DNA of 64,000 nt from Asaia bogorensis (GTDB taxonomy: Bacteria; Pseudomonadota; Alphaproteobacteria; Reyranellales; Reyranellaceae). Numbering within the stretch: position 1 is the first letter of the stretch; each line of letters starts with the position of its first letter. The DNA is taken from assembly GCA_945889625.1 (NCBI GenBank), contig CAMDCE010000022.1, positions 1-64,000 on the forward strand. Reading direction: 5' to 3'. Positions 1-64,000 of this stretch are shown here, piece by piece. Below the pieces are notes generated by a model that was not told where the DNA came from, made no database searches, and saw nothing but the letters and a program-made list of their open reading frames with translations. The position numbers were made by a program, and so were the translations under genes.

Positions 1-110
1 TCCTGGAGAGAGAAAGGATCAAACGACAGACCATCCAACGCAGACGCTTGAACCACCGTGCTATCGCCGCTTAACATCAATCAGCAGATGCGCAGGAGCC
101 TCTCTTCTAA

Positions 111-311
111 ATAGACCCAATCTGTCTCAAATTATCTGACGACGGACACATCACTCAAGTATTCCGTTCGGCCGAACGCCGCACCGACATCGTCGGCCTC
201 GACGCCCGCGACCTCGCCGCCCGTCCGCGGTTCACCGCGCGGCTGAAACATCACGTGCCGTTCCAACTGCACGGCTGCTTCGTTGGCTCGTCGTCAAGCC
301 GTATCGAATAA
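111..311 (+). other. start-less open frame, possible gene remnant
   Basis: From the left edge to the first gene I see no convincing complete gene. One open frame of 66 codons follows a TAA at 108-110 and ends at a TAA at 309-311. Its second half has coding-like third-position G/C bias (it contains DIVGLDARDLAARPRFTARL), but there is no ATG, GTG or TTG start and the first half looks non-coding. It may be the 3' remnant of a decayed gene, or chance. I do not recognise a family. Confidence 0.2.
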
Positions 312-371
312 ACGACCGTACGTGGAGAATGCACACGCTGCTGGAAGCGACGTCCTGACCAGCTGCCTGCT

Positions 372-1382
372 CTAGGCCAGGTCGTCGACGTCGTTGCGCA
401 ACTTCTGTCCGTCGCGCCAGCGTGCGAGATTTTCCAGGAAGATCGCGAACACCGCCTCGGGCTGGCCCAGCGTATGGCTGGCGGTGTGCGGCGAGACCAG
501 GACGTTGGGCATGTCCCACAGCGGCGATTTTGGATCGAGCGGCTCGTGCTCGAAGACGTCGAGATAGGCGCCGGCGAGCTGGCCGCTTGTGAGCGCCGCG
601 ATGACGTCGCGTTCGACGGCGATCTCGCCGCGCGCGACGTTGATGAAGTGGGAGCCCATCGGCATCGCGGCAAAGGCCGCTGCGTTGGCAATGCCGCGGG
701 TCAGCGGCGAGGCAGGGCAGCACAGGATCAACCAGTCGGCCTGGGGCAGGACCTCGCCCAGGCAATCGTAGGCGATCGTGCGGTCACACGGCTCGGCCGG
801 CGCCGACGTGCGGCGTGCGCCGATCGTGGTCATGCCCAGCATCTTCAGGAGGCCGGCGATGGTGCGCCCGATCGGCCCCATGCCGACGATGAGGGCACAC
901 TGGCCCTTGAGGTCGCGCGGCGCGCGCTCGCCCAGCCGCGGCTCCCAGGCGTGGCGGCGCTGGGCGTCGGCCAGCAGGGGAAAGCGCCGGTTGAGCGCGA
1001 TGAGGGCGCCCAGGGTCGAGTGCGCCACCGTCACCGCCGTGGCGCCCGAGGCGGTCGTCACCTTGACGCCACGGTCGCGCAGCTCGCGGTAGATCGGCCG
1101 TTCTGCGCCGGCCGGGTGGATCTGCAGCCATTTGAGCCGGGGCGACTTGCGCAGCACAGTTTCGAATTCACTCAACTCTTGTGTTGGATTGCCCTTGCTC
1201 GATCTGCCGGTGACCTCGCGGGTCATGAAAGCGATATCGGCATCGCAGGGGCCGGTGTCGGCGATCGCTGCGTCGGCCGTCACGAAGGAGATGCCGCCGG
1301 GGACTGCAGCGGCGATGCGCTCGCCCCAGGTGCGGAACGCCGTGGCGGAGAGCAGCAGCTTGAGGGCTGAGGGGGTGGTCAT
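372..1382 (-). CDS. D-isomer-specific 2-hydroxyacid dehydrogenase family protein
   Basis: A 336-residue NAD(P)-dependent dehydrogenase of the glyoxylate/hydroxypyruvate reductase (GhrA-like) type, which reduces 2-keto acids or oxidises D-2-hydroxy acids in the cytoplasm. The nucleotide-binding loop GMGPIGRTIAG lies near residue 163. The catalytic Arg is in NVARGE (about 247), the Glu in FEHEPL (about 278) and the His in SPHTASHT (about 298). The ATG at 1382 is preferred because the family normally starts just ahead of the first beta strand (LKLLLSATAF); an upstream in-frame extension to 1433 is possible. It diverges from the ABC permease at 1472, so substrate uptake and 2-keto acid turnover could be linked, but that is inference. 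The exact substrate is unknown. Confidence 0.9.
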   Translation of the reverse strand: MTTPSALKLLLSATAFRTWGERIAAAVPGGISFVTADAAIADTGPCDADIAFMTREVTGRSSKGNPTQELSEFETVLRKSPRLKWLQIHPAGAERPIYRELRDRGVKVTTASGATAVTVAHSTLGALIALNRRFPLLADAQRRHAWEPRLGERAPRDLKGQCALIVGMGPIGRTIAGLLKMLGMTTIGARRTSAPAEPCDRTIAYDCLGEVLPQADWLILCCPASPLTRGIANAAAFAAMPMGSHFINVARGEIAVERDVIAALTSGQLAGAYLDVFEHEPLDPKSPLWDMPNVLVSPHTASHTLGQPEAVFAIFLENLARWRDGQKLRNDVDDLA

Positions 1383-1471
1383 GGCAGCGACGATGCCGCA
1401 TGATGCGGCGAAAGAAAATGCCCCCGGAGCCAACCGCGGGGAGGCAACGGGAGTCGAATAAGTGCAGCGTC

Positions 1472-2428
1472 ATGTATAGTTACATCGCCCGGCGGTTGGC
1501 CTTCGGCGCGCTGACCGTGATCGTGGTGTCGATCATGGTCTTCGTCGTGATGCGCATCCTGCCCGGCGATCCGCTGGTCGCGATCTTCGGGCCGGAGGGC
1601 ATGACCAAGCTCACCGAGGAGCAGCGCATGAGCTACATGCGCGAGCTGGGGCTCAGCGATCCGCTGTGGGTGCAGTATCTCGCCTGGGTGAAGGACATCA
1701 TCAGCGGCAATTTCGGCCGCTCATTCTTCCGCTCCGAGAGCGTCGCCGACATGATCCTGCGCCGCGGGCCGCTCACCGCCGAGATCGCACTTATCTCGGT
1801 GGTACTGTCGTGGATCGTCGGCATCCCGGTGGCGATCGTGAGCGCGCTCAAGCCCAATTCCATCGCCGACAGCGTCGTGCGCTTCATCAGCATCCTGTTC
1901 CTCGCCGTCCCGGGCTTCTGGGTCGGCATGCTGATCGTTCTGGCGCTGTTGTTCTGGTTCGGCTATCGCGCGCCGATGGCGGGCGTCGGCTTCTTCACCG
2001 ACCCGGTGGCCAACCTGCAGATCGTGATCGGCCCGGCGGTCGTGCTCGGCCTCGGCCAGGCCGCCTACATCGCGCGCATGGCGCGTTCCAGCCTGCTGGA
2101 AGTGATCCGCGAGGATTATGTGCGGACGGCGCGCGCCAAGGGGCTGAACGGCCGGCTGGTGATCGCACTGCACGCGCTGCCCAACGCGCTGCTGCCGGTG
2201 ATCACGCTGTCGGGCGTGCTGCTCGGCCTGGTGCTGGCGGGCTCAATCCCCGTCGAGCGCGCCTTCGGCACGCCGGGGCTCGGCTACTCGATGTTCCAGG
2301 CGGTGTTCGAGCGTGACGTGTTCGTCATGCAGAACCTGGTGTTCCTCTATGCCGTGGTGTTCGTGATGCTCAATATCCTGGTCGACTTCACCATCGCCTT
2401 TCTCGATCCCAGGATACGCCTGAGATGA
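1472..2428 (+). CDS. peptide/opine-type ABC transporter permease (DppB/OppB family)
   Basis: A 318-residue inner-membrane permease of the DppB type. It begins with the classic amphipathic start MYSYIARRLAFG followed by a transmembrane helix, and has about six hydrophobic segments. The cytoplasmic EAA loop that docks on the ATPase is visible as DYVRTARAKGL around residue 215. ATG 1472 is chosen because these proteins start immediately before the first helix; the frame opens earlier (1400). The stop overlaps the start of the next permease (ATGA), indicating translational coupling. The two ATPases (3403-5507) and binding protein (5613-7304) of the same importer follow nearby on mixed strands. 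Confidence 0.93.
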   Translation: MYSYIARRLAFGALTVIVVSIMVFVVMRILPGDPLVAIFGPEGMTKLTEEQRMSYMRELGLSDPLWVQYLAWVKDIISGNFGRSFFRSESVADMILRRGPLTAEIALISVVLSWIVGIPVAIVSALKPNSIADSVVRFISILFLAVPGFWVGMLIVLALLFWFGYRAPMAGVGFFTDPVANLQIVIGPAVVLGLGQAAYIARMARSSLLEVIREDYVRTARAKGLNGRLVIALHALPNALLPVITLSGVLLGLVLAGSIPVERAFGTPGLGYSMFQAVFERDVFVMQNLVFLYAVVFVMLNILVDFTIAFLDPRIRLR

Positions 2429-3324
2429 CCGCTGCCGTCACCGAACCCTCGCTCAGCCGCCCGCGCTCACGACTCGGCGCCATCGGGCATGGGCTGCGCA
2501 CCTTCGCTCGCCGCGCACCGCTCTCGGCCTTCTGGGGCGTGGTCGCTGCCCTGATCGTGGCCATCGCGGTGGCGGCGCCGGTGATCTCGCCCTATCCGCC
2601 GCTCAAGTCGGACTTCCGCGCCATGCAGAAGCCGCCGAGCGAAGCGCACTGGTTCGGCACCGACCAGATCGGCCGCGACACGCTTTCCCGCGTCATGAAC
2701 GGCGCCCAGACCTCGCTCACCGTGGCGATGGGCGCGGTGCTGTTCGGCACCACCGTCGGCGCCCTGTGGGGGCTGGCCTGCGGTTACTTCGGCGGCCGCT
2801 TCGACATGGTGAGCCAACGGCTGATCGAGTTCCTGCAGTCCTTTCCCGACCTGATATTGGCCATGGCGATCGCCATGGCGCTGGGCGGTGGGCTGGGCAC
2901 CGTGATCGTGGCCATCGCCATCACGCGAATACCCTTCGGCGGGCGCGTCATCCGCTCGGTCGTGCTGTCGCTCAAGGAGATGCAGTATGTCGAGGCGGCG
3001 CGCGGACTCGGCGCCTCGCACAAGCGCCTGATGTTCCGCCACATCCTGCCGCAGTGCGTGGCGCCTTATCTCATTCTGGCGACCACGCATCTGGGTGTTG
3101 CCATCGTGATCGAGGCGTCGCTCGGCTTCCTGGGCGTCGGCATCCCGCCGCCCAACCCGACCTGGGGCAACATGCTGTCCGATGCGCTGAACGCCGGCCT
3201 GGTGCCGCCATGGTGGCTGGTGTTTTTCCCCGGTGCCGCCATCACGCTCACCGTGCTCGCCTTCAACCTGCTGGGCGACGGCATCCGCGACATGCTCGAT
3301 CCGCGGCTGAGGGGATCGGTTTAG
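2425..3324 (+). CDS. peptide/opine-type ABC transporter permease (DppC/OppC family)
   Basis: A 299-residue partner permease of the DppC type. After an N-terminal cytoplasmic stretch and a first helix comes the family motif HWFGTDQIGRDTLSRV, which typifies the DppC periplasmic N-terminal region, then the EAA loop YVEAARGLGASHKRL near residue 195 and the final segments ending in RDMLDPRLRG. It overlaps the DppB-type gene by four bases. Downstream, a palindromic repeat (3333-3394) separates it from the convergent ATPase gene. Confidence 0.94.
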   Translation: MTAAVTEPSLSRPRSRLGAIGHGLRTFARRAPLSAFWGVVAALIVAIAVAAPVISPYPPLKSDFRAMQKPPSEAHWFGTDQIGRDTLSRVMNGAQTSLTVAMGAVLFGTTVGALWGLACGYFGGRFDMVSQRLIEFLQSFPDLILAMAIAMALGGGLGTVIVAIAITRIPFGGRVIRSVVLSLKEMQYVEAARGLGASHKRLMFRHILPQCVAPYLILATTHLGVAIVIEASLGFLGVGIPPPNPTWGNMLSDALNAGLVPPWWLVFFPGAAITLTVLAFNLLGDGIRDMLDPRLRGSV

Positions 3325-3332
3325 GCTAAGAG

Positions 3333-3394
3333 AAAGGTCCCTCGCTTGGCTCGGGACGCCAAAATTGTCATCCCGAGCGAAGCGAAGGATCTTT
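3333..3394. repeat. family C palindromic repeat between convergent genes (copy 1)
   Basis: An imperfect inverted repeat with 24-nt arms (21 of 24 positions pair): AAAGGTCCCTCGCTTGG... at 3333-3356 against TCCCGAGCGAAGCGAAGG... at 3371-3394. It fills the space between the permease (ends 3324) and the convergent ATPase gene (ends 3403). Related copies lie at 31818-31888 and 51594-51644, also between convergent genes. It could act as a two-way terminator or mRNA-end stabiliser; this is inferred from position and structure. Confidence 0.8.
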
Positions 3395-3402
3395 GCTGCT
3401 GA

Positions 3403-4448
3403 TTACGCCGCAGCCGCGCCCAACGGAAACTTCATGCCGCCGTCGTGGAGATGGCACGAGGCAAGGTGGCCGGGCGTCACCTCGCGCAGCGCCGGCACCT
3501 CGGTGCGGCAGCGCGGCATGGCGTAGGGGCAGCGGGCGTGGAAGTGGCAGCCCGACGGCGGGTTGATCGGACTCGGCACGTCGCCCGTCAGGATCACTCG
3601 TTTGCGGCCGCGCGAGCTCGATTTCGGGATCGGCACGGCCGACAGAAGCGCCTCGGTGTAGGGATGTAGCGGCATTTCGAACAATGTGGTCTTGTCCGTC
3701 ATCTCGACGATGCGGCCGAGATACATCACCGCGACGCGATGGCTGATGTGCTCGACCACGGCGAGGTCGTGGGCGACGAACAGGTAGGAGAGCTTGAACT
3801 CGTCCTGCAGATCCATCAGCAGGTTGATGATCTGTGCCTGGATCGACACATCGAGCGCCGACACCGGCTCGTCGCCCACGATCAGCTCGGGATTGAGCGC
3901 CAGGGCGCGGGCGATGCCGATGCGCTGGCGCTGGCCGCCGGAGAATTCGTGCGGATAGGACGCCATCGCCTCGGGCCTGAGGCCGACGCGATCGAACAGG
4001 GCGGCCGCCCGCTCGCGGCGCTCCGTTGGCGTTCCGACGTCGTGGATGATCATCGGCTCGCCCACGATCTCGCCCGCCGTCATGCGCGGGTTCAGCGAGG
4101 CGTAGGGGTCCTGGTAGATCATCTGCATGCGCCGCCGGTAGGGCAGCAGCTCGGCGCGATCGAGATGGGTGATGTCGTGGCCGCCGATCCTGATCGTGCC
4201 GTCGGTCGGCTCGAGCAGCCGCAGCAGCGTGCGGCCGACCGTCGACTTGCCGCAGCCCGATTCGCCCACCAGGCCCAAAGTCTCGCCGCGGCCGATCGAG
4301 AACGACACGCCATCCACGGCATAGACCTGACCCGACACGCGCGAGAAGAGGCCCTTGTGGATCGGGAAATGCTTCTTGAGGTCCCTTACCTCCAGAAGGG
4401 GGGCCTCGAGTAGCGGCCCGTTCGGCTTCTCGGGCGACACAGCCGCGC

Positions 4449-4452
<4 letters not shown>
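3403..4452 (-). CDS. oligopeptide-type ABC transporter ATP-binding protein (DppF/OppF family)
   Basis: A 349-residue ATPase of the OppF/DppF type. Walker [10 protein letters not shown] is near residue 65, the signature FSGGQRQR near 165, and Walker [13 protein letters not shown] near 185. The C-terminal oligopeptide_HPY extension has the Cys motif [15 protein letters not shown]. The ATG at 4452 overlaps the stop of the upstream ATPase gene (ATGA at 4449-4452), so the two are coupled. The frame stays open further upstream, but that stretch lies inside the neighbouring ATPase gene. It would power the importer formed by the permeases at 1472-3324 and the binding protein at 5613. Confidence 0.93.
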
Positions 4453-5507
<1,055 letters not shown>

Positions 5508-5612
5508 GCGAGACTCCCTGAAATTTCTCGTGTTAGTTTTGGCCCAACGGGGTGGGCGAGCCATCTGAGCACATCGTGCTCGGTCTGCAAAAGGCCAAAT
5601 GGGAGGAATCTG

Positions 5613-7304
5613 ATGAGTGATCAAGGATCGAAGCCTTCGGGCGTCAAGCGGCGTGACTTCGTCAAGGGTGCCGGTGCCCTGGCAGGTGCGGGGGCGTTCG
5701 GGCTGCCCTTCGCCGCCTGGGGACAGGGCGTCCCCATGCAGTACGACGGTTCGAAATTTCAGCTAGCGGCACCGGAGCCCAACCCCAAGAAGGGCGGCGT
5801 GCTGAAATACGGCATCACCATGCGGCCGCCGCATTTCGACTTCCATCAGTCGGGCACGATCAACAGCCTGGGCAGCCAGGGCTGCATGTTCGACAACCTG
5901 GTCCGCCGCGACCCGCGCGACAGCGGCAAGACGATCATTCCCGATCTCGCCCATAGCTGGGATATCTCCAAGGACGGCAAGACCTACACCTTCATGCTGC
6001 GCAAGGAGGTGCAGTTCCATGACGGCGCCGAGCTGACGTCGGAGGATGTGAAGGCGACCTTCGACCGTATCTCCAAGCCGCCGACCGGCATCAGCATGCC
6101 GCGCAGTACGCTGTTCGCGGCGGTCGACCAGATCACGGCACCCGACAAGTACACCGTGCAGTTCAAGCTCGCCGCGGCGCGGCCGCCCGACTTCATCATG
6201 GGCGCGATCGCCAGCGGCTGGAACGGCATCGTGCGCAAGAAGACGCTGGACGACAACCAGCAGAATCTGCGCCGCGTCGTCGACATTCCCGGCACCGGCC
6301 CGTTCAAGAGCAAGCGCCGGGTCGAGAACGAAGTGTGGGCGATGGAGCGGCACCCCAACTACTGGAACAAGGGCCTGCCCTACCTCGACGGCATCGAGTT
6401 CTATCACGCCCTGCCGTTCTCGCCCGAGCTCGGCTCCAGCCTGCTGTCGGGCCGTGTCGACTACGCCCGCCTGCTCGATCCGGGCTCGCTGCGCCGGGTC
6501 AAGGCGACCGCCGGCATGTCGGGCACCGACTTCTACCAGTCGGTCATCCAGGCGACCTGGATGAACAATAAGAAGAAGCCGTTCGACGATCCGCGGGTGC
6601 GCCGCGCCTTCCATCTGGTGCTCGACAAGCCGGTGCTGGTCGACGTCGTCAAGGACATCGCGCCGATGATGGTCGGCGGCTTCATCTATCCGTTCTCCGA
6701 CTTCGCCACGCCCAAGGCCGAGCTTTCCAAGCGGCTGGGCTACCAGGCCGACACGACCGCCTCGGTCAAGGAGGCCAAGGCGCTGATGAAGGCGGCCGGC
6801 TATGAAAAGGGCATCACCGGGCTCGACTACCTGGTGCGCGAGGTGGCGAGCTTCAAGCTGTGGTCGCAGGCTATCCAGGCGATGCTGCAGCAGACGCTGA
6901 ACGTGCAGTCGGTCATCCGCCCCGCCGTGGAGTCGGTGTGGTTTGACGACGTCAAGACCGGCAAGTTCGACCTCGCCGTCGGCGCCATCGTCTCGACGCT
7001 GCTCGACCCCAGCGACTACTTCAACGCCTGGTACAAGAAGGACGGGCCGCAGAACTACTCGAACTGGGAAAACTCGAAGTTCGCCGCCCTGCTGCCGCAG
7101 ATCGACAGCGAGGTCGATCCGAAGAAGCGCCTGGCGCTGATCGGCCAGGCCGAGGCCATCATGGAGGAGGATCCTCCGCTGCTGCCGATGTCGTGGGAGA
7201 AGATCAACGACGGCTGGTACAACTACGTGAAGGGCCACCGGGCGCAGGACTACTTCGGCATCTACGACGTCGTGCGCTTCGACACCTTCTGGCTCGACAA
7301 GTAG
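5613..7304 (+). CDS. ABC transporter substrate-binding protein, family 5, with Tat-type signal
   Basis: A 563-residue periplasmic binding protein for peptide- or opine-like solutes (SBP_bac_5 family). The N-terminus [19 protein letters not shown] is a typical twin-arginine signal, with probable cleavage after AAWGQG. Family features include the [18 protein letters not shown] segment around residue 125 and [16 protein letters not shown] in the middle. GGGAGGAA lies directly before ATG 5613. It is the only binding protein near the permeases and ATPases at 1.5-5.5 kb, so these form one importer although the genes are on different strands. Substrate not predictable from sequence. Confidence 0.93.
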
Positions 7305-7336
7305 CGCCTCCCGATCGGACTTCATCTCTTCAGGCT

Positions 7337-7360
7337 CCTCTCCCCCGACAGGGGGAGAGG
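7337..7360. repeat. perfect 10-bp stem hairpin after the binding-protein gene
   Basis: CCTCTCCCCC, a GACA loop, then GGGGGAGAGG, 33 bases after the stop codon at 7304. There is no U-run, so it is not a canonical intrinsic terminator. C/G-rich hairpins of this kind are frequent interspersed elements and may stabilise the mRNA end. Confidence 0.6.
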
Positions 7361-7558
7361 TTGGGCGAGGGGATGCGCACGATCGTCGATGCCCCGCGCT
7401 TGGCTTGGTCGCCCATGCGATAGCGGCCCGCAGTCTCGCTCCAGCAATCGCCAGCAGAGTCATGCAGACCGCGCATCCTGGCGACGGCTGCCCTTGGCGC
7501 GTGGATGGTCTATTGTGAAGCCACAGCCGCCGCAGTCTAGAAAAGCCCGGGCGATCCA

Positions 7559-8299
7559 ATGCTATTTTTTGCCAGACCAGATCCGGCGAGGAAGCGCTTC
7601 CGAAGGGAAGGCTTCCACAGAGTGGAAAATGCGCTGCTCCCGGAAGGCAAGGACTACCTCGTTGAGCGGAGCCATGCCGAGGTCGCCAAAGTGAGTTACG
7701 AGCCGCGCGGTTGGGGGGAGATTTACGCGGCCCCCAGTGCAAGGTTGCTGGAAGAGCAGGTCTTTACCGACGAGTTCGAAGAGGCGCTGATCGGCATCTG
7801 TGGCCGGAGCACAAAGCAGCTCGGCAACATCGACTGCCCCCAGCATGCCTTCTGCCGGCAGGTGGAGGGCGATTGGGGTTACGACACACATATCGATGGT
7901 GCCGCCGCCGACAGGGAAGAGCCTCCCGGTCAATACGAGGTGCTGATCGCCCTCCTGCTGAGCCCGGTCCGCAGCGAGGCCGATGGGGCTTTCGTATTCT
8001 GGCCGGGCAGCCACCTCGAAGTGTTCGCGAACCTGCGCTCCAAGCCACGCCAATTTCTGAGAACCGCGATCCACGACTGTGTTCCGGAGCTGGCTGCCAA
8101 GGGCGCTCCTGCCCTGAAGTCCGGGCCGGCGGCTTTGACGGGAGACGTTGGAACAGCGCTCATTTGCCATCGACTGCTCGTCCACGGCACTGCGCCACGG
8201 ACACGGCCGGGCATCAGGCACATGGCCTTCTTCAGGCCAGCCTATGCGCCGTACGAGAAAGATGCCCTGGTCAAGTCAACCACCTTTGCCAAGCTGTAG
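7559..8299 (+). CDS. phytanoyl-CoA dioxygenase (PhyH)-like Fe(II)/2-oxoglutarate oxygenase
   Basis: A 246-residue protein with the outline of the PhyH superfamily. The HxD iron-binding pair is in THIDG near residue 112, followed by a cupin-like core with FVFWPGSHLEVF (about 143-154). The distal His is in LLVHGTAPRTRP near residue 209, with a conserved Arg for 2-oxoglutarate close behind. Such enzymes hydroxylate lipids, sugars or small metabolites. The neighbours are glycosyltransferases, so tailoring of a glycan or lipid is plausible but unproven. ATG 7559 opens the frame; no strong ribosome site is visible and a later start is possible. Confidence 0.75.
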   Translation: MLFFARPDPARKRFRREGFHRVENALLPEGKDYLVERSHAEVAKVSYEPRGWGEIYAAPSARLLEEQVFTDEFEEALIGICGRSTKQLGNIDCPQHAFCRQVEGDWGYDTHIDGAAADREEPPGQYEVLIALLLSPVRSEADGAFVFWPGSHLEVFANLRSKPRQFLRTAIHDCVPELAAKGAPALKSGPAALTGDVGTALICHRLLVHGTAPRTRPGIRHMAFFRPAYAPYEKDALVKSTTFAKL

Positions 8300-8464
8300 A
8301 GCCCAGGTCGTCCGACGTCGGCGACCGTCTGCAATTCACCGTCTCGTTCAGCACCTCGACGCCGGTCGCGGCCAGCCGCTGCTCGATCTCCGGCAGCTTC
8401 GGCGCTCGGTTGATCTCGCCATTCAGTCGTCGGGTGAGTTCGGCCACGTGATAGCTTGCGTTCG

Positions 8465-9568
8465 ATGAACTTCCTCTTCTTCGCCGGCGGAGCCTCGGTC
8501 AATGGCATGGAGATCGTGCTCCATTCCCTGATGGCGGGACTGAACGAACGCGGCCATCGGGCCGCGGCGATCGTCAGTGGTTGGAACAACGGCGACTATC
8601 CCAGGATGCTCCGCGACTCGGCTATCGAGCATCGCGAGATCGAGCTGGGGCGGATTCATTTGCTGCGGCCGAACTGGACCCGCGGCACCTATTACAGCCT
8701 GCCCAAGGCCATCGACGACATTCGCGCGTTCGTTGGCGAGGTCCAGCCCGACTGGATGATCTTTTCCGAACCCCAGTCGCTGCTGCTCTGCTCCTACATC
8801 CTGCCGTCGGTGCAGAAGGCGCTCTATCTGCACAGCAGGCCGGAACGTTTTCTCACCCATGTCCTTGGCGGCCTGATTCGCCGGCGGATCGGGCGGCTGA
8901 TCTGCGTCTCCGACTTTGTCGCCCAATGCGCCAGGAAGACGCCCTTGAGGCGTGCCGAGCTGGCGGTGGTTCATAACGGGATCTCCTCGCCGCGCGCTGA
9001 TTGGCCGAGCTCCGTGCAACTGCCGGTCCGGCTGGGAATCGTGGGCGGCCTCGGTCATCAGAAGCAGCATCTGACGTTGATGCAGGCCGTCGCGCGGCTG
9101 AAAGGGCGCCTGCCCGCAGGCTCGTTTCGCCTTGTCATCGTCGGCAACAGGCAGGGCAGTTATGTCGACAAGGTCGAAGCAAGGATTGGCGACCTCGGCA
9201 TCCAGGACGTCGTGAGCTGGACGGGTTTCATCAAGGACAGGGACGAGATCTACGGCGGCCTCGACATCCTGGTCGCTCCCGCCATCAACGAGGGCTTCGG
9301 CCTGACGGTTGCCGAGGCGGGCGCCTATGGCCGGCCGTCAGTGGCGGCTCGTTCGGGAGCATTTCCGGAAGTTGTCCAGGAAGGCCGCACCGGCCTGTTG
9401 TTCAAGCCCGGTGACGCAGGCGAACTCGCGCAGGTGCTGGAGCGGCTGATTCTCGATGGCGAGCTGCGTCGAGGGATGGGACAGGCGGCGCGGTCGTTTG
9501 TTCGCCCGACCTTCACCGTCGATCGGATGACGGAGCGCTTTATCGGCGCTCTCGGCGGCGTCGCCTAA
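8465..9568 (+). CDS. glycosyltransferase family 4 protein
   Basis: A 367-residue GT-B retaining glycosyltransferase. The N-terminal Rossmann half starts MNFLFFAGGASVNGME, a glycine-rich acceptor loop; the C-terminal GT1/GT4 domain contains GIVGGLGHQKQHLTLMQAV near residue 190 and the nucleotide-sugar motif PAINEGFGLTVAEAGAYG near 270-290, with the EX7E pair of this family. It probably transfers a sugar in the cytoplasm to a lipid- or protein-linked glycan. ATG 8465 starts just before the first beta strand; a TTG three codons earlier is the alternative. Sugar and acceptor unknown. Confidence 0.88.
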   Translation: MNFLFFAGGASVNGMEIVLHSLMAGLNERGHRAAAIVSGWNNGDYPRMLRDSAIEHREIELGRIHLLRPNWTRGTYYSLPKAIDDIRAFVGEVQPDWMIFSEPQSLLLCSYILPSVQKALYLHSRPERFLTHVLGGLIRRRIGRLICVSDFVAQCARKTPLRRAELAVVHNGISSPRADWPSSVQLPVRLGIVGGLGHQKQHLTLMQAVARLKGRLPAGSFRLVIVGNRQGSYVDKVEARIGDLGIQDVVSWTGFIKDRDEIYGGLDILVAPAINEGFGLTVAEAGAYGRPSVAARSGAFPEVVQEGRTGLLFKPGDAGELAQVLERLILDGELRRGMGQAARSFVRPTFTVDRMTERFIGALGGVA

Positions 9569-9786
9569 ATGCCGGCGACTGACTGCGCGCGCGCGCGGCC
9601 TTGACGGGGCGCCTGCTCGTCGCGCGATTCGCGGGCCCGCGAGTCATGCTTGGCGACATCGTTGACCGGCAGCTCGTCGATGGTGACATTCCGCGCCGTC
9701 GCCCAGCTCTGCAGCGCACTGGCGGCAAACGACGTGATGCCCAACGCGGCAGCGATCATGAACGCCGCAAGAACAAGATGACGCAT
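9565..9786 (-). CDS. small protein with N-terminal signal or membrane segment, function unknown
   Basis: A 73-residue hypothetical protein. The start MRHLVLAAFMIAAALGITSF is a clear hydrophobic signal peptide or single membrane helix. The remainder is hydrophilic, rich in Arg, Asp and Ala, and looks disordered. GGGAAGGTG lies just upstream of the ATG. It converges on the GT4 gene and overlaps its 3' end by four bases. I recognise no family. Confidence 0.55.
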   Translation of the reverse strand: MRHLVLAAFMIAAALGITSFAASALQSWATARNVTIDELPVNDVAKHDSRARESRDEQAPRQGRARAQSVAGI

Positions 9787-10182
9787 CCCACACCTTCCCT
9801 ATGGACCTCGACCCTGTGCTGTACCCCAGCGGGTCGTCGTTCCTTTAGACACCGGGCTTCCCACGGCCCGGCACAATCCCCGGACGGCTATATGGCACAT
9901 CGGTTATCGCACCGCCAGTGTAGAGTGTATAAATTCATGAATGCAAATATCTGATTCTTGTAACACTGGTAATAGGCCGCCTCTGACGTGGTATGACTGC
10001 AATATGTTTAGGGATAGAAAGCTTTGGCTCTTCCTTCCTAAGTACGTGTGATTCAAGGCCAAATGGTCCGAGGCGGGAGGGTGACAGTCGGTCCCGTTGG
10101 GCGAGCAAGGGCCGGGACTAAAAAATGACGCCATCGTCATATTGCACGGGCGGTGCGACATTTCGGCGCCGAATTCTCACGA
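9787..10182. other. long A/T-richer non-coding stretch
   Basis: About 400 bp without a supported gene, visibly richer in A and T than the surroundings. It holds a palindrome ATTCATGAAT (9933-9942), a pair of inverted 7-mers CCAGTGT/ACACTGG (9914-9920 and 9963-9969, approximate) and a perfect 12-bp palindrome TTCGGCGCCGAA (10162-10173) just after the 3' end of the large fusion gene. No promoter or RNA gene could be assigned with confidence. Confidence 0.5.
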
Positions 10183-13100
10183 TTAGGGCCGCACCGCCTT
10201 GGCAAAGCTGTCGACCGACCAGCCGCCCAGCACCTCAATGCGCGGCAGGCGGAGCGGGTCGTGGGTCAACTCGGCCAAGCCCGGCTCCATCGTCAGGCCG
10301 AGTTTGAAGCCGCACTGTGCGGCAACGCGGACGAAGCGATCGTCGGCTTCGCCAAAGGGGGCGGCGATTGACCGGCATTCGGTGCCCAACGCACGCTCGA
10401 GCACGGCGCGCGAACGGGCCGCCTCGAGAACGACGTCGCGACTCGAGAGCTCCGCCAGGTGACTGTGGCTCGCCATGTGGCTGCCGAAGCACACGCCGGC
10501 TGAGCCAAGCGACTGGATCTCCGGCCAGTCCATCAGCGGCGCCGGCGGGCCGTACTCGACGTCCCAGTCGGCGGTGCCGCCCACCCGATCGGTAACCACG
10601 AACACTTCGGGGCAAAAATCGTGGGCGCGCAGAATCGGCCAGGCGATCCGGTGAAAATCGCCATAGGCATCGTCGAAGCTGATCATGACCGGACGACCCG
10701 CGAAGGGCCGCCCGCTCGCGAGGTGAAGGGCTACTTCGGCCGAGGTCACGGCGTGATAGCCGTGCCGGCGCAGCCAGCGCATCTGCTCGCCGAACGCCGC
10801 GGGTGTCACGCGGTAGCGCGCGAGGCCGGGCGGCCCCTCCTCGGCAATACGGTGATAGGCGAGGATCGCCAGCCGGTCGGTGCTCTCGCGGACCCGCACC
10901 TCGGCGCGCAGGGCTTCCGCGCCTCCCCATACGATGGTGCGGGAATGGTCGGGATGAGGCAGCGGGCCGAGCTCAACGCTGTCGAGACGCGGCACGGATG
11001 GCGTCTCGCCTACCCTCAGACGCCGGAAAAGATCGACGCGATAGAGTTCGGTCTCGAGCGAGCGCTCGAGCGCCAGTCCCGGCGTGGCGCCGAATGTTTC
11101 GGCGATGAACTTGGCGCCGAACGCACCGTGCCAATCGACCCCGGTCTTGGTTGGATCGTCCTGCAAGACCTTGAGGTGGGCGGCGAGCAGATGGCCGCCC
11201 GGCGCCAGGGCGGCAACAAGCCTTGCCGCGACCCGAGCAAGCTCGGCGCGGGGGGCGAGGTAGAGGTAATAGAGCACTTCGGAGCAAACCAGCAGGTCGA
11301 GGTCACGCGGCAGCTCATCGTCGAAAAAGTCGAGGCGACGATAGTCGACGTTGCCGAAGGAGCGGCAGCGTTCGCGGGCGCGTTCCAGCGCCGTTTCCGA
11401 AATGTCGGCCGCCGTGAGATGGCTGACGTGGGGCGCCAGCAAGGCGGTGAACCTGCCTTCCGAGCAGGCGACTTCCAACGCCCGGCCGATCGGGCGTTGC
11501 GGCAGAAGTTCCAGCGTTCGCCGGTATTTGAGCTGCTCGTAGTCCGATCCGTAGGCCCATGGATCCTGCTTCCGATACGTTGCCTCCCAGTAGTCTCGAC
11601 GGTTGGTTCGCGAAAGCACGGGCTGGTCGTTGGGTGCCGCGGCGGCCTCGGCAGGCAGCTCTGCCGCCGCTGCCTGCGCGCGACCTTCGGCAATCAGAGC
11701 CGCCAAGGCGCGTTCGTTGGGGCCCGCGGTGCGCGGACCGGCGATCGCAAGGGCGGCCGCCGTCAACACTCTCCGGGCAAGCAGTCGCGGGCGAAAGACC
11801 GACTTCGGTCCGCTCCGCGGCCGTGCGGACGTAAGGTCCGCCGGAAGCCTTGCCAATTCGACGATGGCGTACAGCCAGAACAACGGCCGCCGCAACAGCC
11901 CGCTCGCCTTGAGAAAAACCGAAGGACTCATCGCCTCGATGGCAATCGACGTGAGCTCGCGCACCGAAAGCGTGCCGAAAAGCGAAGTCTCGATCCGCCC
12001 GCGATACTGCCCATCGACGCGGAACTCCATGTTCAGCGTGTCGACTGCACCCGGCACCTCGATGGGCCGCAGATGGCCGACGTCCTGGCGAACGAACAGC
12101 GTCCGGCCGGCGGCAAGTCGTTCCTTCGGCGGCACCGACCTGAACACGTCCGGCTCGAGCGCGAATTCGAGCGCTTGGGCAAAGCCCGGTCGGCTTGCGG
12201 CGCGCTCGACCTGCCCCAATAGCCGACGGAGCGCGGCAATGAATGCAGGATCGTTGGCGAAGCGGTCGCCGGGCAGCAGCCGGGCTCCGCGCAGGAGACC
12301 GTCGAGAATATTGAGGTGACACGTCTCGAAATGATTGTCCCAGCGATTGGGCAACGGCTTGACCAGGCCTTCACCGTCGCCGCCCTCGCCGATTTCGAAG
12401 GCTGCCGCCCACAGGGCGAAGTAGGCGATCACCATCTCCTTGGTGCTGCCCGCGTTGGCGTCGGCGCCGGCAGCGTGGCGCGGCGCCGGCCGCGGTACGC
12501 GAGGATCGGGACCGAAGCTGCGTTCGACCACGACCTCGATGTCGGCCAGCCGTTTGCGGACGTCGCCCGACAGCGAATTGCGGCGTGCCCGGTAGAAGGC
12601 GACGGCCTCTGGAACCGGATGGAAGGCAACGCCGCTGCGGGCGAGGCGCTGCCAGAAATCCCAATCCTCGTTGGTGCGGAGCGAGCTATCGAAGCCGCCC
12701 AACTCGACCGCCAGGGTCCGTTGCAGCACAACCGTGTGGATGAGGAGCGGGCATTCGCGCGCCAACGTCTCGAAGGGCGCCTGCGCGACCTTGGTGTTGA
12801 GCGTGGCCGGTCCCAGTCGACCGTCCACAGTGACGTGACGGAAGGAGCAATAGACGGCGTCGGAGCCACGCCGCGCCTCGGCCGCGCCGACCATCTTCTC
12901 GATGAAGGCCGGCTCGAGCCAGTCGTCGGCATCGAGGAACGACAGCCAGCGGCCGGTGGCTTCGGCGATACCGCGGTTGCGCGCCGCCGCGGCACCTTCC
13001 GCAGTCCGGCCGTCGCTTAGGAGGCGGAAGCGCTTGTCGCGCGCGGTGTAGGCTTCGGCGAGCTGCTTCGTTGCATCGGTCGAGCCGTCATCGACGATGA

Positions 13101-13200
13101 TCGCTTCCCAATCGCTGCGCGTCTGGGCAAGGAGGCTGTCGAGCGTCTCGGCAAGGGTCTCTGCCGCGTCGCGGGCTGGAATGACGAAGGCGAGTGTCAT
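10183..13200 (-). CDS. three-domain fusion: GT2 glycosyltransferase, NodS-like methyltransferase, NodB-like polysaccharide deacetylase
   Basis: A 1005-residue protein. Residues 1-220 are a GT-A family 2 glycosyltransferase (VIPARDAAETL; VDDGSTD; the metal-binding DADD in WLSFLDADDW). Residues 220-535 are a poorly recognised linker region. Residues 536-740 are a SAM-dependent methyltransferase of NodS type (RDYWEATYRKQDPWAYGSDY; glycine-poor SAM motif ALEVACSEGRF near 572; AADIS). Residues 775-1005 are a NodB/CE4 deacetylase (LAYHRI; SFDDAYGDF near 839; SHMASHSHL with the HxxxH metal site near 910). The protein could add, N-methylate and de-N-acetylate an amino sugar. It lies 34 bp after the GT2 gene and is probably co-transcribed. 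No signal peptide is seen, so the deacetylase would work in the cytoplasm. Confidence 0.88.
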   Translation of the reverse strand: MTLAFVIPARDAAETLAETLDSLLAQTRSDWEAIIVDDGSTDATKQLAEAYTARDKRFRLLSDGRTAEGAAAARNRGIAEATGRWLSFLDADDWLEPAFIEKMVGAAEARRGSDAVYCSFRHVTVDGRLGPATLNTKVAQAPFETLARECPLLIHTVVLQRTLAVELGGFDSSLRTNEDWDFWQRLARSGVAFHPVPEAVAFYRARRNSLSGDVRKRLADIEVVVERSFGPDPRVPRPAPRHAAGADANAGSTKEMVIAYFALWAAAFEIGEGGDGEGLVKPLPNRWDNHFETCHLNILDGLLRGARLLPGDRFANDPAFIAALRRLLGQVERAASRPGFAQALEFALEPDVFRSVPPKERLAAGRTLFVRQDVGHLRPIEVPGAVDTLNMEFRVDGQYRGRIETSLFGTLSVRELTSIAIEAMSPSVFLKASGLLRRPLFWLYAIVELARLPADLTSARPRSGPKSVFRPRLLARRVLTAAALAIAGPRTAGPNERALAALIAEGRAQAAAAELPAEAAAAPNDQPVLSRTNRRDYWEATYRKQDPWAYGSDYEQLKYRRTLELLPQRPIGRALEVACSEGRFTALLAPHVSHLTAADISETALERARERCRSFGNVDYRRLDFFDDELPRDLDLLVCSEVLYYLYLAPRAELARVAARLVAALAPGGHLLAAHLKVLQDDPTKTGVDWHGAFGAKFIAETFGATPGLALERSLETELYRVDLFRRLRVGETPSVPRLDSVELGPLPHPDHSRTIVWGGAEALRAEVRVRESTDRLAILAYHRIAEEGPPGLARYRVTPAAFGEQMRWLRRHGYHAVTSAEVALHLASGRPFAGRPVMISFDDAYGDFHRIAWPILRAHDFCPEVFVVTDRVGGTADWDVEYGPPAPLMDWPEIQSLGSAGVCFGSHMASHSHLAELSSRDVVLEAARSRAVLERALGTECRSIAAPFGEADDRFVRVAAQCGFKLGLTMEPGLAELTHDPLRLPRIEVLGGWSVDSFAKAVRP

Positions 13201-13234
13201 GCCACGTGCGGAGGGGCCGCTTGCGGAGCCGCCG

Positions 13235-14203
13235 TCACCAGATCGTCTCGGTGTAGATCGGCAGAAACGGCTGTCGCAGGCCGAGCAGGCGGAACAGGCG
13301 GCCCTTCAAAGCCTCTGCTGCCATGCCGGCAAAATACAGCGGCGCCGCCGCAGGGCGCCTCGCCACGGATTGGCCAAAAAGGCTCGCTGCATCGCCCCAC
13401 TGATGCCGCTTGAGCGCCCCCCAGCCGAACCAGTACCGGAACTCCTGCAGATGGGCGTCGATTTCCCCGGCATGCTTCGGAAACTTGGCGCGATACTGCA
13501 AAAGCGCCATCTCGGTCGCGCGAAACATGCGCAGGGAATTGCTCGACATGCTGCCAGCCACCTGGCGGTAGCCCACGAGATAGCGCGGCACGACGCGAAA
13601 CTCCGCCTGTTCGGCCATCCTGAGACAGATCAGGAAATCCTCGGCGGCATCGGCGCCGCGGGCCCGCAGGCTCGGATCGTAGCCACCGACCGCCTCGAAT
13701 GCCGAGCGGCGCACCAGGATCGTCGAGCCGTTGCCGATCAGGTTGACCGCCAAGAGCCGCTCCAGCACCCAGCCTTCGTCGAGCGGTTGCGGGCCGTACG
13801 TCACGACGCGGTCGTCGAATCCGATCGAGGCGTACCAGCAATAGACCAAACCCACGGACGGCCCGCCGGCGTGCAGGGCGTTCAACTGAAGTTCAATCTT
13901 GGTCGGCGCCCACAAATCGTCGGCATCGACGAATGCGAGGAATTGTGCGCCGGTCGATGCGGCGCCCGCGTTGCGCGCCGCGGCAACGCCCGAGTTGGCC
14001 TGGCGCACCAGCCGGATGCGCGGATCGCGCGCGTGCCAGGATTCGACGAGCGCCGGCGATCCATCGGTCGAGCCGTCGTCGACGACAACGATGTCAAGAT
14101 TCCTGTGCGTCTGTCCGCAAATGCTCCGCAGGGTCGCCACGATCGTGCGTTCCGCGTTGAACATCGGGACGACGACACCGACCGTGTCTTCGTCTTGCCT
14201 CAT
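13235..14203 (-). CDS. glycosyltransferase family 2 protein
   Basis: A 322-residue GT-A glycosyltransferase. The motifs are VGVVVPMFNAERTI (residues 8-21), VVDDGSTDGSP (about 39-49), NSGVAAARNAGA, and the metal/nucleotide-sugar DxD as AFVDADDLW near residue 95. The C-terminal third (YFAGMAAEALKGRLFRLLGL) has amphipathic or hydrophobic helices that may associate with the membrane. It is the upstream gene of the pair with the three-domain fusion, whose N-terminal GT2 it resembles, so the two likely act in sequence on one glycan. Donor and acceptor unknown. Confidence 0.88.
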   Translation of the reverse strand: MRQDEDTVGVVVPMFNAERTIVATLRSICGQTHRNLDIVVVDDGSTDGSPALVESWHARDPRIRLVRQANSGVAAARNAGAASTGAQFLAFVDADDLWAPTKIELQLNALHAGGPSVGLVYCWYASIGFDDRVVTYGPQPLDEGWVLERLLAVNLIGNGSTILVRRSAFEAVGGYDPSLRARGADAAEDFLICLRMAEQAEFRVVPRYLVGYRQVAGSMSSNSLRMFRATEMALLQYRAKFPKHAGEIDAHLQEFRYWFGWGALKRHQWGDAASLFGQSVARRPAAAPLYFAGMAAEALKGRLFRLLGLRQPFLPIYTETIW

Positions 14204-14351
14204 CCCGCCTCGTCCCGTACCCGTCCGTTCGCCTTCCGCAACCTTGGTATCCGAACCTAACGGAGGTTAGGAACGATGACCAGCGGCGCCCGGTCCATCT
14301 TCCTCGCGGGGAGACGGTGCAAATAGTCGATCAGCAGTGATGGCCAGCGCT

Positions 14352-15479
14352 TCACGCGGCTGCTGCTGCGAATCGGCGATCCGGCAGCATCTGCGAACGG
14401 TCGATGGCGGCACCCGCATCGAACTTCTGGAGCTCCGGCATCACCGTCTTGGCAAACAGGCGCAGGTTGCGCGCCGCTTCCTCGTGCGGCATGCCGGCGT
14501 AGGAGAACACGCCGACGAAGCCCGAGTTGTTGGTCTGCTTGTGGATGTTCAGGATCTTTTCGTGGACCTGCTCGGGCGTGCCGTAGACCTGCAGGTCGGT
14601 GAAGAACTCGATTGCCTTCTGGTCGCCATAGACCGCGAGCTTCTCGTTCATCTTGGCGTAGTACTCGTAGCCGCGCTGGTTCTTCATGTGCTCAGCCCCG
14701 AACTGATAATGATCGAGCACGGTGCGGTAGTAGCCGCCGATATATTTCATCGCCATGTCGCGCGCCCGTTCGGCGCAGTCGTCGACGAAAATCCAGCCGG
14801 CCGAGATCGGCTGCGGCGCATCGCTTCCGTTGATCTCGCGGTAGAGCGTGTTGTACTCGGTGAGCTCCTTCTCGACCTCGCGCCACGGCTTTTGCGGGAT
14901 GATCAGCAGTCCGACACCGAGTTTGGCCATGATGCGCGCGCTCTCGGGGCTGACTGCGGCGGCATAGGTGCGGCCGCGGAAGGACTTGAACGGGGTCGGG
15001 CGGATGGCGGTCGGCGGCTGCTTGTAGTGCCTGCCGTCATATTCCATCACGCCGGTCTCGAGGCCCTTCAGGAGCGCCTCGCCGTATTCGACGAACAGCT
15101 CGCGGCTGTCGCCCATGTCGAGGCGGAAGCCGTCGAACTCGACTTTGCCCGCGCCGCGGCCGAGACCCAGGATCATGCGGCCGCCGGAAAGCTGGTCGAG
15201 CATGGAGATCTGCTCGGCAACCCGCATCGGATCATGCCACGGCAGCACCACGACCATCGAGCCCAGCTTCACGTTCCTGGTGCGGCCGGCCATGTAGGAC
15301 AGGAACTGCACGACGTCGGGGCACATCGTGTAGTCGGTGAAATGATGCTCGACCGACCAGATCGATTCGAAGCCCAGCGGCTCGGCCATGTCGGCCAGGG
15401 CCAGCTCGTTCAGGTAGACTTGGCGGTCGCTCAGCTGTCGGCCGGTGTTCTGGAAGACGGCGGCCATTCCGACATGCAT
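14352..15479 (-). CDS. luciferase-like (LLM class) flavin-dependent oxidoreductase
   Basis: A 375-residue TIM-barrel monooxygenase of the bacterial luciferase family, using FMNH2 or F420. Markers are the FESIWSVEHHFTDY segment near residue 40, then RTRNVKLGSMVVVLPWHDP, ISMLDQLSGGRMILGLGRG near residue 105, and a C-terminal TPEQVHEKI helix. ATG 15479 is chosen because GGGAGGAA lies eight bases upstream; the frame extends ten codons further to 15509. It diverges from lolA (15581). The substrate cannot be told from sequence. Confidence 0.9.
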   Translation of the reverse strand: MHVGMAAVFQNTGRQLSDRQVYLNELALADMAEPLGFESIWSVEHHFTDYTMCPDVVQFLSYMAGRTRNVKLGSMVVVLPWHDPMRVAEQISMLDQLSGGRMILGLGRGAGKVEFDGFRLDMGDSRELFVEYGEALLKGLETGVMEYDGRHYKQPPTAIRPTPFKSFRGRTYAAAVSPESARIMAKLGVGLLIIPQKPWREVEKELTEYNTLYREINGSDAPQPISAGWIFVDDCAERARDMAMKYIGGYYRTVLDHYQFGAEHMKNQRGYEYYAKMNEKLAVYGDQKAIEFFTDLQVYGTPEQVHEKILNIHKQTNNSGFVGVFSYAGMPHEEAARNLRLFAKTVMPELQKFDAGAAIDRSQMLPDRRFAAAAA

Positions 15480-15580
15480 GCGGGCATTCCTCCCGAAGGT
15501 TCGAATCATGGTAAACAGGCGTTTACCTCATTGGGAAGAGCCTTCTTGAATCCGCCCAAATCGCCCGCCATAGGGAGCCC

Positions 15581-16198
15581 ATGCGCATCTTTTTCACCGC
15601 CCTGTCTGCCCTCGTCCTGATGATTGTCGCCGCGAGCGGCGCCCACGCCCAGGCCGGCGTCGCCGAAGTCGAGAACTACTTCAATTCGCTGCGCACCCTG
15701 CAGGCGCGCTTCGTGCAGAGCAATCCCAACGGCTCGATCGTACAGGGCACGCTCTCGGTGCGCCGGCCGGGCCGCATGCGCTTCGAATACGACCCACCCT
15801 CGCAGCTCAAGATCGTGGCCGACGGCCTGCAGGTGACGATGTGGGATCCCGCCACGCGCGATTTCGGGCAATGGCCGATCGGCTGGACGGCCGCCTCGTT
15901 CCTGGTCAAGGAGCCGCTGAAGCTCTCGGGCGATCTCCAGGTCGAAAAGATCGAGCGACTCGACGGCCAGCTCCAGCTCACCATGAGCCAGGCGCGCAAG
16001 CCGCAGGAGGGCAAGATCATCGTCCGCCTTGCGGAAAATCCCTTGCAGCTGCGTGGCTGGACGATCCTCGACAATCGCGGCAACAGGGTTGGCGTGTCGC
16101 TGGTCGATGTAAAGACTGGCCTGCAGCTCGCCGACTCGCTGTTCAAGTACGACGGCCCCGATGCTGGCGCGGTTCGGGGCGGCGGCACCGGCAATTAG
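15581..16198 (+). CDS. lolA: outer-membrane lipoprotein carrier protein LolA family
   Basis: A 205-residue periplasmic chaperone that ferries lipoproteins from the LolCDE complex to the outer membrane. A Sec signal peptide is visible (MRIFFTALSALVLMIVAASG, cleavage after AHAQA). The mature part shows the LolA pattern: YFNSLRTLQARFVQSNPNGS, GTLSVRRPGRMRFEYDPPS and a WPIGWTAASFLVKEPL segment. Length matches the family. GGGAG precedes the ATG. The C-terminus ends in a short Gly-rich tail. A LolA-like protein of another role is possible but less likely. Confidence 0.88.
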   Translation: MRIFFTALSALVLMIVAASGAHAQAGVAEVENYFNSLRTLQARFVQSNPNGSIVQGTLSVRRPGRMRFEYDPPSQLKIVADGLQVTMWDPATRDFGQWPIGWTAASFLVKEPLKLSGDLQVEKIERLDGQLQLTMSQARKPQEGKIIVRLAENPLQLRGWTILDNRGNRVGVSLVDVKTGLQLADSLFKYDGPDAGAVRGGGTGN

Positions 16199-16269
16199 GG
16201 CGTTGGGCGCTCGTGCCCGACGCCGCTGGCGATGAGGCGCTTGCGCGCGCGTCCTGCACGCTGATCCGC

Positions 16270-16275
16270 TATAAA
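16270..16275 (+). promoter_or_regulatory. TATAAA -10-like box seven bases before a start codon
   Basis: TATAAA followed by seven bases and the ATG of the acetyltransferase gene, with no Shine-Dalgarno sequence. A transcript from this box would begin at or near the A of the ATG. No good -35 element is seen. Confidence 0.5.
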
Positions 16276-16282
16276 GACCCGC

Positions 16283-16816
16283 ATGAGCGGGTTGATCGTA
16301 CGGGCCTCGACCGAGGCCGATGTGGCGCGCTGCGCGGAAATCTACGGCCATCATGTCCTGCATGGCACGGCCTCGTTCGAGGTCAATCCGCCGGATCTCG
16401 CGGAAATGAAGAAGCGTCGCACCGCGGTGCTCGATCTCGGCCTGCCGCACCTGGTGGCTGAGCGCGACGGCCGCGTGCTGGGCTATGCCTATGCCGGCAA
16501 CTGGCGGCCGCGGCCGGCCTATGAATTTTCCGTCGAGGATTCGATCTACATCGACCAAGAAGCCGTGGGCCAGGGTGTCGGCAAGGCGCTCCTGCCGGTC
16601 CTGATCGGGCAGTGCACCCGGATCGGCAAGCGCCAGATGGTTGCCGTGATCGGTGACTCGGCGCAAACGCCCTCGATCCGGCTCCACGCCTCGTGCGGCT
16701 TCGAGATGGTCGGCACCATAAAGAGTATCGGCTTCAAGTTCGGCCGCTGGCTCGACAGTGTCCTGATGCAGCGGCCGCTCGGCGTCGGCGACACCACACC
16801 GCCGGCGGCGCGCTGA
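16283..16816 (+). CDS. GNAT acetyltransferase, phosphinothricin N-acetyltransferase-like
   Basis: A 177-residue GNAT enzyme that moves acetyl from acetyl-CoA to an amine. It resembles the Pat/Bar/YncA branch: IVRASTEADVARCAEIYGHHV at the N-terminus, GTASFEVNPPD, LGYAYAGNWRPRPAYEFSVE, then the acetyl-CoA loop QEAVGQGVGKALL near residue 100 and SIRLHASCGFEMVG near 132. Members acetylate phosphinothricin, methionine sulfone or related amino acids; the substrate here is not certain. It is followed two bases later by the acyl-CoA synthetase gene. Confidence 0.88.
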   Translation: MSGLIVRASTEADVARCAEIYGHHVLHGTASFEVNPPDLAEMKKRRTAVLDLGLPHLVAERDGRVLGYAYAGNWRPRPAYEFSVEDSIYIDQEAVGQGVGKALLPVLIGQCTRIGKRQMVAVIGDSAQTPSIRLHASCGFEMVGTIKSIGFKFGRWLDSVLMQRPLGVGDTTPPAAR

Positions 16817-16817
16817 C

Positions 16818-18353
16818 ATGCGCCTGATCGACTATTTCGACCGCGGCGCCGACCTCCATGCCGCGCGCGATTGCCTGCATGATGGCACGCGTGGCTGGAC
16901 CTATGCCGACGTGCGCGCGACTACGCATCGTATCGCCAACGGGCTGCTGGCGGCCGGGCTGAAAGGTGGCGACAAGGTCGCGGTCTACAGCCCCAACCAC
17001 GCCATGGCCTATGCAGCACTTCTCGGCATCCAGCGCGCCGGCCTGATCTGGGCGCCGGTCAATGCGCGCAACGCGATCGAGGAGAACCTCTTCATCCTCG
17101 ACAACACCGATGTCGTGTTTCTGTTCTATCACTCGAGCTTCGAGACCTATCTGCCGCGCATCCGCCAGGCCTGCCCCGGGATCGCGAATTTCGTCTGTCT
17201 CGACGGGCCCGACTTTGCCGGCTGGCTGGCAACGTTCGGCGAGGCCGCGCCTGACCTGCCCGACGCGCCGGACGATGTTGCCATCCTGATCAGCTCGGGC
17301 GGCACGACCGGCCGGCCCAAGGGCGTGCAGATCACCAACCGGGTGATCGAGACCATGAACGCGATCTTCTGGGCCACGATGCCGCTCGAGGCGCCGCCGG
17401 TCCATCTCATGGTGGCGCCGATGACCCACGCGGCGGGCGTCTGCTCGTTCCCGCTGCTGCCCTTCGGCGGCACCAACATTTTCATGGGCACGGCCGATCC
17501 CGGCGCCATTCTCGCAGCGATCGAGAAGCATCGGGTGACGCACATCTACATGCCGCCGACCCTGATCTATATCCTGCTGGCCCATCCCGAGGTCGGCAAA
17601 TACGACTACAGCTCGCTCAAGAACCTGGTCTATGCCTCGGCGCCGATGTCGGTCGACAAGCTCGTCGAGGCGATCGAGGTGTTCGGCCCGGTGCTGACCC
17701 AGACCTACGGCCAGGCCGAAGCGGCCATGGTCTGCACCGTCTTCTCGCCGCACGACCATGTCGCGGCGCTGGCGACCAACAAGCGTCATCGGCTGGCGAG
17801 CTGCGGCAAGGTCGCGCCTCTCATGCGGCTCGAGGTGATGGACGATCAGGGCAACCTGCTGCCGCGCGGCCAGCGCGGCGAGATCGTGCTGCGCGGCGGG
17901 CTGGTGATGAAGGGCTACTACAAGAACCCGCAGGCGACGGCGGAAGCCTCGACTTTCGGCTGGCACCATACCGGCGACATCGGCGTTATCGATGACGACG
18001 GCTTCGTCTATATCGTCGATCGCAAGAAGGACATGATCATTTCCGGCGGCTTCAACGTCTTCCCGAGCGAGGTCGAACAGGTGTTGTGGAGCCATCCTGC
18101 GGTGCAGGACTGCGCGGTGATCGGCGTGCCCGACGACAAATGGGGCGAGGCGGTGAAGGCCGTGGTCGAGCTGAAGCCCGGCGCCGCGGCCGCACCCGAA
18201 GAGCTGATTGCCCTGGTCAAAGAAAAGCTTGGTGGCGTCAAAGCGCCCAAGTCGGTCGATTTTACTGCGTCGCTGCCGCGCAGCCCGGTCGGCAAGGTGC
18301 TGAAGAAGGACCTGCGCGCCTCCTACTGGGCCGGCCATGATCGCAAAATCTGA
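16818..18353 (+). CDS. AMP-dependent acyl-CoA synthetase/ligase
   Basis: A 511-residue ANL-superfamily enzyme activating a carboxylic acid through an acyl-adenylate to its CoA thioester. Motifs: P-loop-like SSGGTTGRPKGV near residue 158, TQTYGQAEA near 293 (canonical YGxTE, here Q-A-E), WHHTGDIGVIDDDG near 383, DRKKDMIISGGFNVFPSEVE, and the catalytic Lys in SPVGKVLKKD near 491. It starts two bases after the GNAT stop and is followed 15 bp later by an EamA transporter. The family also includes benzoate-, malonyl- and long-chain fatty-acid ligases; the chain specificity is not visible. Confidence 0.92.
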   Translation: MRLIDYFDRGADLHAARDCLHDGTRGWTYADVRATTHRIANGLLAAGLKGGDKVAVYSPNHAMAYAALLGIQRAGLIWAPVNARNAIEENLFILDNTDVVFLFYHSSFETYLPRIRQACPGIANFVCLDGPDFAGWLATFGEAAPDLPDAPDDVAILISSGGTTGRPKGVQITNRVIETMNAIFWATMPLEAPPVHLMVAPMTHAAGVCSFPLLPFGGTNIFMGTADPGAILAAIEKHRVTHIYMPPTLIYILLAHPEVGKYDYSSLKNLVYASAPMSVDKLVEAIEVFGPVLTQTYGQAEAAMVCTVFSPHDHVAALATNKRHRLASCGKVAPLMRLEVMDDQGNLLPRGQRGEIVLRGGLVMKGYYKNPQATAEASTFGWHHTGDIGVIDDDGFVYIVDRKKDMIISGGFNVFPSEVEQVLWSHPAVQDCAVIGVPDDKWGEAVKAVVELKPGAAAAPEELIALVKEKLGGVKAPKSVDFTASLPRSPVGKVLKKDLRASYWAGHDRKI

Positions 18354-18368
18354 AGGGCGCAAGATCTA

Positions 18369-19295
18369 GTGTTCCCCGTTGTCGCCTGGTTCCGCCGCCT
18401 GCCGCCCAATGTGCAAGGCGCAGCCTGGCTGGTCAGCGGCGGATTCATCTTCACCACGTGCGGCGTGATGATCCGGCTCCTGTCGGAGCAGATCGACAGC
18501 GTCCAGACGGCGTTCTTCCGCTCCGTGCTCTCCGTAATCATGCTGTTGCCGCTCATCCTGGCGGGCCGTGTCCAGCCCTGGACGAGCAAGCGCCTTGCCG
18601 GCCATTTCTGGCGAACGCTGGCCGGCACCGCCTCGATGGTGCTGGGCTTCTACGCCGTTTCCATGCTGCCGCTGGCCGATGCGACGGCGATATCCTTCTC
18701 CCAGCCGCTGTTCTCGGTGGTCGTGGCGGCAGCGATCGCCGGAGAGAAGGTTCGATGGCGGCGCTGGACGGCGACCATCGTGGGCTTTGCCGGCGTGCTG
18801 ATCATGGCGCGACCGGGGGCGGGCTCCCTTCAGCTCGGCGCACTGGTGGCGCTGGCCAACGCCGCCATGGTGGCCTTCTCCATCCTGCTGGTGAAGCGGT
18901 TGAGCGATTCGGAAACGCCGCTGATGATCCTGACGCAGTTCGCCCTCTTCTCGACGCTGATGCTGGTGGTGCCGGCGATCTGGGTGTGGCGCTGGCCCGA
19001 CGCCTGGGGCTGGACGCTCGCGGTCGCCATCGCGCTGTCGGCCACGGTCGGCCAGTATTTCTGGGTGCAGGCCTTCAAGGCGGGCGAGATGTCGGCGGTG
19101 GCGCCGTTCGAGTATCTGCGTCTGCCGTTTGCCGTGTTCGCGGGCTGGCTGATCTGGGGCGAGATGCCGGTGATCTGGACCTACGTCGGCGCCGCGATCG
19201 TCATCGCCTCGGCGCTCTATATCGCCCATCGCGAGCATTATCTGGCGATGGAGCGTCGCGCCGCCGAGCGACTGTCTAAACCGCCCGTTCCTTGA
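18369..19295 (+). CDS. DMT superfamily (EamA) transporter
   Basis: A 308-residue inner-membrane protein with ten predicted helices as two EamA repeats (about residues 18-150 and 160-290). Typical motifs are the first-helix MIRLLSEQIDSVQTAFFRSV and LADATAISFSQPLFSVVVAA, with the second repeat ending in FAGWLIWGEMPVIWTYVGAAIVIAS. These proteins usually export amino acids, nucleosides or drugs. The start is GTG. Its last 20 bases overlap the convergent YkvA-like gene. Confidence 0.9.
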   Translation: MFPVVAWFRRLPPNVQGAAWLVSGGFIFTTCGVMIRLLSEQIDSVQTAFFRSVLSVIMLLPLILAGRVQPWTSKRLAGHFWRTLAGTASMVLGFYAVSMLPLADATAISFSQPLFSVVVAAAIAGEKVRWRRWTATIVGFAGVLIMARPGAGSLQLGALVALANAAMVAFSILLVKRLSDSETPLMILTQFALFSTLMLVVPAIWVWRWPDAWGWTLAVAIALSATVGQYFWVQAFKAGEMSAVAPFEYLRLPFAVFAGWLIWGEMPVIWTYVGAAIVIASALYIAHREHYLAMERRAAERLSKPPVP

Positions 19296-19620
19296 GCAGC
19301 CAGGCGCGGGCTTTGGCGCGATGGCCGTCGGTGATGTGCATGCGGGCGGCGGCGAAGGCCGCAGCCAGGACGGCGGCGTCGTCGGTGTAGCCCAGCCCCG
19401 CGAGGAAGTCGGGAACGACGTCGAACGGCAGGACGAAATAGGCCAGTGCGCCCAGCAGGGTGGCGCGGATCGCCAGCGGCGTGGCGCTGTCGAAGGCACA
19501 GTGGAAGGCCGCGACGGCGTCCTCGGTGAAGGGCACGCGCCCCAGGGTGCGGCGCGCCTTGTGCCAGAAGCGGTCGCGCACCTGGCGCTCGTCACGGGCC
19601 ACCCGGGAGGTGTCGGTCAT
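19276..19620 (-). CDS. YkvA family (DUF1232) protein
   Basis: A 114-residue protein with the DUF1232 core: TPLAIRATLLGALAYFVLPFD, then VVPDFLAGLGYTDDAAVLAAAF. The motif LPFDVVPDFLAGLGYTDD is diagnostic. It is probably a small membrane-associated protein with two short hydrophobic segments; function unknown in general. ATG 19620 precedes a charged N-terminus (MTDTSRVARDERQVRDRF). Its 3' end overlaps the EamA gene. Confidence 0.88.
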   Translation of the reverse strand: MTDTSRVARDERQVRDRFWHKARRTLGRVPFTEDAVAAFHCAFDSATPLAIRATLLGALAYFVLPFDVVPDFLAGLGYTDDAAVLAAAFAAARMHITDGHRAKARAWLLKERAV

Positions 19621-19714
19621 GCCCGAAAGGTTGGGCGGCCGGCCCCGCTTGGCAAGAGGCGATCTTGGATTGTGAGAGGGGCATGCTAAAAGCCCCCAAC
19701 CACGGAGGATACCA

Positions 19715-20476
19715 ATGAACGTCAAGGGCCAGGCCGCCATCGTCACCGGCGGCGCATCGGGATTGGGCGGCGCCACGGCGTCGGCACTGGCGGCGGCCGG
19801 GGCCAAGGTCGCAATCTTCGATCTGCAGGACGAGCTCGGCGAAAAGAAGGCCAAGGAGATCGGCGGCCTGTACCTGAAGACCAACGTTTCCGACGCCGCC
19901 AACACCGAGGCCTCGGTCAAGACGGTGGTCGAGAAGCTGGGAGCCCCCCGGGTGGTGGTGAACTGCGCCGGCATCGGCCGCGCGGCCCGCACCATTTCCA
20001 AGAACGGCCCGCACGATCTCGCCATGTTCGCCCAGGTGATCCAGGTCAACCTGATCGGCACCTTCAACGTCATTCGCCTCGCCTCGTTTGCCATGAGCCA
20101 GGCCGAGCCGATGGACGACGGCGAGCGCGGCGTCATCATCAACACCGCCTCGGTGGCGGCGTTCGACGGCCAGATCGGCCAGGCGGCCTACTCGGCCTCC
20201 AAGGGCGGCGTGGTCGGCATGACGCTGCCGATCGCGCGTGACCTGTCGAGCCTCGGCATCCGCGTCTGCACCATCGCGCCGGGCCTCTTCCTGACGCCGA
20301 TGATGATGGGCCTGTCGGCCGAGGCGCAGAAGAGTCTCGGCGCCCAGGTACCGTTCCCGTCGCGGCTGGGCGACCCGAAGGAATATGCCCAGCTCGCCAT
20401 GAGCATCGTCGAGAACCACATGCTGAACGGCGAGACTATCCGCCTCGACGGCGCCATCCGCATGGCGCCGAGGTAG
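19715..20476 (+). CDS. SDR family dehydrogenase, 3-hydroxyacyl-CoA dehydrogenase type
   Basis: A 253-residue classical short-chain dehydrogenase. The NAD-binding [12 protein letters not shown] is near residue 10, NCAGIGRA near 86, and the catalytic Tyr-Lys in YSASKGG near 158. The long insert after the NAG motif and the segment [29 protein letters not shown] match the HSD17B10 / 3-hydroxyacyl-CoA dehydrogenase type 2 branch, involved in fatty-acid or branched amino-acid beta-oxidation. GGAGG lies just before the ATG. A small exported protein gene starts seven bases after its stop. Confidence 0.93.
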
Positions 20477-20482
20477 CAGGCG

Positions 20483-20860
20483 ATGCGCGCCGCCGCGTTC
20501 GCTCTGGGACTTGCTCTGGGGCTCCTGCTCGTGGCCGGTCCGGTCGCCGCCGAAACACGCTGGCTTGCCTGCAGATACACCGACCTGACCGGCGCCAAGC
20601 AGACTATCGACCTGATGTTCGACGACCAGCGCAACATCGCTGCCATCTTCGAGAATGGCCAGATGGTCGACGGCGCCAACACCGCCATCACCTTCCAGGC
20701 GCTCCGCTCGCGTTTTCCGAACTACCTCCTGACCTACAACAGGAACGACGGCGCGCTCAGCGTCAGCCCGCAGGGCGCCGCCTTCGCCGGCCTGCTGAAA
20801 GGCGAGTGCCGGCGCAGCCCGCCGCCCAGGGGCGCGCCGAGCGCCTATCAGGGCCGCTGA
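20483..20860 (+). CDS. small exported protein of unknown function
   Basis: A 125-residue protein with a Sec signal peptide (MRAAAFALGLALGLLLVAGP, cleavage near VAAE). The mature part is a compact domain, probably beta-rich, with WLACRYTDLTGAKQTIDLMF and one further Cys (GECRRS) that may pair with the first. I do not recognise a named family. It probably shares the transcript of the upstream SDR gene. Confidence 0.65.
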   Translation: MRAAAFALGLALGLLLVAGPVAAETRWLACRYTDLTGAKQTIDLMFDDQRNIAAIFENGQMVDGANTAITFQALRSRFPNYLLTYNRNDGALSVSPQGAAFAGLLKGECRRSPPPRGAPSAYQGR

Positions 20861-20873
20861 TCAGGGCCGCTAC

Positions 20874-20998
20874 AGCGCGATGACTTTTGCTTCAGCCGTC
20901 GACCCGGCTCTCGCAGCTATGGTGCGATGGTTGGCCGTCGCGCCTGAGCGGTGCACGAGCCGCGCCGACGGCGCGATTCGAGGGAAAGTCATCGCGCT
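20874..20998. repeat. family A interspersed palindromic element (copy 1)
   Basis: A 125-bp element bounded by a perfect 14-bp inverted repeat (AGCGCGATGACTTT at 20874-20887, its complement at 20985-20998). Inside is a second, imperfect 16-bp stem (20895-20910 with 20957-20972, two mismatches). A related element with the same outer and inner arms lies at 58577-58697. It sits between the convergent ends of the small exported protein gene and the DUF1127 gene. No transposase is encoded; MITE-like or structured-RNA origin is possible. Confidence 0.8.
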
Positions 20999-21018
20999 TT
21001 AGCCGTCTGTTTGGCCGG

Positions 21019-21294
21019 TCATGGCTTCCAGAACGGCTTGGCGACCTCGCGATCCCTCTTGACGGGATCGACGCCGATGTCGACCAGGCCATGCCGGTCG
21101 AGCGCGCGGAGCTGGCGTCGCGTCACGTAGCGACGGCGCCAGCCGGTCAGCACGGTCATCAGCGCATCACGGGGTCGCCCATCGCCTTGGAACGCGTAGT
21201 CGCGGACGATGTAGTGGTTGCGGTCGCGCATGATGACCGCATCGTCGATGGACTGAGGCGCGATCGGCGCGTGGTGTCGAAGAGCGTTGGTCAT
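21019..21294 (-). CDS. DUF1127-type small protein
   Basis: A 91-residue protein. The C-terminal half carries the DUF1127 pattern (YVTRRQLRALDRHGLVDIGVDPVKRDREVAKPFW); the preceding half is an Asp/Arg-rich extension. In other alphaproteobacteria, DUF1127 proteins have been linked to small-RNA turnover and phosphate or carbon metabolism. It is the last gene of the operon that begins with the superoxide dismutase-rhodanese gene, 12 bp after the ornithine cyclodeaminase homologue. Confidence 0.75.
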   Translation of the reverse strand: MTNALRHHAPIAPQSIDDAVIMRDRNHYIVRDYAFQGDGRPRDALMTVLTGWRRRYVTRRQLRALDRHGLVDIGVDPVKRDREVAKPFWKP

Positions 21295-21306
21295 GACGAA
21301 TTTCCT

Positions 21307-22305
21307 TCAGTTGATCGCAAGGCGCGTTCCCGCGCCGGTTTCGAGCGCGCGCCGGTAGATCGCGACAGCGGCGGCGACGTCCTGCAGGCCCATGCCGGTG
21401 CTGTCGAACAGGGTGATGGTCTTGTCGTCGGTGCGGCCGGGCCGGGTGCCGGCCAGGATCTCGCCCAGACTCGCGTGCACGTGGTCACGTGCTACCGCCC
21501 CGGCTTCGAGCGCGTGGTGCAGGTCGCCGATTTCCGCGGCCTGCTCGATTGAATCGACCACTACGAGGCAGCTTGCGTAGAGCTTCGGATCGATCTCGTG
21601 CTTGTCGGAATTGTCGGCGCCGACCGCGGCGATGAAGGTGCCGGGCCGCACCAGATCGGGAGTGAGGAACGCACGACGGGCCGAGGTGCAGGTGACGATG
21701 ATGTCGCTTTCGCGCACCACCGCGAGGTCTGATGCAGCGCGCACGTCGAGCTTCAGTGCAGCCGACATCTCCTTCGCCAGCCGCTCGGCTGCCTGGACGT
21801 TGATTTCCCAGACGTGGATGCGCTCGAGTTTTGCCGCTGCCGCAATCGCGGTGAGCTGGATGCGGCCCTGGACGCCGGCGCCACAGACCGTCGCCACGCG
21901 CGAGTTCGACCGCGCGAGATGGCGGGCGGCCAGCGTGGTGGCGGCACCGGTGCGGTTGATGGTGACCTCGATCGAATCCATCACCGCCAGGGGTCGGCCG
22001 TCGGCGCCGTCGGCGAGGTAAATGATGCCCTGCACCGTCGGCAGGCCGTTGGCCGCCGGGTTGCCCGGGAAGTTGCCGTTGATCTTGATGGCGACCTTGG
22101 CGTCGCGGCCCAGCAGCGCGGCACCCTTGGCGTGGAAGCCGCCGCCGGGCACGTGCAGCGCCGAGGCGGGTGGCGCCACGGCACGGCCCTCGACGGCGGC
22201 GCGGAACGCCGCTTCGACGGCGTCGACGTAGTCGCCGTACTTCATCAGTCGCACGATGTCGCTGCGCGACAGGATGAGCAAATTGGACGAAGTACCGGCG
22301 GTCAT
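21307..22305 (-). CDS. ornithine cyclodeaminase / mu-crystallin family protein
   Basis: A 332-residue NAD(P)-binding enzyme. N-terminal part: ILSRSDIVRLMKYGDYVDAVEAAF; substrate-binding Lys in AIKINGNFPGNP; Rossmann loop CGAGVQGRIQL near residue 137; and VTCTSARRAFL and AVGADNSDKHEID characteristic of the family. Members deaminate ornithine to proline, reduce imino acids, or make opine- and alanine-type products. ATG 22305 starts right before LLILSRSDI. It lies ten bases after the beta-propeller gene, with which it is surely co-transcribed. Confidence 0.92.
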   Translation of the reverse strand: MTAGTSSNLLILSRSDIVRLMKYGDYVDAVEAAFRAAVEGRAVAPPASALHVPGGGFHAKGAALLGRDAKVAIKINGNFPGNPAANGLPTVQGIIYLADGADGRPLAVMDSIEVTINRTGAATTLAARHLARSNSRVATVCGAGVQGRIQLTAIAAAAKLERIHVWEINVQAAERLAKEMSAALKLDVRAASDLAVVRESDIIVTCTSARRAFLTPDLVRPGTFIAAVGADNSDKHEIDPKLYASCLVVVDSIEQAAEIGDLHHALEAGAVARDHVHASLGEILAGTRPGRTDDKTITLFDSTGMGLQDVAAAVAIYRRALETGAGTRLAIN

Positions 22306-22315
22306 GATGGCATCC

Positions 22316-23230
22316 TCATGTCTGGTAGATCGCGGCACGGTGCGTGCGCGGCAGGAAGGCGTAGAGCCGGTCGCCCGCCGGTGAGAGCGCGGTGGTGCGG
22401 GCGCCCGCCTCGGTTTCGATCGTTGCGAGCTTTTCCATGGGCGAGGTGGAAAAGACGTCGATGACGCCGGGGTCGCCGACGGCGACATAGAGCTGCTGGC
22501 GCCGGCGATTGAAGAAGATGACGTCGGGCACGCCGCTGAGCGGCTTCTCGTCCAGCACCTTGCCCGACCGCGCGTCCAGGGTGACGAGCACGCCGGCGTC
22601 GCAGGCGCAGAACAGCCGCCCCGTGGCGCCGTCGAGATCGAGCCCGTGCGGGCCGGCATGGGGCACGGCGATACTGCGCGCGATCCCGTCGGGCTGTCGC
22701 GGATCGACGACGGCGATCTCGGCGGGCTGGGCGATGTTCACATAGAAGAGCTCCGGCCCGGGATCGAACACCGTCCAGCGCGTGCGGCCGCACACGGCGA
22801 TCTCGGTGCGCCGTGCGTCGTGGGCAAGGTCGATCATCGACAAAGTGTGCGAGCCGGGCACCGCCGGGTCGCCAATGTTCGCCGCCAGCACGATCTGCCG
22901 GCCAGGGTCGTAGGCCAGGCCATTGGGTCCCTTTCCGACGTCGATGATGCGAACCGCCGGGTTCGGACCGGGGGCGAACACGCCGATCGTGTTGGCTGCC
23001 CGGTTCGAGGAGAAGATCAGCCCGCTCTCGTCGCTCACCAGGGCGCCGGCGACGCCGGGCAGGTCGGGGATCGAGAACAGGTATTTCTGCGCGTCGAAGA
23101 CGTCGACGGCGTCATTCGCGGTGTGAGCGACATAGACATGGCCGCTCGCTGCATGGACCGCAGCATGATCGAAGCCGCCTTTCGCCTTGTGCTCGGGCAA
23201 CGCGACATGGCCGATGAGAGTGAGAGTCAT
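22316..23230 (-). CDS. YncE/YVTN-type beta-propeller protein
   Basis: A 304-residue protein built of about seven short blades, each with an Asp/Gly turn and phrases such as GHVYVAHTANDAVDVFD, LIFSSNRAANTIGVF, RQLYVAVGDPGVIDVF. This is the lactonase/YncE propeller type, usually a binding or ligand-sensing scaffold. No signal peptide is visible, so it should be cytoplasmic, unlike most YncE proteins. It starts four bases after the MATE gene stop. Its role next to chromate genes is unknown. Confidence 0.85.
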   Translation of the reverse strand: MTLTLIGHVALPEHKAKGGFDHAAVHAASGHVYVAHTANDAVDVFDAQKYLFSIPDLPGVAGALVSDESGLIFSSNRAANTIGVFAPGPNPAVRIIDVGKGPNGLAYDPGRQIVLAANIGDPAVPGSHTLSMIDLAHDARRTEIAVCGRTRWTVFDPGPELFYVNIAQPAEIAVVDPRQPDGIARSIAVPHAGPHGLDLDGATGRLFCACDAGVLVTLDARSGKVLDEKPLSGVPDVIFFNRRRQQLYVAVGDPGVIDVFSTSPMEKLATIETEAGARTTALSPAGDRLYAFLPRTHRAAIYQT

Positions 23231-23234
23231 GGTG

Positions 23235-24611
23235 TCACCTCAGCTTGGCGTAGAGACGGAAGGCCACGGCCTGCACGATGCCCCAGGTCGCGAGGCCAAG
23301 TGCGGTGACCACGCCCAGCCCCACGAGGCCCGACTGCAGGACCTCGATGGCGATCCAGCCGCCCAGCAGCACGACGAGCAGCCGGCAGGTCATGGCGGTC
23401 AGCGGCCACTCCGGCTGGCGCGTCGCCTGGAAGGCCGACATCAGGGTATTTATCGCGACGAAGGGATAGGCGAGGCCGACGATCGCGAGATAACCGGCGG
23501 CCTCGGCCAGGATCGCCGGATCGCGGCTGAACAGGCCCATCCAGAGGTCGGGGGCGCCGATCGCCAGCACGCTGACCGAGGCCATGACGCAGGCCGAAAG
23601 CCCCACGGCGATCCAGGCGACGCGCCCGGCGCGCGTGAACTGGCGTGCGCCGATGTTGCTGCCGACCATGGCGAGCACCGCCGCGCCGAGGCCGAAATTG
23701 AGCGGATAGAGCAGATACTCCAGCCGCACCGCCGCGCCGAATGCGGCGAGCGACGTGGCGCCGAGCAGGCCGGCATAGGTCGTGAGGGTCGCCAGCGCCA
23801 CGTTGTTCAGCACCGGCGCCAGCGACATCGGCGCACCGACGCGCAGGATCTCGCCGAACAGGCGGCGTTCGAAGCGGATACCGCCGAGCGACAGGGCGAC
23901 CGACGTCCGGCCCGAGGCGAGGTACCAGGCGAGCGTCAGGGACGAGGCAACGAAGGAGATGATCGTGGCAAGACCGGCGCCGGTGATGCCGAGCGCCGGG
24001 ATCGGTCCAAGACCGAACACGAGCGCCGGCACCAGCGCGATATGCAGGATCTCGGCACCGAGGTAGACATAGGCGAGAACGGCGACCTGTCCGGTCGCCC
24101 GCACCACGCTGGTGAGCGCGCCCAGCAGCCAGTAGGCCAGCGCGCCGGCGAAGATCACGTTGGAATATTCGAGGGCCGCCGCAAGGATCGGTCCACGGCC
24201 CCCCAGCAGGCCGTAGATGGCCGGCCCGGCGAGCAGGAAGACGGCACTGAACAGCGCCGCAGCCCCCGCAGCGATAACCAGCGCATGGACCACGAGGGAC
24301 GCCGCATCCTCGCGCCGTCCGGCGCCGATCGCCCGCGCGATGGAGGCGGCGATGGCGCCGCCCATGGCCATGTTGGCCATCTGCTGCATCAGCATCATCA
24401 GCGGAAACACCAGCGCCAGGCCGGCAAGGGCATCGAGCCCGAGCCGGCCGATGAAATGCGCGTCGACACTGGGCGTCACCGCGATCAGCAGGACGTTGAC
24501 CACCAGGTTGGGCACCGCAAGCCTGAGCAGGGTGGCAACGATCGGGCCTTCCAGCATCAGGCGCGTGCGCGCCGCGGCGGGCGATACCGGCTTCATGGTG
24601 GTGTCGGTCAC
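23235..24611 (-). CDS. MATE family efflux transporter
   Basis: A 458-residue inner-membrane antiporter with about twelve helices in two MATE repeats. The start has RLMLEGPIVATLLRLAVPNLVVN, the usual N-terminal MATE motif, and internal duplication is visible (RLMLEGPI... and FGEILRVGAPMSLAPVLNNVAL). These proteins export cationic drugs or metabolites using H+ or Na+. I chose the GTG at 24611, eight bases after the upstream stop with GAGG in front; the ATG at 24596 is the alternative. Member of the operon with SOD-rhodanese and the ChrB-like gene. Confidence 0.9.
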   Translation of the reverse strand: MTDTTMKPVSPAAARTRLMLEGPIVATLLRLAVPNLVVNVLLIAVTPSVDAHFIGRLGLDALAGLALVFPLMMLMQQMANMAMGGAIAASIARAIGAGRREDAASLVVHALVIAAGAAALFSAVFLLAGPAIYGLLGGRGPILAAALEYSNVIFAGALAYWLLGALTSVVRATGQVAVLAYVYLGAEILHIALVPALVFGLGPIPALGITGAGLATIISFVASSLTLAWYLASGRTSVALSLGGIRFERRLFGEILRVGAPMSLAPVLNNVALATLTTYAGLLGATSLAAFGAAVRLEYLLYPLNFGLGAAVLAMVGSNIGARQFTRAGRVAWIAVGLSACVMASVSVLAIGAPDLWMGLFSRDPAILAEAAGYLAIVGLAYPFVAINTLMSAFQATRQPEWPLTAMTCRLLVVLLGGWIAIEVLQSGLVGLGVVTALGLATWGIVQAVAFRLYAKLR

Positions 24612-24619
24612 GGCGCGCC

Positions 24620-25075
24620 TCAGACCATCTTCGGCGGCCAGTTGTGCGTCTCGCCGGTCAGGCTGCGGCACCACGCATAGAGCGCGTCGTACATCACCAT
24701 GCCGTGCTTCAGCATCTCGTGGTCGTCCTGGTGCATGTGGCTGAGGCCGAGCGAGATGGCGAACAGCCCGGCCGACTGCGGCGTGAGCTCGAGCCGCGAG
24801 GTGTCGGCGCCGCGCACGATGTCGGCCAGCTTGTCGAGCCCGGGTGCGCTCAGCTTGTACTCGGAGATGAAGGCGTCGAAGCTGCACTTCTCGCCGACAT
24901 GGCTGAATTTCACGCCGGGGATGTCGTAGGGGATCGCGCCGGTGTCCTTGGCGGTGGCCAACACCTTGTCGGCCGGCACGTAGAGGAACTCCGGCTGCTT
25001 CTCGATGAAGCGCTCGATCAGCCACGGGCAGGCGATGCGGTCGATCTTGGGACGTTCGCGGGTAACCCATTTCAT
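24620..25075 (-). CDS. chromate resistance protein, ChrB C-terminal domain only
   Basis: A 151-residue protein made only of the domain found at the C-terminus of ChrB (Pfam chromate_resistance/ChrB_C type): DRIACPWLIERFIEKQPEFL, then GVKFSHVGEKCSFDAFI, and GLSHMHQDDHEML. Compared with the full ChrB at 26147 the same positions read RIASAWLIRRF and FTHRGDRCTFEVL, so the two are paralogues in this window. It overlaps the SOD-rhodanese gene by four bases (ATGA). It lacks the N-terminal DNA-binding part and so is probably an enzyme or sensor rather than a repressor. Confidence 0.85.
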   Translation of the reverse strand: MKWVTRERPKIDRIACPWLIERFIEKQPEFLYVPADKVLATAKDTGAIPYDIPGVKFSHVGEKCSFDAFISEYKLSAPGLDKLADIVRGADTSRLELTPQSAGLFAISLGLSHMHQDDHEMLKHGMVMYDALYAWCRSLTGETHNWPPKMV

Positions 25076-26031
25076 GACTTTTCTCCTTCTTTGAGTGGCC
25101 CCTCTTGGAGCGGCTCTGTGGGAAGACCATCGGCGCGCCAGGCACCGATGCCGCCGTGCAGGGCCACGGCATCGATGCCGCGTTCGCGCAGCTTGGCGGC
25201 GCAGTTGCCGCCGATCTCGAAGCCCCAGGCGCAGTAGACGAGCGCCTTGGCGCCCTTCGGCAACGATGCCGCGATCTCGTCGACCTTGTCGGGCGGCGCC
25301 CGGCGCGCACCGCGCAGGCGGACCGGCACCGTCGTTGCGTCATCGGCAAGGCGGGCATCGATCACAAAGAGGTTGGGATCGGCCTCGAGCATCTTGCGCG
25401 CGGTCGGGTTGTCGACCGTGTGCGCCTTCTTCTCCGGCGGCGTGCCGGCGAAGCGCACGGCGACGCGGCCCCAGGAAATGTTGGCCATGAAGGCGTCGAC
25501 GTAGGCGCCGACGTTGGCGCCGAAATCGATGTGATAGGAGTGCTCGTACATGTCGAGCGCCAGCAGCGGCGTGCCGCCGGCCAGCCCGTGCGTATGGTCG
25601 GCCGCCCATACATTCGAGAGCGTGCCGTCCCGCGGCGAACGGGTCAGCAGCACCCAGCCCGAGCCGCCGCCCAGGGCCTTGCCCATGGCGACGAACTCGG
25701 CGCGCCAGCGGCCGAGCGATCCGAAGTCGCGGGCGATCGCCTCGGCCAGCGCGCCCGTCGGATCGCTGCCGCCGGCCTCGCCCAGGCTGTCGAAGTAAAC
25801 CTCGTGCAGCAGCATCGAGTTGGCCGCGATCAGTTCTTCGCGCTTCAGGCCGTTCAGGCGAAAGCCGGGGGCGCTTGCCGGATCGAGTGCCGCGAGCTCA
25901 CCCTGGATGGCGTTCAGCCGGCGCACGGCGCCGCCGTAGTTGTTCTCGTAGTGGCTGGCGATCAGGCGGGCCGAAAGGCCGTTGAGCCTCGACGGCTTGA
26001 AGGAGATGGGACGGGCTTGGAAAGGCATCAA
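25072..26031 (-). CDS. chrC: superoxide dismutase (Fe/Mn, ChrC type) fused to a rhodanese domain (ChrE type)
   Basis: A 319-residue fusion. Residues 1-200 are an Fe/Mn superoxide dismutase: ASHYENNYGGAVRRLN (first His), NSMLLHEVYFDSL (second His), GSGWVLLTRSP, and LALDMYEHSYHIDFG, holding the Asp and third His of the DxxxH pair. Residues 215-310 are a rhodanese fold (LFVIDARLAD; ALVYCAWGFEIGG, with the active-site Cys loop; LHGGIGAWRADGLP). In chromate operons chrC encodes a superoxide dismutase and chrE a rhodanese-type protein as separate genes; here they form one chain. It heads a six-gene operon divergent from chrB-chrA. It would remove superoxide formed during Cr(VI) reduction; the rhodanese may act on thiol-chromate complexes (inference). 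Confidence 0.88.
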   Translation of the reverse strand: MMPFQARPISFKPSRLNGLSARLIASHYENNYGGAVRRLNAIQGELAALDPASAPGFRLNGLKREELIAANSMLLHEVYFDSLGEAGGSDPTGALAEAIARDFGSLGRWRAEFVAMGKALGGGSGWVLLTRSPRDGTLSNVWAADHTHGLAGGTPLLALDMYEHSYHIDFGANVGAYVDAFMANISWGRVAVRFAGTPPEKKAHTVDNPTARKMLEADPNLFVIDARLADDATTVPVRLRGARRAPPDKVDEIAASLPKGAKALVYCAWGFEIGGNCAAKLRERGIDAVALHGGIGAWRADGLPTEPLQEGPLKEGEKS

Positions 26032-26042
26032 TTTCTCCTTGG

Positions 26043-26140
26043 TGATACACTCGTTTCATGAGCAACATAGGCTTGTTTTATGGGCATGCAAGGAGAAAAT
26101 GATACGAGTGTTGCTTTTTCTATTCCTAGCGTGATACAGG
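26043..26140. promoter_or_regulatory. divergent chr promoter region with TGATAC repeats and inverted repeat
   Basis: The 115-bp gap between the two chr operons holds three TGATAC hexamers (about 26043, 26099 and 26132) and an 8-bp inverted repeat, ACACTCGT at 26047-26054 and ACGAGTGT at 26104-26111. The hexamers adjoin the inverted-repeat arms (TGATACACTCG; TGATACGAGTG). A DNA-binding ChrB controlling both operons through these sites is likely, but the operator is inferred from symmetry alone. Confidence 0.5.
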
Positions 26141-26146
26141 TGCACA

Positions 26147-27127
26147 ATGTCAATTGGTGAGACGCCCCGGTGGCTGATGCTGATCCATCAACTGCCCGCC
26201 AAGCCCGCCTACGCACGCGTGAAGGTGTGGCGGCGGCTGCAGGCGCTGGGCGCGGTGACGGTGAAGGGCTCGGTCTACGCCCTGCCGGCCAATAGCGAGA
26301 CGCGCGAGGACTTCGCCTGGCTCGCCAAGGAGATCGTCGAGAGCGACGGCGAGGCGATCGTCTGCGAGGCGGCCCTGATCGAAGGCCTGTCCGACGGCGA
26401 GTTGCAGGCGCTGTTCGACCAGGCGCGCGACGAGGACTACGCGCGCATCGCCGCAGAAGCGCGCGAGCTGGCGGCCCGCCTTGGCGAGACTCTGCCGGAC
26501 AATGTCCTGGCCGAGATCGCCAGCCAGGCGGCGCGGCTGCGCAAGCAGCTCGACGCGGTCGTCGCCATCGATTTCTTCGGCGCCGAGGGACGCGCCACAG
26601 CCGAAGGCCTGGTCTCCGGAATCGAGGCCGCACTCAAGCAGGAGGGTGAAGCCATGCCCGACACCAAGCCCATCGCTCCGCCCACCGGCGCGCTGAAGAA
26701 TCGCGTCTGGGTGACGCGGCAGGGCGTGCAGGTCGACCGCATCGCCTCGGCCTGGCTGATCCGCCGCTTCATCGACGAGGGCGCGCGCTTCAAGTTCGTT
26801 TCCGGCAAGGGCTATGCGCCCGAGCCCGGCGAGCTGCGCTTCGACATGTTCGAGGGCGAGTTCACCCATCGCGGCGACCGTTGCACTTTCGAGGTGCTGA
26901 TCAGCCATGCCGGTCTTGCCGATCCGGCGCTATCCGCGATCGGCGAGATCATCCACGACCTCGACCTGAAGGACGGGAAGTACGGCCGCGAGGAGGCCGC
27001 CGGCGTGCGCAGCCTGATTGCAGGTATCGTGGCGTCCAGCGCCGACGACGAGCAACGGCTGGCGCGCGGTGCCGTCCTGCTCGACGACCTCCACCATTCC
27101 TTCGCCAGCAAGAAGGACAGCAAATGA
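26147..27127 (+). CDS. chrB: chromate resistance regulator ChrB
   Basis: A 326-residue ChrB. The N-terminal part (residues 1-170; WLMLIHQLPAKPAYARVKVWRRLQ) is PaaX-like and basic, consistent with DNA binding; the C-terminal part (about 185-320) is the chromate_resistance domain (VDRIASAWLIRRFIDEG; EFTHRGDRCTFEVL). ChrB is the chromate-sensing repressor of chr operons. The stop overlaps the chrA start (ATGA). ATG 26147 has no strong Shine-Dalgarno site. It diverges from the SOD-rhodanese operon. Confidence 0.92.
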   Translation: MSIGETPRWLMLIHQLPAKPAYARVKVWRRLQALGAVTVKGSVYALPANSETREDFAWLAKEIVESDGEAIVCEAALIEGLSDGELQALFDQARDEDYARIAAEARELAARLGETLPDNVLAEIASQAARLRKQLDAVVAIDFFGAEGRATAEGLVSGIEAALKQEGEAMPDTKPIAPPTGALKNRVWVTRQGVQVDRIASAWLIRRFIDEGARFKFVSGKGYAPEPGELRFDMFEGEFTHRGDRCTFEVLISHAGLADPALSAIGEIIHDLDLKDGKYGREEAAGVRSLIAGIVASSADDEQRLARGAVLLDDLHHSFASKKDSK

Positions 27128-28488
27128 AAGAGCACGGCGTACCGTTCGGCGAGGCGATGAAGGTCTGGGGCCGCGTCGCGGCGTTGAGCTTCGGCGGTCC
27201 GGCCGGCCAGATCGCGGTGATGCATCGCATCATCGTCGAGGAGAAGAAGTGGATCGGCGAGCAGCGCTTCCTGCAGGCGCTGAACTACTGCACGCTGCTG
27301 CCCGGACCCGAGGCGCAGCAGCTCGCCATCTACATCGGCTGGCTGATGCACAAGACCAGGGGCGGCCTGTTCGCCGGCACGCTGTTCGTGCTGCCCGGCC
27401 TGCTCGCCATCATGGCCTTAAGCTGGATCTACGTGCTGCTCGGCAAGGTGACGATCGTGCAGGGCCTGTTCTTCGGGCTGAAGGCCGCCGTGCTGGTGAT
27501 CGTGGTCGAGGCCGTGCTGAGGGTCGGCAAGCGCGCGCTCAGGAACAACACCATGCGCGCCCTGGCGGCCGCGGCCTTCGTTGCGCTGTTCTTCTATGAC
27601 GTGCCGTTCCCCGTCATCATTTTCGGTGCCGGCCTCATCGGCTATTTCGGCGGTCGTGCCGGCCTGCCGGCCTTCCTGGCGGGCGGTGGCCATGGCAAGG
27701 TCGGGACCGCGCAGCTTGCCGACGCCGATTCCCTGCTCGGTGAGGAAACGCCGGCGCACGCCAAGCCGAACGTCCGCTGGTCGCTCACCATCGCCGCGGT
27801 GTTCCTGGCGCTGTGGCTGGTGCCGGTGGCGGCGCTCTACTTCAGCCTGGGCGGCGGCAATGTCTTCACCAAGATCTCGATCTTCTTCAGCCAGATGGCG
27901 GTGGTCACCTTCGGCGGCGCCTATGCGGTGCTGGCCTACGTCGCGCAGGAGGCGGTCGAGCACTATCACTGGGTGACGGCGGGCGAGATGCTCGATGGGC
28001 TGGGCATGGCCGAGACCACGCCCGGTCCGCTGATCATGGTGACGCAGTTCGTGGGCTTCCTCGCGGCCTGGCGCGAGCCGGGCGCGATGTCGCCGCTGCT
28101 CGCCGCGACCCTGGGCGGCCTGCTGACCACCTGGGTCACCTTCACGCCCTGCTTCCTCTGGATCTTCTTCGGCGCGCCCTTCGTCGAGGCGCTGCGCGCC
28201 AACAAGGCGTTGGGCGCGGCGCTGGGCGCCATCACGGCGGCCGTGGTCGGCGTCATCCTGAACCTCGCGGTGTGGTTCGCGCTGCACGTGCTGTTCGCCA
28301 GGCAGGTGCCGGTGCGCTGGTACGGGGCTTCGGTCGACCTGCCGGTGTTGAGCTCGGTCGACGTGCCCTCGCTGGTGCTATCGATCGCCGCTGCGGTCGC
28401 CATCTTCCGCTTCAAGTTCGGCATGATTCCCGTGCTGCTGGCGAGTTCGGTCGCGGGAGTGGTCTACGCGCTGATTCTCACCGCCTGA
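27124..28488 (+). CDS. chrA: chromate transporter ChrA
   Basis: A 454-residue inner-membrane pump of the CHR family (long form with two homologous halves) that expels chromate from the cytoplasm. Markers of the first half are FGGPAGQIAVMHRIIVEEKKWI and LPGPEAQQLAIYIGWLMHKTRGGLFAGTLF; of the second half, FGGAYAVLAYVAQEAVEHYHW and TTPGPLIMVTQFVGFLAAW. Charged motifs FGGP and PGP recur in both. The start overlaps chrB by four bases. A family B repeat follows immediately. Confidence 0.96.
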   Translation: MKEHGVPFGEAMKVWGRVAALSFGGPAGQIAVMHRIIVEEKKWIGEQRFLQALNYCTLLPGPEAQQLAIYIGWLMHKTRGGLFAGTLFVLPGLLAIMALSWIYVLLGKVTIVQGLFFGLKAAVLVIVVEAVLRVGKRALRNNTMRALAAAAFVALFFYDVPFPVIIFGAGLIGYFGGRAGLPAFLAGGGHGKVGTAQLADADSLLGEETPAHAKPNVRWSLTIAAVFLALWLVPVAALYFSLGGGNVFTKISIFFSQMAVVTFGGAYAVLAYVAQEAVEHYHWVTAGEMLDGLGMAETTPGPLIMVTQFVGFLAAWREPGAMSPLLAATLGGLLTTWVTFTPCFLWIFFGAPFVEALRANKALGAALGAITAAVVGVILNLAVWFALHVLFARQVPVRWYGASVDLPVLSSVDVPSLVLSIAAAVAIFRFKFGMIPVLLASSVAGVVYALILTA

Positions 28489-28494
28489 CGTGCT

Positions 28495-28590
28495 TGAGCG
28501 GAAACGCGTTGCGCGAAGCATCTCCATTGTCGGCATAGTCCGCCCGGCTGATCGCGGCGCGTTCACGCACCTCAGCCGGGCGGACTATGC
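28495..28590. repeat. family B interspersed palindromic element (copy 1, reverse orientation)
   Basis: A perfect 19-bp inverted repeat (GCATAGTCCGCCCGGCTGA at 28533-28551, complement at 28572-28590) with a 20-base loop, plus a flank at 28495-28532 that matches, in reverse complement, the flank of copy 2 at 47771-47810. It lies between chrA and the DUF3297 gene and runs into that gene's probable promoter. Confidence 0.85.
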
Positions 28591-28596
28591 TATAGC
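28591..28596 (+). promoter_or_regulatory. TATAGC -10-like box eight bases before a start codon
   Basis: TATAGC, then eight bases, then ATG 28605 of the DUF3297 gene. It directly abuts the right arm of the family B repeat. There is only a weak AAGG between box and start. Confidence 0.4.
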
Positions 28597-28604
28597 AAGG
28601 GCGC

Positions 28605-28865
28605 ATGACCGACACCCCGCCCGCCCAACTCCCCACGGACCTCCCGGATCGCTTGTCGACCAATCCCAAGAGCCCGCATTACGACGAGGCGCTGCTGGGG
28701 CGCGGCGTCGGCATCAAGTTCGACGGCCAGGAAAAGACCAACGTCGAGGAATATTGCGTGAGCGAGGGCTGGATCCGCGTCGCCGTCGGCAAGACGGTCG
28801 ACCGCAAGGGCAATCCGCTGACCATCAAGCTCACCGGCAAGGTCGAGCCCTACCTGCAGAAATAG
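28605..28865 (+). CDS. DUF3297 family protein
   Basis: An 86-residue small protein that matches the DUF3297 pattern: PDRLSTNPKSPHYDEALLGR, GVGIKFDGQEKTNVEEYCVSEGW and IRVAVGKTVDRKGNPLTIKL, ending in KGKVEPYLQK-like residues. Conserved in proteobacteria, function unknown; it is predicted to be a soluble beta-rich domain. The next gene (TAXI binding protein) starts 11 bases after the stop. Confidence 0.85.
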   Translation: MTDTPPAQLPTDLPDRLSTNPKSPHYDEALLGRGVGIKFDGQEKTNVEEYCVSEGWIRVAVGKTVDRKGNPLTIKLTGKVEPYLQK

Positions 28866-28876
28866 AGCAGCTTGCC

Positions 28877-29827
28877 GTGCCGAGGTCCCTCACCAGACGC
28901 ACCGCCCTGTTCACCTCGCTGTCGGGAGCAGCCCTGATGACTTCGTCGGCCCAGGCTCAGAACGTGAAGATCAAGCTCGGCACGGCCACGCCCGGCGGCG
29001 GCTTTCCGGTCTATGGCGCGGCGTTCGTCGAAGCCATCAAGGCGCAGGACCCCACGCTCGAGATCGCGGCGGTCAACACCAAGGGCAGCACGGAGAACGT
29101 GCCGCTGCTTGAAGCCGGCGACCTCGACATCGCGCTGGTCCAGGGCGAGGTGATGCACGAGGCGCTTTCCGGAATCGGCCGCCCGCCCGCCAACCTCAAG
29201 GCGATCACCGCCATGTATCCAACGGCCGGGATGTTCATCGTGCGCGGCGACAGTCCCTATCGCACCATCGCCGATCTCAAGGGCAAGGCGATCGCCTGGG
29301 GCGCCGGCGGCTCGGGCCTGGTGATCCTCGGCCGCTATGTGATGGACGGGCTCGGCCTCGATGCCGCCAAGGATTTCCAACCGGTCTATCTGGAGCGCGC
29401 CGGCGACGGACCGGCGATGGTGCTCGATGGCCGGGTCGCGGCCCTGTGGGGCGGCGGCGCGGGCTGGCCGGGCTTCGTCGCCGTGACCAAGCAAGGCGGC
29501 CGCTTCATCGCTCCCGACGCCCAGGAGATCGCGCACATCCTGGCCAAGCACAAGTTCCTGAAACCGATCACCCAGGCCGGCGGCCTCTATCCCGGCCAGG
29601 ACGCGGCCATCCCGTCGGTCGGCTCCTGGAGCTTCGTGCTGGCGCGGCCGGGGCTCGACGACGCTGTGGCGCTGCGCCTCGCCAAGGCGCTGCATCAGGC
29701 GGAGGCCGCGCGCTCGCCGCAGCTTGTCGACACGACGGCCAGGAACACGCTGGCCGCAATCACCGATCCGAAGCTGCTGCATCCCGGTGTCGCGCGCTTT
29801 TATCGCGAAGCAGGCCTTCTCAAGTGA
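28877..29827 (+). CDS. TAXI family TRAP-type solute-binding protein
   Basis: A 316-residue periplasmic binding protein of the TAXI family (NMT1_3), which normally serves a TRAP transporter with fused membrane subunits. After a signal peptide (LTRRTALFTSLSGAALM, cleavage near AQAQ) come IKLGTATPGGGFPVYGAAF, NVPLLEAGDLDIALVQGEV and LKGKAIAWGAGGSG. The start is taken as GTG 28877, the only start codon ahead of the signal peptide. No TRAP membrane subunit is in the window, so it either works with distant genes or has another role. Confidence 0.85.
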   Translation: MPRSLTRRTALFTSLSGAALMTSSAQAQNVKIKLGTATPGGGFPVYGAAFVEAIKAQDPTLEIAAVNTKGSTENVPLLEAGDLDIALVQGEVMHEALSGIGRPPANLKAITAMYPTAGMFIVRGDSPYRTIADLKGKAIAWGAGGSGLVILGRYVMDGLGLDAAKDFQPVYLERAGDGPAMVLDGRVAALWGGGAGWPGFVAVTKQGGRFIAPDAQEIAHILAKHKFLKPITQAGGLYPGQDAAIPSVGSWSFVLARPGLDDAVALRLAKALHQAEAARSPQLVDTTARNTLAAITDPKLLHPGVARFYREAGLLK

Positions 29828-29854
29828 TCGGGCTGCTATGAAGTAGCGGCGCCG

Positions 29855-30145
29855 CTATGAAGCGGCTGAATCAATGAACTTGGCCAGCGCGACGTCCTTG
29901 TCGCTCAAGCCGCCGGCATCGTGGGTCGACAGCACGATCTCGACCTTGTTGTAGACGTTCGACCATTCGGGATGGTGGTCGGCCTTTTCGGCCGCAAGCG
30001 CCACCCGCGTCATGAACCCCCAAGCTTGGTTGAAGTCGGCGAATTTCAAGCTGCGCCGGATGGCGTCGCGGCCCGGAACTTCCTTCCATTCCTTGAGGGA
30101 GGCTAGGGCCGTTGTACGTGCCGGGCCAGTCAATTTGGCGGTCAT
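29855..30145 (-). CDS. phhB: pterin-4a-carbinolamine dehydratase family protein
   Basis: A 96-residue PCD/DCoH protein. It contains the active-site motif [17 protein letters not shown] (EKxxHHP with the catalytic His pair) near residue 55 and the closing [19 protein letters not shown]. It recycles 4a-hydroxytetrahydrobiopterin or assists pterin metabolism. AGGAGGAG precedes ATG 30145; the frame extends 15 codons beyond. It converges with the TAXI gene and diverges from the family-5 binding protein at 30227. No phenylalanine hydroxylase is visible nearby. Confidence 0.93.
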
Positions 30146-30226
30146 GGGCTCCTCCTGGGTTGGCGCAAAGCTTGCCTCATTGTGCCGCACGGGCCTAGGC
30201 TCGACCGATCAAACAGGAGGCCTTCC

Positions 30227-31762
30227 TTGAAAATCACCCGTCGCTCCGCGCTTCTCGCCACGTCGGCCGCCGCCGGCCTTGCCGCTGCACCCTCGGCCTT
30301 TGCCCAGAAGAGCGCCGATACGCTGCGCATCCAGTTCGTCGATGCCGTGCCCAACGTCGATATGTATTTCAACAGCCAGCGGACAGGGCTGATCCTGGCG
30401 CACCAGGCCTGGGACATGCTGGTCCATCGCGATCCCGCCACCTTCGAGATCAAGCCGTCGCTCGCCACCTCCTGGAAGTTCGCCGAGGACAACTCGCTCG
30501 ACCTCACCATTCGCCAGGGCGTGAAGTTCCACGACGGCAGCACGCTGTCGGCCGACGACGTCGTCTATACGCTCAATATGGCCTCCGACCCCGCGAGCAA
30601 GGTGGCGACACCCTCCAACTACGCCTGGATCGACAAGGCCGAGAAGACCGGTGACTTCGCCGTACGCATCAAGATGAAGAAGCCCACTCCGGCGGCGCTG
30701 GAATATCTCGCCATGGTGACGCCGATCCACCCCAAGGCCTATCGCGAGAAGGTCGGGCCCGAGGGCTTCTCCGCCAAGCCGGTCGGCGCCGGCCCCTACA
30801 AGATCGTCAAGAACGAGCAGGGCAAAGAGATCGTCTTCGAGCGCTTCGAGGATTACTGGGCAGGCTCACCCAAGGGCAAGCCGGCGATCAAGACCCTGCA
30901 TGTGCGCTTCGTGCCCGATCTCGCCACCGAGGTGACGGAGCTGCTGGCGCAGAAGGTCGACTGGATCTGGAACATCAATCCCGACCAGATCGAAAGCATC
31001 AACAAGATGCCGTTCCTGCAGGCGGTCCGTCAGGAATCGATGCGCATCGGCTACCTCTCGATGGATGCGGCCGGCCGTTCGGGCGCCGACAACCCGCTGA
31101 CCAAGCTCAAGGTGCGCCAGGCGATCTGGCATGCCGTCGATCGCAAGCAGATGGCCGACAAGCTGGTGGGCGGCGGCAGCCGCGTGCCACCGGCGCCCTG
31201 CTTCCCCAGCCAGTTCGGCTGCGATGCCGATGCCGCGGTGAAATACGACTACGATCCGGCCAAGGCCAAGGCGCTGCTGGCCGAGGCGGGCTATCCCAAC
31301 GGCTTCGACACCGAGCTGGTGAGCTCGGTGCAGCCGCAGTCGTGGATCTCGGCACTGCAGAGCTATCTCCAGGTCGTCGGCGTCCGCGCCAGGATCAACT
31401 GGCTCCAGGTCGCGCCCGCCATCCAGAGGACACACAAAGGCGAGTCGCCGCTCTACATGCAAAGCTGGGGCAGCTACTCGATCAACGACGTGTCGGCGAT
31501 CATGCCGGTGATGTTCGGCGCCGGCGCGCTCGACAATTACTCCAAGGACCCCGAGCTCGAGAAGCTGATAGCGGAAGGTGGCTCGACCTCCGATCCGGCG
31601 GCGCGCAAAAAGGCCTATTCGGCGGCGATCAAGTTGGCGACCGAGAAGGCCTACTGGATGCCGACCTTTACCTACGTCAACGCCTACGCTTTCGCCAAGG
31701 CGCTCGACTTCAAGACCTTCCCCGACGAGCTGCCGCGCTTCTATCTGGCAAAGTGGAAGTGA
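30227..31762 (+). CDS. ABC transporter substrate-binding protein, family 5
   Basis: A 511-residue periplasmic binding protein for peptides or similar solutes. It starts at TTG 30227, six bases after AGGAGG, giving a Tat-type leader KITRRSALLATSAAAGLAAA ending in AFAQ. Family motifs: SLDLTIRQGVKFHDGSTLSADDVVYTL (short form DLTIRQGVKFHDG near residue 95) and KVRQAIWHAVDRK near 310. It could supply the permease/ATPase operon at 33184-36907, which lacks its own binding protein; the two are separated by a convergent flavin monooxygenase gene. Confidence 0.92.
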   Translation: MKITRRSALLATSAAAGLAAAPSAFAQKSADTLRIQFVDAVPNVDMYFNSQRTGLILAHQAWDMLVHRDPATFEIKPSLATSWKFAEDNSLDLTIRQGVKFHDGSTLSADDVVYTLNMASDPASKVATPSNYAWIDKAEKTGDFAVRIKMKKPTPAALEYLAMVTPIHPKAYREKVGPEGFSAKPVGAGPYKIVKNEQGKEIVFERFEDYWAGSPKGKPAIKTLHVRFVPDLATEVTELLAQKVDWIWNINPDQIESINKMPFLQAVRQESMRIGYLSMDAAGRSGADNPLTKLKVRQAIWHAVDRKQMADKLVGGGSRVPPAPCFPSQFGCDADAAVKYDYDPAKAKALLAEAGYPNGFDTELVSSVQPQSWISALQSYLQVVGVRARINWLQVAPAIQRTHKGESPLYMQSWGSYSINDVSAIMPVMFGAGALDNYSKDPELEKLIAEGGSTSDPAARKKAYSAAIKLATEKAYWMPTFTYVNAYAFAKALDFKTFPDELPRFYLAKWK

Positions 31763-31817
31763 CGCGCCGCTGGGGCGGGTTTCGGGAACGTGCGATCGTC
31801 CGTCGTTCAACGCACAT

Positions 31818-31888
31818 TGTCATCCCGAGCGAAGCGAGGGACCTTTAGCAGCGCTGACTAAGGCTCCCTCGCTGCGCTCGGGATGACA
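31818..31888. repeat. family C palindromic repeat between convergent genes (copy 2)
   Basis: An inverted repeat with 28-29-nt arms: TGTCATCCCGAGCGAAGCGA... from 31818 and its near-complement ending at 31888. It lies between the binding protein (ends 31762) and the convergent monooxygenase gene (ends 31937). Same family as 3333-3394 and 51594-51644. Confidence 0.8.
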
Positions 31889-31936
31889 CCATTTTTTCTA
31901 TTGGTGTCGTGCGATCACAGTGACGCGGAACGCGCT

Positions 31937-33070
31937 CTAACCGGCGAGCGGCGCGGTCCAGGCGTTGTAGCCGTAGACCCAGTCGGTGTCGGTCACGCCC
32001 TTGCCCCAGACATTCTGGCGCGAAGTGAGCTGCATACGAGCTGTGCGTTCCAGGCGCGTCGTCTCGTAGCGCTTGAGCGCGGCCGAAACGCCGTCGCGAT
32101 CAATGCCCTCGAGGCAACGAGAAAGGATCGCCGCGTCCTCGATGGCCATGGCCGCACCCTGCGCCATGTAAGGAGTCATGGGATGGCAGGCGTCGCCCAG
32201 CAGCGCCACGTTGCCCTCGACCCAGCGCTCGAGCGGCTGGCGATCGACCAGCGGCCTCTTGTGCACGGCGGGGCAGGCGTCGAGCACGCGGCGCACCGTC
32301 GGATGGAAGCCCTCGAAGGCTTGGCGCACTACCTTGACGTCGCCTTCCGCCGACCACGATTCGATGCGGAAGCCCGGCTCGGGCTGGCTGGTGACGAAAT
32401 AGACTTCGGAGCGGTCGGCCTTCACCGGATACATGACGATGTGGCGATCCTCGCCCCACCACTTGGTGCAATCGCCGATGTCGAAGCCCCCGAGCAGGTG
32501 CGCCGGGAAGACGTTGCGGTAGGCAATGCGGTCGAGGAAGGTCGGCTCCCAGTCGCCGAACAGCGCGGCCCGGACGATCGAATTGACGCCGTCGGCGCCG
32601 ATCGCGGCGTCGGCTTCGGCGACATGGCCGTTGGCGAAAGACAGCCGCACGCGGCCGGTGGCCGTCTGCTCGATGCCGGTCAGACGGTGATCGAGCCGGA
32701 CCAGCTCGTCGGGAACGGCACTGACCAGCGCCTCATGCAGATCGCCGCGATGGGCCAGGAGATAGGGTGCGCCGTATTTCTCCTCGGCCGCCGGGCCGAA
32801 CACCATGTCGAACAGCACTTCGCCGGTGCGCCAGTCGCGGTTGTTCCACGAGCGCGGGTAGAAGGTCTCGGCGCGCAGGCGCTGCTCCAGCCCAAGGCCG
32901 CGCAGCACATGCATGGCGTTGCAGCCGACCTGGATGCCGGCTCCCAGCCGCGTGAACTGCCGGGCCTGCTCGTAGACAATTAGCTCGATGCCGAACTTGC
33001 GCAGGGCGGCGGCGAGAGCGAGCCCGCCCATGCCGGCGCCGATGATCGCGATGTTCAGGGACTGCTTCAT
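31937..33070 (-). CDS. FAD-dependent monooxygenase, NicC/salicylate hydroxylase-like
   Basis: A 377-residue group A flavoprotein hydroxylase. FAD-binding GAGMGGLALAAALRKFG at residues 11-27; the DG motif in AIGADGVNSIVR near 162; and the second FAD motif LLGDACHPMTPYMAQGAAMA near 293. Segments CTKWWGEDRHIVMY, AFEGFHPTVRRVLDA and the C-terminal WVYGYNAW resemble 6-hydroxynicotinate 3-monooxygenase (NicC) more than typical salicylate hydroxylases, from memory of those sequences. It would hydroxylate an aromatic acid with NADH and O2. A TATAGT box lies nine bases before the ATG. Substrate not proven. Confidence 0.88.
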   Translation of the reverse strand: MKQSLNIAIIGAGMGGLALAAALRKFGIELIVYEQARQFTRLGAGIQVGCNAMHVLRGLGLEQRLRAETFYPRSWNNRDWRTGEVLFDMVFGPAAEEKYGAPYLLAHRGDLHEALVSAVPDELVRLDHRLTGIEQTATGRVRLSFANGHVAEADAAIGADGVNSIVRAALFGDWEPTFLDRIAYRNVFPAHLLGGFDIGDCTKWWGEDRHIVMYPVKADRSEVYFVTSQPEPGFRIESWSAEGDVKVVRQAFEGFHPTVRRVLDACPAVHKRPLVDRQPLERWVEGNVALLGDACHPMTPYMAQGAAMAIEDAAILSRCLEGIDRDGVSAALKRYETTRLERTARMQLTSRQNVWGKGVTDTDWVYGYNAWTAPLAG

Positions 33071-33079
33071 GGCGGGAGC

Positions 33080-33085
33080 ACTATA
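33080..33085 (-). promoter_or_regulatory. TATAGT -10-like box nine bases before a start codon
   Basis: Read on the minus strand: TATAGT, nine bases, then ATG 33070 of the flavin monooxygenase gene, with no Shine-Dalgarno sequence in between. Confidence 0.45.
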
Positions 33086-33183
33086 GACATTTTATGGCGT
33101 GGGAGGTCTGGCCGGATTCTGGACGAATCGCCTGAAACCCTTGTGCCATCGGCATCCGAGGCGTCCAGACCGGTCTGGACGTT

Positions 33184-34148
33184 TTAGCGGAAGTCCGGCG
33201 CCAGCAGGCACTCGACGCCGCCGGCCGGGCGGGGCTTCAGCACCGGCCTTTCCACCGCGCAGCGCGGCTCGGCGATCGGGCAGCGCGGATGGAAGCGGCA
33301 GCCCGGCGGGATGTTGGCCGGGTCGGGCAGGACGTCGCCCAGGCCAACATCGGGCACGCCGAGACCGGGCTCGGGGGTCAGCACGGAGGCGAGCAATGCC
33401 TTGGTGTAGGGATGCTCAGGCGCCGCAAACAGCGTCTCGGTCGGCTGGCGCTCGACGAAGCGGCCGAGATACATCACCGCCACTTCGCTCGCGACATGCT
33501 CGACCACCGCGAGATTGTGGCTGATGAACAGATAGGTGAGGCCAAGCTCGCGCCTGAGCTCGGCCAGCAGGTTCAGGATCTGCGCCTGCACCGAGACGTC
33601 GAGCGCGCTGGTCGGCTCGTCGCACACCACGATGCGCGGGCGCAGCACCAGGGCGCGGGCGATGGCGACCCGCTGGCGCTGCCCGCCCGAGAGTTCGGCC
33701 GGCAGCCGTCCGCCCATCTCGCTGGTGAGGCCGACGCGGGTCAGCATCTCGTCGACCTTCCTGGCGACCTCGGCGCGCTCGAAGGTGCCCTGGGCGTTGA
33801 GCGGCATCGCCACGATATCGCGCACCCTGGCGAGCGGATTGAGCGAGGCGAAGGGGTCCTGGAACACCGGCTGGATCAGGCGGGCGCGGGCCTTGCGATC
33901 CATGTCGGCCACCTGCAGCCCCTCGACAGCGATGTCGCCCGTTTCCGGCTTGAGCAGGCCCAGGATCAGGCGCGCCAGGGTGGACTTGCCGCACCCCGAC
34001 TCGCCCACCACGCCGAGCACGCCGCCTTGCGGCACGGTGAAGGAGACATCGTCGACGGCCACCACGTGGCGATCCTTGCCGAGCAGGCCGCCCTTGACGC
34101 GGAAAGTCCGGCCGACGCCGCGGACTTCGATCGCGGGGGCGGTAGTGC

Positions 34149-34152
<4 letters not shown>
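33184..34152 (-). CDS. oligopeptide-type ABC transporter ATP-binding protein (DppF/OppF family)
   Basis: A 322-residue ATPase: Walker [10 protein letters not shown] near residue 55, signature LSGGQRQRVAIARAL near 155, Walker B IVVCDEPTSALD, and the C-terminal Cys motif GCRFHPRCPIAEPRC. ATG 34152 overlaps the stop of the OppD-like gene (ATGA), as in the first importer. It is the last gene of the four-gene operon 33184-36907 (permease, permease, ATPase, ATPase). Confidence 0.93.
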
Positions 34153-35105
<953 letters not shown>

Positions 35106-35115
35106 GTCGCCTGCC

Positions 35116-35979
35116 TCACGGGTCGGACCTCGCGCCGAAGAGGTCGCGCAGGCCGTCGCCCAGAAGATTGATGCCCAGCACCAGCGCGAACAGGGCGACG
35201 CCCGGGATCACGATCACCCAGGGGCTGAAGAACATGTAGTCCTTGCCCTCGGCGATCATCAGGCCCCATGACGGCAGCGGCGGCGGCACGCCGAGGCCAA
35301 GGAACGACAGGGCGGCCTCGAGCAGGATGGCGAGCGCTACTTCGAGCGTCGCCACGACCACGAGGTGGCTGGCGATATTGGGCAGCACTTCGCGCGTCAG
35401 GATGCGAAAGCGCGAACAGCCGGCGCACCAGGCGGCGGCGACGAAGTCGAGGTTGCGCACCTGCATGGTGGTCGAGCGCGCCACCACCGCGAAGCGGTCC
35501 CACAGCAGCAGTCCCAGGGTCAGCACCAGCAAGGTCATCGAGCTGCCGAGCAGGCCGACCACGGCCAGCGCCACCAGCACCACAGGAATCGACAGCCGGG
35601 TGGTGATGGCAAACAGCACGGCATCGTCGACCCGCCCGCCCATGAAGCCGCCCAGCACACCGATGGTGATGCCGATCAGGCCCGACACGATGGTCACGGT
35701 GACGCCGATCAGCATCGAGATGCGACAGCCCCAGATCAGGCGCGAGAGATAGTCGCGGCCGATCTGATCGGTGCCCAGGAGGTGCCTGGGGTCGCTGCCC
35801 TCCATCCAGAACGGCACCAGCAGGCGCTTGCTGAGATCCTGGGCGAAAGGATCGTGCGGCACCAGCAGCGGGGCAAAGACCGCGCAAATTGCCGCGATGC
35901 CCACGATGACCGCGCCGATCCAGGTGCTGGCGCTCTTCCAGCCGCGCTTGGGGCCGGCGTTCAGCGTTGCGACGGTCAT
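35116..35979 (-). CDS. peptide-type ABC transporter permease (DppC/OppC family)
   Basis: A 287-residue permease with six helices. It has HLLGTDQIGRDYLSRLIWG near residue 65, typical of DppC/OppC, and an EAA-like loop VRNLDFVAAAWCAGCSRFRIL near 175, where the usual EAARALGAS is changed to VAAAWCAGC. That difference is worth noting since this loop contacts the ATPase. It starts ten bases after the DppB-type permease stop. Confidence 0.92.
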   Translation of the reverse strand: MTVATLNAGPKRGWKSASTWIGAVIVGIAAICAVFAPLLVPHDPFAQDLSKRLLVPFWMEGSDPRHLLGTDQIGRDYLSRLIWGCRISMLIGVTVTIVSGLIGITIGVLGGFMGGRVDDAVLFAITTRLSIPVVLVALAVVGLLGSSMTLLVLTLGLLLWDRFAVVARSTTMQVRNLDFVAAAWCAGCSRFRILTREVLPNIASHLVVVATLEVALAILLEAALSFLGLGVPPPLPSWGLMIAEGKDYMFFSPWVIVIPGVALFALVLGINLLGDGLRDLFGARSDP

Positions 35980-35989
35980 CGCGGTGGGC

Positions 35990-36907
35990 TCATGCGCTGC
36001 GCAGCCTGGGGTCGAGCGCGGCGTTCATCAGATCGGCCAGCATGGTTAGGGCGACGTAGATGACCGCCAGCACCAGCACGACGGCCTGGACCACCGGGAA
36101 GTCGTTCTTGGCGATGCTCTCCCAGGCGAGGAAGCCGACGCCGTGCAGGGCAAAGACCTGCTCGATCACGATCGAGCCGCCGAGCATGAAGCCGAGCTGG
36201 ACGGCGGCGATGGCCACCACCGGGATGGCGGCGTTGCGCAGCGCGTGCTTCAGCAGGATCGAGGCGCGCGACAGGCCCTTGGCGCGGGCCGTGCGGATAT
36301 AGTCGCTGCCCATCGCCTGGATCATGCCGGCGCGGGTCAATCTCGTGAGGGCCGGGATCGCCGAGAACGCCAGCACCACGCCGGGCATGACGTAATTCTC
36401 CCACGAGCCGGTGCCCGAGATCGGCAGCCAGCCGAGATGCAGGCCGAAGGTGATCATCAGCACCAGCCCCAGCCAGAACGAGGGCATGGCCTGGCCGAGC
36501 AGGGCGACCATCTGGACGGCGCGGTCGAGGCCGGTGTTCTCGCGCACCGCCGCCAGGATGCCGAGCGGCAAAGAAACCACCAGCGCGATCACCAGACCGG
36601 TCAGGCCGAGCGTCAGGGTCACGGGCATGCGCTCGCCGATCAGCGAGGCCACGCGGGCCTTGAAGAAATAGCTGTCGCCCAGATCGCCGGTGACGGCGCG
36701 GCCGACCCAATCGAAGAACTGCGTGATCACCGGCCGGTCGAGGCCGTAGGCCTTGCGTATCGCCTCGATGTCGGCCGCCGTTGCGTTGGGGCCGGCGATC
36801 GACGTGGCGAGGTCGCCCGACAGTCGCGTCAGCACGAAGGCGAGCACCATCACCGTCGCCGCGACCAGCAGCGCCACGATCAGGCGGCGGAGGAGAAATT
36901 GAAACAT
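35990..36907 (-). CDS. peptide-type ABC transporter permease (DppB/OppB family)
   Basis: A 305-residue permease, first gene of the operon. It starts MFQFLLRRLIVALLVAATVM, the usual DppB beginning, and carries the EAA loop SDYIRTARAKGLSRASIL near residue 200. The in-frame extension up to 37180 crosses intergenic sequence and is not supported. It diverges from the metallopeptidase gene at 37044. Probable partner binding protein: 30227-31762. Confidence 0.93.
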   Translation of the reverse strand: MFQFLLRRLIVALLVAATVMVLAFVLTRLSGDLATSIAGPNATAADIEAIRKAYGLDRPVITQFFDWVGRAVTGDLGDSYFFKARVASLIGERMPVTLTLGLTGLVIALVVSLPLGILAAVRENTGLDRAVQMVALLGQAMPSFWLGLVLMITFGLHLGWLPISGTGSWENYVMPGVVLAFSAIPALTRLTRAGMIQAMGSDYIRTARAKGLSRASILLKHALRNAAIPVVAIAAVQLGFMLGGSIVIEQVFALHGVGFLAWESIAKNDFPVVQAVVLVLAVIYVALTMLADLMNAALDPRLRSA

Positions 36908-37029
36908 GCGCGGCTGGAGCTTAGAGCGGTTGGTCCCGGAAGGCGACCATGCGAATCCCGCGCCAAATTTGCCGCGACGGACCAGTGAACAATGGTCACG
37001 CCGGGCGCTTGGAAAGCGCGCACGGCTCC

Positions 37030-37035
37030 TATATG
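37030..37035 (+). promoter_or_regulatory. TATATG -10-like box eight bases before a start codon
   Basis: TATATG, eight bases, then ATG 37044 of the metallopeptidase gene. A GGGGGAG run overlaps the spacer but lies very close to the ATG for a ribosome site, so either leaderless or ordinary initiation is possible. Confidence 0.35.
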
Positions 37036-37043
37036 GGGGAGTA

Positions 37044-37499
37044 ATGCCGGTCTTCAACAATCCTCGGCGCACGCCCTGCTTCGGAATGGCGCCCACATTG
37101 GAAGATCTCGAGGCGATCGCCGCCGAGGCGCTCGCCACGATTCCCGAGGAGTTCCGCAAGCACGTCGGCAACGTGCGCATCCAGGTCGATGACTTTCCGT
37201 CGGACGAAATCGAGAAGGCGATGGAGCTCGATACGCCGTTCGACCTGCTCGGCCTTTACCAGGGCGTGTCGATGATGGAACGCGGCGCCGGCCACGTCGC
37301 CAACGACATCGACCGCATCTTCCTCTATCGCCGGCCGATCCTCGACTATTGGTGCGAATCCGACGAGGACCTGCCGCACATCGTGCGTCACGTGCTGATC
37401 CACGAGATCGGCCATCACTTCGGGCTGAGCGACGACGACATGGAAGCAATCGAGGCCAAGGCCGAGGAAGAATCCCGCCGCGTCCAGCCCGGCGCCTGA
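37044..37499 (+). CDS. zincin-like metallopeptidase family protein
   Basis: A 151-residue protein of the small zincin family (Pfam PF06262 type). The zinc-binding HExxH is in HEIGHHFGLSDDD near residue 119, preceded by HIVRHVLI. The N-terminal part has LEAIAAEALATIPEEF and DDFPSDEIEKAMEL, typical of the family. It is cytoplasmic, with no signal peptide. Substrates of this family are unknown. The ATG at 37044 matches the usual start close to the helix TLEDLEAIA. Confidence 0.9.
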   Translation: MPVFNNPRRTPCFGMAPTLEDLEAIAAEALATIPEEFRKHVGNVRIQVDDFPSDEIEKAMELDTPFDLLGLYQGVSMMERGAGHVANDIDRIFLYRRPILDYWCESDEDLPHIVRHVLIHEIGHHFGLSDDDMEAIEAKAEEESRRVQPGA

Positions 37500-37557
37500 C
37501 CCGGCGACGCCCGGCTCACACCCATCTGGTTCATACGCGCTGGATCACACCGCTGGT

Positions 37558-38256
37558 TCAGACCCGCATCGCCTCGCGGTAGCGGTTCTCGGCATTGGTC
37601 CAGTTGATGGCCTGCATGAAGGCATCGACGTAACGGCCGGCATCGGCGCCGTAGTCGATGTGATAGGCATGCTCGTACATGTCGAGGGCGAGCAGCGGTA
37701 CGTTGCCGGCCGGCGCCATCGTGTGATCGGCGGCCCAGTGATTGAACAGCCGCTTGTCGCGCGGCGAGTGCGCCAGAATCACCCAGCCCGAGCCGCCGCC
37801 CAGCGCCTTGCCGGTGGCGGCGAACGCCGTCTTCCAGCGGTCCATGCTGCCGAAGTCGCGCGCGATCGCCTGACCGAGCAGGCCGGAGGGCTGTCCCGGG
37901 GCGTCGCTGATGCTGTTGAAATAGAGCTCGTGCAGGATGGTGGAGTTGTAGGCGAGAAGCTCCTCGCGTTTCAGGCCATTCAGCATGAAGCCGGGCGTCT
38001 GCTCGAAGTCGAGCTTGCCGAGCTGCTCTGCGATGGCGGCCAGTCGCTTCACCGTACCGGCGTAGTTGTTGTCGTGATGGCTGGTCAGCAACTTCGCCGA
38101 AAGTCCCTTGACCTTTTCCGGATTGAAGGCGAGCGGCTGGACGCGGAACGTGGGTACCGCGACGCTGGCGAGCTGCTGGGCGCGGGCCTGCACCGCCACG
38201 GCGCCCAGCAGAAAGCCGGCGCCCGCCGCGAGTGAGCGGCGATGGATGTCGGTCAT
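37558..38256 (-). CDS. exported Fe/Mn superoxide dismutase, ChrC-like
   Basis: A 232-residue superoxide dismutase with a leader (DIHRRSLAAGAGFLLGAVAV, twin Arg, cleavage near ARAQ), so it should act in the periplasm. Metal ligands: SHHDNNYAGTVKRL (first His), NSTILHELYFNSI (second His), LALDMYEHAYHIDYG (Asp and third His). It is closely related to the dismutase half of the chromate-operon fusion at 25072 (shared NGLKREELLAYNS-type and RDFGSMDRWK-type segments) but has no rhodanese part. AAGGAG precedes the ATG. The frame extending to 38661 is not supported. Confidence 0.9.
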   Translation of the reverse strand: MTDIHRRSLAAGAGFLLGAVAVQARAQQLASVAVPTFRVQPLAFNPEKVKGLSAKLLTSHHDNNYAGTVKRLAAIAEQLGKLDFEQTPGFMLNGLKREELLAYNSTILHELYFNSISDAPGQPSGLLGQAIARDFGSMDRWKTAFAATGKALGGGSGWVILAHSPRDKRLFNHWAADHTMAPAGNVPLLALDMYEHAYHIDYGADAGRYVDAFMQAINWTNAENRYREAMRV

Positions 38257-38297
38257 GTCGGAACTCCTTGCCGTTAGCCCCTGAAGCCTAACGCCTC

Positions 38298-38408
38298 TCA
38301 GGGCGAGGAGTTGCGTTGGATGGCGGGGCCGCGATAGCGCACGTCGATCAACGAGGCGTCGGGCTCGTAGGTGCGCGCGGCGAGGGCGGCGCGGCGGCTG
38401 AGCTTCAT
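38298..38408 (-). CDS. possible 36-residue small protein coupled to the glycosylase gene
   Basis: A short frame beginning MKLSRRAALAARTYEP and ending RYRGPAIQRNSSP. Its ATG overlaps the stop of the uracil-DNA glycosylase gene (ATGA at 38405-38408), the arrangement used by coupled genes throughout this window. Otherwise it has no recognisable family, and the length makes a chance frame possible. Confidence 0.3.
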   Translation of the reverse strand: MKLSRRAALAARTYEPDASLIDVRYRGPAIQRNSSP

Positions 38409-38947
38409 GCCGCGCGCTCGCGCAGAAGCCGGCGCTCGGCGACGAAGGCGGCCGCCTCCTTCCACGGCTTGAGGCTCCAGAAGGAGCGGGCCCGACCGGA
38501 TGGCGAGGCGAGCACGAACGCCACGGCGCCTTCCAACGGTTCGACCTGTCGCCCGTAAGCCGGCGCCTTGATGCCAAGTGCCAGCGCGGCGGCGTGCTTG
38601 CTGGTGAAGGCGACGGCGGCCGGCCGATAGCGCCGCAGATTGGCGTGCAGGGACCTGGCATCCATGGCGTCGGCGCTCAGTTCGTGATCGGAGCCGACCT
38701 CGGTCTTGTTGAGATCGGTCAGCCCCAGCCGCCACGCCAGCAGCTCGGGATAACGCCCGGGCGCCAATCGCTCGGGCGTGAAACCGACGGCATGGAGCGT
38801 CGGCCAGAATGCATTGCCGGGATTGGCGTAATAGGCGCGCGCCTTGAACGAGGCCGGGCTGGGCGCGGTGCCGCAGAACACCAGGTCGAGACCGGGCGCC
38901 AGCAGGTCGGGAAGCAGGTGGCTACTGCGGCTTGATGCCCGCGCCAC
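38405..38947 (-). CDS. mug: mismatch-specific uracil-DNA glycosylase (Mug/TDG family)
   Basis: A 180-residue base-excision repair glycosylase removing uracil or thymine from G mismatches. Motif 1 appears as VFCGTAPSPASFKARAYYANPGNAFWPTL (short: GTAPSPASFKA, then NPGNAFW) near residues 24-50, and the C-terminal strand-loop as FVLASPSGRARSFW near 145. The canonical GINPG of E. coli Mug is GTAPS here, as in several alphaproteobacterial relatives. The start is GTG 38947, which overlaps the 3' end of the upstream pseudogene by 26 bases; no better start exists before the motif. Confidence 0.85.
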   Translation of the reverse strand: MARASSRSSHLLPDLLAPGLDLVFCGTAPSPASFKARAYYANPGNAFWPTLHAVGFTPERLAPGRYPELLAWRLGLTDLNKTEVGSDHELSADAMDARSLHANLRRYRPAAVAFTSKHAAALALGIKAPAYGRQVEPLEGAVAFVLASPSGRARSFWSLKPWKEAAAFVAERRLLRERAA

Positions 38948-39271
38948 GGATCACCTCACCCCAGCGCTTGTACACGGCCCTGATGAAGGCGTCGGCTTCG
39001 GTGACCGAGAGGGCAGTCGGCCCAAAGCCGCCGTGCTTCATGCTCTCGATCACGTCGGATTCCTTGAGGGCCCGCTCGGTGGCAGCCCACGACGAGGTCG
39101 GGGAAGCCCGGCTCGACGCGTGTCTGCGTGTCATGTTGTTCTGCGAGCCGCCCGGCGTGAACGGGCAGACGATGCGTACGGCCTTGGTCGGCCACACTCC
39201 TCGCCCACGGCGCAGGCCGGTGCCGCGATCAGCATAGTGCCGAACATGGCGGTGAAGTGGCGTCTCCTCAT
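38922..39271 (-). pseudogene. decayed tripartite tricarboxylate transporter binding protein (TctC/Bug family)
   Basis: The 350-bp remnant starts with a signal peptide in one frame (MRRRHFTAMFGTMLIAAPAC), then a second frame gives WPTKAVRIVCPFTPGGSQNN, the typical start of mature Bug/TctC proteins, and ends with VTEADAFIRAVYKRWGEVIR, the usual C-terminal helix. Intact proteins have about 320 residues; most of the middle is missing and at least one frameshift is needed, so this is a pseudogene. It lies between the glycosylase and amidohydrolase genes. Confidence 0.8.
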
Positions 39272-39367
39272 TTGTCGGTCTCCATTGGGCGAAGCCAAGG
39301 CCTAGCGGGAAAGGATGCATGACCGACGCCGCAAAGAGTAGGCCCGTGTTCGCCCTTCGCCGGTTCG

Positions 39368-40444
39368 CTAGGTGACGCTGGCGATGGCCCGGCCATAGAG
39401 TCTGGCGCCGTTCTTCCAGAGGATCTTCCGCTTTGTGGCAGCGGTGAGGTCGCTGCGCCCGATGAGTGTGTCGATTGCCTTTGGGAATAGGCTGTCACGA
39501 TGAGGGTAGTCGGTCGCAATGACGATGTTGTCATCGCCCAGCGCATCGACGACGCCGGTCAGATATGGTTCGTTCGCCTCGGTCCCGACAAAGCATTGGC
39601 GCAGGAAATACTCGCTCGGTCGCAGCGATAGCGGCACGTCGCCGTCCTCGGGAAATTTCTCCAGCGTGTCGTCAAGGCGCCACAGCCACCATGGCAGCCA
39701 ACCGCATCCTCCTTCCAGAAAGGCGCAGACGAGCCTTGGGTGCCGCTCCAGTACGCCGCCCGCGACAAGGCTGCCGAAGGCCAGCATCAGCTCCATCGGA
39801 TTGCGCGCCGCGTCTGCGATCAGATTGGCGCCGGTGTGTCCCCTGAAGCGTCGTCCGACGTCGTCGCGCAGCGTCCATACGCCGGTGGGGTGGAAGCAAT
39901 ACGGCACGCCGAATGCCTCGACGACCTCCCATAGCGGCTCGAAACAGGCATCGTGGATATGCCGTCCGTTCACTGGGTTGGGATTTCCAACGACGGCGAT
40001 GGCGCCCAAGTCGCCGACCGCCCTTTCGACTTCGCGCACCGCGAGCGCAACGTCGTGGTAGGCGATCTGGGCGGCGAACTTCAGCCGTTCCGGTGCCCGC
40101 GAACAGAAGTCGCGCGACCAGTCGTTGTGCGCGCGCGCTAGGGCGGCAGCGAAATCGGGGTCCACATCGTCGTGCATCTGAACGTGGCGTCCGCGCGTGC
40201 CGAAGAGCACGGCGACGTCGATACCCTCAATGTCCATTGCCGTCAGATGGGACGGCGCGTCGTAGCCGGCCGCTGCCGCGGCGCGAAGGTGCGGATGACG
40301 CGGTGCCGACGGACCCGGCGCCGGTGCTGGGCGGCGCCACTGACACGTGCGGGCCCTGAAACGATCATCGAGATATCGCAGCCATAGATCATCCGGCTCG
40401 AAAGTATGGAGGTCGGCATCGAGCACCCTGAAGCCGGCCTTCAC
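39368..40444 (-). CDS. amidohydrolase-2 family metal-dependent hydrolase/decarboxylase
   Basis: A 358-residue TIM-barrel protein of the ACMS-decarboxylase-like amidohydrolase family. The N-terminal metal motif usually reads DxHxH; here it is DADLHTFEP near residue 10. Other markers: HPTGVW near 200, the beta-strand LVCAFLEGGCGWLPWWLWRLD, and the closing DNIVIATDYPHRDSLFP near 310, holding the late metal/acid Asp. GTG 40444 is chosen because GGGAGAG lies just upstream and the first beta strand (FRVLDADLH) follows. It is 31 bp downstream of the radical SAM gene, so the two are probably co-transcribed. Confidence 0.85.
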   Translation of the reverse strand: MKAGFRVLDADLHTFEPDDLWLRYLDDRFRARTCQWRRPAPAPGPSAPRHPHLRAAAAAGYDAPSHLTAMDIEGIDVAVLFGTRGRHVQMHDDVDPDFAAALARAHNDWSRDFCSRAPERLKFAAQIAYHDVALAVREVERAVGDLGAIAVVGNPNPVNGRHIHDACFEPLWEVVEAFGVPYCFHPTGVWTLRDDVGRRFRGHTGANLIADAARNPMELMLAFGSLVAGGVLERHPRLVCAFLEGGCGWLPWWLWRLDDTLEKFPEDGDVPLSLRPSEYFLRQCFVGTEANEPYLTGVVDALGDDNIVIATDYPHRDSLFPKAIDTLIGRSDLTAATKRKILWKNGARLYGRAIASVT

Positions 40445-40475
40445 TTGACGCTCTCCCGATTCTCTCGCCGCGTTC

Positions 40476-41546
40476 TTATGCGGTGGTTTCCGGGCTGCAG
40501 TCGGTCGGCCTGCAGGCGGGCCTCTCCGGTGCACAATCAGGCACGGGTTCCTCAGGAGGGCAGGGGCCGGGGTCGGTTTCCGGCCCACAGATCGTTGGCT
40601 TCTCAGGATCACAGGGGCCGGGGTCGGTTTCCGGCCCACAGATCGTTGGCTTCTCAGGATCGCAGGGGCCGGGGTCAGTTTCCGGTCCGCAAGCCAGACT
40701 TTCATTCGCGTGCATCGACCTCGTCGAAGCAGCCCGGCGCGCCGCCAACCAGGGATGCGTGGCCACCAAGGCGTCGCGGAAGTCGTTGAGGCGCAGGCTA
40801 TTGAAGGCCCCTGCAATCCCCCCCGACTTCATGCTTCCGAGGTCAGCGAAGCGGGCGAACACGCAGGGGAAGATTGCGCCGCCCGAACTGACGCAGACCT
40901 TGCGGTCGCCGCAGCGGCCGCAAAGCTCGCGCAGTCTCGGTTGTGCTGGTCGTTCGTCGGCGCCGCGTCCCAGTCCGCGCAGGCGGTCGACGTGGACGTT
41001 GCGTGCACCCATTTCCCGAAGCATGCGCTCGGTTTCGGGAACACCGTCGGAGTTGACGTCCATCTCGATGATGTTCGCGCTCACGGGTAGTCCCGAGTCT
41101 AACGCCCAGCGCAGCCCGGCAGAGGTCTTGGCAAATGAACCGCGGCGCAGCGTCACTTGATCGTGGATTGCGGCGTTCGTTCCATAAACGGAGAACGCCA
41201 GGCTGACGCGCTGGTTCAGGAATACTTTCTTCAACGCCTCGGTGATGTGCGTGCCGTTGGTATAGACGCAGACATATTCGAAGCCGACTGCTCGGGCATG
41301 TTCGATCAGCAGGGGCAGTCCAGGGTAGAGCGTGGGTTCGCCGCCGATGAATTGCACTCGCCTGCAGCCGAGCGCGGCCGCCTCGTCGAGCGCGTTGACC
41401 CAGTCGTCCAGACTCATGCCATCCATGAGCGGCTGCTCGGGCCCGGAATCTGCGTAGCAATGACTGCACCGGAGATTGCAGCGGCCGGTCAGTTCGAGCC
41501 AAAGGAACTCGAGAGACTGGCGATCCTGTACGGCATAGCTGTCCAT
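40476..41546 (-). CDS. radical SAM/SPASM-type protein with C-terminal Cys-Pro-Asp-Glu tandem repeats
   Basis: A 356-residue enzyme. Residues 10-200 are a radical SAM barrel: RCNLRCSHC (Cys23, 27, 30 bind the 4Fe-4S cluster), IGGEPTLYPG (68-77) and YVCVYTNGTHI. Residues about 210-240 have an auxiliary-cluster Cys set (LCGRCGDRKVCVSSGGAIFPC), shared with the SPASM/twitch peptide-modifying enzymes. Residues 285-356 form an unusual tail of three near-identical 17-residue units, CGPETDPGPCDPEKPTI and variants, then a Cys-rich end (CAPERPACRPTDC), ten Cys in all. The tail might bind metal, be a substrate, or mimic a precursor peptide. GGGGAG precedes the ATG. The amidohydrolase gene follows. No separate precursor-peptide gene was recognised. 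Confidence 0.88.
   Translation of the reverse strand: MDSYAVQDRQSLEFLWLELTGRCNLRCSHCYADSGPEQPLMDGMSLDDWVNALDEAAALGCRRVQFIGGEPTLYPGLPLLIEHARAVGFEYVCVYTNGTHITEALKKVFLNQRVSLAFSVYGTNAAIHDQVTLRRGSFAKTSAGLRWALDSGLPVSANIIEMDVNSDGVPETERMLREMGARNVHVDRLRGLGRGADERPAQPRLRELCGRCGDRKVCVSSGGAIFPCVFARFADLGSMKSGGIAGAFNSLRLNDFRDALVATHPWLAARRAASTRSMHANESLACGPETDPGPCDPEKPTICGPETDPGPCDPEKPTICGPETDPGPCPPEEPVPDCAPERPACRPTDCSPETTA
40539..40691. repeat. three tandem 51-bp repeats inside the radical SAM gene
   Basis: Three units of 51 bp, in phase with the reading frame, encode the 17-residue tail repeats. The first two are nearly identical in DNA and the third diverges in its second half. The near identity at the DNA level suggests recent expansion or ongoing slippage or recombination. 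Confidence 0.9.
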
Positions 41547-41744
41547 GACACGCTCCCCTACCGGTCGATGCTGCCGATTGTGGGCCTAAACGGCCAACCT
41601 GTCTTTACCCACGACGGCAACCATCGGTGGATGCGCTGGGACCTTGCCTCGCCGCCCCTCGTTCCACTCTCCAGAACATCATTGCGTTGACTTGGCGGGA
41701 CCACTTTCTCACCTTGTCGACAGAACGTCGGAGAGGAAACAAGA
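41547..41744. other. divergent intergenic region
   Basis: About 200 bp between the radical SAM gene (minus) and the acyl-CoA dehydrogenase gene (plus). It should hold both promoters. GGAGAGGAAAC lies before ATG 41745 and GGGGAG before ATG 41546. TTGACT occurs at 41688-41693, but no good partner -10 is visible. I found no small peptide gene with a clear start and ribosome site here. Confidence 0.4.
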
Positions 41745-42899
41745 ATGAACAAGATCGACGCAGCGGACGAGGCACAGTTGTTTGCCACCATCGACCGCTG
41801 GATCGCCCGCGAGGTGGCGCCCCGGGTCAAGGAATTCGACCATGCCGACCGCTGGCCGGCCGAGATCGTCGAGCAGATGAAGGAGCTCGGCCTGTTCGGC
41901 GCCACGGTGAGCCCCGACTATGGCGGGCTCGGCCTGCCGGCCACGACCTACGCCGAGATCGTGATGCGCATCTCCTCGGTGTGGATGGCGATCACCGGCA
42001 TCTTCAATTCGCACCTGATGCTGGCGTTGGCGGTCGAGAAGTTCGGCACCGAGCCGCAGAAGCGGCACTGGTTGCCGAAATTCGCCTCGGGCGAAGTCCG
42101 CGGCGGGCTGGCGCTGACCGAGCCTGACGCCGGCACCGACCTGCAGGCGATCCGCATGACGGCGCGGCGCGATCGCGGCGACTACCTGATCAACGGCACC
42201 AAGACCTGGATCTCCAACGGCATCGAGGGCTCGTGCTTCGCGCTTCTGGTCAAGACCAACCCGGAGGCGAGCCCGCGCTATTCCGGCATGAGCCTGTTCA
42301 TCGCGCCCAAGGGGCCGGGCTTCAAGGTCGGGCGCAAGCTCGAGAAGCTGGGCTACAAATCGATCGATTCGGGCGAGTTGATCTTCGAGGACTACCGCAT
42401 CCCGGCCGACCACTTGATCGGCGAGGTCGAGGGGCGCGGCTTCACCCAGGTGGCGGGAGGCCTCGAGCTCGGCCGCATCAACGTCGCCGCCCGCGGCGTC
42501 GGCATCGCCGAGGGAGCGCTGCGGCTGGCCTCGAGCTACGCCCAAACGCGCAAGACCTTCGGCAAGCCGATCGCCGAGCATCAGGCGATCGCGCTCAAGA
42601 TCGGCGAGATGGCAACGCGTGCCAGGGCGGCGCGTCTGTTGACGCTCGACGCCGCCGGCGCCTTCGACCGGGGCGAGCGCTGCGACATGGAGGCCGGCAT
42701 GGCGAAGTTCTTTTCCTCGGAGGCGGCGCTGGAGAACAGCATCGAATCCATGCGCATCCACGGCGCCTACGGCTACTCCAAGGAATACGACATCGAGCGT
42801 CTCTATCGCGATGCGCCTCTGACATGCATTGGCGAAGGCACCAACGAGATGCAGCGCCTCATCATCGCGCGGCAGTACATGCGCCGGAACGCCACGTGA
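41745..42899 (+). CDS. acyl-CoA dehydrogenase
   Basis: A 384-residue FAD-dependent dehydrogenase that forms a 2,3-double bond in an acyl-CoA and passes electrons to ETF. Motifs: FGATVSPDYGGLGLP near residue 48; LALTEPDAGTDLQAI near 120 (canonical signature 1); ISNGIEGSCFALL; QTRKTFGKPIAEHQAI near 268; and the C-terminal CIGEGTNEMQRLIIARQ with the catalytic-type Glu. Homologues act on glutaryl-, isobutyryl- or short-chain acyl-CoAs. It overlaps the next CoA-transferase gene by four bases (GTGA). Confidence 0.94.
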   Translation: MNKIDAADEAQLFATIDRWIAREVAPRVKEFDHADRWPAEIVEQMKELGLFGATVSPDYGGLGLPATTYAEIVMRISSVWMAITGIFNSHLMLALAVEKFGTEPQKRHWLPKFASGEVRGGLALTEPDAGTDLQAIRMTARRDRGDYLINGTKTWISNGIEGSCFALLVKTNPEASPRYSGMSLFIAPKGPGFKVGRKLEKLGYKSIDSGELIFEDYRIPADHLIGEVEGRGFTQVAGGLELGRINVAARGVGIAEGALRLASSYAQTRKTFGKPIAEHQAIALKIGEMATRARAARLLTLDAAGAFDRGERCDMEAGMAKFFSSEAALENSIESMRIHGAYGYSKEYDIERLYRDAPLTCIGEGTNEMQRLIIARQYMRRNAT

Positions 42900-44038
42900 G
42901 TGCTAAACCTCTCGAGGGAATTCGGGTTCTCACGCTGGAGCAGTTCGGCGCCGGCCCCTACGGCACCATGTTCCTGGCCGAACTGGGTGCCGAGGTGATC
43001 AAGGTCGAGCCGCCCGACGGCGATCCGTCGCGCCAGGTCGGCCCGCACAAGCTCGGCAAGGCCGACAGCGAATATTTCCAGGCCTGGAATCTCGGCAAGA
43101 AGAGCGTGACGCTCGACGTCAAGTCGGCGGCAGGGCGGCGGCAGTTCGAGGCGCTGGTGAAGACCGCCGACTGCGTGGTCAACAACCTCCGCGGCACCCA
43201 ACCGGCCAAGCTGGGCATCGACTATGCGAGCCTCAGGCACCTGAAGCCGTCGCTCGTTTGCCTGCACATCTCGGCCTATGGCCGCGCCAACGAGCGCAAG
43301 GATTGGCCGGGCTACGACTTCCTGATGCAGGCCGAAGCCGGCCTGATGGAACTCACCGGCGAGCCCGATGGGCCACCGACCCGTGTCGGCGTGTCGATGA
43401 TCGACAGCATGAGCGGGCTGACCGGGATCGTCGGACTGCTCGCCTGCCTGTTGCGCGCGCGCACGACGGGGCAGGGCTGCGACGTCGATACCTGCCTCTA
43501 CGACGTCGCCATGCACCAGCTCACCTATCCGGGCGCCTGGTATCTGAACGAAGGCGATGTCTCGCCGCGGGTACCGCGCAGCGCCCACCTGTCGCTGGCG
43601 CCGGTGCAGACGTTTCCGACCAGGGATGGCTGGATCTTCATCATGTGCATGACCCAGAAATTCTGGCTGTCGTTGTGCGCGGCGACGGGCCGCGCCGATC
43701 TGGTGAGCGATCCGCGTTTCCCCGATCCCAACACGCGGGCAAGCAATCGCGCAGAGCTCACCGAGGCGCTCGATCCGACGTTTCGCACGCGCACGACGGC
43801 GGAGTGGCTCGGCAGGTTCAATGGGCTGCTGCCCGCGTCGCCGGTCCATCGATTGGACGCAGCACTCGACAGTTCGTTCGCGCGCGAGGCCGGAATGGTC
43901 TCCTCCGTGCCGCATCCGCTCAAGGGCGAGTTGCGCGTCATCGCCAATCCTCTCCGCGTCGATGGCCAGCGGCTGGCGCAAGCCGCCTGCTCGCCGCTCG
44001 GCGCCGACAACGATTCACTGCTGGGCAAACGCACATGA
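42896..44038 (+). CDS. class III (CaiB/BaiF) CoA-transferase
   Basis: A 380-residue enzyme that moves CoA between carboxylic acids. N-terminal LEGIRVLTLEQFGAGPYGTM, ELGAEVIKVEPPDGDPSR, and the region around the catalytic Asp as WPGYDFLMQAEAGLM near residue 145. It starts at GTG 42896 inside the acyl-CoA dehydrogenase stop and overlaps the next CoA-transferase gene by four bases, so the three are translationally coupled. The substrate acid is unknown. Confidence 0.93.
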   Translation: MSAKPLEGIRVLTLEQFGAGPYGTMFLAELGAEVIKVEPPDGDPSRQVGPHKLGKADSEYFQAWNLGKKSVTLDVKSAAGRRQFEALVKTADCVVNNLRGTQPAKLGIDYASLRHLKPSLVCLHISAYGRANERKDWPGYDFLMQAEAGLMELTGEPDGPPTRVGVSMIDSMSGLTGIVGLLACLLRARTTGQGCDVDTCLYDVAMHQLTYPGAWYLNEGDVSPRVPRSAHLSLAPVQTFPTRDGWIFIMCMTQKFWLSLCAATGRADLVSDPRFPDPNTRASNRAELTEALDPTFRTRTTAEWLGRFNGLLPASPVHRLDAALDSSFAREAGMVSSVPHPLKGELRVIANPLRVDGQRLAQAACSPLGADNDSLLGKRT

Positions 44039-45180
44039 AACTCGAAGGCATCAAGGTCGTCGATCTGTCCTGGTTCCTGCCGGGCCCCTACCTCACCACG
44101 GCGCTGGCCGATCATGGCGCCGAGGTCATCAAGGTCGAGCCGCCCGGCGAGGGCGATCCCGGCCGCCACATCAGGCCACCGGACGAGCGCACCTCGGTGT
44201 TCTTCCGCAACATGGGCCGCGGCAAGAAGAGCGTCGTGCTCGACCTCAAGAGCGCCGAGGGCCGCGTTGACCTGTTAGGCCTGTGCAGCGCGGCCGACGT
44301 GATCGTGGAGTCCTTCCGTCCCGGCGTCGCGGCGCGCTTCGGCATCGGCTACGACGCGGTGAGCGCCAAAAATCCCGGCGTGGTCTATTGCTCGATCAGC
44401 GCCTTCGGCCAGGACGGCGCCTATCCCGGCCGCGCCGCGCACGATCTCGCGCTCGAGGCGATGACGGGCGTGCTGAGCCTGACCCTGGGCGACGACGGCC
44501 GGCCGGCGATCCCGGGCATTCCCGTCGCCGACCTGGTGAGCGGCCTCCATGGCTTGAGCGGCGTGCTGATGGCGCTGCTGCGGCGTCAGGCGACGGGCCG
44601 CGGCGACTATATCGACGTCTCCATGCACGAGGCGCTGATGGCCTCCTGCGCCAATGTGGTCGGCTCGGCCTTCGCCGAGAACAAGCAGCCCGACGTCAAG
44701 CAGCAGCGCACCACCGGCGGCTCGGCCTTCTATCGCGTCTACGATACGTCCGATGGCCGTCAGCTCGTGCTGGCCGGGCAGGAGATGAAGTTCATCAAGA
44801 ACCTGCTGGGCGCGTTGGGCAGACCTGAAATGGCGCCGATCTGCGAATGGCCGGGTTCGCATCAGCAGCCGGTGATGGATTTCCTCGCCGCCACCTTCCG
44901 CGCCAAGCCCTTGGCGCACTGGATGAAATGGCTCGACACGCTCGACATCTGCTACGGCCCGGTCAACACGCTCCCCGAGGCCCTCGCCGACCCGAATCTT
45001 CTGAAGCGCGGCGCAGTGCTGACCGACGCCCTGGGCCGCAAGCACTTCGCACCGGCCGTGCGCTTCAAGGACGAACCGTCAAGACCGCTCTATCGCGAGC
45101 CGCTGCTCGGTGAGCACACCGACGAGGTCCTCAGGAAAGCAAAGCGGTCGCCTTCGCCAGCGGCACCGACGCGTCGCTGA
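44035..45180 (+). CDS. class III (CaiB/BaiF) CoA-transferase, second copy
   Basis: A 381-residue paralogue of the preceding protein (both start with LEGI.V and share GAEVIKVEPP and LGKKSVTLD/GRGKKSVVLD-type segments). The catalytic Asp lies in AAHDLALEAMTGVLS near residue 140. Two non-identical family III subunits encoded side by side can form a heteromeric transferase, as in some aromatic-acid pathways, so a two-subunit enzyme is possible. Its last 50 bases overlap the convergent AidB-like gene. Confidence 0.92.
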   Translation: MKLEGIKVVDLSWFLPGPYLTTALADHGAEVIKVEPPGEGDPGRHIRPPDERTSVFFRNMGRGKKSVVLDLKSAEGRVDLLGLCSAADVIVESFRPGVAARFGIGYDAVSAKNPGVVYCSISAFGQDGAYPGRAAHDLALEAMTGVLSLTLGDDGRPAIPGIPVADLVSGLHGLSGVLMALLRRQATGRGDYIDVSMHEALMASCANVVGSAFAENKQPDVKQQRTTGGSAFYRVYDTSDGRQLVLAGQEMKFIKNLLGALGRPEMAPICEWPGSHQQPVMDFLAATFRAKPLAHWMKWLDTLDICYGPVNTLPEALADPNLLKRGAVLTDALGRKHFAPAVRFKDEPSRPLYREPLLGEHTDEVLRKAKRSPSPAAPTRR

Positions 45181-46936
45181 GCAGCAGGTCCATCGCCTCC
45201 TGCTCCCACGGCGCTTCATTGAGCGACAGCGGGTCTTGCGGGGCAAGCCGATGCTCGATCACCAGGCGCGACAGCAGCAGGCGGCGGGCGTCGCCGCCCT
45301 TGGCGCCCAGCGTGGCGCCTTCCCAGGCCATGAGGGCCGCCGTCGCGGCGTGATAGAGCGCGCCGGCGGCGAGGCGTGAACGCTTCTCGTGCCTGGGATC
45401 GGAAGCGACCGCCTCGACGAAGCGCTCGACGCGATCGAGCGTGGCGCCCAGCAGCCCTTTGTACTGGCCGGGCAGGCTGGCGCTCGGCTCGTACCTGGCC
45501 TTGAGTGCGGCCGTCAGGGTCCTGTGGCCACCCGTCTTGCCGACGGCGCGTTGCACGACATCGAGCGCATTGATGTTGGAGGTGCCTTCCCACAGCGTGC
45601 CGATCTGGGCGTCGCGCACCAGCCGGGCGGTGGCCCATTCCTCGATGTAGCCCAGCCCGCCGCGCACCTCGAGGGCGGCGCTGGCGACCGGGATGTTGTC
45701 GCGGCAGGCGCGGAACTTGTAGACCGGCGTGAGGATGCGTAGCAGGTTGGCGGCCTCGGTGTCGCCTTTGTCGGCGCGGCCCATCGTGTCGGCGGCGAAG
45801 GCGTACATCGACAGCGCCTGCTCGGTCGGCAGCATGATCTTCATCAGCTGGCGGCGCAGCAGCGGATAGTCGCCGATGGCGCGGCCGAAGGCGTGGCGGC
45901 TCCGGGCCACGACGGTCGCCTCGTTGAGGCAGCGGCGCATCATGGCGGCAGCGCGCACGCCGTGGCTCAAGCGCGACAGGTTGACCTGCTCCATCATCTG
46001 CTTGAAGCCGCGGCCGACGTCGCCGACGGCATAGGCGATGGCTCCGTCGAGGATGATCTCGCCCGAGGCCATGGAGCGCGTGCCGAGCTTGTCCTTCAGC
46101 CGCACGATCCGGTAGCTGTTGCGACTGCCGTCCTCGAGCTGCCGCGGCAGGGCGAACAGGCCGAGCCCTTGCGTGCCCCGTTTTGGTAGTTGGCCGGCTG
46201 CGCCGCGCGGCCGCGCCAGCAGGACGGCCACGTCGGCATCGGCGTGGCTGCAGAACCACTTCTGGCCATGGAGCTTCCAGCGCTCCACGCCGTCGGCGCC
46301 GACGCCCACCCGCTCGGCCTCGGTCTCGATCGCGCCAACGTCCGAGCCGCCGGCCTTTTCGGTCATGAACTGCGTGCCCTTCAGCATCGTGGCCGGATCC
46401 TGACTCAGCAGCCGGTCGAGCAGCAGTTTCTTGAGTGCAGGCGAGCCGTAGCGCTTGATGATGAAGTTGGAGGTGTCGCTGACCGACACCGGGCACATCA
46501 GGCCGAACTCGGCCTGCACGAAGAGATAGGTGATGCCGTATTTCACCAGCGGGTGCGCGGCCGCCGTCATGCCGAGCACGCCGGCGCGATGGCTCATGGC
46601 GTGCATCCCGAAATCCTCGAAGGCGATCTTCTCCATCTCGCGATAGGCGGGATGGTAGTCGATCCAGTCCTCGTCCCGTCCGAACCTGTCGCGCGGATTG
46701 AGCGCCGGCGGGTGCTTGTCGGCGATCATGGCGAGCTCGTCGAGGCGATTGCCGGCCAGCGCGCCCAGGCGGTCGAAATGCGGCGCCATGGCGGCGCCAA
46801 GGCCGGGCTCGATGTAGAGCGACAGCAGGTCCTGGAACTGCCGGTCGATGGCATAGAAATTCCTGCCGTGGATGTCGGGCGCGACGTGATGGGCGCCGTG
46901 CGGCGGCCTGCTCGGGACGGGCGACATGTCGGGCAT
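45131..46936 (-). CDS. acyl-CoA dehydrogenase, AidB-like long form
   Basis: A 601-residue flavoprotein of the AidB/long acyl-CoA dehydrogenase branch. The N-terminal domain has NFYAIDRQFQDLLSLYI and DYHPAYREMEKIAFEDFG; the middle has LMCPVSVSDTSNFIIKRYG and KGTQFMTEKAGGSDVGAIET (signature with the AidB-type MTEKAGGSD); the C-terminal part shows QIGTLWEGTSNINALDVVQRAVGK with the substrate-site Glu, then an extra helical domain. AidB binds DNA and is induced by alkylation; whether this copy does is unknown. GGGAG precedes ATG 46936. It lies ten bases after the sirtuin gene. Confidence 0.9.
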   Translation of the reverse strand: MPDMSPVPSRPPHGAHHVAPDIHGRNFYAIDRQFQDLLSLYIEPGLGAAMAPHFDRLGALAGNRLDELAMIADKHPPALNPRDRFGRDEDWIDYHPAYREMEKIAFEDFGMHAMSHRAGVLGMTAAAHPLVKYGITYLFVQAEFGLMCPVSVSDTSNFIIKRYGSPALKKLLLDRLLSQDPATMLKGTQFMTEKAGGSDVGAIETEAERVGVGADGVERWKLHGQKWFCSHADADVAVLLARPRGAAGQLPKRGTQGLGLFALPRQLEDGSRNSYRIVRLKDKLGTRSMASGEIILDGAIAYAVGDVGRGFKQMMEQVNLSRLSHGVRAAAMMRRCLNEATVVARSRHAFGRAIGDYPLLRRQLMKIMLPTEQALSMYAFAADTMGRADKGDTEAANLLRILTPVYKFRACRDNIPVASAALEVRGGLGYIEEWATARLVRDAQIGTLWEGTSNINALDVVQRAVGKTGGHRTLTAALKARYEPSASLPGQYKGLLGATLDRVERFVEAVASDPRHEKRSRLAAGALYHAATAALMAWEGATLGAKGGDARRLLLSRLVIEHRLAPQDPLSLNEAPWEQEAMDLLLSDASVPLAKATALLS

Positions 46937-46946
46937 CGTTTTCTCC

Positions 46947-47684
46947 CTATTGGGTCCAGCCCTCGGCCAGGATGCGCTCGACGCAAGGCGGCACGATCCT
47001 GGTGGCGGGGCCGTAGATATGTTCGCGGAACAGCGACTGATTGTCGGTCGGCTCGAGATTGAGCTCGATGGTATGGGCGCGCGGCCGGTGCCGGCGGACG
47101 TGCAGCACGAAGCCCGCCGCCGGATAGACCTCGCCCGATGTGCCGATCGCCAAGAACAGCCCGCAGCTGTCGAGCACCGCGTAGATCTCCTCGAGATGCA
47201 TCGGCATTTCGCCGAACCAGACGATGTTGGGCCTGAGCTCGCCCACGGCATGGCAGGTTGTGCACACCGACTGCGGGGAGAGGTCGGCATCGGAGGCGCT
47301 CACCGTGGCGCACTTCATGCAGCGGATCTCGCCGTCACGGCCGTGCATGTGGATGACCCTTTTGGACCCTGCCGTCTCGTGCAGCAGGTCGATATTCTGG
47401 GTCACGACCGTGACCTCACCATCGTACTTCTGCTCCAGCTGAGCAAGAGCGCGATGGGCCGCATTGGGCTCGATGTGGGCGGCGCGGAACATTTTTCTTG
47501 TGTCGTTGTAGAAATCCAGCACCTTCTTCTTGTCGCGCTGCCAGGCTTCGATGGTGGCGACGTCCTCGAGGTTCACCCGGGTCCACAGGCCATCCTTGTC
47601 GCGGAACGTATCGATGCCGCTTTCCTTCGAAATGCCCGCTCCGGTCAGCACGACGATGCCGGGGGCCAGGAAATCCTGATGCAT
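46947..47684 (-). CDS. cobB: NAD-dependent protein deacylase, sirtuin (CobB-type)
   Basis: A 245-residue Sir2 enzyme that removes acyl groups from lysines using NAD+. Motifs: VVLTGAGISKESGIDTFRD near residue 12; TQNIDLLHETAG near 96; the catalytic His in HMHGRDGE; the zinc site CMKCATVS...CTTCHAVG; and RPNIVWFGEMP. The usual class III Ala-Tyr-Arg-type acyl pocket was not evident to me, so substrate range is open. ATG 47684 is chosen; TTG 47693 is the alternative. TAGATT lies seven bases upstream with no Shine-Dalgarno site. It is co-directional with the AidB-like gene, ten bases apart: acyl-CoA oxidation next to a deacylase. Confidence 0.93.
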   Translation of the reverse strand: MHQDFLAPGIVVLTGAGISKESGIDTFRDKDGLWTRVNLEDVATIEAWQRDKKKVLDFYNDTRKMFRAAHIEPNAAHRALAQLEQKYDGEVTVVTQNIDLLHETAGSKRVIHMHGRDGEIRCMKCATVSASDADLSPQSVCTTCHAVGELRPNIVWFGEMPMHLEEIYAVLDSCGLFLAIGTSGEVYPAAGFVLHVRRHRPRAHTIELNLEPTDNQSLFREHIYGPATRIVPPCVERILAEGWTQ

Positions 47685-47691
47685 GGGCGGC

Positions 47692-47697
47692 AATCTA
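47692..47697 (-). promoter_or_regulatory. TAGATT -10-like box seven bases before a start codon
   Basis: On the minus strand: TAGATT, seven bases, ATG 47684 of the sirtuin gene; no Shine-Dalgarno sequence. Confidence 0.35.
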
Positions 47698-47710
47698 GCG
47701 CCGTGCTAAA

Positions 47711-47842
47711 GCATAGTCCCGTCCGGCCGAGGCGCGTAAACACACCGCGATCAGCCGGACGGGACTATGCCATTGAAGGAAATGCTTCGTGCAATGCGTT
47801 TCCGGTCGAATTGAACCGCTCCGCGGTTCAATTCGACCGGAA
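47711..47842. repeat. family B interspersed palindromic element (copy 2), with an extra hairpin
   Basis: The first inverted repeat (20-bp arms, 47711-47730 with 47751-47770, one mismatch) has a 20-base loop that matches the loop of copy 1 at 16 of 20 positions. The shared flank at 47771-47803 contains GAAATGCTTCGTGCAATGCG-like sequence. A second, perfect 19-bp inverted repeat (47800-47818 with 47824-47842, loop CTCCG) is present only in this copy. It fills the divergent gap between the sirtuin and phosphatase genes. Confidence 0.85.
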
Positions 47843-47863
47843 GCCGCTTTAGGGTAGCAGGCC

Positions 47864-48349
47864 ATGACCATCGGCGTCCTGTTCGTCTGCACCGCCAATA
47901 TCTGCCGCTCTCCCACGGCGGAGGGGGTATTCCGCACCATGGTGCGCCGCGCCGGCCTGGCCGATGCCTTCACCGTCGATTCGGCGGGCACCTTCGACGG
48001 CCATGTCGGCAGTCCGCCGTCGCTGCTCGCTGTCGAGGCGGCGGCCCGCCGCGGCTACGACATTGGCGACCTGCGCGCGCGGGCGCTGACCAACGAGGAT
48101 ATCGAGCGCTTCGAATTTCCGCTGGCGATGGATCGCACGCACCTTGCCACCATGCGCTGGATGGCGCCGCGCGGCCTGATGGATCGGCCGCAGATGTTCA
48201 TGAAGTACGCGCCGCGGGCCGGCGTCATGGACGTCGCAGATCCCTTTGGCGGGCCGCCGCGCGGCTACGACGACGCGCTCAACCTCATCGAAGCCGGCTG
48301 CCTCGGCCTGCTGGCGCAGCTCAAGCCGCTGGTCAAAACGGCCACTTGA
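47864..48349 (+). CDS. low-molecular-weight protein-tyrosine phosphatase
   Basis: A 161-residue cytoplasmic phosphatase. The P-loop is FVCTANICRSPTAEG with the CX5R catalytic signature (Cys9-Arg15), and the general-acid Asp is in MDVADPFGGPP near residue 126. Length is normal for the family. Arsenate reductases of the ArsC type share the fold but differ in the Cys pattern. The last 17 bases overlap the convergent dimethylformamidase-like gene. Confidence 0.93.
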   Translation: MTIGVLFVCTANICRSPTAEGVFRTMVRRAGLADAFTVDSAGTFDGHVGSPPSLLAVEAAARRGYDIGDLRARALTNEDIERFEFPLAMDRTHLATMRWMAPRGLMDRPQMFMKYAPRAGVMDVADPFGGPPRGYDDALNLIEAGCLGLLAQLKPLVKTAT

Positions 48350-50498
48350 GCCCGAGCTCGCCGAACTTGTTGGCGACGTTGAAGGTGAGCCGCGAGACGT
48401 CGTTGTCGAACTTGTTGTGGGGCAGGGTGCCGCAATAGGTGATCGAGCCGACCGAGAACACAGCGCCGCCCCTGGGCTTCTCGATATAGGTCATGTCGGC
48501 GCGAATCAGCTGCTCGAGCGTTTCTCCGGTGATGGTGGTGTCGAGGCCGAGCCGCTCCTCATGCACGACGACGAAATTCTTGCGGTCGTGACCTTCGGAT
48601 GAGGCCAGCACGACGGCATTGAGCGGGCTGCCCAGGCGATGATCGAGCCGGTCGAGCTCGAAGCCTGCGGCGCCGCCGCCGGAATAGCCGTAGCCGCCGA
48701 ACAGCTCGTCCTTCACGCCCTCGAAGATCCAGGCGTGATGATTGTCCCTCGCCGCCGGTGCCTGGCGGTAGGAATCGCCCACGAACCTGCCCTGGCTCGA
48801 GAAGCCGATGCCGCACAGGAGATTGGGCGGCCGGTCGGAGCGCCGCCACAGCCCGCCGTAGTTGCCGTCGAACGAATGGTAGTACTCGCCGGGCTCGGCC
48901 GGCCAGGTGCGGATACCGCCTTCGGTGCGGCGCACTTCGATCGCTCCCGGCACGGCGTCCGAGAGGGCCACGCGCCAGTAGAAGCCGTTGCCGCCGAGAT
49001 ACATCAGCCGCCCGCCGGTCTCGGTGTAGGTCTGCAGCGCGTCGAGCGTGTTCTCGGTGTGGTACTCGGGATGCGTGCCGGTCACGACGACTTTGTAGGA
49101 GGCCAGGATCTCGACGCCCTTGTCGTGCAGATCGTGGTCGGTGACGACGTCGTAGGCGATGCCCATGCAGTCGAGCCAGCCCGTGAGATGCGTGTCGGCC
49201 GGCAGGTGACGCAGCCCCGATCCGGCGTCGTCGTTGTAGGAAAGGTAATTGGGCCGCCAGGTCAGCAGCGGGCGCAGGTGCGAGGAATAGGCGACGCCCG
49301 AGCCGTCGCGGTGGAAGTTGTAGGTCGACAGGCCGTAGTCCTTATTGTCGTCGGGGTAGTTGGCGGCGGATTTCCAGGCCGCCACGCGCTCGCGAAACGG
49401 CCCGTCGAACAGCGCGCGCGAGAAGTTGGAGTAGACCTGATAGGTGAAGGTCGAGGCGAGATAGCAGACCTTGGCCTGCGGTTTGCCGACCTGCGGGCGC
49501 ACGAAGAAGGGGATGATGTCGCGGTGCGGACCGCAACGCAGTTCCATGCCGTAGACGCCGCTCTTCATGTCCTTCGGCACCGTGAAGCTGAAGTCGTCGG
49601 GCCAGCCGCAATCGTGCAGGTCGTCGTCGTGGAAGTGGATGGCCGCATACTGCGCGGGGGCGGCCTTCCAGTCGCGCTCGACGCCGGTCCAGGCCGCACC
49701 TTTCATGGCGCGTGTCGGCAGGTTGACCAGCCGGCCGTGCAGGCCATTCGGTCCGGTATCCTCGATCGCCATCGTGCCCATGCCGCGGGCGAAGTCCCAG
49801 GCCGCGACGCCGGCGATCTGCGGTGCCTCGATCTTGCCGTTGAAGCAGCGTCGCGCGGGTCGGTCGGCGGCGGCCTCGGCGCCGATCAGGACCGGCTGCG
49901 GCACGTCGAGGACCAGGCCCGGCGCCGTCGCGCTGGCCTCGCCCTCGTCGTCGGTTGCGAAGGCACGCTTGAGCGGCTGCTGGCCGACGCGCAGCATGCC
50001 CGTCACGGGATCCGCACTCGCCCACACGCGATACCAGGCGCGATTGCGCAGCTTCTTGCCGACGACAACGCGCGCCGCGCCGGTCTCCAGCGCCATGCCG
50101 TCGGGCGTCAGCACCAGCGCGAAGCCCGCGCCCCCCTGACCTGTTCCTTGGGCCGCATCGCGCCGCGAGATCACGGTCTGCGGCCCGTCCTCGGGCAGGG
50201 TCGGCCAGATCAGCGCCTCGACGGCGAGCGCGCCGGGCAACGTCACCCCCCTGGCACCTTCGATCAGTGCATAGGAGCCGGGCCAGGCGTGCTGCTGGCG
50301 CGAGGCGAAACGGGCCTCGAACAATTCCGAGTGGTCTTCGAGCTTGGCCGGCACTCCGCCGGGATTGGGATCGCCGCGGACAATACGCACCAGCATGGCG
50401 TTGTACGGCGTGGGTCCCACGCTCGACACCTTGAAGGCGATTTTTTCGCCGGCGCGAACGGAAATGCGGTCGGCATAGCCGATCAACGGTGCGGTCAC
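48333..50498 (-). CDS. N,N-dimethylformamidase large (beta) subunit-like protein
   Basis: A 721-residue protein resembling the large subunit of dimethylformamidase, which hydrolyses DMF to dimethylamine and formate. An N-terminal lectin-like region (residues about 1-260) precedes the amidohydrolase-like core with STFTYQVYSNFSRALF, TWRPNYLSYNDDAGSG and VVTGTHPEYHTENTLDAL. The known enzyme binds iron with two Tyr and one Glu; these three segments are my candidate ligand sites, not verified. GTG 50498 follows GGGGGAG. The small subunit of the described enzyme is not seen in the window. It diverges from the phosphotriesterase-like gene, 40 bp between starts. Confidence 0.8.
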   Translation of the reverse strand: MTAPLIGYADRISVRAGEKIAFKVSSVGPTPYNAMLVRIVRGDPNPGGVPAKLEDHSELFEARFASRQQHAWPGSYALIEGARGVTLPGALAVEALIWPTLPEDGPQTVISRRDAAQGTGQGGAGFALVLTPDGMALETGAARVVVGKKLRNRAWYRVWASADPVTGMLRVGQQPLKRAFATDDEGEASATAPGLVLDVPQPVLIGAEAAADRPARRCFNGKIEAPQIAGVAAWDFARGMGTMAIEDTGPNGLHGRLVNLPTRAMKGAAWTGVERDWKAAPAQYAAIHFHDDDLHDCGWPDDFSFTVPKDMKSGVYGMELRCGPHRDIIPFFVRPQVGKPQAKVCYLASTFTYQVYSNFSRALFDGPFRERVAAWKSAANYPDDNKDYGLSTYNFHRDGSGVAYSSHLRPLLTWRPNYLSYNDDAGSGLRHLPADTHLTGWLDCMGIAYDVVTDHDLHDKGVEILASYKVVVTGTHPEYHTENTLDALQTYTETGGRLMYLGGNGFYWRVALSDAVPGAIEVRRTEGGIRTWPAEPGEYYHSFDGNYGGLWRRSDRPPNLLCGIGFSSQGRFVGDSYRQAPAARDNHHAWIFEGVKDELFGGYGYSGGGAAGFELDRLDHRLGSPLNAVVLASSEGHDRKNFVVVHEERLGLDTTITGETLEQLIRADMTYIEKPRGGAVFSVGSITYCGTLPHNKFDNDVSRLTFNVANKFGELGLKWPF

Positions 50499-50522
50499 TT
50501 TAAACTCCCCCTCAACGGCGGC

Positions 50523-50528
50523 TATAGT
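50523..50528 (+). promoter_or_regulatory. TATAGT -10-like box ten bases before a start codon
   Basis: TATAGT, then ten bases, then ATG 50539 of the phosphotriesterase-like gene. Only 40 bp separate the divergent starts, so there is little space for a leader. Confidence 0.5.
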
Positions 50529-50538
50529 CGCCCGAACA

Positions 50539-51585
50539 ATGACGACGCGCCAAGAGCTCACAGGCAAAATTCAGACCGTGCTCGGCACGATTGCGCCCGA
50601 ACAGCTCGGCCGCACCCTGATGCACGAGCACGTGCTGTGCGATATCCGCCCGCCCGGCACGCGCGCCGACAACGATCTTGGCCCCGAAATCACCCTGGAG
50701 AACGTCTGGCAGCTCAACTACGGCCACGGCATCAAGCGCGCCGGGCGCAAATACATGCTCGATCTCGAGGATATCGCCACGCGAGAGGTCGGCATGATGA
50801 AGCACGACGGCGGCGACGCCATCGTCGAGCTGACCTGCGGCGGCCTGTCGCCCGACCCCAAAGGCCTGCAGCGCATCGCGGCCGGCACCGGCGTGCACCT
50901 CGTCATGGGCTGCGGCTACTACGTCGACGACTATCAGGATCCGAAGAATCACGGCCGCACGGTCGAGGATTTTGCCGCCGAGATGATCGGCCAGATCCTG
51001 CACGGCGCCTGGGGCACCGACGTGCGCGCCGGCATGATCGGCGAGATCGGCTGCCAGGCGCCGTGGACCGCGACGGAGAAGCGCGTGATGCAGGCGGCAC
51101 TCCTTGCCGCTGCGGAAACAGGTGCCGCCATCAACGTCCATCCCGGCCGCGACCCCGACCAACCGCAGGAAGTCGCCGATTTCGTCAAGGCGGCGGGCCA
51201 TCCGACCGAGCGCATGGTGATCAGCCACATCGACCGCACCGTCTTCGACGAGCCGCGCCTGCTGCGGCTGGCCGACAGTGGCGTCACGGTCGAGTTCGAC
51301 CTGTTCGGTCAGGAAGCGAGCTACTACGGCCTCTCCGACATCGACATGCCCAACGATGCGACGCGGCTCAGGCTGATCCGCGCCCTGATCGACCACGGCC
51401 ATCTCGATCGCGTCGTGATCAGCCACGACATCTGCTACCGCACCCGGCTCGCCAGCTTCGGCGGCCACGGCTACGGCCACATCTTCAGGAACGTCGTGCC
51501 GATGATGCAGAAGCGCGGCTACGGCGAGGACGAGATCGACGCCATCCTGGTGCACAATCCGCGGCGGCTGCTGACGTTCGTCTGA
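50539..51585 (+). CDS. phosphotriesterase-family metal-dependent hydrolase (PHP-like)
   Basis: A 348-residue amidohydrolase-fold enzyme. The N-terminal metal motif is LMHEHVLCD near residue 28; metal-bridging Glu in GMIGEIGC near 172, where true phosphotriesterases have a carboxylated Lys; then NVHPGRD, VISHIDRT near 230 and the distal Asp in VISHDICYRTRL near 297. Glu in place of Lys is typical of phosphotriesterase-homology proteins, many of which are lactonases or amidases rather than organophosphatases. Divergent pairing with a dimethylformamidase-like gene suggests a shared degradative role. Confidence 0.9.
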   Translation: MTTRQELTGKIQTVLGTIAPEQLGRTLMHEHVLCDIRPPGTRADNDLGPEITLENVWQLNYGHGIKRAGRKYMLDLEDIATREVGMMKHDGGDAIVELTCGGLSPDPKGLQRIAAGTGVHLVMGCGYYVDDYQDPKNHGRTVEDFAAEMIGQILHGAWGTDVRAGMIGEIGCQAPWTATEKRVMQAALLAAAETGAAINVHPGRDPDQPQEVADFVKAAGHPTERMVISHIDRTVFDEPRLLRLADSGVTVEFDLFGQEASYYGLSDIDMPNDATRLRLIRALIDHGHLDRVVISHDICYRTRLASFGGHGYGHIFRNVVPMMQKRGYGEDEIDAILVHNPRRLLTFV

Positions 51586-51593
51586 CTCAGGCC

Positions 51594-51644
51594 AAAGGTC
51601 CCTCGCTTGGGGCGCGTCAGACGCCCCCCAAGCGAGGGACCTTT
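51594..51644. repeat. family C palindromic repeat between convergent genes (copy 3)
   Basis: Perfect 19-bp inverted repeat (AAAGGTCCCTCGCTTGGGG at 51594-51612, complement at 51626-51644) with a 13-base loop that can extend the stem (GCG/CGC). It separates the phosphotriesterase-like gene (ends 51585) from the convergent phosphodiesterase gene (ends 51647). Confidence 0.85.
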
Positions 51645-51646
51645 CG

Positions 51647-52192
51647 TCAGAACGTCAGCGCGTAGCCTGCTTCCTCGGTGTAGAGCGAGCCGCTGCGACC
51701 GCGGCGGCTGGAATAGAGCGCAAAATGGTCGGCAAGCCACGGGCCGGCGCGGAAGGTCGAGTGGCTGGCCATGAACTGCGCGATGTGATGGCCGGTCTCG
51801 GCGCCGTTGGGAAAGCGCGCCAGAGTGACATGGGGGCGGAATTTGCGGCGCTCGATCTCGATGCCGCAGTTGCGCGCCACGGTCGAGACCTTCTGCTGCA
51901 GCCAGTCGAGCCTGTCGCTCTTTTCGACCAGCGCCACCAGTGCCTTGGGCTGCTTGCCGCTGCTGAACTGCTCGACGCCGGCGACCGCCACCGGAAAACG
52001 CGGACCGGCGATGTCCGACAGTTCTTCTTCGAGATCGCGCATGACGGCGCCCTGGACCTGGTCGCAGAAGCAGAGCGTCACGTGGAGATTCTCGGCCGGC
52101 TGCCAGCGCGCGTCGGGCACGCCCGACTGCAGCGCCGCCAGCTCCTCGGCAATCTCCTCAGGGACGGGGAGGGCTACGAACAGACGCGGCAT
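51647..52192 (-). CDS. thpR: RNA 2',3'-cyclic phosphodiesterase (ThpR/LigT, 2H family)
   Basis: A 181-residue 2H phosphoesterase. Both HxTx motifs are visible: ENLHVTLCFCD near residue 38 and KFRPHVTLARFP near 126. It starts RLFVALPVPEEIAEEL, the usual family beginning. It opens RNA 2',3'-cyclic phosphates. The ATG at 52192 lies inside the 3' end of the esterase gene (which ends at 52158), an overlap of 35 bases. The last residues include GRSGSLYTEEAGYAL. Confidence 0.92.
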   Translation of the reverse strand: MPRLFVALPVPEEIAEELAALQSGVPDARWQPAENLHVTLCFCDQVQGAVMRDLEEELSDIAGPRFPVAVAGVEQFSSGKQPKALVALVEKSDRLDWLQQKVSTVARNCGIEIERRKFRPHVTLARFPNGAETGHHIAQFMASHSTFRAGPWLADHFALYSSRRGRSGSLYTEEAGYALTF

Positions 52193-52853
52193 GGTCGTCG
52201 AGTCTCTTCGTGACGAACGGCAGGATGCGGTCGACCATGATGTCGACGCCCTGGGCGTTGGGATGGATGCCGTCGGCCTGGTTGAGCGCGGGGTCCTGCG
52301 CCACGCCATCGAGGAAGAAGGGATAGAGCGGCACGCCGTGCTTGTCGGCGAGCTTCTTGTAGAGGCCGTCGAACTGGGCGGCGTATTCCGGCCCGAAGTT
52401 GCGCGGCGCCAGCATGCCGGCCAGCCACACCGTGACGCCGGTGGCTTTCAGTTTGGTGATGATCGCGTCGAGATTGCGTTCGGTGCCGGCCGGGTCGGAG
52501 CCGCGCAGCGCGTCGTTGCCGCCCAGTTGCACCAGCACGATGTCGGGTTTGTCGGCCAGCATCCAGTCGATGCGCTCGAGGCCGCCCGCAGTGGTGTCGC
52601 CCGAGACGCCGTGATTGAGGATTGTGGCGTTGCGCGCCCGCCGCTGAAGGGCCGCCTGCAGGCGGGCCGGGAAGGCCTGAGGCGGACTGAGCCCGTAGCC
52701 GGCGGCCAGGCTGTCGCCGAGGATGGCGATCTTGACCGGCCCGCCTTGTGCATGCCCGGCAACGGTCGCGAGACACAGGACAAGCGCCAGAAACGCCCCG
52801 ACCCGTGAATTGACCGTCGCCGCAAAACCACCATATCCAGTGCCGACAGTCAT
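52158..52853 (-). CDS. tesA: SGNH/GDSL esterase, TesA-type arylesterase
   Basis: A 231-residue lipase-like hydrolase with a signal segment (VGAFLALVLCLATVAGHAQG). GDSL blocks: block I ILGDSLAAGYG (nucleophile Ser), block II NHGVSGDTTAGG, block III LGGNDALRG, and block V DGIHPNAQG with Asp and His. It matches E. coli TesA in type and in position: tesA is divergent from ybbA-ybbP there too. AAGAGG precedes ATG 52853. Only 21 bp separate it from the ATPase start. Confidence 0.92.
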   Translation of the reverse strand: MTVGTGYGGFAATVNSRVGAFLALVLCLATVAGHAQGGPVKIAILGDSLAAGYGLSPPQAFPARLQAALQRRARNATILNHGVSGDTTAGGLERIDWMLADKPDIVLVQLGGNDALRGSDPAGTERNLDAIITKLKATGVTVWLAGMLAPRNFGPEYAAQFDGLYKKLADKHGVPLYPFFLDGVAQDPALNQADGIHPNAQGVDIMVDRILPFVTKRLDDHAASVRSPPRP

Positions 52854-52874
52854 TGCCTCTTACCCGGAGCTTTC

Positions 52875-53588
52875 TTGACAGCCACCGTCCCCGCCATCGT
52901 CCGCTTCACCGACGTCCACCTCGACATGGCAAGCGATGCCGGCACGGTCAATATCCTGCGTGGCATTACGCTCGATATCGCCGCCGGCGAGATCGCCGCC
53001 GTGGTCGGCCCCTCGGGCGCCGGCAAGTCGAGCCTGATGATGGTGGCAGGCGGGCTGGAGCGCGCCACATCGGGCCGCGTCGAGGTCGCCGGCCACGACC
53101 TCCGGTCGCTCGATGACGACGCCCGCGCCCGGTTGCGGCGCGATCACCTCGGCATCGTCTTTCAGGGCTTTCACCTCATTCCGACCATGACGGCGCTGGA
53201 GAACGTGGCCCTGCCGCTGGAATTCGCCGGCCGTCGTGATGCCTTCGAGACGGCACAGGCGGCGTTGGAAAGGGTCGGGCTCGGTCCTCGCCTCGGCCAC
53301 TACCCGGCCCAGCTGTCGGGCGGCGAACAGCAGAGGGTGGCCGTCGCACGCGCCTTCGTCGGCCGGCCACGGCTGCTGCTGGCCGATGAACCCACCGGCA
53401 ATCTCGATGGCACCACCGGCAAGCAGGTCATGGATCTGCTGTTCGAGCTGGCGCGCGCCGACGGCGCCACCCTGATCCTGATCACCCACGACATGGCGCT
53501 GGCTGGCCGTTGCGATCGCATCCTGCGCATCGCCGACGGGCTGGTGGTCGGCGACGAACGCACGTCGGCCGCGCTGGCGGCTCAATGA
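52875..53588 (+). CDS. ybbA: ABC transporter ATP-binding protein (YbbA, LolD-like)
   Basis: A 237-residue ATPase of the MacB/LolD/YbbA group. Walker A GPSGAGKSS near residue 45, Q-loop VFQGFHLIPTMTALENV, signature LSGGEQQRVAVARAF near 145, Walker B LLLADEPTGNLDG near 170, His-switch ITHD. The start is TTG 52875 (GGAG eight bases upstream). It overlaps the YbbP-type permease by four bases (ATGA). Confidence 0.93.
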   Translation: MTATVPAIVRFTDVHLDMASDAGTVNILRGITLDIAAGEIAAVVGPSGAGKSSLMMVAGGLERATSGRVEVAGHDLRSLDDDARARLRRDHLGIVFQGFHLIPTMTALENVALPLEFAGRRDAFETAQAALERVGLGPRLGHYPAQLSGGEQQRVAVARAFVGRPRLLLADEPTGNLDGTTGKQVMDLLFELARADGATLILITHDMALAGRCDRILRIADGLVVGDERTSAALAAQ

Positions 53589-56101
53589 ATCTGGCGCTGA
53601 AGCTCGCGCGTCGCGAGATGCGCAGCGGTCTCGGCGGCTTTCGCCTGTTCATCGCCTGTCTGGCGCTGGGCGTCGGCGCCATCGCCGCCATCCTGTCGTT
53701 CAGTCGCGCCGTCGAGGAGGGTCTGCGTGCCGACGCCCGCGAGATCCTGGGCGGCGATGTTGCCGTCTCGCTGCTCTATCGCGAGGCAGCGCCCGAGCAG
53801 GTGGCGTTCCTGCGCGAGCGTGGCCAGCTCGTGCGCTGGATCGACAGCCGCGCCATGGCGCGACCGCTGAAGACCGACGGCCATGCCGCGCTGATCCAGC
53901 TCAAAGCCGTCGAACCCGGCTATCCGCTTTACGGCACGATCGAACTGCGGGGCGGCGGGTCGCTCGGCGACGCGCTCGCCAAGCGCGACGGCATGTGGGG
54001 CGCCGTCGTCGAGGAAGCGGCACTCAGACGCATGAACGTGGTCCTCGGCGAGCGCGTGAAGGTGGGCGAGGCGACGGTGGAGATACGCGCCATCATCGCC
54101 CGCGAACCCGACCGCGGCCTCAATGCCTTCGCCAGCCTCGGTCCGCGGCTGATGATGTCGTTCGCGGCACTTGCCGACTCGGGTCTGGTGCAGCCGGGCA
54201 GCCTGCTCACCTGGGAGTATCGCCTGCTGTTGCCTCCCGGCACGACTGATGTAGCCACTATCGAGGCGGTCAAGGCGCGCTATCCCGATGCCGGCTGGCG
54301 GATTCGCGGCTTGGCCGACGCCGGCGGTGGCCTGCGCTTCTGGCTCGATCGGCTGACTCAATTCATCGGCCTGATCGGGCTCGCCTCGCTTCTGGTGGGC
54401 GGCGTCGGTGTTGGCAATGCCATTTCGAGCTTCCTGGCGACGCGGCAGCGCACCATCGCCACCCTGAAGTGCCTGGGCGCGCCGGAGCGGCTGGTGTTCA
54501 CCACTTATTTTCTGCAGCTCGCGGCGCTGGCGGTGCTGGGTGTGGCGATCGGCGTCGCCGTGGGCGCGGCTGTGCCGTTTCTCGCCCAATCGCTGATCGC
54601 CGACCTCCTGCCGGTACGCGCGCGGGTGGCGCTCTATGCCCAACCGCTCGCCACGGCGGCGGCGTTCGGTCTCTTGGTCTCGCTGCTGTTCGCGCTGCTA
54701 CCGCTGATTCGCGCGCGCGGCGTATCGGCTGCCACCCTGATGCGCGGCGCCGTGGTGGCCGAGAACCGGCTGGGCTGGCGCGATGCGCTGCTGATCGGTT
54801 CGGCTGCGGTCCTGCTGGCGGGTTTCACCGTCGTCACCGCCGACGGCCGGCGGGTCGCCGCCTATTTCGTGCTGGGCGCGGTCGGCGCCTTCATCGCCTT
54901 TCCGCTGCTGGCGCGCGGGCTGATGGCGGTGGCGGCGCGGGTCGGCAAGCCCAAACTCGCGAGTTTGCGGCTGGCGCTGGCAAACCTCCATCGTCCCGGC
55001 GCGCCGACGCCCATCGTCATGCTGTCGCTGGGCCTCGGCCTCACCGTGCTGGTGGCGACGGCGCTGATCGAAGGCAATCTGCGCGAGCAGATCACGCGGC
55101 GCATCCCCAAGGACGCGCCGGCCTTCTTCTTCATCGATATTCAGTCCACCCAGATGCCCGCCTTCGAGCAGGCGATCGCCTCAGTGCCGGGCGCCGGCGC
55201 GCTCGACAAGGTGCCGTCGCTGCGCGGGCGCATCGTCAGGATCGGTGGCAAGCCTGTAGCTGAGGTGAACGTGCCGCCCGAGGCGCGCTGGGCGATCGAC
55301 GGCGACCGCGGCGTGACCTATTCGGCGACACCGCCGGAAGGCTCGCGCATCGTGGCGGGCGAGTGGTGGGCGCCCGGCTACCGTGGACCCCAGCTCATTT
55401 CCTTCGATGCCGAACTGGCGCGCGCCTTCGGCCTCGGGCTGGGCGACACGCTTACGGTGAACGTGCTGGGCCGCGACATCGAAGCCAAGATCACCTCGCT
55501 GCGCCGCATCGAATGGACGACGCTGTCGATCAATTTCGTCTTCGTCTTCTCGCCCGGCACGCTCGACCGTGCCCCGCACACTTTCTTGGCCACAGTGAAG
55601 GCAACGCCCGAGGCCGAGGACGCGATCTTCAACACCATCACCGACCGCTTCCCCAACGTCACCGTCGTGCGTATCCGCGACGCCATCGAAACCGCGGCCG
55701 GCGTCTTGGGCAATATCGGACTCGCCAGCCGCGTCATCGGCCTGCTCAGCATCGTGGCCGGCGTGCTGGTGCTGGCCGGCGCCATGCTGGCGACGCAGCG
55801 TCGCCGCGTGCACGAGGCCGTGGTCATGAAGGTGCTCGGCGCCACGCGGGCGCGCATAGCCGGCATCTTCGCTTGGGAGTTCGCCACCCTTGGCCTGGCG
55901 ACCGCGATCGCGGCGCTGGGGGTGGGAACTTTGGGCGCCTGGCTGGTGGTGCGCCGGCTGATGGGACTCGACTGGACTTTCCTGCCCATGGTCGCGGTGG
56001 CGGTCGCGGCAGGGGCAATGGCGCTTACCCTGGCTTTCGGCCTGGCCGGCACTCTGGCGGCATTGCGCCAACGTCCCTTGGCGTTGTTGCGCAACGAATG
56101 A
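53585..56101 (+). CDS. ybbP: FtsX-like permease, YbbP family
   Basis: An 838-residue membrane protein with the YbbP layout: N-terminal helix (FIACLALGVGAIAAILSF), large periplasmic domain, three helices of a first FtsX domain (about residues 255-420: RTIATLKCLGAPERLVF), a second periplasmic segment, and a final FtsX domain (about 710-830: VHEAVVMKVLGATRARI). The ATPase partner precedes it. In E. coli YbbAP is a proposed extracytoplasmic lipid or lipoprotein-related transporter with uncertain substrate. Its stop overlaps the start of the following frame. Confidence 0.92.
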   Translation: MNLALKLARREMRSGLGGFRLFIACLALGVGAIAAILSFSRAVEEGLRADAREILGGDVAVSLLYREAAPEQVAFLRERGQLVRWIDSRAMARPLKTDGHAALIQLKAVEPGYPLYGTIELRGGGSLGDALAKRDGMWGAVVEEAALRRMNVVLGERVKVGEATVEIRAIIAREPDRGLNAFASLGPRLMMSFAALADSGLVQPGSLLTWEYRLLLPPGTTDVATIEAVKARYPDAGWRIRGLADAGGGLRFWLDRLTQFIGLIGLASLLVGGVGVGNAISSFLATRQRTIATLKCLGAPERLVFTTYFLQLAALAVLGVAIGVAVGAAVPFLAQSLIADLLPVRARVALYAQPLATAAAFGLLVSLLFALLPLIRARGVSAATLMRGAVVAENRLGWRDALLIGSAAVLLAGFTVVTADGRRVAAYFVLGAVGAFIAFPLLARGLMAVAARVGKPKLASLRLALANLHRPGAPTPIVMLSLGLGLTVLVATALIEGNLREQITRRIPKDAPAFFFIDIQSTQMPAFEQAIASVPGAGALDKVPSLRGRIVRIGGKPVAEVNVPPEARWAIDGDRGVTYSATPPEGSRIVAGEWWAPGYRGPQLISFDAELARAFGLGLGDTLTVNVLGRDIEAKITSLRRIEWTTLSINFVFVFSPGTLDRAPHTFLATVKATPEAEDAIFNTITDRFPNVTVVRIRDAIETAAGVLGNIGLASRVIGLLSIVAGVLVLAGAMLATQRRRVHEAVVMKVLGATRARIAGIFAWEFATLGLATAIAALGVGTLGAWLVVRRLMGLDWTFLPMVAVAVAAGAMALTLAFGLAGTLAALRQRPLALLRNE

Positions 56102-56583
56102 CCGGGAGGTTCGGCGTGACGCTGACGCGTGAGGGACACCAGGCGATGGTTGCGGCGGTCCGCCGATTCGTCGCGAGCCACCGTCCGTGCCACGCGATCG
56201 TCGATTTTGGCGGGGTCGAGGATTTCCAGCTCGATCTCGACGGCGTCAAAAGCTTCACACAGGGGCCGGCCGCGCTGTTCGAACAGAAAAGGGTGCTCGT
56301 CGCCTCCACGGATGACATTTTCGGAACGATGCGCATGTACGAAATGCGCCAGTCCGCGACCGGCGACGAGCCGATGGTCGTTCGTAGCCCCGCACAGGCC
56401 TTCGCTCGCCTGGAAATCGCGGTACCTCCACTTCCGGGCCCTGCCGACGCAATAATTCTGCGTTACGGGCGAGTGAAAACCCCCAAAGATTACAGTGCTA
56501 TTGCTATTGATTCAGCCGCGCCACCTGCCCACATTGGCAGGCGAAGGGGCTCGTCAACGAGGCCCCTCGGAGGCGTAAACCAA
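56098..56583 (+). CDS. STAS-like domain frame without its own stop, continuing into the BI-1 gene
   Basis: An open frame with protein-like composition: AVRRFVASHRPCHAIVDFGG, FEQKRVLVASTDDIFGTMRM and DEPMVVRSPAQAFARLEI, resembling STAS/SEC14-like small domains with their alternating strands and helices. It starts at ATG 56098, overlapping the ybbP stop, or GTG 56116 after GGGAGG. After the Leu-Glu-Ile end it passes through apparently non-coding sequence with no stop codon and is in frame with the Bax inhibitor gene to 57336. Either a frame-shifted 3' end removed a stop, or a fusion is made. Gene status moderate. Confidence 0.5.
56524..56567 (+). promoter_or_regulatory. two tandem hairpins in front of the BI-1 ribosome site
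   Basis: Hairpin 1: CCTGCC (56524-56529), six-base loop, GGCAGG (56536-56541). Hairpin 2: AGGGGCTCG, loop TCAA, CGAGGCCCCT (56545-56567), one bulged base. GGAGG of the BI-1 gene begins at 56569. There is no U-run, so a 5' leader structure is more likely than a terminator. Confidence 0.5.
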
Positions 56584-57336
56584 ATGGCGAACGAGAATCT
56601 CAATATTTTCAACCGGGCCGGCACCGTTGCCGATCAGGCGACGTTTGATGTCGGTCTGCGCGCGCACATGGTGCGCGTCTACAACTACCTGGCTTCGGGG
56701 CTCGCGCTGTCGGGCATCGTGGCTTTTGGACTGTTCAGCTCGGCCGAGCTGGCGGGCCTGTTCTTCGAGGTAACGCCGCGCGGCCAGGTCGTCGGCCTCA
56801 ATGTGCTGGGATGGGTTGCGATCTTCGCGCCACTCGGCCTGCTGCTGCTGACCTCCTTCCGTGCCGCGAAGATGAGCACGATGTCGGTCCAGGCGGTCTA
56901 CTGGGCGATCACGGCGCTGATGGGCGTCAGCCTGTCGTTGCTGCTGTTCCGCTACACCGGCGCGTCGGTCGCCCGCACGTTCTTCGTGACGGCCGCCGCG
57001 TTCGGCGCGCTCAGCCTCTACGGCTACACGACCAAGCGCGACCTGACGGCCATGGGCAAGTTCCTGTTCATGGGCCTGATCGGTCTGATCCTGGCCAGCC
57101 TGGTGAACGTGTTCTTCCCGTCCGGCACGATGAGCTTCATCATCTCCGCCGTCGGCGTCCTGATCTTCTCGGGCCTGATCGCCTACGACACCCAGAAGAT
57201 CAAGGAACAGTATGCCGACGCCTGGGGCACCGACGCCCTCGAGAAGGTCGCCGTCTTCGGCGCGCTCAGCCTCTATCTCGACTTCGTCAACCTGTTCCAG
57301 TTCCTCATGAGCTTCATGGGCCAAGAAAAGGACTAG
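56584..57336 (+). CDS. Bax inhibitor-1/YccA family membrane protein
   Basis: A 250-residue inner-membrane protein with seven helices. Family marks: LRAHMVRVYNYLASGLALSG, then VYWAITALMGVSLSLLL, FFVTAAAFGALSLYGYTTKRDL, LIFSGLIAYDTQKIKEQY near residue 205 and FGALSLYLDFVNLFQFLM at the C-terminus, with the conserved Asp pair of the calcium-leak BI-1/YetJ group. Bacterial members such as YetJ leak Ca2+ in a pH-dependent way. GGAGG precedes the ATG at 56584. The frame is open upstream (see the STAS-like feature). Confidence 0.94.
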   Translation: MANENLNIFNRAGTVADQATFDVGLRAHMVRVYNYLASGLALSGIVAFGLFSSAELAGLFFEVTPRGQVVGLNVLGWVAIFAPLGLLLLTSFRAAKMSTMSVQAVYWAITALMGVSLSLLLFRYTGASVARTFFVTAAAFGALSLYGYTTKRDLTAMGKFLFMGLIGLILASLVNVFFPSGTMSFIISAVGVLIFSGLIAYDTQKIKEQYADAWGTDALEKVAVFGALSLYLDFVNLFQFLMSFMGQEKD

Positions 57337-57371
57337 TCATCGCGACTAGCCGAGACCAACAATCCGGCGAG

Positions 57372-57399
57372 CGCCCGGGCCGCAAGGCCCGGGCGTTTT
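57372..57399 (+). terminator. intrinsic terminator after the BI-1 gene
   Basis: Perfect 10-bp stem CGCCCGGGCC / GGCCCGGGCG closed by a GCAA tetraloop (57372-57395), then TTTT. It ends only 18 bases before ATG 57418 of nhaA. Confidence 0.9.
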
Positions 57400-57417
57400 G
57401 CTGTCGGGACGTCGGGC

Positions 57418-58575
57418 ATGGACAGACTGAAGGCGCTGCTGCAAAGCGAGGCAGGGAGCGCGCTGCCGCTGCTGGCCGCGGCGGTGTTGGCGCTCGTCCT
57501 CGCCAATTCGCCGCTTGAGCCCTTTCTGGCGGCGTTGCTCGGCACCAAGCTCGGCACGACGGTCGTCGGGCTCGATCTCGCCAAGACGGTGCTGCACTGG
57601 ATCAACGACGGCCTGATGGTCGTTTTCTTCCTGCTGGTCGGCCTCGAGATCAAGCGCGAGGTGGTCGAGGGCGAACTCTCCAAACCCTCGCAAATGGCGC
57701 TGCCGATCGCCGGCGCATTCGGCGGCATCGCGCTGCCGGCGGCGATCTACGCCGCCTTCACCTGGACCGATGCCGTGGCGCTGAATGGCTGGGCGATCCC
57801 CTCGGCGACCGACATCGCCTTTGCCGTGGCGATCCTTGCAGCCCTTGGCAAGCGCGTCCCGGCGGGGCTCAAGCTGTTCCTGCTCACCCTGGCCATCGTC
57901 GACGACCTCGCGGCCATCGTGATCATCGCGATCTTCTACACGGCCGATCTGTCGACCCTGTCGCTGGTGATGGCAGCGGTCTGCATCGTGGTGCTGATCG
58001 GTCTCAACCTGCTTGGCGTGCGCCGCACCGGGCCCTATCTGCTGGTTGGCGTTGTGCTCTGGCTTTGCGTGCTGAAGTCGGGCGTGCATGCCACGCTGGC
58101 GGGCGTCGTGCTGGCCTTTTGCATGCCGCTGGCCTATCCGGCGCAGCAGCCGGACGAGCGGCCTTACCTGAAGCTCGAGCACAGGCTGATGCCCTGGGTG
58201 TCGTTCCTGGTGCTGCCGGCTTTCGCCTTCGCCAACTCCGGCCTCAACCTCTCGGGCATCACGGGTCGCATGATCCTTGATCCGGTGACGCTCGGCATCG
58301 TGGCCGGCCTCTTTCTCGGCAAGCAGCTCGGGATTTTTGCCGCCGCCGCCCTGCTGATCCGGCTGGGTTGGGCGCGCCTGCCCGATGGCGCGAGCTGGGT
58401 CCAGCTCTATGGCGTCGGCATCTGCGGCGGCATCGGTTTCACCATGAGCCTGTTCATCGGCACCCTGGCGTTCCCGACCGACGCCCAGGCGGAGCTGGTG
58501 CGGCTGGGCGTGCTCGCGGGTTCGTTCCTGTCGGCGGTGCTGGGTTACGCCCTGCTGCGCTTGCGGGGCGCCTAA
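57418..58575 (+). CDS. nhaA: Na+/H+ antiporter NhaA
   Basis: A 385-residue inner-membrane antiporter with twelve helices that exchanges Na+ or Li+ for protons and supports salt and pH tolerance. Marks: FFLLVGLEIKREVVEGELS near residue 70, PSATDIAFAVAIL near 123 (functional Asp), AIVDDLAAIVIIAIF near 160 (Asp pair), and the conserved GIGFTMSLFIGTLAF near 340. The start lies 18 bases after the terminator of the previous gene, with no clear ribosome site, so it may be read from transcripts that pass the hairpin. Confidence 0.95.
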   Translation: MDRLKALLQSEAGSALPLLAAAVLALVLANSPLEPFLAALLGTKLGTTVVGLDLAKTVLHWINDGLMVVFFLLVGLEIKREVVEGELSKPSQMALPIAGAFGGIALPAAIYAAFTWTDAVALNGWAIPSATDIAFAVAILAALGKRVPAGLKLFLLTLAIVDDLAAIVIIAIFYTADLSTLSLVMAAVCIVVLIGLNLLGVRRTGPYLLVGVVLWLCVLKSGVHATLAGVVLAFCMPLAYPAQQPDERPYLKLEHRLMPWVSFLVLPAFAFANSGLNLSGITGRMILDPVTLGIVAGLFLGKQLGIFAAAALLIRLGWARLPDGASWVQLYGVGICGGIGFTMSLFIGTLAFPTDAQAELVRLGVLAGSFLSAVLGYALLRLRGA

Positions 58576-58576
58576 G

Positions 58577-58697
58577 GCGCGATAACTTTCGCTCGAGCGG
58601 ATGGGCTTTGCCCATCCTCTATCGCGCCGTCGGCCCGGCTCGTGCACCACTTCGTTGCGGGAGCCGGGCCGACGGCTGAAGCAATAGTCATCGCGCT
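58577..58697. repeat. family A interspersed palindromic element (copy 2)
   Basis: An outer 11-bp inverted repeat (GCGCGATAACT at 58577-58587 with AGTCATCGCGC at 58686-58696, one mismatch) and a perfect inner 15-bp stem (CCGTCGGCCCGGCTC at 58627-58641 with its complement at 58661-58675). It shares both arms with 20874-20998. It lies between nhaA and the HxlR gene. Confidence 0.8.
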
Positions 58698-58731
58698 GCA
58701 GGGCGCAGATTGCGCCCCGGCCGCTCCGGCC

Positions 58732-58737
58732 TATACT
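58732..58737 (+). promoter_or_regulatory. TATACT -10-like box eight bases before a start codon
   Basis: TATACT, eight bases, ATG 58746 of the HxlR-type gene. TTGCGC at 58711-58716 is a possible -35 with short spacing. There is no Shine-Dalgarno sequence. Confidence 0.5.
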
Positions 58738-58745
58738 TTGCGGCC

Positions 58746-59252
58746 ATGCGGCGCACTTCGTACGAAGAGATGAACTGTTCGATCGCCTCGGCGCTCGACG
58801 TCGTGGGCGAACCGTGGACACTGCTGATCGTGCGCGACGCCTTCTACGGCGTACGCCGCTTCGACGATTTCCAGGAGAACCTCGGCATCGCCCGCAATGT
58901 TCTGACGGCGCGGCTGAAGAAACTCGTCGAGGCCGGCGTCTTCCGCAAGACCGCCTACCGCCAGCGGCCGCTGCGCCATGAATACCGGCTGACCGACAAG
59001 GGCGCTGCCCTGTTCACCGTCATCGTCGGCCTGAAGCAGTGGGGCGACCGCTATGGCGCAGCTTCGCGCGACGGCAAGCCGATGGATCTCGTGGATCGCA
59101 CCGATGGCCAGGCGCTGGAGCCGGTCCTGATCGACGCCGTGAGCGGCCGCAAGCTCGAACTCACCAACGTGCGGGCCGTCGCCGGACCCGGCGCCGAGCA
59201 GGGCACGCGCGATTTCTTCGATCGCCTGGCCCTCGGCCGGCCAGCGCGCTAG
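58746..59252 (+). CDS. HxlR family winged-helix transcriptional regulator
   Basis: A 168-residue regulator. The HxlR core occupies residues 9-100: NCSIASALDVVGEPWTLLIV, RRFDDFQENLGIARNVLTAR (recognition helix region) and LVEAGVFRKTAYRQRPLRHE with the wing. Cys10 at the usual redox-sensitive place suggests thiol sensing, as in HxlR/HypR relatives. The C-terminal extension has VLIDAVSGRKLEL. The target is unknown; nhaA upstream and the DUF4169 gene are its neighbours. Confidence 0.92.
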   Translation: MRRTSYEEMNCSIASALDVVGEPWTLLIVRDAFYGVRRFDDFQENLGIARNVLTARLKKLVEAGVFRKTAYRQRPLRHEYRLTDKGAALFTVIVGLKQWGDRYGAASRDGKPMDLVDRTDGQALEPVLIDAVSGRKLELTNVRAVAGPGAEQGTRDFFDRLALGRPAR

Positions 59253-59270
59253 GGGCGCGCCAGGCGGCAC

Positions 59271-59456
59271 TCAGGCCTTATCCGGTTCCAGCCGCTTGCC
59301 GTCCAGCGACTGGCGGCCGCGCGCCTCGGCGTCCTGATCGGCGGCTTTTTGGGCCTTGGTGCGACCGAAGCGCCGGCGGTTGGCGTCGGCCTCGCTGTCG
59401 CGCTCGCGACGTGCCTTGTCCTTTCGCGCCCGTTTCAGGTTGACGACATCGGCCAT
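59271..59456 (-). CDS. DUF4169 family protein
   Basis: A 61-residue, highly charged protein: MADVVNLKRARKDKARRERD followed by NRRRFGRTKAQKAADQDAEA and SLDGKRLEP, the conserved pattern of DUF4169 in alphaproteobacteria. Probably a coiled or disordered helix; function unknown. GAGG lies upstream of the ATG. In other genomes such genes often sit near the small ribbon-helix-helix gene, found here at 63644. Confidence 0.85.
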   Translation of the reverse strand: MADVVNLKRARKDKARRERDSEADANRRRFGRTKAQKAADQDAEARGRQSLDGKRLEPDKA

Positions 59457-59537
59457 GTGACAATCCTCAATTTCTCTATGCCCCGCGCGCAGGCGATGCG
59501 CTAGTCTTTCGCGAGGTCGAGCAGGGGAGGGAAAATC

Positions 59538-62500
59538 ATGAGCCCTACCACGCGCAAGAGACTCCTGATCGGTGTCGGTGGCGTTGTCGGTTTGGTGATC
59601 GTAGCGGCACTCGTAGCGCCCTTCCTCATCGACGTGAACTCCTACAAGCCGATGATCCTCGCCGAGGTGAAGAAGGCGACCGGCCGCGACCTGGTGATCG
59701 ACGGTCCGATCAGCCTGTCGGTCCTGCCGACGCCAAATGTCAGCATCTCGGGCGTCAAGTTCGCCAATGTGGCGGGCGCCAAGAACCCGCAGATGGTGGA
59801 AATCAAGTCGGTCAGTGTGAAGCCTTCGGTGTTGGCCCTGCTGGGTGGCAACATCGAGGTGAGTGAGGTCACCCTGGTCGCACCCAAGATCGTGCTCGAG
59901 ATCAACGCCGAAGGTAAGCCGAACTGGGAATTCACACCGTCCGTCGCCGAGGCCAAGCCTGCGGCCGCCAAGCCCAGCTCGCCCAAGCCGCTGTCGCTCG
60001 GCCGGCTGACGCTCGAGGACGGCACGCTGATCTTCAGCGATTCCAAGGCAGGACTCTCGATGGTAGCCGAGAAGGCCAACTTCTCCGCGTCGGTCGGCTC
60101 GCTCGACGGGCCCTATTCACTGGCCGGCGGCGCCACCCTGAATGGCGCGCCGCTCAAGCTCGATCTCAGCGTCGGCGCCAAGGGCGCCAGCGGTTATGCC
60201 ACCGCGCTGGCACTGGAGGCCGGCGGCGGCAAGCTCGGCTTCAAGGGCAGTTTGAGCGAGCTTGGCCCCAAAGCGCGGGTCGGCGGCGTAGCGACGGTCG
60301 CAGCCGACTCGCTCACCACTTTCGTGGGTACGCTGGTCAGTCTCAGCGGCCAGCCGGCACCGCCGCTGCCGCCGCTGCTCGCCGGCAAATTCACTTTCGA
60401 CGGCGGGATCGATGTCTCGCAGACCGCCTTTTCCGCCAAGGACTTCAAGATGGCGCTGGGCAGCGACAGCGGCTCGGGCTCGCTGTCGGTCACGCTGAAG
60501 CCTGCCCTGGCGGTCGACGGCAAGCTGGTGGTGCCCAAGCTCGATCTCGACAAATGGCTGACGGCCCTTTCTCAACCCGCTGCGCCGCAACCCGCCGCGT
60601 CGCAGTCCGCGGCGGCACCCGCTGCGTCATCGGCAGCCGGCAAACCGGCGGCGCCGGCGTCTGCTCCGGCGCCCGGCGGCAGCCTGCTCACCAGCGTCAC
60701 TGCCAAGGTCGCGCTCGAGGTCGGCGAGGTGATCTACAACAAGGCCGCCATCCGCAACGTGGCGCTCGAGCTCGACGCCAAGGGCGGCGCGGTCGCCGTG
60801 CCGAAGCTCACCGCGACGCTGCCGGGCGATATGGTGCTGCAGGCCAAATCGACCATGTCGGGCGATCCCGCCAAGCCCACGGTGGCAGGCGAATTCAGCC
60901 TGGTCGGGCCGAAGCTGCGCGACACGCTGAAATGGCTGGCCGTCGACGTCTCGGCGATGCCGGCCAACAAGCTCAATCAGCTGAGCGTCAAGGGCCGGCT
61001 GGCCTCGGCCGGCGGCAACGTTCAGGTGAACGACGCCGTCTTCGAACTCGACGATATCAAGGGCACTGGCGGGGTCGTGGTGACGTTCGGCGTGCCGCTC
61101 TCGGTGGTCACCCGTCTCGAGTTCGACACCCTCGATCTCGATCCCTTCCTGGCCAAGCCGGCGGGCGGCCAGAAGCCTGCGGCCGCCTCGGCGTCGGCGA
61201 CGCAGGCCGCCGTGGCCGGCCCCTCGATCGGGCTCAAGGCCAAGGTCGCCAAGCTGATCTACAACAAAGAGACGATCGGCGGCGTCGAGGTCGATGTCGC
61301 GATGCAGGGAAACAGCCTGAAGCTGAACGATATCAAGGTCGCGAACCTGGCGGGCGCGCGGTTGGCGGTTCGCGGTACGGTGACCAACTACGTCACGACG
61401 AACCCCAACTCCGACATCACCTTCAACTTCGAGGCGCCCGACATGGGGCGTGTCATCAAGGCGGTGGGCGGCACCGCGCCGGCGGAGTTCGGCGCCGTGA
61501 AGGCAAGCGGCGGCGTGGCGGGTACGGTCGAAGCGCTCACCTTCCGCCAGTTGAACGTCAGCGCCCAGGGCCAGAGTGCACAGGTCAACGGCACGCTCAC
61601 CATGCCCGGCGCGGCCAAAGGCCCGCCGTCGTCGGTCGGCTACAAGGGCAGCCTGACGGCGAACGGGCAAACCATCGAGGGCACGGTCGACGCAAAAAAC
61701 CTCGCGAACAAACCCAGCATCACTGCCGATCTCAGGACCTCGTTGCTCGATCTCGACAAGTTGCGCGGAGCCGCCGCGCCGGCACCCGCTCCGGCGCGCG
61801 GTCGGCCGGCTGCTGCGGTCGGCGCCTCGCCGATCGACACCTCGGCGATGAAGAGTTTCGATGCTTCGCTGAAGCTCGTGGCCGGCACTCTGATCGCTTC
61901 ACCGATGCGAATCGGCAATGCTGATCTTGCTGTGACGCTGAAGGACGGCGTGCTCACGCTGCAGCATTTCAAGGGCGCGCTCTATGGCGGCACGCTCGAC
62001 CTGTCGGGCGTGATCAACGGCAGCCAGCCGGCGCTGTCGATCGACCTCAAGGGCAACGCCAACGGCATCTCGTTGAGCGAGGTGCTGCGCAGCACCTCGG
62101 GTTCCAACCAGTTTGGCAGCACCTTCAAGGTGACAATCGACGGCAGGCTCAATGCCAACGCCATCACCATCAAGGGCGCCGGCGCGACCTCCGACCAGAT
62201 CAAGAGCTCGATGGCCGGCGGAGCCAACCTGAGTGGTCATATCTTCGTCGGCGCCGACAAGGCGCTGACGATGATCGGCGGCGCGGCGGCGGGCGCCGCC
62301 GGCGGTCTGATCGACAATACGCTTGGCAGCGTGCTGGGTGCAGTCGGCCAGCGCGGCGGCGTTGGGGTCGGCAATATCCTCAATGCCATGGCGCTGGTGC
62401 TGAACCGCTTCATCAACCACAACAGTCCGATCTCCGGCCATATCGACATCGCGGGCGGTGTGCTGAGCGACAAGTCGTTGATCGTGCAGGGCAACAGGGC

Positions 62501-62801
62501 AACGGCCAACATCGCCACCCGGACCAACCTGGTGGCCTCGACCACCGACACGACAATCAACTTCATCATCGCCGAGGATCCCTCGGCGCCCTACCTGATC
62601 ACCACGGCGCGCGGCCCGACGTCCTCGCCGTCGCTCAGCGTGGTGCGCGGCACGGCCAAGGATCCGCCGGGCATGGTCAATACCTTGACCAACGCCATCC
62701 CCGGACTGCCCGGGGGCGGGGCTGGTGGCGGCACTACCACGCCGCAGCCGTCGCGCTCGCCGATCCCCAATATTCCCATTCCGAACATCTTCGGCCGCTG
62801 A
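59538..62801 (+). CDS. AsmA family protein
   Basis: A 1087-residue protein with an N-terminal membrane anchor (LLIGVGGVVGLVIVAALVAP) and a very long periplasmic part of AsmA/YhjG type: PFLIDVNSYKPMILAEVKKATGR and ISLSVLPTPNVSISGVKFANV at the start, repeated beta-rich segments, Ala/Pro linkers (residues about 345-380), and the AsmA-like C-terminal domain (GKLYGGTLDLSG-type sequence near 815). AsmA-like proteins are thought to bridge inner and outer membranes and carry phospholipids. GGGGAGGG lies before the ATG. The nitroreductase gene follows nine bases after the stop. Confidence 0.9.
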   Translation: MSPTTRKRLLIGVGGVVGLVIVAALVAPFLIDVNSYKPMILAEVKKATGRDLVIDGPISLSVLPTPNVSISGVKFANVAGAKNPQMVEIKSVSVKPSVLALLGGNIEVSEVTLVAPKIVLEINAEGKPNWEFTPSVAEAKPAAAKPSSPKPLSLGRLTLEDGTLIFSDSKAGLSMVAEKANFSASVGSLDGPYSLAGGATLNGAPLKLDLSVGAKGASGYATALALEAGGGKLGFKGSLSELGPKARVGGVATVAADSLTTFVGTLVSLSGQPAPPLPPLLAGKFTFDGGIDVSQTAFSAKDFKMALGSDSGSGSLSVTLKPALAVDGKLVVPKLDLDKWLTALSQPAAPQPAASQSAAAPAASSAAGKPAAPASAPAPGGSLLTSVTAKVALEVGEVIYNKAAIRNVALELDAKGGAVAVPKLTATLPGDMVLQAKSTMSGDPAKPTVAGEFSLVGPKLRDTLKWLAVDVSAMPANKLNQLSVKGRLASAGGNVQVNDAVFELDDIKGTGGVVVTFGVPLSVVTRLEFDTLDLDPFLAKPAGGQKPAAASASATQAAVAGPSIGLKAKVAKLIYNKETIGGVEVDVAMQGNSLKLNDIKVANLAGARLAVRGTVTNYVTTNPNSDITFNFEAPDMGRVIKAVGGTAPAEFGAVKASGGVAGTVEALTFRQLNVSAQGQSAQVNGTLTMPGAAKGPPSSVGYKGSLTANGQTIEGTVDAKNLANKPSITADLRTSLLDLDKLRGAAAPAPAPARGRPAAAVGASPIDTSAMKSFDASLKLVAGTLIASPMRIGNADLAVTLKDGVLTLQHFKGALYGGTLDLSGVINGSQPALSIDLKGNANGISLSEVLRSTSGSNQFGSTFKVTIDGRLNANAITIKGAGATSDQIKSSMAGGANLSGHIFVGADKALTMIGGAAAGAAGGLIDNTLGSVLGAVGQRGGVGVGNILNAMALVLNRFINHNSPISGHIDIAGGVLSDKSLIVQGNRATANIATRTNLVASTTDTTINFIIAEDPSAPYLITTARGPTSSPSLSVVRGTAKDPPGMVNTLTNAIPGLPGGGAGGGTTTPQPSRSPIPNIPIPNIFGR

Positions 62802-62810
62802 GGAGATCCC

Positions 62811-63641
62811 TTGCTCGATCGATTGCAAAAGGCGCTCAAGGCGCGATTCGGTTCTGCGCCCGCGCTCAAGGAGACGCCGCAGGGCGTCGATGTCCTGGCC
62901 GCCATGGCCGACCGCCGCGTCGTCCGGCGCTACCTCGATAGACCGGTCGATCCGGCTCTGGTCGAGACGCTCTGCGCCGTGGCGCTGTCGGCGCCGTCCA
63001 AGTCGGACCTGCAGCAGGCCGACATCGTGATCGTGTCCGACAAGGGCCAGCGCCAAAAGCTCGAGGCGCTGCTGCCCGACAATCCCTGGGTCCAGGCCGC
63101 GCCTGTGTTCCTGGTGTTCTGCGCCAACAACCGCCGCCACCGCCTGCTGTTCCAGTGGCGCGGCCGGCCGTTCGTCAACGACTACCTCGATCCATTCTTC
63201 AATGCCTCGGTCGACGCCGGCATCGTGCTCGCTACCTTCGTGACCGCGGCCGGCCAGGCGGGCCTGGGGAGCTGCCCGATCAGCGCCATTCGCAACCACG
63301 CCGCCCAGGTCTCCGACATTCTCAGGCTTCCCGACCATGTGTTTCCGGTGGCGGCGCTGGGGGTCGGCTGGCCGTCCTTCGAGGGCGTCATGAGCCCGCG
63401 GCTGGGCCTCGACGTCACGATCCACCAGGATCGCTACGACGAAACAGGCCTCAGGGACAGGATCGGCGCCTACGACAAGCGGCGCGAGGCGGTGCAGCCC
63501 TACAAGACCCAGCGCTACACCGATAAATTCGGCCAGAGCGACGTCTATGGCTGGTCGGAAGACAAGGCGCGGCAATATTCGGTGCCGGAGAGGGCCGATT
63601 TCGGCGCATTCGTGCGCGCCAAGGGATTCAAACTCGACTGA
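62811..63641 (+). CDS. nitroreductase family protein
   Basis: A 276-residue FMN enzyme: MADRRVVRRYLDRPVDPALV near residue 33, ALSAPSKSDLQQADIVIVSD with the Ser-Pro-Ser-type FMN contact, and SVDAGIVLATFVTAAGQAGLGSCPISAIR near 140-165. It reduces nitro or quinone-type substrates with NAD(P)H. The start is TTG 62811 after GAGGAGA. The C-terminal extension (YTDKFGQSDVYGWSEDK) is longer than in short forms. It is probably cotranscribed with the AsmA gene. Confidence 0.9.
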   Translation: MLDRLQKALKARFGSAPALKETPQGVDVLAAMADRRVVRRYLDRPVDPALVETLCAVALSAPSKSDLQQADIVIVSDKGQRQKLEALLPDNPWVQAAPVFLVFCANNRRHRLLFQWRGRPFVNDYLDPFFNASVDAGIVLATFVTAAGQAGLGSCPISAIRNHAAQVSDILRLPDHVFPVAALGVGWPSFEGVMSPRLGLDVTIHQDRYDETGLRDRIGAYDKRREAVQPYKTQRYTDKFGQSDVYGWSEDKARQYSVPERADFGAFVRAKGFKLD

Positions 63642-63643
63642 TA

Positions 63644-63862
63644 TTAGTTTCGGCGGGCGCGTTTGCGCAGGCTGTCCAGCACGTGGAGGCGAAGCGCGCT
63701 CGAAAGATTCCCGGGTGCCGTGCGGGCGTGGTCGACCTCGGCCACCAGGGCGTTGAGCGACAGGCCGCGCGCCTCGGCGATTGCCGATAATTCCGTCCAG
63801 AAGGCGTCTTCCAGCGAGATGCTGGTGTGGTGGCCGCCGATCGTGATCGAGCGTTTGCGCAT
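63644..63862 (-). CDS. small ribbon-helix-helix domain protein (RHH_4 type)
   Basis: A 72-residue protein. The pattern KRSITIGGHHTSISLEDAFW, then AIAEARGLSLNALVAEVDHAR and NLSSALRLHVLDSLR is the compact RHH_4 (PF13467) fold common next to fumarase genes in alphaproteobacteria. DNA binding is inferred from the fold; targets are unknown. ATG 63862 lies before the first strand; an upstream frame extends to 63898. It converges with the nitroreductase gene, two bases apart. Confidence 0.88.
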   Translation of the reverse strand: MRKRSITIGGHHTSISLEDAFWTELSAIAEARGLSLNALVAEVDHARTAPGNLSSALRLHVLDSLRKRARRN

Positions 63863-63960
63863 TCTTTGGACTGTGACAGCGGCAAGACGCCTCCTCAACC
63901 CGCCTTGCCGTCACCACATAGCGTGCGTATAAGCGCGCCCAATCAACTTCCGGACGACAA

Positions 63961-64000
63961 ATGGACATCCGCAACGTCGCGATCATCGCGCACGTCGACC
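63961..64000 (+). CDS. typA: translational GTPase TypA/BipA, N-terminus only
   Basis: The window ends 40 bases into this gene. The readable start is MDIRNVAIIAHVD, the G1-preceding strand typical of TypA/BipA (and, less well, LepA or EF-G). The Walker A HGKTT would follow beyond the edge. BipA helps ribosome assembly and stress growth. The assignment rests on 13 residues. Confidence 0.6.
   Translation, partial: MDIRNVAIIAHVD

Follow-up and report, generated by a model that had tools for sequence, protein, structure and literature searches.

A radical SAM enzyme with a Cys-x-Pro tail as a candidate fusion of a peptide-modifying enzyme with its own substrate

The window analysed here is a stretch of 64,000 nucleotides (positions 1 to 64,000 of contig CAMDCE010000022.1, assembly GCA_945889625.1, named Asaia bogorensis and placed by GTDB in the Reyranellaceae). 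It carries a gene for a radical SAM (rSAM) enzyme whose C-terminal tail has every cysteine in a Cys-x-Pro (CxP) motif, and we propose, with a probability of about two in three, that the product is a peptide-modifying enzyme fused to its own substrate, which it would modify in cis. The proposal is built on features that are seen directly: the architecture of the protein, the conservation of CxP among its relatives, the occurrence of two-gene relatives, and the partner genes.

The open reading frame, Cys23, Cys27 and Cys30 (the CxxxCxxC motif) and GGEPT, all described in the first-pass annotation, are present, and the PF04055 score of 79.8 bits, against a cut-off of 29.5, places the enzyme in the radical SAM superfamily. 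The same annotation called it SPASM-type with an auxiliary Cys cluster. The cluster remains a presumed one: Cys 209, 212, 218 and 228 would suit one auxiliary cluster, and C209, C212 and C228 are invariant in 76 aligned sequences; the SPASM profile PF13186 gives 17.0 bits, under its cut-off of 21.5, and "truncated SPASM" is the better description. Several relatives carry a precomputed PF13186 label. The top NCBIfam family is StsB (77.5 bits, cut-off 625), and among the best 25 of 62 NCBIfam families of rSAM maturases (StsB, AlbA, PapB, HxsC, SkfB and others) the enzyme scores far under the cut-offs; its closest sequence match in the PDB is SkfB. The protein contains 18 cysteines, of which nine, not ten as first counted, belong to the tail.

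The tail proper is 71 residues long, one less than first described, and all nine of its cysteines (9/9) are followed by x-Pro, which refines the originally proposed repeat unit to CxP as the conserved feature. The in-frame 51-bp DNA copies were found again by Tandem Repeats Finder as an array at 40551-40685 (2.6 copies, 94% match). Of the three 17-residue units claimed, the first two are indeed identical in protein sequence, and the 4 base differences between their 51-bp copies are all synonymous, which gives the copies a recent look and the protein sequence a conserved one; the third shares only its first 10 residues with them and diverges afterwards. A degenerate pattern of these 10 residues has three matches in the window and none in 100 shuffles. 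The coordinates of the features are collected in Table 1.

Table 1. Features of the tailed radical SAM gene and of its proposed partner in the window
Feature	Position	Strand	Basis
Radical SAM enzyme with CxP tail, 356 aa + stop	40476..41546	minus	ORF confirmed
Radical SAM core, residues 18-163	41058..41495	minus	PF04055, 79.8 bits
Presumed auxiliary cluster, Cys 209, 212, 218, 228 (truncated SPASM)	40863..40922	minus	Cys positions
Tail, residues 286-356, 9 Cys all in Cys-x-Pro, proposed fused precursor peptide	40479..40691	minus	
17-residue unit 1, CGPETDPGPCDPEKPTI	40641..40691	minus	Tandem Repeats Finder and unit comparison
17-residue unit 2, protein as unit 1, 4 synonymous changes	40590..40640	minus	
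17-residue unit 3, second half diverged	40539..40589	minus	
PF04909 protein, PtmU3/LynB7-type ligand pattern, proposed cassette partner	39368..40444	minus	92.9 bits

The CxP tail is a trait of the whole enzyme family. The window protein was used as a query against 5.8 billion proteins, 8000 candidates were scored, and 743 relatives were obtained at E <= 1e-3; CxP was counted in 119 of the best 120 of these, the one left out being P0028, which has a CxP tail. In the 119 proteins 755 of 804 tail cysteines lie in CxP, whereas shuffled tails (1000 shuffles each) average 144.7 and reach 176 at most; of 1017 core cysteines only 6 are in CxP. At least three tail CxP are present in 110 and at least two in 111 of the 119; the number per tail reaches 16, and the spacing of the cysteines is variable, with 9 as its commonest value. 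The eight proteins without tail CxP comprise P0031 (a fragment), P0073 (no CxP anywhere), and six with two CxP in an N-terminal extension. Since the first query included the tail, a second search was run with the tail-less protein P0106. The best 120 of its 722 relatives included 55 new ones, 52 of which could be parsed: 42 have at least two tail CxP (329 of 361 tail cysteines), five have at least two at the N-terminus only, and five have neither; unparsed were P0149 and P0172, with CxP at the end, and P0125, a 228-residue piece without CxP. Altogether, among 171 parsed relatives the module is absent from P0031, P0073, P0136, P0162 and P0167, and P0143 and P0156 have a single CxP.

Tailed relatives with a named source come from, among others, Reyranella, Dyella, Phenylobacterium, Sphingomicrobium, Candidatus Acidoferrum, Obscuribacterales and many Actinomycetota, with the reservation that most relatives are metagenomic, lack gene context and may be mislabelled by MAG binning. 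With core-only queries, tailed relatives turned up in one further genome of the family and on plasmids. Among 398 genomes across Pseudomonadota the core query (E 1e-35) found a tailed member in the window's own genome alone, the 13 other matches being all of the tail-less sister type described below; tailed members are thus rare in sequenced Pseudomonadota. The first-pass annotation had considered that the tail might be frequent in unrelated proteins; a tail-only protein search, a weak test, gave no such spread and a single match, P0121. P0121 is no clean stand-alone precursor; its first part resembles the end of a relative of the window enzyme.

Three tailed loci have peculiarities of their own. 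In Streptosporangium (L031, 8695-8955) the CxP tail lies in another frame that overlaps the end of the rSAM core frame, which may reflect a frameshift, an error of sequencing or a gene that is naturally split. The enzyme of a Pseudonocardiales MAG (L029, 7731-8864) has the first two cysteines of CxxxCxxC replaced by Tyr and Arg yet keeps its CxP tail, and is possibly inactive or the product of a sequence error. In L012 (8989-10571) the tailed rSAM gene is followed by genes for a 283-aa protein and an AAA_21 ATPase, and as both families recur in L022, L023, L031 and L039, they may form a further partner set.

The module is not confined to the C-terminus: 6 of the 119 scored relatives have CxP at the N-terminus only. 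In a tree of 143 rSAM cores, a quick one with SH-aLRT support only and with long branches flagged (L036 included), the N-terminal-CxP proteins fall inside the tailed clade, and four of them share a clade of 99% SH-aLRT with P0105, which carries CxP at either end; this suggests that the module shifts between the ends of the enzyme. A long branch with 97% support separates the tailed and two-gene proteins together from the remaining seven radical SAM rows. The tail-less sister clade comprises 16 rows (97% support), and L036 stands apart on a long branch without a settled place.

These 16 rows and L036 were treated together as a sister set of 17 loci, and in 15 of them a separate small open reading frame with at least two CxP lies close to the rSAM gene; no such frame was found in L120, and in L035 the rSAM gene starts at the contig edge. 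Of the two situations envisaged by the first-pass annotation, a tail kept by relatives is seen in most of them, and a separate neighbouring gene, here for a CxP peptide, in the sister loci. In L036 the CxP frame overlaps the rSAM stop codon by four bases, is preceded by a ribosome-binding-site-like AGGAGG, and has 6 of 6 Cys in CxP; in L030 two CxP frames, with 4/4 and 2/2 Cys in CxP, lie about 2 kb downstream of the rSAM gene. The other sister peptides have a CxP pair such as CCPSACQPC or CKPTACKPC, mostly with extra non-CxP cysteines, and a twin-arginine-like leader, except for L129 and L130, which are cut by contig ends. The match of a leader pattern to 12 of 12 is not independent, as the pattern was drawn from peptides already picked for CxP. 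Most sister precursors have 2-3 CxP among 4-15 Cys. In the 17 sister peptides, most of which were picked for having CxP (L123 alone was first found by its leader), 42 of 148 Cys are in CxP, against a shuffled mean of 13.4 and maximum of 24. CxP is thus enriched in them, not dominant, and the likeness to the tails is partial except in L036 and L030.

The genes of the sister loci stand in an order usual for RiPP clusters. PqqD is encoded near the rSAM gene in 15 of the 17 sister loci (Pfam score of 54.5 bits in L032), and an HprK-related protein in 14 (in L032, 47.7 bits to TIGR04352, cut-off 200). The L032 cluster (6161-10248) consists of genes for NTP_transf_5, the leader peptide, rSAM, PqqD and the HprK-related protein; its precursor matched nothing in Pfam or NCBIfam at E 0.1. 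In L127 two tandem sister-type precursor genes (4202-4510 and 4720-5007) stand ahead of one rSAM gene. Neither PqqD (also sought by profile) nor the HprK-related protein was found in any of 51 tailed loci (0/51 each), the fetched flanks of which are unequal and some short, and among which one contig is counted twice, as L005 and L132. Read most simply, the recognition protein would have become needless once precursor and enzyme were fused.

The first-pass annotation reported no separate precursor adjacent to the gene, and a search for clustered CxP in all six frames of the window agrees with this: outside the gene it gave only four short segments (24, 51, 131 and 36 residues), 7-15 kb away, which were judged by composition to be chance occurrences. 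Further CxP segments in tailed loci were likewise set aside as chance, by frame and composition. In the own genome, whose assembly is about 94% complete and in which a precursor unlike the two queries would escape, the tail query gave no convincing second match (next best E 0.04), and the L036 precursor query gave nothing convincing either (best E 0.14).

A precursor-like module is thus present within the enzyme chain in the tailed proteins and as a separate gene in relatives. The earlier suggestion that the tail is an attached, precursor-like substrate gains from this separate gene of tail-less relatives, from CxP at either end of the enzyme and from PqqD not having been found in tailed loci. 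We infer the modification of the tail, its occurrence in cis and the order of the steps. The 71-residue tail would be a multi-unit precursor with nine Cys-x-Pro sites, on which the enzyme would act in cis, inside one chain or across a dimer. The PF04909 protein encoded next to it, perhaps a dinuclear metal oxygenase, would be a likely second tailoring enzyme, and in many actinobacterial-type loci an aspartate methyltransferase would take its place. With the substrate fused and modified in cis, neither a separate precursor nor a PqqD-type recognition protein would be needed. As to the bond formed, the foremost guess is a thioether at Cys, because QhpD forms Cys-Asp (PMC11002830) and PapB Cys-Asp or Cys-Glu thioethers (PMC9413430), both joining Cys to acidic residues, and because in the 119 scored relatives CxP is followed by Glu 327 times and by Asp 173 times (together 500 of 755).

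The likely GTG start of the PF04909 gene, a gene that the first-pass annotation does not mention, lies 31 bases past the rSAM stop. The best match of its product among solved structures, by sequence, is PtmU3, and the third best is a decarboxylase. Residues D11, H13, H185, E244, D312 and H315 reproduce the dinuclear ligand pattern of three His, two Asp and one Glu (by spacing in comparison with LynB7 and by alignment with PtmU3), and D317 is the extra Asp where LynB7 and BarH have one; the same ligand pattern occurs in the PF04909 proteins of L006 and L132. LynB7 carries out oxidative decarboxylation of a Cys-derived thiazoline, which is suggestive only as regards the role of the neighbour. 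The PF04909 protein thus resembles the amidohydrolase-related dinuclear oxygenases (PtmU3, LynB7/BarH, SfbO) in its ligand pattern, and it aligns with PtmU3. PtmU3 is a nonheme diiron monooxygenase, and LynB7 has six metal ligands (PMC10127204). We only lean towards a dinuclear oxygenase, because decarboxylases also match and the features separating mono- from dinuclear PF04909 enzymes are described as unknown in PMC10811679.

Of 75 family genomes, two have the rSAM gene and the same two have the PF04909 gene; the pair stands ahead of an acyl-CoA dehydrogenase gene, and the second genome is that of a Reyranella (L005/L132). The acyl-CoA dehydrogenase has a match in 57 of 65 genus genomes (E 1e-180), and no match to the pair was found at the 24 other loci inspected. 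Dyella subtropica (L006) has the same pair, with 65% and 71% identity, so the two genes probably travel together.

A different partner is found in 21 tailed loci of the actinobacterial type. A gene for a protein-aspartate methyltransferase (PAMT) directly follows the tailed rSAM gene in 14 of 20 plasmid regions (20 of 28 records) and in seven genome loci (L017, L021, L028, L033, L034, L037 and L043); in L112, L115, L116 and L117 the annotation of the linked gene goes no further than "methyltransferase domain-containing protein", and L038, where a methyltransferase is matched only in part, some 400 bases downstream, was left out of the linked set. No PAMT gene adjoins the rSAM gene of the window, whose direct neighbours are the PF04909 and acyl-CoA dehydrogenase genes. 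Asp-Gly or Asp-Ser occurs in the tails of 19 of the 21 linked loci (15 of 16 by scoring, and L104, L113, L117 and L168 as read by eye; L115 does not have it) and of 6 of 24 unlinked ones, and the tails of L114 and L115 have Asp-Thr instead. Fisher's test on 16 linked and 24 unlinked loci gives 2e-5, with rows that are not independent, because the linkage arose only about three times; an independent-pairs sign test of the methyltransferase association is not significant, with too few pairs. Two plasmids of this group have additional genes nearby: in a Streptomyces plasmid (L112, 6923-8416) a second radical SAM gene lies near the tailed rSAM and methyltransferase genes, and in a circular Streptomyces plasmid (L102, 9144-11612) an annotated phage portal protein is encoded near the pair, hinting at phage-plasmid carriage.

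Lee et al. in 2023 described 249 two-gene rSAM-methyltransferase clusters for which no neighbouring precursor was found (PMC10787088), and the accessible portion of their text makes no mention of a tail on these rSAM proteins. The 21 tailed loci show the same gene pair, which does not imply identity with those clusters, and the window gene differs from them in having no PAMT neighbour. The CxP tail could be the missing precursor of the orphan rSAM-PAMT pairs, and this reading offers a direct test for the 249 clusters (PMC10787088).

Other explanations of the tail have to be weighed against a fused substrate. It is unlikely that the tail serves in metal or cluster binding, or in thiol redox chemistry, while the enzyme acts on a different substrate. 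The regular spacing of its nine Cys, the acidic and Pro-rich character of the chain, the few relatives that keep the core without the CxP module, and the fact that only four further Cys suit an auxiliary cluster would agree with such an arm, but the number of CxP (up to 16) and their spacing vary between tails, and the module also occurs N-terminally or as a gene of its own, in most cases together with a leader and PqqD, which suits a substrate better. A role as a scaffold or docking arm, with the enzyme and the PF04909 protein acting on a small molecule, is quite improbable in spite of the small-molecule substrates of PF04909 enzymes such as PtmU3 (PMC10127204, PMC10811679) and of the rSAM/PF04909 pair being found in three genomes, as the same type of tail is found where PF04909 is absent, and beside a methyltransferase family of known peptide substrates (PMC10787088).

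Repeat slippage producing a neutral extension might account for the recent DNA copies, with units 1 and 2 differing at four bases, but a neutral repeat is disfavoured, to the point of being scarcely credible, by the synonymous nature of all four differences and by the persistence of CxP over highly diverged tails. Finally, the enzyme might act in trans on a distant precursor, which the tail would only mimic or regulate. The sister enzymes probably use separate peptides, judging by gene order; against this, the two queries of the own genome mentioned above returned nothing convincing beyond the tail, and action in trans is very improbable.

An enzyme modifying its own fused substrate is reminiscent of borosins of types I-III (OphMA), in which enzyme and precursor form one self-modifying polypeptide (PMC11285071); the borosin enzyme is a backbone N-methyltransferase, whereas the present one is a radical SAM protein with a Cys-x-Pro tail and a module that can also be N-terminal. 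With StsB, AlbA, SkfB, QhpD and PapB it shares the radical SAM core, auxiliary Cys and a Cys-rich (here proposed) substrate. Those systems differ in using a separate precursor, and the window enzyme scores far under the listed family cut-offs. To our knowledge, there are no Cys-x-Pro repeats in any of these five systems. No report of fusion between a radical SAM enzyme and its substrate was found in the open-access literature (titles and starts of abstracts, with subscription papers mostly outside), and an rSAM enzyme carrying the peptide it modifies would add a new arrangement to those of its class.

RiPP mining mostly seeks a separate small precursor gene and would miss a large family should the tail of the enzyme itself be the precursor. 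We lean, with some reserve, towards the wider view that CxP-tailed rSAM proteins would constitute a widespread self-modifying RiPP class, with a module that can change ends or have its own gene and with a swappable second enzyme (PF04909 dinuclear oxygenase or PAMT) to complete the product, which would explain the orphan rSAM-PAMT pairs. If so, these would be single-protein systems that could be expressed alone.

Beyond the cassette, a transport permease gene (PF00528) and a gene for a zincin-like metallopeptidase (36906-37499, plus strand, PF06262, 121 bits) lie at 36.0-37.5 kb, 3-4 kb from the cassette (about 3 kb for the latter); superoxide dismutase and uracil-DNA glycosylase genes stand in between, and nothing ties the PF06262 and PF00528 genes to the cassette. 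At 38922-39320 (minus strand), where Pfam gave no match, there is an apparent remnant of a solute-binding gene, 54 residues of which match a 338-aa copy in Reyranella (L132, 3539-4552).
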